This document shows positions 1 to 40,196 of a stretch of DNA of 40,196 bases, in pieces. The DNA is from a candidate division Zixibacteria bacterium 4484_95. GTDB lineage: Bacteria > Zixibacteria > MSB-5A5 > UBA10806 > 4484-95. Position 1 is the stretch's first letter, and each line of letters opens with the position of its first letter. The translations under genes were made by a program, and so were the position numbers. The notes beneath the pieces were generated by a model. The model ran no database searches. It was not told the origin of the DNA and worked only from the letters and a program-made list of their open reading frames with translations. Location of the stretch: the NCBI GenBank assembly GCA_002085375.1, contig NATP01000006.1, positions 1-40,196 of the forward strand. Direction: 5' to 3'.

Positions 1-1570
1 CATTTAAAATCCGATGATAAAAATTCTCTAATTTTACAAACCAGAGCTCACTGGTATCGTATAGTTTTCCAAACAGGGCAGATCGTTTGCGCTCTTTGGG
101 TCTTTTCAGAAGTTTAGATGTAAGCATTGGGATTAAAGTTAGGGAGGCAAATAACGAGGTCAAAATCGTTATTGTGACCAGCGCCCCAATCTGGTTAAAG
201 AATACACCGGAGATGCCGGAAAGAAAAACCATTGGAAAAAAGACCGCTACGATAGTGAAAGTAGCCGCTGTCACGGCAAGACCAACTTCGGAAGAGCCAA
301 ATATCGAAGCTTCTCGAGGTCTGGCGCCACTTTCCACGTGGCGGGTGATATTTTCTAAAATTACAATGGCATCATCAACAACAAGACCAACGGCAATGCT
401 CAAAGATGACAAGGAGATGATGTTAAGTGAATTGCCGCTTACATAAAGATAAATAAAAGCGACTATCAACGAAAACGGTATGGTGAGGGAAATTATAATG
501 GTGTTACGCCATTCCCTCAAGAAAATCAAAACAACAAGAATTACAAATAACCCACCAAGCAACACAGCATTGGCCAGGTTCCGCACCGAATTGGTGATAA
601 ACTCCGATGAGTCCATCACGATATTTAATTTGACATCAGATGGAAGCTTTTTCTGAAGCTCGGAAAGCTTGGCACGTACATCGTTAGCCACCCGGACTGT
701 ATTGGCACCAGACTGCTTCTGAACAACCATCTGTAGACCATGGCCACCCATCATGCGCGTTCTTATCGTTCTCTCCTTCAAAGTGTCTTTAACTGTGGCA
801 ACGTCCCTAAGGTGAACAAGACGGTTTGCCTGTTGAGCTACAACAATGTCACCAATCTGCCTCGGGTCAGCAAATTCTCCAGGAACGCGCACGTTATATT
901 CCAAAAGCCCCATCTTTATACTGCCGGCTGGAAGCGTGATATTTTCTCCAGCAAGGGCTGCTGCCACTCTCTGTATGTCGATATTGTAAGCCTCCAGGCG
1001 CTTGGGGTCGATACCAACCTGAATCTGCCGGATGGGTCCACCAAAGGTAATAACTGTGCCCACACCTGGCACTCTTTTAATGGGATCAGCGATCTTTTCC
1101 TCAGCAAGTTTATTTAATCCCAGGTAACTCTCCTCAGCGGTAACCGAGATAAACAAAACCGGGAAAAAGTTAGTACCAAATTTGAATATAATCGGGGTTT
1201 CTACCTCTTCCGGTAACTGGCTTTTGGTCAATTCCAGCGTGTTTCTGATATCATTGGCTGCCTCATCAAGATTTGTACCCCAATCAAACTGCAATTGTAT
1301 GGCAGAAGTGTTATCAATTGATATAGAAGTTATCTTGTCTAACTTATTTACCGAGCTGAGAGAACTCTCTAAAAGTTTCGTAATATTTGATTCAACATCC
1401 TTGGCGCTGGCACCATAATATTGTGTGACAACGCTGATTATCGGTGGTTCAATCTCGGGGAAGAGATCTACAGGTAAACCATATAAAGAAAACAACCCGA
1501 CAGCAAGAATCGCAATAAATAGCATCATCGTTGCTACCGGCCTATCGACAAACATTCTGGCAAGATTCAT
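1..1570 (-). CDS. RND (AcrB/MdtB-type) multidrug efflux pump, partial
   Basis: Inner-membrane proton-driven export pump of the resistance-nodulation-division superfamily. The ATG at 1570 gives MNLARMFVDRPVATMM, the usual N-terminal amphipathic stretch followed by TM1. The first periplasmic porter domain follows. Near the window edge comes the TM4 proton-relay motif GLVVDDAIVILENI (around 365-400), in which the two Asp match the AcrB pair. About 523 residues are present of a family length near 1,030, so the rest lies beyond position 1. GGTGGAG lies 7 bases or so upstream of the ATG. It is the last gene of a tetR-tolC-MFP-RND unit, 32 bp after the membrane-fusion gene. The substrate cannot be read from sequence. 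Family assignment is very secure; the exact subtype is not. Confidence 0.96.
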   Translation of the reverse strand, partial: MNLARMFVDRPVATMMLFIAILAVGLFSLYGLPVDLFPEIEPPIISVVTQYYGASAKDVESNITKLLESSLSSVNKLDKITSISIDNTSAIQLQFDWGTNLDEAANDIRNTLELTKSQLPEEVETPIIFKFGTNFFPVLFISVTAEESYLGLNKLAEEKIADPIKRVPGVGTVITFGGPIRQIQVGIDPKRLEAYNIDIQRVAAALAGENITLPAGSIKMGLLEYNVRVPGEFADPRQIGDIVVAQQANRLVHLRDVATVKDTLKERTIRTRMMGGHGLQMVVQKQSGANTVRVANDVRAKLSELQKKLPSDVKLNIVMDSSEFITNSVRNLANAVLLGGLFVILVVLIFLREWRNTIIISLTIPFSLIVAFIYLYVSGNSLNIISLSSLSIAVGLVVDDAIVILENITRHVESGARPREASIFGSSEVGLAVTAATFTIVAVFFPMVFLSGISGVFFNQIGALVTITILTSLFASLTLIPMLTSKLLKRPKERKRSALFGKLYDTSELWFVKLENFYHRILN

Positions 1571-1602
1571 ATTTCTACTCCACCGTATTCGATTAAAGCC
1601 TC

Positions 1603-2652
1603 TTAGTTCTCACTTGCCAAGCTCAACTTTACAGGTACACCATCTTTTAAACGATACTGTCCCTTAACCACGATTTGATCACCGTCTTGTAACCCCTCTT
1701 TGATTTCCACCAGCTCATCAAAGAAATCACCAAGTTTAACTTCTCGGCGACTTGCCCTGCCATTCTCAACGATAAAACAGTAATAAGCATTCGAGCCCAT
1801 TTGACGAATCAAAGCAGACCTTGGCACCACCAGCACTTCCTCCTCGCCAACAGTAATTTTAACTCTGGCGAACATACCGGGACGCAGGACCTTGGTCGGG
1901 TTATCGACTTTTATTTCGACAGCAAAGGTGCGACTGTAATCATTGATGACCGGATCGATTCTTGATATCTCTCCCGTGAAAGTGCGTCCAGGATAAATAT
2001 CCACAGTAACCTCAGCTGGCATACCCAGTTTTATATCGGGGAAATCACTCTCCGTCACATTTACCATAACCTTAAGACGATCTATCTGCATAATTGTCAC
2101 AATTGAAGGGGAACCAAATTTACCCGGCATCATAAGGAAGACCTCTCCTTCGTTCATTTGCTTGGCCGTGATGACACCACTAAACGGCGCTCTTAATTGG
2201 GTGTTGCGAAGTATAAGCTCATAGGTCGACTTCGCTGTTTCATAACCGGCTTTGACTTTGTCGAACTGTTGAGGAGAGATGGAGCCCTGTTCAAATAAAG
2301 GTTGCATCCGCTGATAATCCTCCCTGGCAATCTGATACTGTATCCGCGCCTGAGTAAGCTGGGTGTCATCCATCTGAATAAGTATATCGCCTTTTTTAAC
2401 CTCATCTCCTTCTTTTACAAAAATCTTCTCTACCCGCCCTGATGTTTGCGCTCCGAGGTTCGTTTCTCGCCAGGCTAGTATGTTTCCGGCAAACTTGAGC
2501 GAACGCTCTATTTTTTTAACCTCAACGTTCACAGTCTCCACGGGTATGGATTCATCTAAGTCAGAGTTATCCCCATTATTCTCCCCGCATCCATGGAAAA
2601 CAAAAAAAACAATTAAACTGAATATATAAAAGAGCCGTTTTACCCTATCCAT
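1603..2652 (-). CDS. RND efflux periplasmic adaptor (membrane fusion protein), lipoprotein
   Basis: Periplasmic adaptor that bridges the RND pump and the TolC channel. A lipoprotein signal peptide ends in the lipobox FHGC (Cys22), so it should be anchored to the inner membrane by lipid. The first half of the biotinyl-lipoyl domain (NLGAQTSGRVEKIFVKEGDEV, roughly residues 64-84) is followed by an alpha-helical hairpin (about 100-150). The second lipoyl half contains LRAPFSGVITAKQMNEGE, and the beta-barrel and membrane-proximal domains follow to residue 349. Length is normal for the family (350-400). AAGGAG sits just upstream of the ATG. The gene lies between tolC and the pump gene, which completes a tripartite exporter. 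Confidence 0.95.
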   Translation of the reverse strand: MDRVKRLFYIFSLIVFFVFHGCGENNGDNSDLDESIPVETVNVEVKKIERSLKFAGNILAWRETNLGAQTSGRVEKIFVKEGDEVKKGDILIQMDDTQLTQARIQYQIAREDYQRMQPLFEQGSISPQQFDKVKAGYETAKSTYELILRNTQLRAPFSGVITAKQMNEGEVFLMMPGKFGSPSIVTIMQIDRLKVMVNVTESDFPDIKLGMPAEVTVDIYPGRTFTGEISRIDPVINDYSRTFAVEIKVDNPTKVLRPGMFARVKITVGEEEVLVVPRSALIRQMGSNAYYCFIVENGRASRREVKLGDFFDELVEIKEGLQDGDQIVVKGQYRLKDGVPVKLSLASEN

Positions 2653-2710
2653 TTTTTCTCCTTAAAAATTACTCGTTCTATTTTATACAATCCCGTCATT
2701 ATTCCCTCTT

Positions 2711-4063
2711 TTATCTTGATTTACTACCATCCATAAGCTGTTCATAATCCGTAAGAGCTACCTTGTAATCGTAAACCGCTTGAACATAATTCACCCTAGC
2801 CTGCATCAAAGCCAAATCAGCATCATTAACCTCAAGCTGGGTTCCCAAGCCATTGGTATAGCGTGTTCGGGCAATCTCATAACCTAACTCGGCCTGCGCT
2901 ATGGTCTTTGTTCGCCCCTCTATCCTTTTCTTGGCTTGTTCTATCCGATAGATTACGCTTTCAAGCTGTGTTTTAATAGCCTCAGTAAAAGCCTTCCGTC
3001 GCTCCTCAGCCTGGCTTAGACCCAATTTAGCCTGATTTACGCGAGCCATAATTCCAAAGCCGTTGAAAATAGGAACCTGCAATTGTAAACCCACGAACAT
3101 CGTTTTTACCCATGTATAATCTGGAAATTTGAAATCGTTTGATTGTGTTTGATATTGATAATTACCAAATGCCGCAAGCGAAGGGTAGTGTGATGACTTT
3201 TCAAGGGTTATCGCCTCATGTGCCATCTTGATTTGGATATCGAGTTGCCGAAGGTCGGGATTATTTGTCATCACCTCCTCAAGAGCCTTATCAAAAGAGG
3301 GTACTTCAATTGGATTTTCATAGGTTAATTTTCCCTCAATTTCAATCTCCTGGGAAGCTTCCAGTCCGATAGTTATTCTAAGCTTATTTTTAGCAAGCTC
3401 GAAATTGTTCTCCACCTGTAAGACAACGGGCTTGAGATTTTCTACCTGAACTTCAGCACGTATAAGGTCGTATTCGGCCACCAAGCCTTGTTGATGAAGT
3501 TGCCTTACATTTTCAAGGTTCTCTTCAGCATTTTTAAAACTCATCTGAGTCAAATCCCGTACCTCTCCCGCCAGCAACACTCCATAAAACGCTTTTTTCA
3601 CCTCGGCAATAATATTTACCCTTGAACCGTGATAAGCCTCCTCAGCTAATTCAACACCCCGTTTGGATAATCGGATACCCGAATATATGGCATTAGAGAA
3701 CAACGGTAAAGATGCTGAAATTGTTCCAACGTAGGAATTATCAGAACCTATTTCCATAATGGTTGGTTTTCCTCCAACCCCAAACGGAGTCCCGGGAGGA
3801 AGAAATATCACGGGTTTCTCGATGTTTCTCAGATACTGTCCGCTAGCACTTAATTTAGGGAAAAGATAACTCCGTGCCTCTATCAGTTGCGCTTGAGATT
3901 TCTTAACCTCCAATCGGGCAATCCTAACCCCCTGGTTTTTATCAAGGGCGATCTCCAGCGCTTTATCAAGAGTAAGATTTATCGGTTGGCTATCCTTAGA
4001 CCAGGCGTAACCTTGCGTTAATAGTAATCCGATAAGTAAATATGCCCTAATGTTCACCTGCAA
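2711..4063 (-). CDS. TolC-family outer-membrane efflux protein
   Basis: Outer-membrane channel component of a tripartite efflux system. The protein has an N-terminal signal peptide (LLIGLLLTQGYAWS) and then two OEP repeats of long, coiled-coil-forming helices, for example NLTLDKALEIALDKNQGVRI near residue 30 and a matching second repeat starting near 230. Length (450 aa) is typical. The reading frame opens with TTG at 4063, but a GTG at 4057 lies 9 bases after a strong AGGAGG and may be the true start (MNIRAYLLIG...). It lies 77 bp downstream of tetR and 58 bp upstream of the adaptor gene, with no terminator visible between them, so cotranscription is likely. Confidence 0.94.
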   Translation of the reverse strand: MQVNIRAYLLIGLLLTQGYAWSKDSQPINLTLDKALEIALDKNQGVRIARLEVKKSQAQLIEARSYLFPKLSASGQYLRNIEKPVIFLPPGTPFGVGGKPTIMEIGSDNSYVGTISASLPLFSNAIYSGIRLSKRGVELAEEAYHGSRVNIIAEVKKAFYGVLLAGEVRDLTQMSFKNAEENLENVRQLHQQGLVAEYDLIRAEVQVENLKPVVLQVENNFELAKNKLRITIGLEASQEIEIEGKLTYENPIEVPSFDKALEEVMTNNPDLRQLDIQIKMAHEAITLEKSSHYPSLAAFGNYQYQTQSNDFKFPDYTWVKTMFVGLQLQVPIFNGFGIMARVNQAKLGLSQAEERRKAFTEAIKTQLESVIYRIEQAKKRIEGRTKTIAQAELGYEIARTRYTNGLGTQLEVNDADLALMQARVNYVQAVYDYKVALTDYEQLMDGSKSR

Positions 4064-4140
4064 AGCCCTCCTCCCTTTTAGAATAAAACAACAAACAAAT
4101 ATTCGTAATCCATTTAGACAATTCCTGTAACGTTAATAAC

Positions 4141-4773
4141 TTATTGCTTCTTTTTTTCTTTCATCAACCCGTCTATGATAAGTTTCAAAATATAATTCGT
4201 ATCCCTCTCAACCTTCGAATAGTCTATTTCAGCTGCCATATGCCTCGTTGTGCTGTTAAATTCTCTGAATTTTATAGCATTGGAAATGGTAAGCATGGCA
4301 CTGGCGACTTCAGTTGCCTTACACACCTTGAACTTGCCCTGTTTAACCGCCTTGTCTATTATCTCCGAAAGTATCTCTGTTTCTTTATTCCTAAGATCCC
4401 AGAAGAGTTTATCGAAAATGGGCTTGGCCTCAAGTATAACCTGTATGGAAAGTTCATGAAGATTTACCATACGGCGAAAGTAATCAAGACGCACTTTCAC
4501 GTATCTCAGTATCTTTTTCTCGGGAGTTTTTTCATTTGCTATTGAATTTTTCAATTGCTCCAAAAGCTCAAAGGTCTCCTGGGCAATTACCTCCCTAAAT
4601 ATCTCCTCTTTGCTTTCAAAATAATAATAAAGAGAACCCTTTTTCATGCCAACAGCCATAGCGATATCATCTAATGTTGTCTTAACAAGACCATGACGGG
4701 CAAATATTTTTTGGGCAACTTGAAGAATATGCTTCTTCCTATCAGAGGTAGTCTGTTGATGATCTTCAACCAT
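4141..4773 (-). CDS. TetR/AcrR-family transcriptional repressor
   Basis: DNA-binding repressor, probably controlling the efflux genes downstream. Residues 12-58 form the TetR helix-turn-helix: RKKHILQVAQKIFARHG, then TTLDDIAMAVGMKKGSLYYYF, the classic recognition-helix signature. The C-terminal 150 residues are a ligand-binding, dimerising helical domain of no specific subtype that I recognise. It is the first gene of the unit, and its promoter at 4820-4848 overlaps a 23-bp inverted repeat (4803-4825). That arrangement is expected for self-repression relieved by an efflux substrate. The assignment to TetR is secure; the ligand and regulon are inferred from neighbours. Confidence 0.95.
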   Translation of the reverse strand: MVEDHQQTTSDRKKHILQVAQKIFARHGLVKTTLDDIAMAVGMKKGSLYYYFESKEEIFREVIAQETFELLEQLKNSIANEKTPEKKILRYVKVRLDYFRRMVNLHELSIQVILEAKPIFDKLFWDLRNKETEILSEIIDKAVKQGKFKVCKATEVASAMLTISNAIKFREFNSTTRHMAAEIDYSKVERDTNYILKLIIDGLMKEKKKQ

Positions 4774-4802
4774 TTAACTTCCCTAACAATCGGCCATTAG
4801 AC

Positions 4803-4825
4803 TATTCTACTATAATGTTAGAATA
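4803..4825. promoter_or_regulatory. Putative TetR operator (inverted repeat)
   Basis: TATTCTA at 4803-4809 and TAGAATA at 4819-4825 form perfect 7-bp inverted arms with a 9-bp spacer. The right arm coincides with the -10 hexamer of the tetR promoter. Size, symmetry and placement match TetR-family operators; binding itself is inferred. Confidence 0.6.
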
Positions 4826-4848
4826 TAAGTTTAATATCTCATTGTCAA
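4820..4848 (-). promoter_or_regulatory. Sigma70-type promoter of the tetR-efflux operon
   Basis: On the minus strand TTGACA (4848-4843) is followed by a 17-bp spacer and TATTCT (4825-4820). The -10 hexamer is about 46 bp before the tetR ATG. This is one of the best promoter matches in the window. Confidence 0.7.
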
Positions 4849-4982
4849 GCCTTTTTTAAATTTTCTTAATTCGGTAAAGCATCATAATAAATGAAAAAAT
4901 AGTCTGTTATACCACGATTTTTTATATAATATATCATATACACCCTACTTTTCGGAAATATGATCTTAATTTTGAGATTTTT

Positions 4983-5882
4983 CTAAAATCCGGCTACGAC
5001 CGTGAACCGGTGAGCGTTACCCAGGTTATTTTTATAGGCGACAAAAGCATAATCAAATCTGAAGGTTCGGTAAAAAAGCCCACCGCCAACTGAAAGCCCG
5101 CGTGAATCATAATCGGCACCATAACCGGCCCTCAAAACAAAATACTGCTCATGTCGATATTCCACACCAAAATTGTATTTGGGATCGATATCGCTGTAAA
5201 ATACAGCGTCGGCTGTAAATTCGACAGCCTTTTGAAAAAATGCTGGCTGATATGATAACCCCAGTCGGTATTCATTGGGTAAAGGATAACTCTTGTTTTC
5301 AAATTTTGGTCTGGTGCCGATATTTTTTACAGCTGCTCCAATTGCTACTTCATGATTAAGATTTGTTCTAACTCCCCCATCGATCATAACAGCATTGGCT
5401 GAGGAGTAATCTATTTTCTCATAAGCATACTTAAAAGCAATACCGACATCGACTCCGTTGATCTCATACGAGATTATTAGAGCCCCTATGAAATTGTTTT
5501 CATCAAAGTTGCCCAATGGTGTAGTTGAGGGCACATCATCACGCCTCTCAAAATCGGCGACTTTCCCCAGTGAAAGATAACCCCCGATGGTTAAGTCATT
5601 GTCTTTAAATGCCAGGCCAAGGTAATTCTGTGAGACATCGCTGAAATAAGAGTTATACATAAAAACAGCCTGCCCTTTGCCGGAAAAAGCCCCAAGCAGG
5701 GCCGGATTGTAAAAAGCCGAGGTTATGTCATCACCTGAGGCGGTGACCGCCTCGGCCAAAGACGCAGGCCGTGAACCACTGCCTATACGGAGGAATACGA
5801 AACTTGACCTGCCAGCGGAGGCTAAAACCATTCTCGGAAAGGCCATCGATAACGCCAACAATATAACAAGTAAACGAAACAT
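4983..5882 (-). CDS. PorV/PorQ-family outer-membrane beta-barrel protein (second copy)
   Basis: Outer-membrane protein of the PorV/PorQ (FadL-like fold) group. In the Bacteroidetes such proteins are linked to type IX secretion and surface attachment; here that role is inferred only. It has a signal peptide (LLVILLALSMAFPRMVLA), then the family start: AGRSSFVFLRIGSGSRPASL and an FYNPALLG motif near residue 60. Alternating amphipathic strands run to a C-terminal Phe (TVVAGF), typical of barrel proteins. I chose the ATG at 5882, since it overlaps the preceding stop as TGATG; a TTG directly before it (5885) is also possible. It is the third gene of the BNR-PorV-PorV unit, about 299 aa, and is shorter than the copy upstream. 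Confidence 0.85.
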   Translation of the reverse strand: MFRLLVILLALSMAFPRMVLASAGRSSFVFLRIGSGSRPASLAEAVTASGDDITSAFYNPALLGAFSGKGQAVFMYNSYFSDVSQNYLGLAFKDNDLTIGGYLSLGKVADFERRDDVPSTTPLGNFDENNFIGALIISYEINGVDVGIAFKYAYEKIDYSSANAVMIDGGVRTNLNHEVAIGAAVKNIGTRPKFENKSYPLPNEYRLGLSYQPAFFQKAVEFTADAVFYSDIDPKYNFGVEYRHEQYFVLRAGYGADYDSRGLSVGGGLFYRTFRFDYAFVAYKNNLGNAHRFTVVAGF

Positions 5883-6877
5883 CAAAATAATATTCTCCCC
5901 GTCAAAATGTGATAAGATCCTTCATCTCTTTTTCCGGTCATATAGGCATAATCAAGACCACCATGAAATCTGCCATACGGATAATACAGGCTTGCCCCGA
6001 ATGTCAATGAACCATCATCGTAACCGGTACGTATCCCGAACACTTTTCTTTTCAGGGTTGCCCCTTCGAACTCCTCCTCGGCTTCTTCGTCGGGCAAAAC
6101 CACATTCACCTGCTTTAATAACCAGTATTCACAACCGGCATGTATCTTAAAATCAAGTTGGGTATCTTTGACCACATCAACCGTTGTTATCACTGCCTCA
6201 TCCAGAAAAGAACCAGCACCACCAATTCTAAACACAACCGGAAATTCATCATCGTATTCCTTTCCTCCACTTCCCCAGTAATTACTCGAATCCCATCGTA
6301 AATCCGGACCTAAATTTTGTACAGACAAACCAACCTTTATGTTTCTTTTATATTTAAAAATTCCTCCAATGTCTGCCACAACGGTAAAAGCGTTGAGTTC
6401 ATCAAGTTTGGATTGGATATATCTTAAATTCGCCCCGACTGAGAAATAATCGACAATAATCTTTGAAAAACTAAGAGCTATAGAGTTATGGCTATTGCCG
6501 AAATCACCAATCGGGTTGCGGTCGGTGTCACGCATTACAACATCGCTTACCGAGGAATTAATCCACGATAGCGCCATCGCCGCCTGATTGCGCACCGGAA
6601 ATACCATGGCAACGCTATTTAAGTTACGGTCAAGCGTCAGGTTATGATAGGTGAAACCTATCTGTCGAGCAGGGTTAAGAGCCATTCCGGCCGGATTATA
6701 ATAAGGAGATTCTATCCCGTCTGCAATAGCGCAAAAAGCTCCTCCCATACCCAATGGCCTGGCTCCCAGTCCAAACCGTAAATATGCTCCAGCATAACCG
6801 GCTTTACCGGTTTCAGAATAAACAGGGATGAAAGTTGTAAGTAAAAACAACAGGATTATTAAAAATGTCTTTCTCAT
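5882..6877 (-). CDS. PorV/PorQ-family outer-membrane beta-barrel protein (first copy)
   Basis: Outer-membrane barrel of the PorV/PorQ family. From the ATG at 6877 it reads MRKTFLIILLFLLTTFIPVYS, a clean signal peptide. The family motif follows: AGAYLRFGLGARPLGMGGAF, and YYNPAGMAL after it. Both are diagnostic of this family. Strand-rich sequence continues to the C-terminus ILTGRILF, ending in Phe. The 6877 start overlaps the stop of the BNR-repeat gene as ATGA; a TTG at 6904 would add nine residues without improving the signal peptide. An acidic loop (DEEAEEEFEGA) is presumably surface exposed. It is clearly paralogous to the next gene, suggesting local duplication and divergence. Confidence 0.87.
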   Translation of the reverse strand: MRKTFLIILLFLLTTFIPVYSETGKAGYAGAYLRFGLGARPLGMGGAFCAIADGIESPYYNPAGMALNPARQIGFTYHNLTLDRNLNSVAMVFPVRNQAAMALSWINSSVSDVVMRDTDRNPIGDFGNSHNSIALSFSKIIVDYFSVGANLRYIQSKLDELNAFTVVADIGGIFKYKRNIKVGLSVQNLGPDLRWDSSNYWGSGGKEYDDEFPVVFRIGGAGSFLDEAVITTVDVVKDTQLDFKIHAGCEYWLLKQVNVVLPDEEAEEEFEGATLKRKVFGIRTGYDDGSLTFGASLYYPYGRFHGGLDYAYMTGKRDEGSYHILTGRILF

Positions 6878-9036
6878 TTTATCAGCGCCACCTTTCCCCA
6901 CCAATCTTCACCGGTGCTAAGTACAATGTTGTAAAAATAAACGCCGTTGGCGACAACATCTCCCTCATCGTTTTTCCCATCCCAGATATCAATATCAGCC
7001 TCCATCGCCTCTTCTCTAAAGGCATTTTCAACCACGGTCCGCACCAGATCGAGATTGAAATCATATATCCTTATGGTTACATATGTATCATGATAAGGTT
7101 TGTAATGGATCGTGGTCCCACCACGGGCGGATACAAATGGAGAGAATGGAGACGGATAAGCATAATGGTCCTCGGGATAAAGCTGGGAACGGTAGACACT
7201 CCAGGTGGTGCCACCATCAGTGGTTCGAACTATACCATCCGAGCCACCTGCCCATATCACAGAGTCGACAACCTCAACAGCATAAAACTCCGAGGATAGA
7301 AATGCTTGCTGGCCTGTTGAATCCTCTATCTCATGTATGATTTCCCAGTTCTGATAATCACCACCCGATATGTAAAGACCGTGACTGCAGGCAACTATCA
7401 CCGTATCACCTATAAAAGCAAAACCCCAAGCAGAATCAGAAAAAGCCGTTGTCCAGGTCATACCGTAGTTTGTCGAATAAGCCACACTATAACTTTGGCC
7501 GGTATAACCTGCCCCGGGACGGCAGGCAGCCCAGATATAGGTCACTGTATCAGGACGGTTTATTCCCAGAGCCACCACGAAATTCCCGGGAAGGCGCTCC
7601 TCTTCTGATAGAGTTGTATCAGTGGGATCATATATAATCTGTAAGGCAGTGTCCTGCTTTATGGATACGTTATTGTAGTCAGTAAAAATAAATCTGTTGA
7701 TGCCATAGGCAGTGCCGGCCCAGATAGAAATAGTATCAGGTTCTAAAGTCAAATCAACTTTTACTGAGAAATAACGGTTGCTGTAACTGCCGTATAGACT
7801 ATCGACATAATCGGAACTGTCATCGGCATTTAAATAAAGGTTCTCCCAGGTCTGACCGTTATCAACCGACCTGATCAAGCCGCCGTAATAACAGGCGCTG
7901 TAGATATGGTTCTGATACATATCAAGATCATACGAAAGCATACCATACCAGGTGGCAGCACTAACCGTATCGGTGTGCCAGGTCGAGCCGTTATCGATTG
8001 TATATGAAAGACCATCTCCAATGGGTATGCCACTCCCACCTTGATACTCGGTATGGGCATTAGCCACCCAGACATAAGTGGTGCCATTATAAACCGAAGC
8101 CGCCATGGCCGAAACCTCATCGCGTGGAAGACCTGAATTCTCACCAAATGTCCGCCAGTTCTGGCCATCATCAACCGAATACGACGCTCCCCCACCGGTA
8201 CCAATCCAGATACCAGACACCGGTCCACCATTATCGTAAGCTGTAATTATTTTATCAATAACATTTGCCTGGTGACCATCTGTATCTTTGGCGGTGAAAT
8301 GAAAAACGTAATCACCGGACTGGTTCTCCGGTGATGGAGGGGATATCCCCAATGAATAAATACCATCACCGGACAAAGAATCACCACCTTCACCATCATC
8401 ATGCATATAAAAACGGATATCATTAGAAGAACCATCCGGACGAGTTACTGTGAAATAAACGGAGTCGACATCTCCAAGCCCTTGCGGGTCCCAGACCTCT
8501 ATAAACAGATAGACTGGTTGAGGAGAACCTTTCTGAAGTGAATTTGGAGCGTTCAGATTATACACATATGGAGCAAGGCTTTCATCGACAGTGATTGTAT
8601 TGTCGATAGTGTTGGCCCGATGGTTGTCTTTATCTCTGGCAGTAAAATGATAAATATAATCCCCGGTCTGCTGGGATGTATCGGGTCCGGTCAGGCCAAA
8701 AGTAAATACACCATCCCCGGCAACATCATCGCCGTTCTGGCCATCATCATCCATAAAAAAGGTATCCGGACAAAAAGACTCATCGGGAAAATCAAACGTA
8801 AAATACACTACATCTATATCATCAAGGCCCTGGGGGTCATCAACGCTCAACCTTAAATAGACAGTATCTGAAAAACCGATAGGAATATAATCGGGTGCGA
8901 TAAGGTCATGTACTATGGGATTTTCATCCTTGACCGATTTTTTACCGCATGAAACAAGAATAAATAAAACCAAAATAGTAACTGGTATAAAGGAGCTTTT
9001 TATTATATTGAGAGTGCTCTGGAAAATGTCTGACAA
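6874..9036 (-). CDS. Surface lipoprotein with tandem Ig-like repeats, BNR/sialidase-type propeller and FlgD-like C-terminus
   Basis: Probable cell-surface protein of unknown ligand. From a TTG at 9036 it begins with a lipoprotein signal peptide ending in LVSC (Cys30). Two tandem repeats of about 105 residues follow, each with VDDPQGL/VWDPQGL, a DDDG...GDGVF/GDGIY acidic loop and GDYIYHFTA/GDYVFHFTA. Then comes a BNR/photosynthesis-stability-factor-like propeller with repeated S.DNG.TW motifs (DDGQNWRTF, DNGSTWHTD, DNGQTWENL, DGGTTWSVY). The C-terminal 80 residues match FlgD Ig-like/type IX sorting-like domains (WDGKNDEGDVVANGVYFY). An ATG at 9144 extends the frame by 36 basic residues, but AGGAGG abuts that ATG with no spacing. 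The TTG at 9036 has GAGAGG about 8 bases upstream and yields a normal signal peptide. First gene of the surface operon. Confidence 0.85.
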   Translation of the reverse strand: MSDIFQSTLNIIKSSFIPVTILVLFILVSCGKKSVKDENPIVHDLIAPDYIPIGFSDTVYLRLSVDDPQGLDDIDVVYFTFDFPDESFCPDTFFMDDDGQNGDDVAGDGVFTFGLTGPDTSQQTGDYIYHFTARDKDNHRANTIDNTITVDESLAPYVYNLNAPNSLQKGSPQPVYLFIEVWDPQGLGDVDSVYFTVTRPDGSSNDIRFYMHDDGEGGDSLSGDGIYSLGISPPSPENQSGDYVFHFTAKDTDGHQANVIDKIITAYDNGGPVSGIWIGTGGGASYSVDDGQNWRTFGENSGLPRDEVSAMAASVYNGTTYVWVANAHTEYQGGSGIPIGDGLSYTIDNGSTWHTDTVSAATWYGMLSYDLDMYQNHIYSACYYGGLIRSVDNGQTWENLYLNADDSSDYVDSLYGSYSNRYFSVKVDLTLEPDTISIWAGTAYGINRFIFTDYNNVSIKQDTALQIIYDPTDTTLSEEERLPGNFVVALGINRPDTVTYIWAACRPGAGYTGQSYSVAYSTNYGMTWTTAFSDSAWGFAFIGDTVIVACSHGLYISGGDYQNWEIIHEIEDSTGQQAFLSSEFYAVEVVDSVIWAGGSDGIVRTTDGGTTWSVYRSQLYPEDHYAYPSPFSPFVSARGGTTIHYKPYHDTYVTIRIYDFNLDLVRTVVENAFREEAMEADIDIWDGKNDEGDVVANGVYFYNIVLSTGEDWWGKVALIK

Positions 9037-9158
9037 GTTTCTTACCTCTCTAATTATCAAGGTCTTACGATTCACTACACTATTAATTCTATCACGCAAC
9101 CGCCGGACCTTTCTTTTTATACCTTTATCAATCTTATCAGACATCCTCCTTTTTCACT

Positions 9159-9188
9159 ATAAAATATCGGTATCTTTATTATTGTCAA
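9159..9188 (-). promoter_or_regulatory. Promoter of the BNR-PorV surface operon
   Basis: Minus strand TTGACA (9188-9183), an 18-bp spacer and TTTTAT (9164-9159). Transcription would begin near 9152, leaving almost no leader before the ATG at 9144. This favours the internal TTG start at 9036. Confidence 0.55.
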
Positions 9189-9192
9189 GCGA

Positions 9193-10086
9193 TTATTTTA
9201 CCAGTTCCGCTAAGAGCCCGTAACGCAAACCTCTTATAGACACAGTCAAAGCTGATATACTGGCAAACTCCATAAACGCTAAAATAATCGCCCCACCGCC
9301 GACGATAATATCCGCCCTCCCGGCGTCAAATACCATCGCTTTTCTCCTTTCATCAATTGTCATCCTGCCTAATTTATCGAGAAGAGGAACAAGTTCATCC
9401 TTCCGGATGATATAACCCTGTAGCTTCTTGGGATCGTATTCGCTTTGTCTTGACAACATCACCGCAATTGCCACTGCTGAGCCGCCAACAACCAGTTTCC
9501 GTTGAACAGGCAAAGCTAACAGCCTATGAAAATCTGAGCCCTGGAAAGTTTTCATAGCGATATCCATATACTCATCAAACCGCTTTTCATAGCCTGATGT
9601 TTCACATGCAACTACGGCGCCCAGCTTAACGCTCGACCAGTTAATAAGTTTGCCACTTTTACCGATGGCCAGCTCGGATGATCCGCCGCCAATATCAAGC
9701 ACTGAAATATACTCTCCACCGAAACCCATCCCATATGTCGCTCCCAAAAAACTCAACTCAGCCTCTCTCTGGGGATTGATGATTTCTATGTGATGACCTG
9801 TTTGGTCAGATAACTCCCGGGCAAAAACCGAACCATCCTCAGGTTTGCGTAATACCTCGGTGGCTACAATCTTTATTTTTGGACAATCTCCCAAGTCCTT
9901 TAAGGCAAAGAGCAATGTTTTCTTCATGCCGGTTTTATATTCAGAAGAGATATTCCCTTTTTCATCAAGCCTTTGACCAGCGCGGTAATGAAATCGTTTA
10001 TCGAAGATTATATTCACACCATTTTCACCAATAGAAGCTTTTAGACACAATATGGTATTCGTGCCGATATCGATTACGCCTAACAT
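9193..10086 (-). CDS. Ppx/GppA-family phosphatase
   Basis: Exopolyphosphatase/guanosine pentaphosphatase family protein, which would hydrolyse polyphosphate or pppGpp in the cytoplasm. Both ASKHA nucleotide-binding motifs are visible: VIDIGTNTILCL at the N-terminus and VLDIGGGSSELAIG near residue 130. A C-terminal VGGGAIIL motif follows. At about 297 aa it is the short form that lacks the C-terminal HD-type domain of E. coli Ppx. I chose the ATG at 10086, which comes 2 bases after the stop of the upstream gene (TGA-AG-ATG); a TTG at 10092 is the alternative. It ends the SPFH/zinc-ribbon operon. Whether it acts on polyP or pppGpp cannot be decided from sequence. Confidence 0.9.
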   Translation of the reverse strand: MLGVIDIGTNTILCLKASIGENGVNIIFDKRFHYRAGQRLDEKGNISSEYKTGMKKTLLFALKDLGDCPKIKIVATEVLRKPEDGSVFARELSDQTGHHIEIINPQREAELSFLGATYGMGFGGEYISVLDIGGGSSELAIGKSGKLINWSSVKLGAVVACETSGYEKRFDEYMDIAMKTFQGSDFHRLLALPVQRKLVVGGSAVAIAVMLSRQSEYDPKKLQGYIIRKDELVPLLDKLGRMTIDERRKAMVFDAGRADIIVGGGAIILAFMEFASISALTVSIRGLRYGLLAELVK

Positions 10087-10088
10087 CT

Positions 10089-11474
10089 TCAATTTTTAAG
10101 AACGTTCACTTCTTTATATCCAAGCGACTTGCCTAAAAGCTGGTGATCCTCTACGGGCAACCAGATGACCTCTCCCGATTGCAGATAATTTACATCGAAT
10201 TGAAATTCTCCTTTACGCAGGTTTACATATTTACTGGTAGCCACACGCCATAAAAACACCGCCATCTCCTTGGCCTCGTCCTCATCGATACAAAGAACCG
10301 GTCCTAAAGCGGGAAGCCTATCATACAATTTATCATGAGGCTGAGTTTTAATTACACTTAATGCCCTTTTTACCCATCGGTTAACATCAGTTGCCTTAAA
10401 TGCCGGGCTGTATAAATAAAACCTGTTGTTCTTCTTCTGCTTACGCATTAAAGCCAGTTCTGCCGGTAGCAATTTACTGAAATCCCGCACCGTCTTATAA
10501 TGCCTTTGACCGTTAAATTCAAGAGGAAACCTCCAGAATGGAACACATAAAGGTGTATCAACCGCCTGGCATTTAACTTCAGAGTAACCCTCATCCCTTA
10601 AAAGGTAAGACCTTCCACAATTCTTGCAGGGATAAAATAATGAAAAATATCTCTCTTTGAGGTCGGCTCCGCAATAAGGGCATTGATGTCTTAGCGGTCT
10701 TAAAAAATATGAGTTTTCTTCAGTTGAGATCTTTCCTTTATAATCAAACGGCTTATCTTTATGACTATAACCACGGTCAGCTAAAGCATCAACAAAAACA
10801 GTCATCTGCATGCCATTTGTTTCATGAGTAACAGCCCAGATCGGAAAATATATAACCGATAATCTTTCGCCAATCATAGCCGAGTAAATTGGTTTTGATT
10901 TATTATATAAACTAACATTGTGTTTGTGAATCTCCATGGCTTGATGCCTGGCCTTGTGGGGTGGAATATCAGAGCTCACTATAGTCGTCCCCTCGGGGAT
11001 ATCCTGCCGGCTGAATGCATACAACGGCACAGCATGGGGCCTTATACCAAGCGATATCAACCCAAACTCCTTATCAGTAAAAGCTGGAATCGTGATATCG
11101 AATTCCTTCCCCTTTAATTTACACTTTGTCCTTGCCGGTATTTGAACATCTTCAGCAACTTCGACCATCTCCACGGTTGGGGCAAGATAATCTAAGGCCA
11201 TACCCCGGAAGCGATAAAATGGAAGGTAGAAGAACTCTGACTTTATAATTTTACCTGATAATGGCAATCCCTGTTTTTTAAGGTAACGGTCAACCGCTAT
11301 CCTGGCGCCATAGGCATTTATTTTAGTAGGGTAAAAATACTTCAATATCCTGTGAGGGCCACCAATCCTCACCACCAGGTTGCAATACTCACATTTGTTA
11401 GTTAATGCTCCCTCAGGAGATGGAGTTGGTTTACCACAGCCAGGGCAGTTATATATTAACTGCTGATCAGCCAC
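10089..11474 (-). CDS. Zinc-ribbon protein of unknown function, partner of the SPFH protein
   Basis: I do not recognise a named family beyond the zinc ribbons. The N-terminus has CPGCGKPTPSPEG...CEYC (Cys10, 13, 28, 31), a TFIIB-like ribbon. A second four-Cys ribbon (CPYCGADL...CKNCGRSYL) lies in the middle, near residues 265-290. The rest is soluble-looking, with no convincing membrane helix or signal peptide, so it is probably cytoplasmic. Its start overlaps the stop of the SPFH gene by 8 bp and its stop touches the Ppx start, so the three are almost surely translated together. Bacillus ydjI-type SPFH genes also sit beside zinc-ribbon genes (ydjG), so a membrane-stress role is conceivable but unproven. 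Confidence 0.75.
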   Translation of the reverse strand: MADQQLIYNCPGCGKPTPSPEGALTNKCEYCNLVVRIGGPHRILKYFYPTKINAYGARIAVDRYLKKQGLPLSGKIIKSEFFYLPFYRFRGMALDYLAPTVEMVEVAEDVQIPARTKCKLKGKEFDITIPAFTDKEFGLISLGIRPHAVPLYAFSRQDIPEGTTIVSSDIPPHKARHQAMEIHKHNVSLYNKSKPIYSAMIGERLSVIYFPIWAVTHETNGMQMTVFVDALADRGYSHKDKPFDYKGKISTEENSYFLRPLRHQCPYCGADLKERYFSLFYPCKNCGRSYLLRDEGYSEVKCQAVDTPLCVPFWRFPLEFNGQRHYKTVRDFSKLLPAELALMRKQKKNNRFYLYSPAFKATDVNRWVKRALSVIKTQPHDKLYDRLPALGPVLCIDEDEAKEMAVFLWRVATSKYVNLRKGEFQFDVNYLQSGEVIWLPVEDHQLLGKSLGYKEVNVLKN

Positions 11475-12585
11475 TGTTTAGTTTCTCTCCACACTTAGTG
11501 CAGAATTTTGAACCAGGTGGAAGTTTAGCTCCACATTTGTTACAAACGATCCTTTCAGCCAGTTTTTTGCCACAAATGTGGCAGAAATTTGCCTCGGGTG
11601 GAAGTTCAGCGCCACATTCAGGACAGGTGTTTACCTTTACCATCTGATAGCCGCATTTATAACAGAAACGCGAGTTTTCCGGCGTATCAGTGTTGCATTT
11701 GGGGCAGGTAACGGTAGGTATCGGCTCGGTTTTGAGGTCACGCTGTTGAGGAGCCAGAGCGCCTTGTAAAAGCCCGGGGACCATCAAACCAACGCCTGCT
11801 CCCATTCCAATGCCAGCCCCGGCTTTGGCAGTATCACTGCTGGAGGACATGGCCTTGGCCAGTGAATACTTCAAGAATTTGTCGAGGTCTCCCACTGCCT
11901 TCATTGAGGATTTCTCGTCGATCATCTTCTGCACCTCATCGGGCGGTGTGATAGAGGTGAAAAAGAAATCGACCAGCTCAAGACCATATTTCGTGAAATC
12001 ATCTGATATGCGTTGTTTAATCTCCAGGCCAAGCTCATCGAATTGAGATGGAAGGTCCAGTATCGTTTCAAGCTTTTCGCCAAACATATCATTCATACGG
12101 GCAACTATGACATCCCGAAGGTAATCTTCTATATCATTGGTGCCGAAACACGACTCACGGCCAACCAGGGAGTTGATAAATAACAACGGCTGGGTAATCC
12201 GGCAGGTATAAGTGCCATAACCGCGCAACCTGACCAGACCAAGTTCCTTATCCCGAAAGGCAACAGGGTCTTTGGTGCCCCATTTCAGATTGGTGAATAC
12301 CTTATGATTTGTAAAATATACCTCGCACCGGAATGGCGATTTGAAATTCCAGGGCAACGAAAGAGCTCTCGTCAAAAGAGGAATATTCAAGCTTGTAAGA
12401 GTATGCCTTCCCGGGCCAACAGCATCATAAGCCCGTCCATTCTTAAAAAACACCGCCGATTGAGATTCCCGTACAACCAATTGTGCGCCAAACTTGATAT
12501 CGGCTGAGCCGTGTTCGGGATAACGATGGATCATGTCACTGCCGGTCATATCCACCCACTCGATAACTTCCATAAGGATAGCCAT
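11467..12585 (-). CDS. SPFH/Band 7-domain protein (YdjI-like) with C-terminal zinc ribbons
   Basis: Cytoplasmic SPFH-domain protein of the YdjI/virion-core-like group. Residues 1-210 carry the domain: IEWVDMTGSDMIHRYPEHG, SQSAVFFKNGRAYDAVGPGR and a YGTYTCRI strand. These are typical of this subgroup, which lacks the N-terminal membrane helix of flotillins. A helical region rich in Ala and Gly (about 240-280) leads to three tandem zinc ribbons with paired CxxC motifs (CPKCN...CYKCG, CPECG...CHICG, CNKCG...CTKCG). GGAGG is five bases upstream of the ATG. It heads the operon with the second zinc-ribbon protein and Ppx. Members are thought to organise membrane or envelope-stress complexes; the partner here is unknown. 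Confidence 0.88.
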   Translation of the reverse strand: MAILMEVIEWVDMTGSDMIHRYPEHGSADIKFGAQLVVRESQSAVFFKNGRAYDAVGPGRHTLTSLNIPLLTRALSLPWNFKSPFRCEVYFTNHKVFTNLKWGTKDPVAFRDKELGLVRLRGYGTYTCRITQPLLFINSLVGRESCFGTNDIEDYLRDVIVARMNDMFGEKLETILDLPSQFDELGLEIKQRISDDFTKYGLELVDFFFTSITPPDEVQKMIDEKSSMKAVGDLDKFLKYSLAKAMSSSSDTAKAGAGIGMGAGVGLMVPGLLQGALAPQQRDLKTEPIPTVTCPKCNTDTPENSRFCYKCGYQMVKVNTCPECGAELPPEANFCHICGKKLAERIVCNKCGAKLPPGSKFCTKCGEKLNSG

Positions 12586-12606
12586 TTAAACCTCCGTGTA
12601 TAAAAT

Positions 12607-12635
12607 TTTCTAAGACTGACTATATGTAATGTCAA
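12607..12635 (-). promoter_or_regulatory. Possible promoter of the SPFH operon
   Basis: Minus strand TTGACA (12635-12630), 17-bp spacer, TAGAAA (12612-12607). The -35 is perfect and the -10 is weak. It lies 22 bp before the SPFH start codon. Confidence 0.4.
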
Positions 12636-12745
12636 CCTTACAATTTTTTACAAATACGCTATATAATTTTTATCGGCTTTATAAAAGTTATCTTAAAAAA
12701 GATATGAGAGGCTAATCTTTTAAATTTGTTAAAAATCCTACAATG

Positions 12746-13684
12746 CTAATAGCTGTTATCTTTTCCATTAATCCGGTTTACGGGGCATTCTTCCTCTGAT
12801 GGGCATTCGTAGCACTCGCATTCAAGCTGAACCGTTGTATGATTGATGCCGTATTTTTCGTTCAACATTTTCTGCAGGTGTTCTAAAACCTCCCTGCCGA
12901 CATGGGGGGTTTTACCATCAAGTAACACATGCACAGTTAGTATGATATTCGACGATGATAGTGTCCAGATATGCAAATCATGAACACCCAGCACACCCGG
13001 GGTTTGAATGATATCCTGTTTAATCAGATCGTAATCGACCCTTAATGGAACACCCTCAAAAATTATATTCATACCCTCTTTGACAACCCTGTAGGCACCA
13101 CGCAAGATTATCAGGCCAACCACAACAGATATTATGGGGTCAGCGATATAATTACCCGTAAACATCATTATCAGGCCACCTGCAATAACACCCACCGAGG
13201 CGAGCATATCCCCCACAACATGCAGAAAAGCTGACTTTATGTTGAGGTTGTTTTCAGCTGCTCGATGCAGGCGTAGGGCAACAACTATATTCACTACCAG
13301 TCCCACTACTGCCACTATGAGCATCGGTAATGTCTTGACCTGTTCCGGTTCAATAAGCCTTCGATAAGCTTCGTGAAATATTAAACCGGCGATAACCATA
13401 AGAGAGATACCGTTGATAAGAGCGGCTATTACCTCTGCTCGATGATATCCGAAAGTTTTCTTGGCGTTGGCCGGTTTCCGTGAGATAAGAAGCGCTCCAA
13501 GCGATAAACCCAGCGCCAGCATATCTCCAAAAACATGACCGGCATCGGATAAAAGAGCAAGCGAATTAGACAAGATTCCACCGATAAGCTCCGCAAAAAA
13601 TATAAAAGCCGTCAGCCCGAAAGCCCAACCCAGACGGTTGACTAAATAAAAATGTGAATTATTATGACCAGCTTTATTTATCAA
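12746..13684 (-). CDS. Cation diffusion facilitator (CzcD/ZnT-type) metal exporter
   Basis: Inner-membrane divalent-metal/proton antiporter, most likely for zinc. Six membrane helices are apparent. The metal site is intact, with HxxxD in TM2 (DAGHVFGDMLALG) and HxxxD in TM5 (LHVVGDMLASVG). A cytoplasmic dimerisation domain follows (LGVHDLHIWTLSS, GINHTTVQLE). The tail is Cys-rich (ECECYECPSEEECP) and could bind metal, as in other CzcD-group proteins. The reading frame opens with TTG at 13684 inside a TTGA overlap with the stop of the DUF523 gene, which argues for translational coupling. Length 312 is normal. The metal specificity is inferred from the HxxxD pair. Confidence 0.94.
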   Translation of the reverse strand: MINKAGHNNSHFYLVNRLGWAFGLTAFIFFAELIGGILSNSLALLSDAGHVFGDMLALGLSLGALLISRKPANAKKTFGYHRAEVIAALINGISLMVIAGLIFHEAYRRLIEPEQVKTLPMLIVAVVGLVVNIVVALRLHRAAENNLNIKSAFLHVVGDMLASVGVIAGGLIMMFTGNYIADPIISVVVGLIILRGAYRVVKEGMNIIFEGVPLRVDYDLIKQDIIQTPGVLGVHDLHIWTLSSSNIILTVHVLLDGKTPHVGREVLEHLQKMLNEKYGINHTTVQLECECYECPSEEECPVNRINGKDNSY

Positions 13685-14121
13685 ACTACCACCACCTTAA
13701 TACCATGTTTGAACAAGAGCTCGGCAGTGACTCCATTACCTTCCACCAGCTTGTCGTGGTTATAAACCAAACCAAAACCACATGAGGGACTTTTTGATTT
13801 AAGTATAACCCTTTTAACATCGTTAGCCAGAGCTAATTTCAGTGTTTTCCGGGCGCCTGCTATAAAATTTTCAGTTACCACTTCACCCTTCTCGTTTATG
13901 ACCTCTGCCCTGCCCTCAAGAACATCCTTACCTGTACCAGAGTCGATAAAAGCTTTGGGGCGTGGTACACCCAACCCCCCCTCAAGCTCCGGGCATATCG
14001 CCAGCACCTGACAACCTTTCACAAAATCAACAAGGTTGGAGATTTTTTTAGCCCTACCATCAAATCGGCACTTTTCTCCAACCAAACAAGCTGAGACAAT
14101 TATTTTTTCATCTTTTGACAT
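13681..14121 (-). CDS. DUF523 (YbbK-like) protein
   Basis: Small cytoplasmic protein of the conserved DUF523 family, whose function is not established. The whole protein is the domain: VSACLVGEKCRFDG at the N-terminus, CPELEGGLGVPRP near residue 60 and LKSKSPSCGFG near 110, the three conserved Cys-containing signatures. Length (146 aa) is standard. The gene overlaps the CDF exporter by 4 bp, which pairs it with metal handling. The start is odd: no Shine-Dalgarno sequence is seen, and a perfect TATAAT (14139-14134) lies only 12 bases ahead of the ATG, so the transcript may be nearly leaderless; no good -35 is visible. Confidence 0.92.
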   Translation of the reverse strand: MSKDEKIIVSACLVGEKCRFDGRAKKISNLVDFVKGCQVLAICPELEGGLGVPRPKAFIDSGTGKDVLEGRAEVINEKGEVVTENFIAGARKTLKLALANDVKRVILKSKSPSCGFGLVYNHDKLVEGNGVTAELLFKHGIKVVVV

Positions 14122-14149
14122 ATCTATTAACAGATTATAGCAACCCCAT

Positions 14150-14175
14150 AAAAAAACCCCGTTTCAATCGGGGTT
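14150..14175 (-). terminator. Intrinsic terminator after the M23 peptidase gene
   Basis: On the minus strand AACCCCG, a 7-base loop and CGGGGTT form a GC-rich hairpin (14175-14155) followed directly by a run of T. It lies 26 bp after the peptidase stop codon and just upstream of the DUF523 gene. Confidence 0.85.
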
Positions 14176-14201
14176 ATCTTCAAACAGGAATTATCACACT
14201 T

Positions 14202-15119
14202 TTAGGATTCAAAAATAATCGATTTAAATATATATTTCATCGGATCAACCGCTCGGCCGTTCTCACGAACCTCATAATGAAGATGGGGTCCGGTGGAATA
14301 TCCTGTTGAGCCTACAAGTCCAATGATATCTCTTCTCTTAACTCGTGCTCCCTTACGCACCTTGGCCATACTCAAATGACCATAATAAGTTTTCAATCCG
14401 TAACCGTGGTCGATAATAACAGTGTTGCCAAATCCTTTATCCCACCCGCAATAGATTACTTTACCATCAGCCGCTGCATAAATGGGAGTACCCTTATTGG
14501 CGGCAATATCTATCCCCCGATGCATCTGATAGATTCCGGTAAACGGGTTTGGCCGCATACCAAAGCCCCGTGATATCAAACCCTCGACAGGCATTATTGA
14601 CGGAGTGTGGTCAAGTATATCTTTCTTAGATCTCACCTTATCAAAAACATCGGAAAATGAAGCATTCTCCAGCTTGATCTGCCTTAATATCTTATCAATA
14701 TCCCCCTCCACTAAGGATAATTCGTTAACGGTTTGAGATTCGATATCAACCATTTTAAAATCTTGACCACCGACTCCGACCTCACGTATTGAAGGGTCAA
14801 TCGCTGGCAAATCAAATACAAGCCTTATATTTTCATCGGTCTTAATAATGTCTGCCATTTGGCCCTTGATTGATTCAACGGATTGCTGTAAACTTTCAAT
14901 TTTTCCGGCCAGATAATCGTTTTCGGCCTTCAAAGAAGCCAGTTTATTGCGATCGATATTAGCCTTTAAATAGCCGATTACAGAAAATACACTGCATATA
15001 AAAAACAGTGTTAAAATTGAAAAGAGAGTTACAATTTTCCACAGAACAATTCTTTTTTCGACCACTTTTCCGGTATCATCCGGAATTATCACTACAGAAA
15101 ACTTCCTTGGGGGCATCAT
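14202..15119 (-). CDS. M23-family (LytM-like) metalloendopeptidase, membrane-anchored
   Basis: Zinc endopeptidase domain expected to cut peptidoglycan cross-links, or a LytM/EnvC-like regulator of amidases. A single membrane helix (residues about 28-50) follows a basic cytoplasmic tail. A coiled coil is seen at about 55-95 and the Peptidase_M23 domain at about 185-295. Zinc ligands are present: HRGIDIAANKG (H and D) and HLHYEVRENG (HxH), with the conserved GYSTGPHLHYE context, so it is probably active. The domain faces the periplasm. GGGAGG precedes the ATG. It has its own promoter (15150-15178) and terminator (14150-14175), so it is probably monocistronic. Confidence 0.94.
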   Translation of the reverse strand: MMPPRKFSVVIIPDDTGKVVEKRIVLWKIVTLFSILTLFFICSVFSVIGYLKANIDRNKLASLKAENDYLAGKIESLQQSVESIKGQMADIIKTDENIRLVFDLPAIDPSIREVGVGGQDFKMVDIESQTVNELSLVEGDIDKILRQIKLENASFSDVFDKVRSKKDILDHTPSIMPVEGLISRGFGMRPNPFTGIYQMHRGIDIAANKGTPIYAAADGKVIYCGWDKGFGNTVIIDHGYGLKTYYGHLSMAKVRKGARVKRRDIIGLVGSTGYSTGPHLHYEVRENGRAVDPMKYIFKSIIFES

Positions 15120-15149
15120 TCCCTCCCTGGCAATTTCAAGGTTAGAGCA

Positions 15150-15178
15150 AATTTAAAAGGAGGGTTAATATTTGTCAA
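15150..15178 (-). promoter_or_regulatory. Promoter of the M23 peptidase gene
   Basis: Minus strand TTGACA (15178-15173), 17-bp spacer, TAAATT (15155-15150), about 30 bp before the start codon. Confidence 0.6.
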
Positions 15179-15183
15179 GTTCA

Positions 15184-15324
15184 TTATTTTATTAAAAGAT
15201 AATCCCTTTTTAAAATTTTACCCACAACCTTGATAAACTTCTCAGCATTTAAAGCCTGTAAGCTGTAAAGGTGCCAGCATGTTTTTTCAGGCAGTTTGAA
15301 GCCCGGTTTGCGCTTTTTTGCCAT
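15184..15324 (-). CDS. Possible small basic protein, 46 aa
   Basis: Unrecognised. The frame opens MAKKRKPGFKLPEKTCWHLY and runs 46 codons to a TAA. AAAGGA lies six bases or so before the ATG, a good ribosome-binding site. The ATG overlaps the stop of a preceding short frame as TAATG. The product is Lys-rich with no obvious membrane helix. It ends 6 bp before the -35 of the M23 promoter. It may be a real small protein or the remnant of a decayed gene; comparison with relatives would decide. Confidence 0.4.
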   Translation of the reverse strand: MAKKRKPGFKLPEKTCWHLYSLQALNAEKFIKVVGKILKRDYLLIK

Positions 15325-15365
15325 TACGGTTCCTTTTTCCGGGCCCACCAAAAAAACTTACGATG

Positions 15366-15422
15366 TCAAACAGCTTCTGCAAGTTCTATCGGCAGGCTAA
15401 TTATAACCTTAAGGGTTTTCAT
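15366..15422 (-). pseudogene. Short frame resembling the start of a ribbon-helix-helix protein, broken by TGA
   Basis: Reads MKTLKVIISLPIELAEAV and then TGA. The pattern KTLKVIISLPIELAEAV resembles the N-terminal strand and first helix turn of ribbon-helix-helix repressors (K-x-x-V-x-I-S-L-P-x-x-L). After the TGA the same frame stays open for 14 codons up to a TAA that overlaps the next ATG. The start overlaps the stop of the upstream 25-codon frame as ATGA. Likely a remnant; the resemblance is by eye and short. Confidence 0.25.
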
Positions 15423-15496
15423 CTCCTGCAAAACCTACCTAAAAGTTTGCAATATCTATTCCATCTCTTAAAGACACGGTTTAAAAATGGGCGCAT
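15419..15496 (-). CDS. Possible 25-aa basic peptide
   Basis: Reads MRPFLNRVFKRWNRYCKLLG and ends after 25 codons; it is very rich in Arg and Lys. AAAGGA is eight bases upstream of the ATG. Its stop overlaps the next ATG (ATGA). It begins 19 bp after the perfect palindrome at 15515-15528. Not recognised; could equally be chance. Confidence 0.2.
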   Translation of the reverse strand: MRPFLNRVFKRWNRYCKLLGRFCRR

Positions 15497-15514
15497 AAGG
15501 TTATTCCTTTGTAG

Positions 15515-15528
15515 GTTAACATGTTAAC
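15515..15528. promoter_or_regulatory. Perfect 14-bp palindrome, candidate operator
   Basis: GTTAACATGTTAAC is a perfect palindrome. Outside it, GGTTATT at 15499-15505 and AATAACC at 15529-15535 are also inverted copies. It lies just ahead of the minus-strand mini-ORFs, where a repressor site would be expected; no direct evidence of binding. Confidence 0.35.
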
Positions 15529-15535
15529 AATAACC

Positions 15536-15906
15536 AAAAAGAAACCTAAAGATCTTTGGGACTGCAAAAAATATGGGATTTTACCTATAATAAATGACTT
15601 ATGCCAATAACAAATTGCTATACCAAACCGATTATGAAAAAGCGCAGATAAAAATCATATCGAATAATTAAAGAGATTCTCATTAGAAGAACTGATTTAG
15701 TCGATATGTTACTATTAAACTTGAAAAATGTGACAAAGATTAGGTAGTAATGATTGAACACAACATCTATACTTACCACTACCTCATAGAATTAATATGC
15801 GGGACAGCAATCTTGCCCGGGGTAGATGATAAACTGGCGGGTTTTAATTTCTGACATTAACTATGAATAAATAGTCAGCTTCGGGGAGTACACCATAGAC
15901 CAAAAG
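15536..15906. other. Intergenic stretch without a supported gene
   Basis: AT-rich sequence between the palindrome and the terminator of the RNA-binding protein gene. A 34-codon plus-strand frame at 15750-15854 has a poor ribosome-binding site and no recognisable product. A TATTAT element on the minus strand near 15590 might serve the mini-ORFs. Nothing else was seen. Confidence 0.5.
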
Positions 15907-15934
15907 AAAAAGGCGGCCTTGCGAGACCGCCTTT
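15907..15934 (-). terminator. Intrinsic terminator after the RRM protein gene
   Basis: AAAAGGCGG and CCGCCTTTT are perfect inverted arms with a 10-base loop. Minus-strand transcripts read the hairpin and then a T run. It lies 18 bp after the RRM gene stop. The symmetric A/T flanks would allow it to work both ways. Confidence 0.85.
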
Positions 15935-15951
15935 TAAGAGAATGTATTTAT

Positions 15952-16251
15952 CTAATACCTCGAATAACCGCCTCTTTGTCTACCTCTGTTTGAGTCATAA
16001 TTTCTTTGCGGTCGATTTTCACGTGGACGGGCTTCATCAACCTTCAGGGTTCTTCCCTCAAATTCTGAATCGTTTAAAGCCTCTTTGGCTTTTCCAGCCC
16101 CCTCGGGGTTTTCCATTTCAACGAAACCAAATCCTTTATTACCGATTATCGTGACTTCCTTAACATTCCCGTAATTAGAAAACAAATCCTTCAACTGACT
16201 ATCAGATACCGAATAACTTAGATTTCCTACATACAATTTGTTGCCTTGCAT
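15952..16251 (-). CDS. RRM-domain RNA-binding protein (cold-shock Rbp-like)
   Basis: Single-RRM glycine-rich RNA-binding protein of the type common in cyanobacteria and other bacteria, where several are cold-induced. From the ATG at 16251 the 99-aa protein starts MQGNKLYVGNLS. RNP2 is LYVGNL (residues 6-11) and RNP1 is KGFGFVEM (39-46). An Arg/Gly-rich tail (about 80-99) ends GRQRGGYSRY. The frame is open for 38 codons further upstream, but that extension is low-complexity and non-homologous, so 16251 is preferred. A strong terminator follows. The long AT-rich region upstream is compatible with a regulated leader. Confidence 0.93.
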   Translation of the reverse strand: MQGNKLYVGNLSYSVSDSQLKDLFSNYGNVKEVTIIGNKGFGFVEMENPEGAGKAKEALNDSEFEGRTLKVDEARPRENRPQRNYDSNRGRQRGGYSRY

Positions 16252-16297
16252 TTTTCTCTTCTCTTTTCTTTCTTTTCTTCGTTTAAAAAACTTATCC

Positions 16298-16324
16298 TTA
16301 CAGAGAAAGAAGCAAAACAACCAT
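16298..16324 (-). CDS. Possible 8-codon leader ORF ahead of the RRM gene
   Basis: GAGGAG is six bases ahead of ATG at 16324, and the frame reads MVVLLLSL then TAA, ending 46 bp before the RRM start. The ribosome-binding site is stronger than that of the RRM gene itself. A regulatory leader is possible; chance is not excluded. Confidence 0.25.
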   Translation of the reverse strand: MVVLLLSL

Positions 16325-16614
16325 TCTATTCTCCTCAAGAAATACATATTTAAACAAAGATACATTCATTAATAACCTGTTACCAGAATTTATTTAAATA
16401 GTACAACACCTCCTTCCGCATTTTTAGCCTGTTTCAATTATCAACCCTACCTCATAATATAATATACGCATAACTAAATGAAATAGCTATATTTTTCTTG
16501 GCATAAAAAGGAAAAGAGAAAATATCCCCATATTGATCTATGGTGGGCAGGAGTGTGAAGAATGAAGTAAGTTAGCCATACTCATCTACTTAAAATGACA
16601 TTATATGAAAAATA
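16325..16614. other. Intergenic region upstream of the RRM gene
   Basis: AT-rich spacer of about 290 bp. On the minus strand it holds a GGAAGGAGG-like purine run near 16410-16420 with no frame of useful length behind it. No hairpin or gene was recognised. It presumably carries the RRM promoter and part of a long 5' leader. Confidence 0.4.
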
Positions 16615-18348
16615 TTAGAAGCTCGTTTCAGTCCTAACCATTACCACCGGGCTTTTGCCAACGTCATCTAACCTCTGGGCGATATCGAGACGGATAGCGT
16701 CGCCAATTATAAACCCGAGACCAATATCACCTTTATAATCGCTTTTCTTAAATTCATCTTCGCCAAATCCCGCCTTGCCCACATCAACGAACAAGGAGAT
16801 GATGAAATCACCAGAGAACTCCCAGTAATAGTCAATGTTACCGAACACATACCTGTTGCCAAAAAACTCCTTATAATCATAACCCCTTAATGAACCAACA
16901 CCACCCAGGAAAAACCATCGGTCCAGAGGCAGTTTTTGGTCTGAATAACCCCCCTTTGCTCGAATTCCCAAATATTGTTTTGGGGTCAACGGTTGATAAT
17001 GCGAGATTAACGCCTCGATGATGTCATAAGAGAAATCTCCGCCCAAATCACCGACCATTCCATCACCTGCTGTTTCCCATAAGACTTCTATAAACTGACC
17101 ATTATGAGGCCAGATGTCATCACTTCGGGAATCCCATGCGAACCTTAGGCCGGCAAGTCGCAAATCACCCTCTATGCTCATGAGAGCGACCGAGTCAGAT
17201 AGCACGGTCGAGAAATTTTCGCGGAAATGTTTCTTTCCGCCAAAGATAGTTTTGTTGGTACGTTTTTCCAAGATGCCATTAACCTGGGCAGTGTATTCAA
17301 CCTGGAGAGATGAATATTCTCCCAACTGTTGACCAAAATATACCATAGCCCCTTTTTTATGATAAAAGTCATGGTAATCCTCTTTGAAGAAAAGTCCGGC
17401 TAATGTATTTTCAGACTGGCTGAATCGCCACAGGTCAGGAGTAGTGGCTCCCTGGTAAAGATTTCCACCGAAATAGAATGCCCACTTGTCCCCGAACTGC
17501 TGTCGAAATCCTAAATCGTAATTCCACCTTTTTAAGGCGAAAGAATATCCGACATTGATGTCTATATCAGGAAGTTCATAGTCGGCTTCGCTATAATGAA
17601 TACCGGAAAGCAGGGTAAAGCCCTCAACACGGTTAAATCTTGCCGACATATCGAAATCGGTCTTTCTTGTTCCCTCATGTAACTTCTCTTTAGGCAAAAG
17701 CTCACCTTTGATTTTTAAGTCACCAAAAGTGAGCACCTTGCCAAATGGGGCAACAACATCACCACCAGCAAAACTGCCGTCATACATCTCCACATCACCG
17801 AAAACCGAGACGATATCACCGAGCACCTCTCCGTAAACTCTGACATTGCCAACGATTGAAACCACATCACCACGAATCACTTCATCAGCATTTATTACCA
17901 AATCGTCAAAACTGAATCGGTCATCCTTACCATGTTTCTCTACATTGACCACCTTTTTACGGCATAACTCATAATCATCATTGAGAATTTTCGCCTTTAC
18001 CGATATACCTCTGTGAATCTTACCTGAGAAAAACAGGTTCTCGATTTCATCACTGGAAAACTCAACGCCATCAATGACTATCCTGTCACCGTCGATTATA
18101 AGCTCATTTTCGATATAAAGGCTAGAAAGGTCAGGTTTTTCGTCTGGGGCTTTTTCGACAGACAATTCGCTTTTATTAAAGGTTATAGTTTTAAGGATTC
18201 CATTGTAATCTTTTAACGAGACGGTAACGGAGTCATCTTTTATTGTTATCTCAATTGACCCCATGGCGATTTTTTCGCTACCCGCTGAAAGGGCTATCGA
18301 AAATAAAAACAAAATCAAAATAATCGCTAAATGATATTTCTTGCCCAT
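16615..18348 (-). CDS. Outer-membrane protein: bactofilin-like solenoid joined to an Omp85/BamA-type barrel
   Basis: Exported protein of 577 aa with signal peptide (HLAIILILFLFSIALSAGS). Residues about 140-215 form short repeated turns (GDVVSIVGNVRVYGEVLGDI, then GDVEMYDGSFAGGDVV) like the polymer-forming cytoskeletal (bactofilin/YvlB-type) beta-helix. From about 225 to the end is a surface-antigen (D15/Omp85) beta-barrel: FAWDSRSDDIWPHNGQF resembles the DTRD..P..G motif, and GGVGSLRGYDYKEF is the VRGY-like L6 signature. The C-terminal residue is Phe, the usual barrel-insertion signal. No POTRA domains are evident. GAGGG precedes the ATG. Function is unknown; it is probably a surface or transport barrel rather than BamA itself. 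Confidence 0.85.
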   Translation of the reverse strand: MGKKYHLAIILILFLFSIALSAGSEKIAMGSIEITIKDDSVTVSLKDYNGILKTITFNKSELSVEKAPDEKPDLSSLYIENELIIDGDRIVIDGVEFSSDEIENLFFSGKIHRGISVKAKILNDDYELCRKKVVNVEKHGKDDRFSFDDLVINADEVIRGDVVSIVGNVRVYGEVLGDIVSVFGDVEMYDGSFAGGDVVAPFGKVLTFGDLKIKGELLPKEKLHEGTRKTDFDMSARFNRVEGFTLLSGIHYSEADYELPDIDINVGYSFALKRWNYDLGFRQQFGDKWAFYFGGNLYQGATTPDLWRFSQSENTLAGLFFKEDYHDFYHKKGAMVYFGQQLGEYSSLQVEYTAQVNGILEKRTNKTIFGGKKHFRENFSTVLSDSVALMSIEGDLRLAGLRFAWDSRSDDIWPHNGQFIEVLWETAGDGMVGDLGGDFSYDIIEALISHYQPLTPKQYLGIRAKGGYSDQKLPLDRWFFLGGVGSLRGYDYKEFFGNRYVFGNIDYYWEFSGDFIISLFVDVGKAGFGEDEFKKSDYKGDIGLGFIIGDAIRLDIAQRLDDVGKSPVVMVRTETSF

Positions 18349-18499
18349 TTTTAAACCCTCGTTATTTAAATTTAACTTGCAGCACCGGCCATACTTGAAC
18401 TTACGATTTTAGAATGAATAGGTTACACTAAATTTTACATAAGGAATAGTAACCATTGCCGATAGGTTTATTTCGGAAGAGACTTAAGTTTGAACAATT

Positions 18500-19603
18500 T
18501 CATTTAAGAAATTTACCGTTTTTGAAAAACAGCTGGCCATCGGCGTAAATGCATCCACCTTTTCGCAAGTCACAGATCATATCCCAGTGCAATGCCGATT
18601 TATTTTTGCCTCCCGATTCGGGATAGGCTTTACCCAGCGCCAGATGGAATGTGCCGCCGATCTTTTCATCGAATAGGGTGTTGCGAGTGGATATCTTAAT
18701 ACCGTAATTGGTGCCGATTGCCACCTCACCGATATACCGTGCTCCCCTATCTATGTTCAACATGGTCTCCAGAAACTTCTGGCCACGCCCGGCAGTAGCT
18801 TTGACAACCTTGCCGTTTTTAAACTCTATTTTCACATCATCGACCTCATGGCCCCTGTAAACCGCCGGGAAAGAAAAACGGATATGACCATTGGCTGAAT
18901 TCTCTAAGGGTGCGGTAAACACCTCACCATCGGGGAAATTATTTTCGCCATCGCAGTTTATCCATGTCCGTCCAGCAATTTTGAAGGTCAGGTCGGTATC
19001 GGGAGCGGTTATGCGAATGATGTCTCTCTTCTTGAGGTAGTTTATAAGCCGCCGGTTGTATCTGGAGATCTTTTTCCATTCAGCTATCGGGTCTTTTTTA
19101 TCTATATGGCAGGCCCTGTAAACGAAATCCTCGTAATCCGACAATGACATACCGGCATCCTGGGCAGAGGCGTGAGTGGGGAAAAGTGTGCCCACCCAGG
19201 CTAATTGTTTTTTCGCGGCACGGGCTAATAAACGCCTTAATAACCTTGACTGAGCTTTAGTCATTAAAGCCTGTTTATGGGGATCGGTGCCGGAAAGATG
19301 TTTTGTATTCAAAGGAGAATCAACCCCTACTACCGCATCTATCTTCTCAACCTCGTGATTAGCCAGCGGTGATACGTATGCTAACTGGTCCCTGCTTCCC
19401 TTCTTTAACAGCAGTTCCTCAAGCCCCTCGATATATACCTTTGTATAGGGGTAAGCGCCCATCGCTAAAGCTTCGCCATAAAGCTCCTTCAAAAGCGGTA
19501 TCGCCTGCTCACCACCGATTAACTTTACAAGCTGTTTCTTTTTTAGCTTGATACAATATTGCAATAAAACTCTGGCCATTTTTTTAATTCTCTGGTCGTT
19601 CAT
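18500..19603 (-). CDS. M29-family aminopeptidase (AmpS/PepS type)
   Basis: Cytoplasmic metal-dependent aminopeptidase that releases N-terminal residues. The 367-aa protein carries the M29 active-site blocks in order: GEVAIGTN (metal-binding Glu), DEKIGGTFHLALGKAYP (Glu, His and Tyr), and HWDMICD (His and Asp). Length is a little short of the usual 370-410. AAAGGG lies 7 bases before the ATG. It is transcribed away from the Fe-S oxidoreductase gene, and the promoters of the two appear to lie side by side in the 190-bp gap. Family confidence is high; substrate preference is unknown. Confidence 0.92.
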   Translation of the reverse strand: MNDQRIKKMARVLLQYCIKLKKKQLVKLIGGEQAIPLLKELYGEALAMGAYPYTKVYIEGLEELLLKKGSRDQLAYVSPLANHEVEKIDAVVGVDSPLNTKHLSGTDPHKQALMTKAQSRLLRRLLARAAKKQLAWVGTLFPTHASAQDAGMSLSDYEDFVYRACHIDKKDPIAEWKKISRYNRRLINYLKKRDIIRITAPDTDLTFKIAGRTWINCDGENNFPDGEVFTAPLENSANGHIRFSFPAVYRGHEVDDVKIEFKNGKVVKATAGRGQKFLETMLNIDRGARYIGEVAIGTNYGIKISTRNTLFDEKIGGTFHLALGKAYPESGGKNKSALHWDMICDLRKGGCIYADGQLFFKNGKFLK

Positions 19604-19692
19604 CGTTTTACCCTTTTAAAAATCCTCACCTTAAATTGACATTGGTTTTTATATGCATTGTTAAGTAATCTTAGTATTTATCCTCTTTTCTC

Positions 19693-19721
19693 TTGACCGT
19701 AAGGGGCAGTATTATTATGAT
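19693..19721 (+). promoter_or_regulatory. Promoter of the Fe-S oxidoreductase gene
   Basis: TTGACC (19693-19698), 17-bp spacer, TATGAT (19716-19721), 72 bp before the ATG at 19794. Confidence 0.55.
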
Positions 19722-19734
19722 GTTCATATATGGA

Positions 19735-19763
19735 ATGTTAAAATTTTCACAAAAACAAGTCAA
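19735..19763 (-). promoter_or_regulatory. Promoter of the M29 aminopeptidase gene
   Basis: Minus strand TTGACT (19763-19758), 17-bp spacer, TAACAT (19740-19735). It gives a leader of about 125 bases to the start at 19603, and the transcript would run back through the oppositely oriented promoter at 19693-19721. Confidence 0.4.
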
Positions 19764-19793
19764 GTCTTTTAGTTGTAACGAGGTTGAGACACC

Positions 19794-21797
19794 ATGAATG
19801 AACTTTATGAAATAACACCATCCGGCATCGAAAAACTTGTATTTTACATTGCATTTATCATTTCAATCGTTACTTTTATTTTTATCATCAGAAGATACTT
19901 AAGGCTCCTATTGAAATTTCAAAAAATCGATAAACACGTTGATATTGGTGCGGGAATATTAAGAGTTCTCAAGTTCGTTTTCGGCCAGAGAAGATTACTG
20001 GATGATCCCGTATCGGGATTTGCTCACTTTCTTGTGTTCTGGGGTTTTGTGATAATAGTTTTCGGTACAATAAATTTTTTCGGTAAAGGTTTTTACGGCG
20101 GCTTTCACATACCGTTCCTTTATGATATTTTTAAAACCCCTTTTTTGTTCCTGCTTGACCTTTTTAGTTTTTTAGTCATAGTCGGTGTTGTCGTTTTTGC
20201 TCTCAAACGCTTTGTCATTCGTCCTGAGAGGTTAACCCAGAGTGCTGGGGCAACCCTCATACTAATTCTCATTCTGGGATTAATGGTTTTCGACCTTCTC
20301 TCAGACGGTTTTAACATGGCCTATCAACAGGTTGTTGCTGAGGGGAGTTTCATCGGTAGCTATCTTGCCTCATTATTCTGGAATTTACCAAAACAAACCA
20401 CACTGTTATTGTCTCATATATTCTGGTGGGCGCATTTCGTGTTTTTCATGACCATTCTCAATTACGTACCGATGGGCAAACACATGCATATTTTCACATC
20501 GATTTTCAATGTCTTTTTAACCGATGATAAATCCGGTACCGTGATGTCCACTCCTGATCTGGAGAACACGGAGATCTTCGGTGTAACAAATGTCGAGGAT
20601 TTTACCTGGAAAGACCTTTTAGATGGTTACTCATGCACCGAATGCGGTCGTTGTCAGGATGTCTGCCCGGCATGGGATACGGGTAAGCCGCTTTCACCTA
20701 AAAATTTCATGATACAACTGCGCAAACATGCCCAGAAAAAAGCCCCCTTTCTTTTCGATAACAAGCCCGGGGAATTTAAAGAAGACTTCATCAAGGATGT
20801 TATTACTGAAGATGTAATCTGGGCCTGCACGACATGTTACGGATGTCAGAATGCTTGCCCGCTTTTTATCAGGCATATCCCCAAAATTATCGATCTTCGT
20901 CGGTCCATGGTTTTAAATGAAGGCAACATTTCACCCCAGGGTGCCTTAGCCCTGAAGAACATAGAAAAATCAGGCGACCCATGGGGACTTGGCCAGTCAG
21001 CTCGCGCCAATTGGTTCAAAGACCTCAAGATAAAATTAATCTCAGATAAGCCTGATGCTGAGTGGCTTTTCTGGGTTGGCTGTGCAGGTGCTCTGGATGC
21101 ACGTAATATCAAAGTAAGCCTTGCTACCGTGAAACTGATGAATGCAGCAGGCGTCGATTTTGCTATACTCGGCACTGATGAAAGCTGCAGCGGGGATTCA
21201 GCTCGAAGGCTGGGAGAGGAATACCTTTTCCAGACGATTGCCAAGGCCAATGTTGAGATGTTAAACAAGCTTGGCGTCAAAAAGATCTTTACCAACTGCC
21301 CACACTGTTTCAATACGCTTAAAAACGAGTATCCCGATTTCGGCGGTAAATACGAGGTTGTCCATACTCACCAGTTACTGGCTCAGTTAATAAGCTCGGG
21401 AAAATTGGTGATCGATGTTGAAAAAATTCAACATGGTCCGTTCCAGGGTAATGGTTATATCACTTTCCATGATTCCTGTTATCTCGGTCGCCATAACGGC
21501 ATATACCAACCATCAAGAATGCTAATAGATTTGGTTTACAAACGCGTGGAAATGAAACGATCACGTAAAAATTCATATTGTTGTGGCGCTGGCGGGGGAA
21601 GAATGTGGCTTGAGGAGAATATCGGAAAACGGATCAATGAAGAGCGCACCATGGAAGCCTTGGCAACCGGTGCATCCACTATCGGCGTTTCCTGCCCATT
21701 CTGTTTGACAATGCTCGAGGATGGCCTTAAAGCAAATGATAAGATCAATACCCATTCGGTCATGGAGATAACCGAGATTCTGGCTACTGGCGTGTAA
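19794..21797 (+). CDS. Membrane-bound Fe-S oxidoreductase, HdrD/FadF-like (NarI-type membrane domain, 2x4Fe-4S, two CCG domains)
   Basis: Electron-transfer protein that likely links a soluble flavoprotein such as ETF to membrane quinones. Residues 1-230 hold about five or six membrane helices of the nitrate-reductase-gamma-like type. Two [4Fe-4S] motifs follow: CTECGRCQDVCP from Cys281 and CTTCYGCQNACP from Cys345. Two CCG domains of the heterodisulfide-reductase type complete the protein, with NCPHCFNTLKNEYP in the first and HDSCYLGRHNG, CCGAGGGRMW and SCPFCLTMLEDG in the second. Length (667 aa) and order match the FadF/YwjF family. It is monocistronic in this window: no etfAB or acyl-CoA dehydrogenase is adjacent, so the donor is unknown. 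Confidence 0.92.
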   Translation: MNELYEITPSGIEKLVFYIAFIISIVTFIFIIRRYLRLLLKFQKIDKHVDIGAGILRVLKFVFGQRRLLDDPVSGFAHFLVFWGFVIIVFGTINFFGKGFYGGFHIPFLYDIFKTPFLFLLDLFSFLVIVGVVVFALKRFVIRPERLTQSAGATLILILILGLMVFDLLSDGFNMAYQQVVAEGSFIGSYLASLFWNLPKQTTLLLSHIFWWAHFVFFMTILNYVPMGKHMHIFTSIFNVFLTDDKSGTVMSTPDLENTEIFGVTNVEDFTWKDLLDGYSCTECGRCQDVCPAWDTGKPLSPKNFMIQLRKHAQKKAPFLFDNKPGEFKEDFIKDVITEDVIWACTTCYGCQNACPLFIRHIPKIIDLRRSMVLNEGNISPQGALALKNIEKSGDPWGLGQSARANWFKDLKIKLISDKPDAEWLFWVGCAGALDARNIKVSLATVKLMNAAGVDFAILGTDESCSGDSARRLGEEYLFQTIAKANVEMLNKLGVKKIFTNCPHCFNTLKNEYPDFGGKYEVVHTHQLLAQLISSGKLVIDVEKIQHGPFQGNGYITFHDSCYLGRHNGIYQPSRMLIDLVYKRVEMKRSRKNSYCCGAGGGRMWLEENIGKRINEERTMEALATGASTIGVSCPFCLTMLEDGLKANDKINTHSVMEITEILATGV

Positions 21798-21935
21798 TTA
21801 TGGTTTTGATGACGTAAGCATTAATTACAATATAGGTAGTGGAGCTTCTAAAAAATTATAAAATTTATCATAGACATATTATAATGCCCATACGGATCTG
21901 TGGATATCCTACTGCAATCTCCGGACCAATCCAAC

Positions 21936-22823
21936 CTACAACTTCGCCTCCAGATTCTCAAGGAGAGCCTTACACAACGCCTTTGCCCAGTAATCACCAG
22001 CCACATTCAGAACACCCAGAATAATGCCATCAGTATAACTCACCAGTGTCTTGCCCGTCTGGTCAGTGATGGCATAAATCGAGTTTTCGCCAACACCGGT
22101 GGTAAACGATAGTATCCGCCCTTTTCCCTGAATAACTTTAACAAACATCTCGTATTCGGCCTGGGTCCTGCCAGTCGAGTAAAATAGAGTGCAGGTATCA
22201 TCCTTCTTTCTATAATCAGCGGTAAAACATGATTCGGGGGCGGCGTACTGTTCCAACCCGGAAGGCCAGAATTTTTCACTGTGATGAATCAGCCGCTTTT
22301 GGGGAAATACCAATGTTTGTTCTGGCATGGCTGTTTCGCCCGGGATAAGGCTGCCTAAAGCGGTGGCAAAAATGCTTAAATGTTCAAGGTCAGGGAGTTC
22401 ATCGCTAAATGCATTGATTGTAACAAAAAATCTATCCTTCAAAAGATAAAGATAGCTATCGCCCAGCAAAGCTTCTGTTCCCAGGTTGATGAAGTTATCA
22501 TCAGGTAAACGCCTTTTGGCATAGATGCCGAAAGCACCCAAGAGACCAGCAAATTCATAGATGTCAATTGAATATATCAAATCGCCTTTACTGTACTCGG
22601 CAGTTGCCACCTGGACAACACCATAACTCAAGTATTCATCGGCCGCTCCATCGATATAATTCCACAGAGAATCAGCCGGATATATTTTAACCTGCTCAAC
22701 ACGTGCATAACTGCCAATTTCATCTGTCAGAATAGAATCAAAGTTGGTTTTTGGTTTGTTGTTGTTTACGGAAGAACAGCTAAAAGTGACAAGCATCGCC
22801 ATTATTAGAAACATATTTCTCAT
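21936..22823 (-). CDS. DUF6599 lipoprotein
   Basis: Exported lipoprotein of unknown function, here assigned to the DUF6599 family. The signal peptide ends in the lipobox TFSC (Cys16) and is followed by a Ser/Asn-rich linker. The body shows the family pattern: YPADSLWNYIDGAADEYLSYG near residue 50, then SIDIYEFAGLLGAFGIYAKR. A conserved tail DQTGKTLVSYTDGIILGVLN appears near 260. It overlaps the stop of the polyferredoxin gene by ATGA, so it belongs to the DUF362-polyferredoxin operon. That context suggests a role near a periplasmic or membrane redox complex, which is inference only. Confidence 0.8.
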   Translation of the reverse strand: MRNMFLIMAMLVTFSCSSVNNNKPKTNFDSILTDEIGSYARVEQVKIYPADSLWNYIDGAADEYLSYGVVQVATAEYSKGDLIYSIDIYEFAGLLGAFGIYAKRRLPDDNFINLGTEALLGDSYLYLLKDRFFVTINAFSDELPDLEHLSIFATALGSLIPGETAMPEQTLVFPQKRLIHHSEKFWPSGLEQYAAPESCFTADYRKKDDTCTLFYSTGRTQAEYEMFVKVIQGKGRILSFTTGVGENSIYAITDQTGKTLVSYTDGIILGVLNVAGDYWAKALCKALLENLEAKL

Positions 22824-24496
22824 AAGGTCGTCCTTGTTTTCTTTGGCCGATGTAATAGCATTTCATTATCGGGGTTACGCGATTCACCCACCGAGTTTAC
22901 ATAAATGGCTTTGTTACCCTCCACCGGACAGACATATTCGCACGCACCGCAACCGATACACAACTCGGGTATCACATGGGGTCGTTGAAGGGTTAAAACA
23001 CTTCCATCGGGAAGAGTTTGTTTTACTGTTTCCAGTTGAATCGCTTTGTCTGAGGTTGGGCACCATTCTTCGCAAACGATACATTCTTTGCCAAAAGCCC
23101 ACGGCAAACATTTTCCTCTATCAATGAAGGCTGTGCCGATGCTCACCGGTTGCGTTTTCTCTGTTCCGATCTTTTTTTCAACTGTAAGAGGTTGGATAGC
23201 GCCGGTGGGACAGCTCTGCCCGCAGAGAACACAATTGTATTCGCAATAACCGATGATGGGAATTAAAACCGGCGTAAAAATACCCTCCCAGCCGGCATCC
23301 AAAAGCGCTGGGTGAAGCGCATTTGTCGGACAAATCTTCATACATTGACCGCACCGAATACATTTAGCTAAAAAGTCTTCCTCTTTGAGCGCACCCGGCG
23401 GACGGATAAGTTTTGGTTTTATTTCAGGTTTACCTGATAGTCCCGAGCGGAGAGTTGGTACAGCCAACAGTCCAGCCAGGCCGGCAAAAATCACTTTACG
23501 GCGAGTTATTTGGGGTTTGACTTTGGCTTTTTTACGGTCCAGGAAGAAACCGAACGAAAGGGCATTTTGCGGGCAATCATAAAGGCAGTTAAGACAGAGA
23601 TGGCACTCACTTCGATGATGAGGCAAATCCTTGTGGGGATTATCACCCCCCTGGCAGTGGAGCAAACACTTGTTGCAGGAATCGCAAGCGTCGAGATTCT
23701 TCTTCAAGCCAAAAATGGAAAAACTCGAGAGAAGCCCTAAAAGCGCCCCAAGCGGGCACAAAGCCCGGCACCAGAAACGGGTATAGATACGATTGGCAAC
23801 AACAATGGCCATAAATATTAAAGATAGCCAGAAAGTACCGTTAAAGTGCGGCTGTTTAAGAGGCAAGAAGAGTGCAGATGAAAATCTGTATAACAATTCA
23901 CCGATTACGGATACAAAAGAAATATCGAAAGACCAGAGCCAGCCGAAGACGATCTTTAACCATAATGTAATTGCAGGAAGGATTACCATACCCACAGAGC
24001 GCGCCAGAAGTGAAATTGGATCTAAAAGACCAAACTGAAGGCTCCCAAAAATCGCCATGCCGACCAGGATTATCAGAAGGTAATATTTCAGGTTTTGGTA
24101 CGGTTTAAATATATTCGATTTCATCAGGGCTAAGCCACGGTGTTGCTTACGCTCGGATTTGAAAGAGGAGAAAAATTGATTAAGCGAACCAAGAGGACAT
24201 ATCCAGCCACAGAAAAATCGCCCAAAAAAGATAGTAGCGATAAGAATTATAAAGCCAAAAACCAGAGTTGAATATAAAACACCACTTGCCAACGAGGTGC
24301 CAAAAAGATTCAACGGGTTGATATCGAAAAAGAACTTAAACCAACCCGATACTTTTTCGCTACCAGGTTTAAAATGGTATTCAGTTGCAAAGACGAAATA
24401 TACAAACAGTACAAAAAAGAACGCCTGGGATATTGTCCTTACTATTTTTAGCTTACGCATATTGATAAAGTCCCATGACCGATATGAATCAAACAT
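22820..24496 (-). CDS. Fused NapH-like membrane and NapG-like polyferredoxin
   Basis: Membrane Fe-S protein for electron transfer. The first 250 residues are membrane helices carrying the NapH/NosR/MauN Cys motifs (CGWICPLGSLNQF near 96 and CRALCPLGALLG near 243). Two clusters follow, CDSCNKCLLHC and CHLCLNCLYDCP. At about 330-345, TRRKVIFAGLAGLLAV looks like an internal Tat-type signal, as in NapG. Further clusters follow: CIRCGQCMKICP, CVLCGQSCP, CIVCEEWCP and CIGCGACEYVCP. This reads as a natural NapH+NapG fusion of 558 aa. The ATG at 24496 overlaps the DUF362 gene by 8 bp; MRKLKIVRT at 24460 is an alternative start. Confidence 0.9.
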   Translation of the reverse strand: MFDSYRSWDFINMRKLKIVRTISQAFFFVLFVYFVFATEYHFKPGSEKVSGWFKFFFDINPLNLFGTSLASGVLYSTLVFGFIILIATIFFGRFFCGWICPLGSLNQFFSSFKSERKQHRGLALMKSNIFKPYQNLKYYLLIILVGMAIFGSLQFGLLDPISLLARSVGMVILPAITLWLKIVFGWLWSFDISFVSVIGELLYRFSSALFLPLKQPHFNGTFWLSLIFMAIVVANRIYTRFWCRALCPLGALLGLLSSFSIFGLKKNLDACDSCNKCLLHCQGGDNPHKDLPHHRSECHLCLNCLYDCPQNALSFGFFLDRKKAKVKPQITRRKVIFAGLAGLLAVPTLRSGLSGKPEIKPKLIRPPGALKEEDFLAKCIRCGQCMKICPTNALHPALLDAGWEGIFTPVLIPIIGYCEYNCVLCGQSCPTGAIQPLTVEKKIGTEKTQPVSIGTAFIDRGKCLPWAFGKECIVCEEWCPTSDKAIQLETVKQTLPDGSVLTLQRPHVIPELCIGCGACEYVCPVEGNKAIYVNSVGESRNPDNEMLLHRPKKTRTTL

Positions 24497-25448
24497 CTAT
24501 TTTAATGACTTTATCAGAAGGCGGTTGGCTGATTCCCACGCCCTTGTTTTCGGCTATCCCGATAAAGGGGAAATCTGCCGGTTTCTTGTCGAGAAATCTT
24601 GTAACATAAGCCTCGGCGGCAACCTGGTCGGTTGAAACGACAACGCTATCATAGGTGATTAAGTCCTCTAGTTTTCCACCCTGAGGACCGTTTCTCTGCA
24701 AAACACGTGTAACATCCTCAACTACAAGGGTTGGTTGAAAAAGATAAGCCAGTTCGGCAATGTTATCATGGATATCTTGGTGAAGGCGATTTCTTGGTCC
24801 GGTCAAAACTCCAAACCAATTCTTCATAGAAGCGGTCATACCGGAAAGAGAATGATGTTTGACCACAGGTACGTTTATAAGTTTATCGCACTCCAGAACA
24901 GGCTTTAACACCTGCCATTTTCCAAGACTATTATTGCCGAAATCAATATGCTCAAACAGGCTGTCATCGGGTATGATGACCTCAATTCCTTCAGCTTGAG
25001 CTGCCGCCTTAATACCAGACCTGTTGTAACACCTACGAGGAGCGTTACAGGTAACATCGACGACAATCACCTTTTTGGCTCCGGCCTTGAAACACAATCG
25101 ACCAAGTTCAGCCACTACCTCAGGATGAGTATTAGCACCCTGTTGAGCAGACCTGTCCCAACCGATATTGGGCTTTAAACAAACGTAATCCCCCGTTTTT
25201 ATGAATGTCTCCATACCTCCAAATACTGCAATAGCCGTGGCAACTGCCTTGCGATAATCTTTGTTTTTGGCTATTGCCAGGACCGGTTTATCGGATGGTA
25301 TTTTCGCTTTGTAATCTTTCGGTTTATAGATTTTCAATGCTTTTTTGCTCTTACCTGAGCGACTACCGATCAGAAGTATTCCTCCTCCGATGATTACCGA
25401 GGCAGTTCCGGCCGTTGCCACCTGTTTGATAAATTCTCGCCTTCGCAT
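24489..25448 (-). CDS. DUF362 protein with Tat signal
   Basis: DUF362-domain protein, a family often linked to Fe-S or redox proteins but without a settled reaction. From the ATG at 25448 it begins MRRREFIKQVATAGTASVI, a twin-arginine signal, implying export of a folded protein. The domain follows: VCLKPNIGWDRSAQQGANTH near residue 100, VVDVTCNAPRRCYNRSG near 140, KHHSLSGMTASMKNWFG near 200 and DSVVVSTDQVAAEAY near 270. These are typical DUF362 motifs. An in-frame ATG at 25472 would put eight residues before the Tat motif and is less likely. It is the first gene of the operon with the polyferredoxin and DUF6599 genes. Confidence 0.87.
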   Translation of the reverse strand: MRRREFIKQVATAGTASVIIGGGILLIGSRSGKSKKALKIYKPKDYKAKIPSDKPVLAIAKNKDYRKAVATAIAVFGGMETFIKTGDYVCLKPNIGWDRSAQQGANTHPEVVAELGRLCFKAGAKKVIVVDVTCNAPRRCYNRSGIKAAAQAEGIEVIIPDDSLFEHIDFGNNSLGKWQVLKPVLECDKLINVPVVKHHSLSGMTASMKNWFGVLTGPRNRLHQDIHDNIAELAYLFQPTLVVEDVTRVLQRNGPQGGKLEDLITYDSVVVSTDQVAAEAYVTRFLDKKPADFPFIGIAENKGVGISQPPSDKVIKIDV

Positions 25449-25622
25449 AAAAATCACGTCCCGAAGAGCCATCCAAAATAAGCTCTTTAATTATTTATAA
25501 GCTCACAGACCAGTCCGGTCAATGATAAAATTTTACAAATATTGTCATTGCCTTGATGTAATCCCGCTCCATTGTTTAAAGGTATTGAACATGACCACGT
25601 TGTATCCTAACCTAAAAAACAC

Positions 25623-25651
25623 TTGATAATTGTTATGATGACTAATAAATT
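25623..25651 (+). promoter_or_regulatory. Possible promoter of the surface-glycan cluster
   Basis: TTGATA (25623-25628), 17-bp spacer, TAAATT (25646-25651), about 33 bp before the TTG start codon of the first gene. Confidence 0.4.
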
Positions 25652-25684
25652 AACCGACATTATTAATAAAGAGGAGAATTTTAA

Positions 25685-26845
25685 TTGTACACCGGCAGTT
25701 TAAAGAAAGTCGCTATTGTAATAAATTCACCTAAAAACCTTATAAAAGTGTCGCCGCTTATCGATAAAATCTCCAGATTCTATGATTCCCTTGAACCGAT
25801 AATTATATATACCGGAAAACTATTCGGAAAAAGTGATTCAGGTTACCTTTTTGACCAGCTTTCCTTACCCCAGCCCAATATCTACCTTAACATAAAATCC
25901 AGCACTTATTCTGAAATGACAGCCGGGGTTATGCTGGAAACGGAGAAATGTTTTTCCGAACTATCTCCCGATATGATAGTTGTAATAGGCGGTTCATGTT
26001 CTGCTCTTGGGGCATCGATCTCAGCAGCCCGAATGGGTATTAAAATAACCCACATAGAAGCCGGGTTACGTTGCCACAACAATATATCGAATACCGATAT
26101 CAACAGGAAACTCGTGGACAGTATATCCGACATATTTTTTGTAACCGACAGCACTGCCCATTCCAATATATTCGAGGAGGGAATTCCCGATGACAGGATT
26201 TTCTTTGTGGGTAATATCATGGTAGATACTTTGTATAAGTTTTTGCCTTTATCCCGGAAGTCAAAGATGCTTAATAAACTGGGTTTAGTTCCCAAGAAAT
26301 ATGCGATGTTGACATTACACCGCAAGTCCAATACCTGCAATTTTGATATCGTCAAAGGCATTATCTCAGCCGCCCGCCAGATTTCAGAAAAAATACCCGT
26401 GGTTTTTACATGTTATAAACGAGTCAGAAAAGAAATCGAGGAATTCGGTTTGCATAATTATTTCGATGATAAAAAGTTGATCATGTGTGATTTATCAAAA
26501 TACTATGATTTTTTGGCACTTGAGAGCAATGCCTCTTTTTTGATGACCGATTCGGGGACAATGCAGGTCGAGTCCAGTGTCTTGGGTATACATTGCCTTA
26601 CTTTGCGTAAAAACACCGAGTGGATAGTAACCGTTAAGGAGGGTTCAAATACAATTGTGGGGACATATCCCGAGAAGATCATCGCCGGGGCAGAAATGAT
26701 TATGTCCAACAAGAAAAAAATTAGGGGGGTACCGAAATACTGGGATGGAAACACCTCTGAGAGGATTGTTGAAGTTATTGCCAAATCTTTTCCCTATGAA
26801 GATCCATCAACCCGTAAAATCAAAACCTCTTCGATATCCGAATAA
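25685..26845 (+). CDS. UDP-N-acetylglucosamine 2-epimerase (WecB-like)
   Basis: Cytoplasmic epimerase expected to interconvert UDP-GlcNAc and UDP-ManNAc for surface polysaccharide synthesis. It has the GT-B-like fold with family motifs: HIEAGLRCHN near residue 124, FVGNIMVDTLY near 180, LTLHRKSN near 208 and TDSGTMQVESSVLGIHCLTL near 290. The SNTIVG segment near 320 is also conserved. The start codon is TTG, supported by AAGAGGAG eight bases upstream, and no ATG is near. At 386 aa it is normal in length. Identity to classic WecB looks moderate, so a related NDP-sugar 2-epimerase is possible. It heads the cluster and its stop directly abuts the next ATG. Confidence 0.87.
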   Translation: MYTGSLKKVAIVINSPKNLIKVSPLIDKISRFYDSLEPIIIYTGKLFGKSDSGYLFDQLSLPQPNIYLNIKSSTYSEMTAGVMLETEKCFSELSPDMIVVIGGSCSALGASISAARMGIKITHIEAGLRCHNNISNTDINRKLVDSISDIFFVTDSTAHSNIFEEGIPDDRIFFVGNIMVDTLYKFLPLSRKSKMLNKLGLVPKKYAMLTLHRKSNTCNFDIVKGIISAARQISEKIPVVFTCYKRVRKEIEEFGLHNYFDDKKLIMCDLSKYYDFLALESNASFLMTDSGTMQVESSVLGIHCLTLRKNTEWIVTVKEGSNTIVGTYPEKIIAGAEMIMSNKKKIRGVPKYWDGNTSERIVEVIAKSFPYEDPSTRKIKTSSISE

Positions 26846-27811
26846 ATGCAGAAGGTAGTAGTTACCGGAGGAGCTGGTTTCATCGGTTCAAATCTCGCCG
26901 AACTTTTGTTGAAGCAAAATTATGACGTTGTAGTTATCGACAATTTATCCTACGGCAGCATCGATAACATAAAACCGTTGATCGAACACGGGAATTTTCA
27001 TTTCGTTCAGTCCGACATTCGTCAGAAAGACGTTTTAGAACGTGTCTTTCAAAAGGCTCAGTGCATAATTCATTTAGCAGCTTACAAAATTCCCCGTCAT
27101 GGCAACTGGCTTGAGACTTTAATGGTAAACAATGACGGAACCAAAGCGGTTTTGGAGTGTGCCTGCAGGTTTGGTATCAAAACTGTACTGGCTTCCACCT
27201 CTGATGTTTATGGAAAGAACAACAAACTTCCTTTCACCGAAAATGATAACCTTGTGATGGGTTCGCCGATAGTCCGGAGATGGGCTTATGCCGCTTCCAA
27301 GGTCTTCGATGAGCAGCTGGCCATGGCATATCATGATGAACGAGAACTCCCGGTTGTCATTTTAAGGTTCTTTGGTAGTTATGGACCACATAACCATCGC
27401 TCATGGTGGGGGGGACCTCAAGCGATATTTATCGAGCAGGCGTTAAAGGGGGAACCTTTGGCCATTCACGGCGATGGAAAACAGACCCGGAGCTTCTGCT
27501 ATGTAAGTGATACAATCGAGGGTATCAGGCTGACCATGGAATCCGACAAGGCTATTGGCCAGATTATCAATATCGGTTCCGCAAAAGAGATCGATATTTT
27601 AAGTCTGGCTCAAATAATCGTAAAGATGACCGAATCGAAATCCAAGATACAATTCATGCCATACAAGGACCTCGGTAAACACTATGAGGATGTCCGTCGG
27701 CGCATACCGGATTTAACTAAAGCTAAAAGACTTTTTGGATATAAACCAAAAGTCCCTCTTGAGGAGGGGCTTAAAAGAACTATCGAATGGCACAAAGGTT
27801 TTTATGACTGA
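26846..27811 (+). CDS. NAD-dependent NDP-sugar epimerase/dehydratase (extended SDR)
   Basis: Sugar-nucleotide-modifying enzyme of the UDP-glucose 4-epimerase type. An N-terminal Rossmann motif (TGGAGFIGSNLAELL, residues 6-20) is followed by HLAAYKIPRH near 76. STSDVYG near 118 provides the Ser/Thr of the active site, and YAASK near 149 gives the catalytic Tyr and Lys. The tail carries RSFCYVSDTIEGI and an RRRIPDLTKAKRLFGY segment that is typical of the family. The start codon follows the preceding stop with no gap (TAAATG), so it is coupled to the 2-epimerase. Exact substrate is unclear; a UDP-HexNAc 4-epimerase would fit the neighbour. Confidence 0.9.
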   Translation: MQKVVVTGGAGFIGSNLAELLLKQNYDVVVIDNLSYGSIDNIKPLIEHGNFHFVQSDIRQKDVLERVFQKAQCIIHLAAYKIPRHGNWLETLMVNNDGTKAVLECACRFGIKTVLASTSDVYGKNNKLPFTENDNLVMGSPIVRRWAYAASKVFDEQLAMAYHDERELPVVILRFFGSYGPHNHRSWWGGPQAIFIEQALKGEPLAIHGDGKQTRSFCYVSDTIEGIRLTMESDKAIGQIINIGSAKEIDILSLAQIIVKMTESKSKIQFMPYKDLGKHYEDVRRRIPDLTKAKRLFGYKPKVPLEEGLKRTIEWHKGFYD

Positions 27812-27936
27812 AAATTATTCGATGGAGATTCCTTGGGCATAGCAAATTTGGTTATCAAGAAATATAACTATTCCGTGATAAACCTGTTTTTTTTAAATAA
27901 ACATTAAAAACCGGATAAGATAAAGACTGATTTGAG

Positions 27937-29907
27937 ATGTGTGGTATAGCTGGATATTTTAACATGGGGTTTGAAAGTCAGGCCCAGACCGATTTGATTC
28001 GCAGAATGGTGACTATTTTAAAACATCGAGGTCCTGATGAGTTTGGTGCTTATTTCGACAAACGCTGTGGGCTTGGTCAGGCAAGATTATCCATAATTGA
28101 CCTGGTCGGGGGAAGTCAGCCTATCCATAACGAGGATGAAACCATCTGGATAACTTATAATGGTGAGATATTCAACTATATCGAGCTAGCCGAGGAGCTT
28201 AAAAAAATAGGACACAAGTTTTATACTAATTCCGATACCGAGGTCATAGTCCACGCCTACGAGCAATGGGGTGATGACTGTTTTTCACGTTTCAATGGCC
28301 AGTTCGCTTTCGCCTTATGGGATGGCAAACAGCTTACCTTGGCTCGCGACCGGGTCGGAATCTGCCCTCTTTTTTACACCGTCAGGAACAACCGTTTGTA
28401 TTTCGGCTCGGAGATTAAATCTATATTTTGCGAAGATTCGATCAACAGGGAAATCGATTTAAAGGGTCTGGATGAGATTTTCACCTGGTGGACAACAGCC
28501 TATCCCCGAACCTTTTTTAAAGGTATAAGCGAGCTTCCTCCAGGTCATTACCTGATTGCCTCAGACAATGGAATAAAGATAAAACCTTTCTGGAGGATGA
28601 ATTTCCCTGATAGTTTCGATGATAAACCAGCTGAGTATTGGGCGGAGGCTTTGAAAGAGGAGCTAATCAAAGCCTCACGTTTGCGTCTTCGCGCCGATGT
28701 TCCGGTCGGGGCGTATCTTTCCGGTGGCATCGATTCATCGACAACCACGATTCTCATAAGAAGCTTTTCCAGTGCACCTTTGCAGACATTCTCAGTCGCT
28801 TTTGCCGACGAAGCCTTTGATGAATCTACATATCAGAACCAGATGATAAAACATCTCGGAACACAACATCACCAGACTAAATGCACATATAATGATATCG
28901 TTGAAAATTTCCCGCGGGTACTCTGGCACACCGAAAAACCAATCCTTCGCACTGCTCCTACCCCACTCATGCTTTTATCAGGTCTAGTTCACGACAATAA
29001 TTTCAAGGTTGTCTTAACGGGTGAGGGTGCTGACGAGATACTTGGTGGCTATGATATTTTCAAGGAAACTATCATAAGGGCCTTCTGGGCTAAATACCCC
29101 GATTCCACCTGGCGTCCATCTCTTTTAAGGAAACTTTATCCCACATTGCCACTATCAGGTGCGCGAGCCAAATTATATCTTGAGACTTTTTACAAAATTG
29201 GTCTGAACAAACAGGACAGGTTTTTTTACTCTCATATCCCCCGCATAAACACCACCTCCAAAATCAAGGAATTTTATACCCGGGAGATCCAAGAGACTTT
29301 GGAGGGTTACGATTCGGTGGGTTCATTCAGTAAACATATCCCTATCAATTTCTTCGACTGGCCTACCCTGTGCCGAGCCCAATATCTTGAATCGGCATCG
29401 CTTCTCACAGGTTATCTTTTATCCTCGCAGGGTGACCGGATGGCCATGGCCAACTCAGTTGAAACACGTTTCCCATTCTTGGACACGAATGTAATGGACA
29501 TGGCAGCAAAGATACCGCCCAAATATAAAATCAGGGGGCTGGTGGAAAAGTTCGTGCTAAAAAAAGCAATGAAAAACCTCCTACCCGAAAGGATCCTAAA
29601 CAGGGTGAAACAACCTTATATGGCTCCTGATGCAAAATCATTTTATCAGAAAGACACTCCCGAGTACGTAAACGAGATGTTATCAGAGAGAATGCTTGAA
29701 CGCTACGGTTTATTTAACGTTAAAGCAGTGGCCAAACTTGAGTCCAAGTGCCGAAGATACGCTGATTCATATCTTGGCTTCAAAGACAATATGGCGCTGG
29801 TTGGAATTTTATCCACTCAGATTGTATGTCATACATTTCTTGACGATTTTGCTAAGGTCAAACCTGCTGATAGGGCAAAATTCGCCATCTGGATTGATCG
29901 CTCGTAA
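27937..29907 (+). CDS. asnB: Asparagine synthetase-like glutamine amidotransferase
   Basis: Glutamine-dependent amidotransferase with an N-terminal Ntn-type glutaminase and a C-terminal ATP-dependent synthetase domain. The protein starts MCGIAGYF, with Cys2 as the glutaminase nucleophile. The PP-loop SGGIDSSTTTILIR lies near residue 264 and TGEGADEILGGYD near 362. SQGDRMAMANSVETRFPFLD near 500 completes the family pattern. At 656 aa it is close to the AsnB subgroups found in capsule/EPS and exosortase-A loci. It may make asparagine, but in this context it could amidate a glycan or lipid carboxylate (inference). It lies 125 bp after the epimerase with a weak ribosome-binding site. Confidence 0.92.
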   Translation: MCGIAGYFNMGFESQAQTDLIRRMVTILKHRGPDEFGAYFDKRCGLGQARLSIIDLVGGSQPIHNEDETIWITYNGEIFNYIELAEELKKIGHKFYTNSDTEVIVHAYEQWGDDCFSRFNGQFAFALWDGKQLTLARDRVGICPLFYTVRNNRLYFGSEIKSIFCEDSINREIDLKGLDEIFTWWTTAYPRTFFKGISELPPGHYLIASDNGIKIKPFWRMNFPDSFDDKPAEYWAEALKEELIKASRLRLRADVPVGAYLSGGIDSSTTTILIRSFSSAPLQTFSVAFADEAFDESTYQNQMIKHLGTQHHQTKCTYNDIVENFPRVLWHTEKPILRTAPTPLMLLSGLVHDNNFKVVLTGEGADEILGGYDIFKETIIRAFWAKYPDSTWRPSLLRKLYPTLPLSGARAKLYLETFYKIGLNKQDRFFYSHIPRINTTSKIKEFYTREIQETLEGYDSVGSFSKHIPINFFDWPTLCRAQYLESASLLTGYLLSSQGDRMAMANSVETRFPFLDTNVMDMAAKIPPKYKIRGLVEKFVLKKAMKNLLPERILNRVKQPYMAPDAKSFYQKDTPEYVNEMLSERMLERYGLFNVKAVAKLESKCRRYADSYLGFKDNMALVGILSTQIVCHTFLDDFAKVKPADRAKFAIWIDRS

Positions 29908-29988
29908 TGTATTGGGGTGAAAATCTATTGACCTTGATATAGAAATAGTAATAAAATGTGTTTTTAATAATAAAATAAGGAGAAGGCT

Positions 29989-31314
29989 ATGGCTCGGTCA
30001 AAAGAAGATATATTAAAGTTAATTGATGAAAATGAGATAAAATATATTCGGTTGTGGTTTACCGATATATTGGGCCGTCTTAAAGGAATCAGCATTACCC
30101 GTTCTGAGATTGAAGCCGTATTAGACCATGGACAGGGTTTTGACGGCTCCTCGATTGAAGGATTTGTCCGGATTGAGGAGTCAGACCTTAACGCTATTGC
30201 CGACCTTGATACGTTCACAATATTCCCCTGGAATATCAATTCCGAAAGGGTGGCATTGCTTTTTTGCGATATTCAAACTCCTGATGGAAAGCCATATGAG
30301 GGTGATTCCAGGTATATTTTAAAGAGGATGCTCGACGAGATAGCCCGTGATGGTTACACCGTTTATCTGGGGCCCGAGATGGAGTATTTCTATTTTAAAA
30401 GTTCACAATCTCCCGAGATTATAGACCATGGTGGTTATTTCGACTATGCCACCGTCGATGAATCCACTAAAATGCGAAAAAAAACGGTTACCGCACTTGA
30501 ATCTATAGGTATACAGGTGGAATGTTCACACCACGAGGTAGCACCATCACAACAGGAGATCGACCTAAAGTATCAGGATGCGTTAAGGATGGCTGATTTT
30601 TCCATGATATACCGCTTGGTGGTTAAGGAGATTGCCTTAGCTGAGGGATATTATGCAACCTTTATGCCTAAACCGATATTTGGTGAAAATGGTTCGGGAA
30701 TGCATGTTCATCAGTCGCTCTTCAAAAATGGTAGAAACGCTTTTTTCTCTAAAGATGATACCTATAATCTTTCCGACATCGCAAAAAGTTATATAGCTGG
30801 TCTGTTAAAACATATTAAAGAGATATGTCTGGTGACAAACCAGTGGGTTAACTCATATAAGAGGCTCGTGCCGAATTATGAGGCTCCGGTGTATATCTCC
30901 TGGGGAAGGCGCAATCGTTCCTCGCTGGTGAGGGTTCCGATGTACCGTGTCGGGCGGGAAGAAGCCACCCGTGTCGAACTTAGAAGCCCCGACCCTGCTT
31001 GTAATCCTTACTTAGCCTTTGCCGTTATGATAGCGGCTGGTTACGAGGGGGTTAGAAATGGATATAAGCTTGAAGAGCCGATTGAGGCGAACATCTTCAG
31101 TATGGACCAGAAAAAACGTAAAAGACTACGAATCGATACCCTGCCAGGCTCGCTTGAGAATGCAATCAGTGAATTTAAAAAATCGAGGCTGATGAAACGC
31201 GTTTTAGGCGATCATATATTTGAAAAATTGATCGATAATAAAATAGTAGAATGGGATCAGTACCGGATAGCCGTTACGGGATATGAAATCGATAACTACT
31301 TTCCGGTGCTGTGA
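29989..31314 (+). CDS. glnA: Glutamine synthetase, type I
   Basis: ATP-dependent ligase forming glutamine from glutamate and ammonia. The N-terminal beta-grasp domain is followed by the catalytic domain. Conserved blocks are GFDGSSIEGFVRI near residue 50, GPEMEYFYF near 126, GSGMHVHQSL near 234, NSYKRLVPNYEAPVY near 283 and RVELRSPDPACNPYLAF near 330. Length (441 aa) and the lack of an NLYDLPP-type adenylylation site fit the GSI-alpha type. AAGGAG is a few bases upstream of the ATG. It could be the housekeeping enzyme, or a dedicated glutamine supplier for AsnB in this locus. Directly after its stop codon the same frame continues as half of an acyl carrier protein. Confidence 0.93.
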   Translation: MARSKEDILKLIDENEIKYIRLWFTDILGRLKGISITRSEIEAVLDHGQGFDGSSIEGFVRIEESDLNAIADLDTFTIFPWNINSERVALLFCDIQTPDGKPYEGDSRYILKRMLDEIARDGYTVYLGPEMEYFYFKSSQSPEIIDHGGYFDYATVDESTKMRKKTVTALESIGIQVECSHHEVAPSQQEIDLKYQDALRMADFSMIYRLVVKEIALAEGYYATFMPKPIFGENGSGMHVHQSLFKNGRNAFFSKDDTYNLSDIAKSYIAGLLKHIKEICLVTNQWVNSYKRLVPNYEAPVYISWGRRNRSSLVRVPMYRVGREEATRVELRSPDPACNPYLAFAVMIAAGYEGVRNGYKLEEPIEANIFSMDQKKRKRLRIDTLPGSLENAISEFKKSRLMKRVLGDHIFEKLIDNKIVEWDQYRIAVTGYEIDNYFPVL

Positions 31315-31440
31315 TTAGAACTGGTAAGTTTTATCGAGGAGACATACGGCTTTACTGTTGAGGATGATGAGCTTGTGCCGGAAAACCTCGACTCGGTAAA
31401 CAAGTTGGTTAATTACATAAACAGGAAAAGGCAACATTAG
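31315..31440 (+). pseudogene. C-terminal half of an acyl carrier protein (N-terminus and phosphopantetheine Ser missing)
   Basis: Directly after the glnA stop, in the same frame, 41 codons read LELVSFIEETYGFTVEDDEL and continue with PENLDSVNKLVNYINRKRQH before a TAG. This is the helix II end to helix IV of an acyl/peptidyl carrier protein. The usual first 40 residues, including the DS(L/T) serine that carries phosphopantetheine, are absent, and no start codon or ribosome-binding site is seen. It sits just before an acyl ligase gene, where XrtA-type loci have an intact carrier. A deletion joining the glnA end to the middle of the ACP gene would explain it; an assembly join is also possible. 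Confidence 0.75.
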
Positions 31441-31456
31441 TGCAGGAACGAAGCGT

Positions 31457-32998
31457 ATGTTAGTTCATCACTTCCTTGAGGAAAACGCTGAAAGGTTTCC
31501 ATACAAGGATGCTGCTATTCAATTGGGAGGCAGAATAAGTTACCTGGAACTGGAAGCGGCTGCCAATCGCCTTGCCAATACCCTCATAGATCTGGGTATC
31601 AAATCTGGTGACAGGGTCGGTATCCTTATGGAATCATCCATCAAATACATTATAGCTTATTTTGGTATATTGAAAGCAGGTGCTATTGTGGTTGGGCTAA
31701 ATACTCAGAGCGCTATCAGAAATTTTCGCAATACTTTGAGAGATTGCCAGGTTTCAGGTTTGATAATTAACAAAAATATGGCTCATATCGTTAAAGAAAT
31801 ATACGCCGATCTGCCATCTTTAAACTTCGTCGTCAGTGAGAGTTCATATAGCCATTTTCCCAAGGATGTCGAGGTTGTTTTCCTGCTAGATGCCCAGCTT
31901 AAGGGTGACCCATCAAGGCCTGCCGTGGCTATCAAGGAAGATGATATCGCCCAGATAATCTACACATCGGGCACAACTGGCTCACCCAAAGGAGTATCTC
32001 TTTCCCATAAGAACCTTTATGCCAATACTTCATCCATAGTAAAATATCTTGACCTAAAACCCGATGACAGGGTGATGGCTATATTACCGTTTTTCTATTC
32101 CTATGGCAATTCGCTATTATTAACTCATATGTATTGCGGTGGTAGTGTAGTTATCGATAACAGGTTCGCCTATCCGAACATAATACTTGATATAATGGCC
32201 CAGGAAAGAGTCACCGGCTTTTCCGGAGTACCATCAACCTTTGCCATTCTAATGCACAAATCGAATATACACAATTACCGTTTTGAACATTTGCGATACA
32301 TCACCCAGGCTGGCGGGCCTATGTCACCAGCGTTGACTCAAAAGATCATGGAGGTTATGCCCCATATAAAGATATTCATCATGTATGGTCAAACCGAGGC
32401 GTCAGCCAGATTGTCTTATCTGGAACCTGATAAACTCTTGGAGAAGATTGGCTCGATCGGTAAAGCCATACCTGGAGTCAAACTTACTGTTAAGGATGAA
32501 AAAGGAAAGGTGTGTAGACCTGGTGAGGTCGGCGAAATCATCGCCTCTGGAGATAACATCATGGTTGGTTACTGGAACCAGCCTGAGGAGACTAAAAAAG
32601 TTCTCAAGGAGGATGGCCTTCACACCGGTGACTTAGCCAAAACTGATGAGGATGGCTATCTGTATATAGTCAGCAGACGCTCGGATATGATAAAAAGCGG
32701 AGCCCATCGTATATCCCCCAAAGAAATAGAGGAGGTTCTGGCAGAATTCCCGTCGATTATCGAATCGGCGGTAATCGGCGTACCGGATAAAATCCTGGGC
32801 GAGTCTCTTGTTGCTTTTATTGTACCAAACGGAAAAATCGATACCAAAGAGCTGAAGAAACATCTTCGGTTGAATCTGGCGGTTTTTAAAATTCCCAGGG
32901 AATTCATCCAAGTGAAATCTCTTCCAAAAACTTCATCTGGTAAGATAAAAAGATTCGAGCTTGTTGAAAAATATAAAATGAAAGCGAAGACATCATGA
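31457..32998 (+). CDS. AMP-forming acyl-CoA/acyl-ACP ligase
   Basis: ANL-superfamily enzyme that activates a carboxylic acid as acyl-adenylate and transfers it to CoA or a carrier thiol. Motifs are present in order: IIYTSGTTGSPKGVSLSHKN (P-loop, near residue 170), MYGQTEAS near 310, HTGDLAKTDEDGYLYIVSRR near 390 and the catalytic-Lys tail KTSSGKIKR near 500. Length (513 aa) is normal. It resembles ligases of exosortase-A loci, which in those systems work with a neighbouring ACP; here that ACP is truncated. The next gene overlaps its stop (ATGA). Substrate is unknown. Confidence 0.9.
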   Translation: MLVHHFLEENAERFPYKDAAIQLGGRISYLELEAAANRLANTLIDLGIKSGDRVGILMESSIKYIIAYFGILKAGAIVVGLNTQSAIRNFRNTLRDCQVSGLIINKNMAHIVKEIYADLPSLNFVVSESSYSHFPKDVEVVFLLDAQLKGDPSRPAVAIKEDDIAQIIYTSGTTGSPKGVSLSHKNLYANTSSIVKYLDLKPDDRVMAILPFFYSYGNSLLLTHMYCGGSVVIDNRFAYPNIILDIMAQERVTGFSGVPSTFAILMHKSNIHNYRFEHLRYITQAGGPMSPALTQKIMEVMPHIKIFIMYGQTEASARLSYLEPDKLLEKIGSIGKAIPGVKLTVKDEKGKVCRPGEVGEIIASGDNIMVGYWNQPEETKKVLKEDGLHTGDLAKTDEDGYLYIVSRRSDMIKSGAHRISPKEIEEVLAEFPSIIESAVIGVPDKILGESLVAFIVPNGKIDTKELKKHLRLNLAVFKIPREFIQVKSLPKTSSGKIKRFELVEKYKMKAKTS

Positions 32999-33963
32999 CA
33001 TATTCTATTGATGCTTTGAAGCTCGATTGCCCGAAGGTTGTTGAGGAACTGGTAAAGGTTTTACAGCACCAGGTTTATATCTTGTTAAAACGTGCCGGCG
33101 CAATAGTCGGAACCTCAGGAGGAATCGACTCATCGGTTGTGGCCGGTCTTTGCGCAAAGGCTTTTAGCCCTAAGAAGATGATGGGAATTATAATGCCTGA
33201 TAAGGATTCATCATCGGAATCGACAGATATGGCCATAGAACTTGCCAAGACTTTTGGCTATGAATACATCGTTAACGACGTTACAACAGCCCTTGAGGGC
33301 GCGGGATGTTATCGTCTACGCGATGAGGCTATTCGAAAGGTTTTCCCCGAATACAAAGAGGGTTGGAGGGCAAAGATCGTTTTACCTACCAACATCCTCG
33401 AGAAAAACCGTTTTAACATATTCAGACTTACGGTTACTCCTCCCGGGGGACAACCCATGACAAAACGTCTCCCCTTGAAAGAGTATTTGCAGATCGTGGC
33501 TGCCTCGAATATGAAACAACGTATCCGGATGCTTACTCTTTATTATCATGCCGAAAGGTTAAATTATGCCGTTATAGGCACCGGCAATAAAAACGAACAT
33601 GACCAGGGGTTTTTCGTCAAATACGGTGATGGAGGAGCTGACTGTAAACCGATTGCCCATTTATTTAAAACGCAGGTTTTCCAGCTCGGGGAATTCCTCG
33701 GCGTCCCAAAATCGATTCAGAATCGCATACCGACAACCGATACTTACCCCGATGAACAGACGCAAGAGGAATTCTTTTTCGGTTTGGAATTTAAGATTAT
33801 GGACTTATTGTGGTTTGCCAAGGAAAACAATGTGCCAATTGATGAGGTTTCAAAGACAACAGATTTAAATCCCGAGCAGGTGCAGAGAGTCTGGAATGAC
33901 CTTGACCAAAAAAAAAGAACCACTGAATATCTGAGAATGCATCCATTGATGGTTATAAGATAA
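32995..33963 (+). CDS. NadE-like, ammonia-type NAD+ synthase family protein
   Basis: PP-loop ATPase of the NAD synthase family, which adenylates a carboxylate and converts it to an amide. The PP-loop is VGTSGGIDSSVVAGL near residue 39, and VIGTGNKNEHDQGFFVKYGD near 196 is the conserved substrate region. No glutaminase domain is attached, so ammonia would come from elsewhere. At 322 aa it is longer than housekeeping NadE (about 275). The usual PSADLWPGQTDE loop reads PTTDTYPDEQTQEE, and an extra segment lies near 140-165. Overlap with the ligase stop (ATGA) shows it belongs to the glycan locus. It may amidate a pathway intermediate rather than NaAD; that is inference. Confidence 0.85.
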   Translation: MTYSIDALKLDCPKVVEELVKVLQHQVYILLKRAGAIVGTSGGIDSSVVAGLCAKAFSPKKMMGIIMPDKDSSSESTDMAIELAKTFGYEYIVNDVTTALEGAGCYRLRDEAIRKVFPEYKEGWRAKIVLPTNILEKNRFNIFRLTVTPPGGQPMTKRLPLKEYLQIVAASNMKQRIRMLTLYYHAERLNYAVIGTGNKNEHDQGFFVKYGDGGADCKPIAHLFKTQVFQLGEFLGVPKSIQNRIPTTDTYPDEQTQEEFFFGLEFKIMDLLWFAKENNVPIDEVSKTTDLNPEQVQRVWNDLDQKKRTTEYLRMHPLMVIR

Positions 33964-34067
33964 AAAGCTGTGTTTAACTCCCTGGATAATACTTTTTGTT
34001 GATATAAATGCATTTTACCATTTTGGGTATAGTTCTTTGTATTTTGGATAATCGGGTTTTATAGGCG

Positions 34068-34931
34068 ATGTTCTCCAAGATGAAAAACGTTCTAAGCTTT
34101 GATGTAGAGGATTATTTTCAGGTTACAGGCATGGAGCCAATAGTTAGTCGCGATGACTGGGAAATATATCCATCAAGGGTGGAACAGAATACACAAAAAG
34201 TGCTTGAAATTCTCGGTCGCCATAATGTCAGAACCACCTTTTTTATCCTTGGCTGGACAGCGAAAAGACATAAGCAACTGATAAAACAAATAGCTAATTC
34301 GGGACATGAAATCGCCTGCCATGGTTATAATCACAGGCTTGTCTATGACATGACGAACGATGAATTTATCTCGGATATCAAACGGGCTATAAACTTATTA
34401 GAGGATATTACAGGCCAAAAAATATATGGCTTTCGGGCGCCAAGCTTTTCGCTCGATGCTGACGATATCGAAAAGTTCGAGATGATGGCCGAGCTTGGTT
34501 TGAAATATGACTCCTCACTTTTTCCGGTAAGACACTTCCGTTACGGCAAAACCGGACAGATCCCCCTTGTACCATTCGACATAAAGAAAGGTGACCGGGT
34601 TGTAATAAAAGAGTTTCCCATAACAGTTGTAAATTTTCTGGGGAAACGAATACCTGCCGGAGGAGGGGGTTATTTCCGCCTATATCCGAACTTCTTCATT
34701 CGCCACAATTTCAAAAAGGTCAATGCTGAAGGCCGGCCGGTGATAATATACCTTCACCCATGGGAACTTGACCCGGACCAACCACGGATAAAAGGGATTG
34801 GGCTTGGAAACGCTTTCAGGCATTACTTGAACCTGAGTAAAACCCAATCCAGGCTGGAGATGATTTTACAGGAATTCGAGTTCGAATCCTTTGTTGGATT
34901 GATAAATAACATGAAATTCGATAAGTGTTGA
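34068..34931 (+). CDS. Polysaccharide deacetylase, DUF3473/XrtA-associated type
   Basis: NodB-homology (CE4) deacetylase expected to remove N-acetyl groups from a surface polysaccharide. It starts MKNVLSFDVEDYFQVTGMEP (from an ATG at 34080; 34068 adds four residues), the hallmark start of the subgroup found in PEP-CTERM/exosortase loci. Further motifs are TTFFILGW, HEIACHGYNHRLVYDM (metal-binding His pair), YGFRAPSFSLD and YDSSLFPV. The C-terminal HPWELDPDQPRIKG block is that of DUF3473. The 287-aa length is typical. It sits 104 bp after the NadE-like gene, so it may be transcribed separately. No signal peptide is seen, which is normal for this subgroup. Confidence 0.9.
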   Translation: MFSKMKNVLSFDVEDYFQVTGMEPIVSRDDWEIYPSRVEQNTQKVLEILGRHNVRTTFFILGWTAKRHKQLIKQIANSGHEIACHGYNHRLVYDMTNDEFISDIKRAINLLEDITGQKIYGFRAPSFSLDADDIEKFEMMAELGLKYDSSLFPVRHFRYGKTGQIPLVPFDIKKGDRVVIKEFPITVVNFLGKRIPAGGGGYFRLYPNFFIRHNFKKVNAEGRPVIIYLHPWELDPDQPRIKGIGLGNAFRHYLNLSKTQSRLEMILQEFEFESFVGLINNMKFDKC

Positions 34932-34935
34932 TCAA

Positions 34936-34969
34936 AAATTTAACAGCGGTATTGCTATATGTTAAATTT
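34936..34969 (+). repeat. 10-bp perfect inverted repeat after the deacetylase gene
   Basis: AAATTTAACA (34936-34945) and TGTTAAATTT (34960-34969) are perfect inverted arms with a 14-base loop, 5 bp after the deacetylase stop. There is no T run after it, so it is a weak terminator at best; it might be an operator for the following gene. Confidence 0.4.
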
Positions 34970-35037
34970 CCCGAATTAAAAATATTAATTTGATTTTATT
35001 TTCAAATTTATGACATAAATATGCAAAAGGTTAATTC

Positions 35038-35542
35038 ATGAACGCAAATAATACAGAAAGAGATAGCCCGGGCTCACTTAAGGAAACTTGATGACAGGAG
35101 ATTTCAAGTTTTCCAATATTATTCTGCCTATATCGGTGTTGTAGCAGTAGGTGGTTTGACCTGGCTGTCAAAACTATTATATAAACCTCAATATTTCTGG
35201 ATAAGTATTTTAATAATAACAATACTTAATGTTTTCCTTTCATATACCTGCATTAATATAATCAAGAGTGAAAGGAGGGCAACCGAACGTTACCGAGGTA
35301 AAATCAATCATATAAGAAAATACTTTATGGACAATTCACAAAACGATCTATTTAAAGAAGTGATTAAAAATGGCGGTGAGTTTGGAATGAAAACCAATCC
35401 CCCGAATATTAAGAAATTGGGGTTCTTTGATATTTTCTTTATTGGTAAATGGGCAACAGCCTTGTTTGTTATAAATTTCATCAGATTGGTCGGTTCCGTA
35501 TCGTTCGTTGTTTTTATCATTGCAGTGATAAATATACTATAA
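35038..35542 (+). pseudogene. Small membrane protein, apparently frameshifted near its start
   Basis: The plausible start is ATG at 35038, seven bases after AAAAGG, but its frame stops at 35091 after 17 codons. A different frame, open from 35042 with no start codon of its own until a TTG at 35156, encodes protein-like sequence right across that region (EIARAHLRKLDDRRFQVFQY), then helices at YSAYIGVVAVGGLTWL, FWISILIITILNVFLSYTCI and a third at the C-terminus (ALFVINFIRLVGSVSFVVFI). One missing or extra base near 35053-35062, in an A-rich run, would give a single protein of about 165 aa with three membrane helices. I do not recognise the family. It is either a true pseudogene or a sequencing error. 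Confidence 0.55.
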
Positions 35543-35638
35543 TCACAATAGAAATGATAAAGAGGGAGCTTACTTTACAGAAGGCGATTTTAAATAATAA
35601 AAGATAATTACATTAACAATGGTAATAGCTTGTCTAAA

Positions 35639-38266
35639 TCACCGGTTCATACGGCGATAGATATTATATAAGTTTCGAGCTTCCATATCCTCGGGATGTT
35701 CTTTCATCCACATATTCAGAAGCGACATCCCTTTTTCCTTTTGCTTGGTGGCAGAATAAAGCCTTAGCAGGAGATTAAAATTGATACTATTACTTGGATC
35801 AAGATCTATAGCTTTTTCATAGCATTTGATAGCCTCTTCAAAATTTTTCTGGGTATAGTGCAAAACACCTAAGAATTGCCAGTATAATGTGATATGTGGC
35901 CATCTTTGAATTGCCTTGGCGAAGTTTCTTACTCCCAGCTGGTAAATAATCTTGGCGCTATCGCCATAGGCGGTATCTGAGTAAAGTCTTGCAAGCTCAA
36001 CATATGGCTGGTAATAAAACGGAAATCGATCGATGGTGTCGTGAAGAATTTGGTGGGTTTTAGAGGTGTCTCCTTTGGAGAGGTAATAATCAGCCAACTC
36101 CAGAAACCTTTCTGGATAGGTTGTAGTTAGGCCGACATTGTTTTCATCCTTGAATACATCGATATCATTTACCCCGCGATATCTATAAACGTTGTAGATG
36201 AGATCTTCGGTTTTCTCAGGATCAAACGGTTCTTCCGGTTTCTTTGGCATAATCTTTAAAACCATTGCCTTTCTTACAGTATAATCTGACAGAGTCCAAC
36301 GGTTGGAACTGGGAACGGAGGTTGAGAAATAAATCGGGTACTTCCACTTATTTGCCAAAACTATATGTTCTATCATCTGGTCCTGCACACGTACCGGATT
36401 GCCTGTTTTAGGATCGGGGAAAGGAACCAGATAGCGGTTCATTTTTCGAACCGGGTCGTAGAAAGATTTTTTGGGACGGTATAGCGTGATTGTTCCCCGC
36501 CGGGTAAACGGTTCACCGATAATCTGGTCATCGTCTAAGTCGATAGGGACACCCATCTGCTTTTTTAATTGGCATATATACCAATCAGTGTTCAAAAGCG
36601 ATAAATTAACAACCCTGACATCCTTGCGGACATTCTCGACCTCCTGAAGATACCAAAGGGGAAATGTATCGTTATCGCCGTTGGTAAATAATATTGCATC
36701 TTTCTCGCATGAGCTTAGGATATTGTAAGCATAATCGGTAGGAGCAAAGTCGCCGGTGCGATCATGTGTTTTATAATGATATGTAAATGTATCAAACGGT
36801 ATTAAAAGCACCAGCAATGCAACAATTACCCAGGTTAAATAGGCAGCCCAGGTGGGGATTTTGTTTTTTAGCCATGGTGAAAACCTGCTTAGAAAAAAGC
36901 CAAAACCAATGCCGATTAATATCGCAAAATATATAAACGCCGGAGTGAAAAAATAGTCCCTGTCGCGAACCTCGAGATGTTCCCCTCTTGTGCCATCTGC
37001 AAAATTAAGATACAAAATCAAACCTAACGAACTTATCAAAAAAATAGCCGCTAAGAGAAAACCATTTTTAAAACTCCTTCTAAGCGAAATAAACATCCCG
37101 AAAAGGCCAAACAAAAAAGGTAAGTATCTCAACAACCCCCATTTTTCGTTACTGTACTGTTCTTTGAAATATCCCCAGAAACCCATATGCGGGTAATCCC
37201 CGAACTGGTGCTTAAGCATGCCACGGCGCTTGAACATGCGCACTATCATCGATTCCTCCCCATACTGCTTCCTCCCCAGATAGTATTCAAGCCTTCGCAG
37301 GTTAGCCGGATTATTTTCATTGATTGCCGGTTTATGAGCCGCTCTAATCGGTAAATATATGTGCGGTGTGAAACCGATTATGGCAACTACCATTATGGCA
37401 AAATACAAGCCCCAGCTTTGTTGCGCCTTCCCCTTGTGGGTGAAAGTCTTATACCCGAAAAACACAGCAAAAAATACCATCAGTAAAAGCCACAACGCCA
37501 CCTGGTGGTCGCTAAGGGAGGGGATTATATAGAATATCAAAAAGTAAATAGGAACTGCAAAAGAGAATAAAATCCCCCAGCTCACCCAGTGCCGCCAATC
37601 GTTGAGTTTCTTATTGTCTATTAACGCGATATATATAATGATTGCCGGGGTTATTAAAAACACCGTCAGGTGGATGCTTATCGAGAGAAACAGAAGGTAT
37701 ACAATAGCTACCAGAAGAACGTCATTGCCATCGGCTAATTTGCTTTCGCCCCACTTAATCGTCATATAAGTTAATACGACCATTAAAAGCATTGCCAGAC
37801 CATAGACCTCGGTCTCAACAGCATTAAACCAGAAGGTCGAGGAAAAAGCCAGCAGTAAACTGCCGGTTAATGCACCGATATAGACGCCTACTTTAGAGAC
37901 AATATCCCTTGGTCCACTCTGCTGGCTGCTTTTATCGATAAATTTAACCGATTTTACGATTATGACATAAGCTACCATGGTGGTCAAGGCTGAGCTTAAA
38001 ACAGATACGAAATTTGTATTCAAGGCTGGTGTACTCATAATTCCCAGCAACATGAAAAATTTGCCTATGAGAATAAAGAGCGGGGTACCAGGTGGATGTG
38101 GCACGCCCATTATATAAGAACTGGCAATGAACTCACCACAGTCCCAGAAAGAAAGAGTGGGGGCCATCGTTTTGAAATACACAATAAAACTTACGATTAG
38201 AGAAATTACGGCACCGAGATAAAAAAGAAATTTAGATATAAACTGGTCTTTTTGCGGACTACTCAC
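35639..38266 (-). CDS. DUF2723 (GT117) polytopic membrane glycosyltransferase-like protein with C-terminal TPRs
   Basis: Integral-membrane protein of the DUF2723 family, related to human TMEM260, a protein O-mannosyltransferase. The signature is at the N-terminus: TMAPTLSFWDCGEFIASSYI and then VPHPPGTPLF, near residues 30-60. About a dozen membrane helices extend to near 510, followed by a soluble region (NGDNDTFPLWYLQEVENVRKD near 540). The C-terminal TPR repeats include FEEAIKCYEKAIDLDPSNS near 820. At 875 aa it is normal for bacterial members. The start codon is GTG with GGGAGG just upstream. It probably glycosylates exported proteins or surface lipids; the donor is unknown. A promoter lies at 38290-38318. 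Confidence 0.9.
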   Translation of the reverse strand: MSSPQKDQFISKFLFYLGAVISLIVSFIVYFKTMAPTLSFWDCGEFIASSYIMGVPHPPGTPLFILIGKFFMLLGIMSTPALNTNFVSVLSSALTTMVAYVIIVKSVKFIDKSSQQSGPRDIVSKVGVYIGALTGSLLLAFSSTFWFNAVETEVYGLAMLLMVVLTYMTIKWGESKLADGNDVLLVAIVYLLFLSISIHLTVFLITPAIIIYIALIDNKKLNDWRHWVSWGILFSFAVPIYFLIFYIIPSLSDHQVALWLLLMVFFAVFFGYKTFTHKGKAQQSWGLYFAIMVVAIIGFTPHIYLPIRAAHKPAINENNPANLRRLEYYLGRKQYGEESMIVRMFKRRGMLKHQFGDYPHMGFWGYFKEQYSNEKWGLLRYLPFLFGLFGMFISLRRSFKNGFLLAAIFLISSLGLILYLNFADGTRGEHLEVRDRDYFFTPAFIYFAILIGIGFGFFLSRFSPWLKNKIPTWAAYLTWVIVALLVLLIPFDTFTYHYKTHDRTGDFAPTDYAYNILSSCEKDAILFTNGDNDTFPLWYLQEVENVRKDVRVVNLSLLNTDWYICQLKKQMGVPIDLDDDQIIGEPFTRRGTITLYRPKKSFYDPVRKMNRYLVPFPDPKTGNPVRVQDQMIEHIVLANKWKYPIYFSTSVPSSNRWTLSDYTVRKAMVLKIMPKKPEEPFDPEKTEDLIYNVYRYRGVNDIDVFKDENNVGLTTTYPERFLELADYYLSKGDTSKTHQILHDTIDRFPFYYQPYVELARLYSDTAYGDSAKIIYQLGVRNFAKAIQRWPHITLYWQFLGVLHYTQKNFEEAIKCYEKAIDLDPSNSINFNLLLRLYSATKQKEKGMSLLNMWMKEHPEDMEARNLYNIYRRMNR

Positions 38267-38289
38267 AATCCTCCCATTATTAAATTAAC

Positions 38290-38318
38290 ATAATAATTAT
38301 TTTAAAATTGATTGTCAA
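38290..38318 (-). promoter_or_regulatory. Promoter of the DUF2723 gene
   Basis: Minus strand TTGACA (38318-38313), 17-bp spacer, TATTAT (38295-38290), 23 bp before the GTG start. Confidence 0.65.
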
Positions 38319-38506
38319 CCAATTAGAAATGGAAGTTTACCCAATTCTTTAAAATACTATAACTTCCACCTTTTTGAAAATTAAACCCATCGATTAAATT
38401 AATCTTCATTGGTTTTAGGGAAAATCGTGCGGAAAGTTTTGATTAAGATAACTTAAATTTCGAATATTTTACCCGATTTTTGGAGTAAGTCTTATTTTAT
38501 TTTTTC

Positions 38507-38535
38507 TTGACAATGAATTTTCTCCCTTATTTTAT
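38507..38535 (+). promoter_or_regulatory. Promoter of the ferredoxin gene
   Basis: TTGACA (38507-38512), 17-bp spacer, TTTTAT (38530-38535; TTTATA one base further on). It lies about 57 bp before the ATG at 38593. Confidence 0.6.
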
Positions 38536-38592
38536 ATATGCAAAATTTATCGCCGTATAAACGTTTTCAAAACGGCAACAGGAGTAAAACCA

Positions 38593-38775
38593 ATGGCTTA
38601 CTACATAAACGATGAATGTATCCTCTGCGACAACTGTTTACCTGAATGTCCTGAAAACGCTATCACACCGGGCGACCCAAAATATATAATCAATCCGGAA
38701 CTTTGCAACGATTGCGGTAACTGTGCCGAGGTTTGTCCGGTTGAGGCATGCATACCCGGAACGGATGTTGAATAA
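38593..38775 (+). CDS. 2[4Fe-4S] ferredoxin
   Basis: Small electron carrier of clostridial/YfhL type. Two cluster motifs are complete: Cys9, 12, 15 and 19 (CILCDNCLPECP) and Cys38, 41, 44 and 48 (CNDCGNCAEVCP), plus Cys53. The eight ligands are those expected for two low-potential [4Fe-4S] clusters. The 60-aa length is normal. CAGGAG is eight bases upstream of the ATG, and a clear promoter lies upstream, so it is probably transcribed alone. It suggests anaerobic or low-potential metabolism; its partner enzymes are not in the window. Confidence 0.95.
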   Translation: MAYYINDECILCDNCLPECPENAITPGDPKYIINPELCNDCGNCAEVCPVEACIPGTDVE

Positions 38776-39010
38776 TAAAACTTTCTCACTTTCCATCCCC
38801 GTAGTCTAACATCAAAGAATAATAAAACCTCTGTCACCAAGTTCTCAGCATCAAAGCAAGCTCCCAAAACATCTATTAAGGGTTTTATAACAAGTTAACT
38901 ATCCGGGATTCAAGAACTATCTTAAAACTGTCGCTCTATTGCTTTCTTACAATTCGGAAAAACTGCCTAGATAGAAATTATAGCGATTGTATCCAGCATA
39001 AAATTATCTC
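38776..39010. other. Intergenic stretch, nothing recognised
   Basis: Between the ferredoxin stop and the promoter of the next gene. No frame with a ribosome-binding site, no terminator-like hairpin and no RNA gene was seen on either strand. Confidence 0.4.
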
Positions 39011-39038
39011 TTGTCAAATTGGGGAAATATATTATATT
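39011..39038 (+). promoter_or_regulatory. Promoter of the small beta-barrel gene
   Basis: TTGTCA (39011-39016), 16-bp spacer, TATATT (39033-39038), about 52 bp before the ATG at 39091. Confidence 0.5.
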
Positions 39039-39090
39039 GCCCTGTGGAACGGGGAGAGATATCGTTCTAAACAACCAAAAGGAGTTACCG

Positions 39091-39726
39091 ATGTTTAAAG
39101 GATTATTTGCGGTTTTAGCCACGATAATCTTAATCTCGGGGCCGGTTTTTGCCCAGCAGACGGGAAGTATTATTTGCGGATTTGATATCGGGCTGGCCTC
39201 TGCAACAGACGATTTTGCTGATAATCCCAATTTGCAGGCTGGCAACGGCTTCAGTATGGGTGCTGAGTTAAGATATGCCCTGTTTAACGATCTCTCCCTT
39301 GGACCGTTTATAAGATATTATCGATTCGGCTCGAGCCTGACGCTGGATCTTGGCCGTGCCAGCTACAACATGATCCAATATGGTGGTCTTGCAAGGTATA
39401 ACTTGTTCAATGTCGAAAAGGGTAAACTTTATCTTTTTGGTGGCGGAGGTCTATTTGAGCCCAATACGCATTACTGGGCACCTGATTATTCATACGATGT
39501 ATCTTTTGAGAGAGGGCGGTTTTTAACCGGTGGTTTTGGATTATGCTCTGACCCTTATGCCGCCACAATATATGAAATCGAATTCAGGTATAATATGGGC
39601 GATGCCGACCTCGAAACAATTAACGATAATCGGTTGGTGATAACCAATTACGATTTTAGTTCCTTCCACGTTTCTGTTAAACTGATGTTTAATTCAAAAG
39701 GGGCCACTCCACCGCCACGCTACTAA
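39091..39726 (+). CDS. Small outer-membrane beta-barrel protein
   Basis: Exported protein of 211 aa. The ATG at 39091 is chosen because AAAAGGAG lies seven bases upstream and it gives a clean signal peptide (MFKGLFAVLATIILISGPVFA, cut before QQ). An upstream in-frame ATG at 39019 overlaps the promoter. The mature part has alternating amphipathic strands with Tyr/Phe-rich ends (SMGAELRYALF, SLGPFIRYYRFGSS, GKLYLFGGGGLF, YEIEFRYNMGDAD, SFHVSVKLMF). It fits an eight-stranded OmpA/OmpW-like barrel. There is no OmpA peptidoglycan-binding domain. It is followed by a terminator, so it is monocistronic. Function unknown. Confidence 0.85.
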   Translation: MFKGLFAVLATIILISGPVFAQQTGSIICGFDIGLASATDDFADNPNLQAGNGFSMGAELRYALFNDLSLGPFIRYYRFGSSLTLDLGRASYNMIQYGGLARYNLFNVEKGKLYLFGGGGLFEPNTHYWAPDYSYDVSFERGRFLTGGFGLCSDPYAATIYEIEFRYNMGDADLETINDNRLVITNYDFSSFHVSVKLMFNSKGATPPPRY

Positions 39727-39757
39727 GGACACTATCCTAAAAATATTCAATAAAGTG

Positions 39758-39790
39758 AAAAAGGGTATTGCACAAATATCCTTTTTTCTT
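39758..39790 (+). terminator. Intrinsic terminator after the small barrel gene
   Basis: A 12-bp stem (AAAAAGGGTATT with AATATCCTTTTT, one G-T pair) and 5-base loop runs into a T-rich tract, 32 bp after the stop codon. Confidence 0.8.
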
Positions 39791-40099
39791 TTCAACTTTA
39801 ATCTTATAAGTAACATAATCTGCTTACTCCAGCGATATCACCAATGCGTACTTACACCTTTGGCATCACAATTTTTTCGATGATTTGACTATTAACCTTT
39901 AAGACATCCCCCTCTCTTCATTTCTCTTGACTAAAATGAACTTCATCAAGTAAGATAAAATAATAATGATGGGTATATATTTTTAACTGGAAAGCCGGAT
40001 AGATGTTTGATTATACCACTTTTAATAAACAATCAGCGATAGCATCGACACTCAACAAGGCTCTAAGATTAATCGAGTTTTTTTATTAGCGAGGTATGT
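39791..40099. other. Intergenic region upstream of the last, partial gene
   Basis: About 310 bp without a supported frame. A weak promoter match on plus is TTGACT (39927-39932), 18-bp spacer, TAAGAT (39951-39956); it would leave a leader of about 140 bases. Nothing else was recognised. Confidence 0.35.
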
Positions 40100-40196
40100 A
40101 TGAACAAAAAAATTCTATCGGGTGTGTTGCTGGCATTTCTTTGTATATGGGCAGTAAATGCTCAAGAATCTTCTCCCACAGTAGTAAAGCCCAAAA
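40100..40196 (+). CDS. N-terminus of an exported protein, partial
   Basis: ATG at 40100 with GAGG five bases or so upstream. The visible 32 residues start MNKKILSGVLLAFLCIWAVN, a typical signal peptide with a likely cut after AVNA. The mature sequence begins QESSPTVV, and the window ends there. No family can be assigned; a periplasmic or outer-membrane protein is expected. Confidence 0.7.
   Translation, partial: MNKKILSGVLLAFLCIWAVNAQESSPTVVKPK

Follow-up and report, generated by a model that had tools for sequence, protein, structure and literature searches.

The window, i.e., the whole stretch of 40,196 nucleotides analysed here, carries on its forward strand a row of intact genes interrupted by a truncated one. 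On the upstream side lie an asparagine synthase-type amidotransferase of 656 aa (27937–29907; above the TIGR01536 cut-off) and glnA, a type I glutamine synthetase of 441 aa (29989–31314; TIGR00653, 506.6 bits against a cut-off of 429.15) that terminates with TGA at 31312–31314. On the downstream side are an AMP-forming acyl ligase of 513 aa (31457–32998; PF00501 and PF13193, with TIGR03098 below its cut-off, 393.5/592), a NAD synthase-like gene of the PRK00876 subfamily (32995–33963; NF002048, 443.6 against a cut-off of 313) and a polysaccharide deacetylase of the XrtA-system type (34068–34931; TIGR03006, 342.7 against a cut-off of 276.2). Apart from the glnA at 29989–31314, which is situated in a polysaccharide locus, the contigs of this genome contain no complete glutamine synthetase gene, a partial one being present at the edge of contig C3. 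An RNA recognition motif (PF00076, 76 bits) occurs in a 137-aa protein encoded elsewhere in the window, at 15952–16365.

The truncated element occupies 31315–31440 of the forward strand and, to judge from its translation, the intact acyl carrier proteins (ACPs) of relatives and the comparison of full frames, is clearly the C-terminal half of an ACP, left as a putative pseudogene remnant. The translation of 31195–31443 reads ...YEIDNYFPVL, a stop, LELVSFIEETYGFTVEDDELVPENLDSVNKLVNYINRKRQH and a second stop. The 41 codons of the stub (31315–31437) thus follow the TGA of glnA directly and in the same frame, as originally predicted, and end with TAG at 31438–31440; the ligase starts with ATG at 31457 after a gap of 16 bases, the distance that had also been predicted. 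The head of the stub has neither a start codon nor a ribosome-binding site, helix I or the DSTGV serine motif; its first residue is the one directly following DSTGV in the relatives, and the serine that would carry phosphopantetheine is absent. The earlier claim that start codon, ribosome-binding site and serine are all missing is therefore correct for the head of the stub and has to be amended for its interior, where in-frame GTG (31375) and TTG (31405) codons occur deep inside, too far down to be of use, their potential products having only ~21 and ~11 residues. The sole other candidate near the head is CTG 31321 and, as read from the DNA, the stub has no usable start codon. Lacking serine, first helix and start alike, it cannot serve as a carrier.

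The identity of the stub is supported by several comparisons. Used as a query against 57 relatives (no congener, three members of the same family), its 41 residues yielded 31 matches outside its own genome, distributed over 24 of these relatives, the best having 74% identity and an E value of 9e-17, so that on sequence the likeness to ACPs is far beyond chance; compared with eight intact relatives the identity is 55–76%. The Pfam PP-binding profile (PF00550) gives 13.5 bits versus a gathering score of 20.8, because only half a domain is present: the match is confined to profile positions 36–67 of 67, i.e., to the C-terminal half from the remainder of helix II to helix IV, whose conserved residues are there, whereas the whole-domain score is not reached and the serine of the DSx motif that carries 4′-phosphopantetheine is lacking. 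Likewise, the stub covers positions 43–82 of 83 of NF052616 (ACP_for_OlsHI) and positions 42–79 of 80 of NF058660 (AmcB; E 1.2e-7, below the family cut-off). Among curated ACP families the latter, the ACP of cispentacin, gives the stub its highest score, and in that system AmcH, the partner ligase, transfers its substrate onto AmcB through adenylation (PMC10698177). This is the same kind of ACP–ligase pairing as that inferred for the window, whose acyl ligase is presumed to be the loader of the carrier. The two pathways are different. Not only the stub but also the intact ACPs of the relatives fall below the NF058660 cut-off, and no ketosynthase pair is seen beside the ACP of the window. For the intact ACPs of the relatives the best-scoring family is instead ACP_for_OlsHI, the ornithine lipid ACP, yet their 55–65 bits are well under its cut-off of 130 bits.

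The arrangement from which the stub would derive is found in the Zixibacteria genome closest in layout, that of a same-family relative, Candidatus Zixiibacteriota MAG AS27yjCOA_100 (G002; JAAYTW010000025.1), in which the order is wecB, sdr (a sugar dehydratase), glnA, an intact ACP, the ligase and nadE. The window has the same genes around the stub, with asnB in addition between the dehydratase and glnA, and the neighbouring genes of the two genomes are 72–77% identical. The G002 ACP, located in the same place between glnA and ligase–nadE, is complete, with 82 aa, a TTG start and a serine motif of the DSTGV type, and is 71% identical to the stub over the 38 residues that they share; only its second half has a counterpart in the window. 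An intact ACP between glnA and the ligase, which the original prediction had proposed to look for in related genomes, therefore exists. The C-terminus of glnA, which had been judged normal, proves to be so, since the full-length protein is 76% identical to its G002 relative with 441/441 residues aligned and the same final residue; the ligase is 77% identical to that of G002 over residues 1–512. On the G002 contig the glnA stop lies at 3030–3032 and the LELV codons, which follow the serine motif, at 2886; all of the 143 bases between them are absent from the window, where the corresponding junction falls at 31312–31320 of the forward strand. The predicted removal of some 40 ACP codons together with the spacer is supported by this finding. 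The description of the product as a fusion in frame is not: the TGA of glnA (31312–31314) stands intact between the two frames and there is no continuous frame such as a gene fusion would display. Furthermore, since 143 is not a multiple of 3, a shared frame has a one-in-three chance of arising, and the coincidence with the frame of glnA is probably fortuitous.

The shared frame beyond the TGA and the intact residues could also be read as signs that the stub works, be it as a readthrough extension of the glutamine synthetase, as part of a split carrier or as a small protein made from an unusual start. This reading is extremely improbable in view of the missing helix I and prosthetic-group serine, of a choice of starts limited to CTG 31321 or the remote GTG 31375, of the failure to find the other half in the contigs of the genome and of an arrangement encountered in none of the relatives. 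The start-codon, readthrough and split-carrier variants were each considered and rejected, having no support in the sequence or in the full frames of the relatives. Indeed, at all 31 matches outside the window genome the open frame has at least 83 codons and a short frame like that of the stub, which the original prediction had regarded as telling against it if kept in relatives under purifying selection, is found at none of these matches in the 24 relatives; in 19/19 relative loci read there is a serine motif of the type IIDSTGV or IVDSTGV/I, with DSTGV/DSTGI ahead of LELV.

The ACP is regularly accompanied by the same partners. It lies intact directly ahead of ligase and nadE in G001, G003 and G004 and directly ahead of nadE in G005, G007 and G008, the asparagine synthase-type amidotransferase adjoining it in G001, G003, G005 and G007. 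Within the class it is present in 22/22 relatives possessing the PRK00876-type NAD synthase, its most faithful companion, whereas a weak ACP match is seen in only 2/35 of those that lack this synthase; a carrier found with the synthase in every case and nearly absent otherwise forms part of the module, and among the genomes compared the pairing is broken in the window alone. At 27937–33963 of the window and in loci L025–L032, the ACP of the DSTGV type and the NAD synthase of the PRK00876 type are commonly joined by an AMP ligase and by a gene resembling asparagine synthase or glutamine synthetase. When GTDB species genomes were searched with a view to finding the ligase in a closer relative, only G001, G002 and one distant locus were returned.

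With an intact orthologue in the corresponding place, one part missing and the remainder in an unusable frame, the locus has the features of a pseudogene produced by deletion, and it is fairly probable that a recent deletion disabled the ACP of an ACP–ligase–NadE module within a polysaccharide locus. The event would have removed ~145 bp (the G002 comparison gives 143), namely the glnA–ACP spacer together with the start of the ACP and its first ~40 codons, the one for the phosphopantetheine-carrying serine among them, and would have left an untranslated C-terminal stub devoid of function between intact glnA and intact ligase; the latter can still be translated, having a weak ribosome-binding site of its own (AGGAA) ahead of ATG 31457. 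A short microhomology at the junction may have been involved, a possible candidate being TTA or TTAG, which also occurs in the G002 spacer.

If real, the event must be young. At all 10 positions where the other 19 sequences show no variation the stub agrees with them, and only one of its residues is seen nowhere else, against an average of 1.5 in intact relatives. For changes at codon positions 1+2 relative to position 3, the ratio is 0.21–0.37 in the stub, no higher than the 0.23–0.50 obtained between intact genes, and simulations speak against a neutral drift of more than ~0.05 substitutions per site (P about 0.05). This lack of decay means that the break is either recent or absent from the organism. 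In the latter case the ACP would be intact in the cell and ~145 bases would have dropped out where sequences were joined or a gap was closed, or the allele of a minority strain would have been assembled. An undecayed stub with undecayed neighbours is equally what an assembly or consensus error would give, every relative carrying the module has the ACP in intact form, and the genome (2.17 Mb) is a draft of 159 contigs that is 84.9% complete. On the other hand, the window is free of Ns, and of the words that span the junction none longer than 9 bases recurs in it, so that a k-mer or overlap collapse is without an obvious substrate; moreover, genuine coding sequence reaches the break from either side and a false join based on overlap would thus need a long repeat shared by spacer and ACP, which is seen in no relative. 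An artefact is accordingly regarded as unlikely, the ordinary deletion pseudogene is distinctly favoured over it, and we infer that the deletion occurred in the organism and not in the assembly alone.

Given a deletion in the organism, it may be asked what serves the ligase. The original prediction had suggested a search for a stand-alone ACP of the same subtype. A full ACP query of the contigs (84.9% complete) matched only the stub and AcpP, the fatty-acid ACP of contig C105, whose identity to the lost type is no more than 25%. The N-terminal ACP half found no match in the same contigs, although this query gave matches in 5/5 control relatives; a second copy may reside in the unassembled 15%. 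No member of the AcpS transferase family was found in the genome either, a negative without weight at 84.9% completeness. As a sub-case of the deletion, whose probability is not to be added to that of the latter, the loss could be tolerated because AcpP or such a second dedicated ACP serves the ligase. AcpP is present, the ligase is intact and some relatives have several such ACPs (e.g., six matches in G006), but the low identity of AcpP, the occurrence of one dedicated ACP in each of the three same-family relatives and a stub too fresh to reveal long-term tolerance make this outcome rather doubtful. It is quite improbable that the lineage has stably discarded the dedicated carrier while keeping the rest of the conserved ACP–ligase–NadE–amidotransferase module, with a ligase that uses AcpP, CoA or a free acyl-adenylate.

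The pathway affected probably represents a modification step belonging to a polysaccharide locus of the exosortase type, a reading based on the deacetylase, which passes the XrtA-system cut-off, on the ligase, which resembles TIGR03098 below its cut-off, and on the presence of an exosortase in the genome. The exosortase and a second, partial exosortase match are located on contigs C110 (3092–3856) and C152 (568–999), respectively, and fit the XrtA-type genes of the window. For annotation, the stub should be labelled as a pseudogene or as suspect assembly, and this carrier should not be listed among the proteins of the genome. The module has likely lost its dedicated carrier here, so that the pathway would be either non-functional or dependent on another carrier. 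No description of an ACP–NAD synthase module was found in the literature searched, and the co-occurrence of ACP and NAD synthase, usually with ligase and amidotransferase, suggests that an amide- or acyl-transfer step not described so far takes place in a polysaccharide locus.
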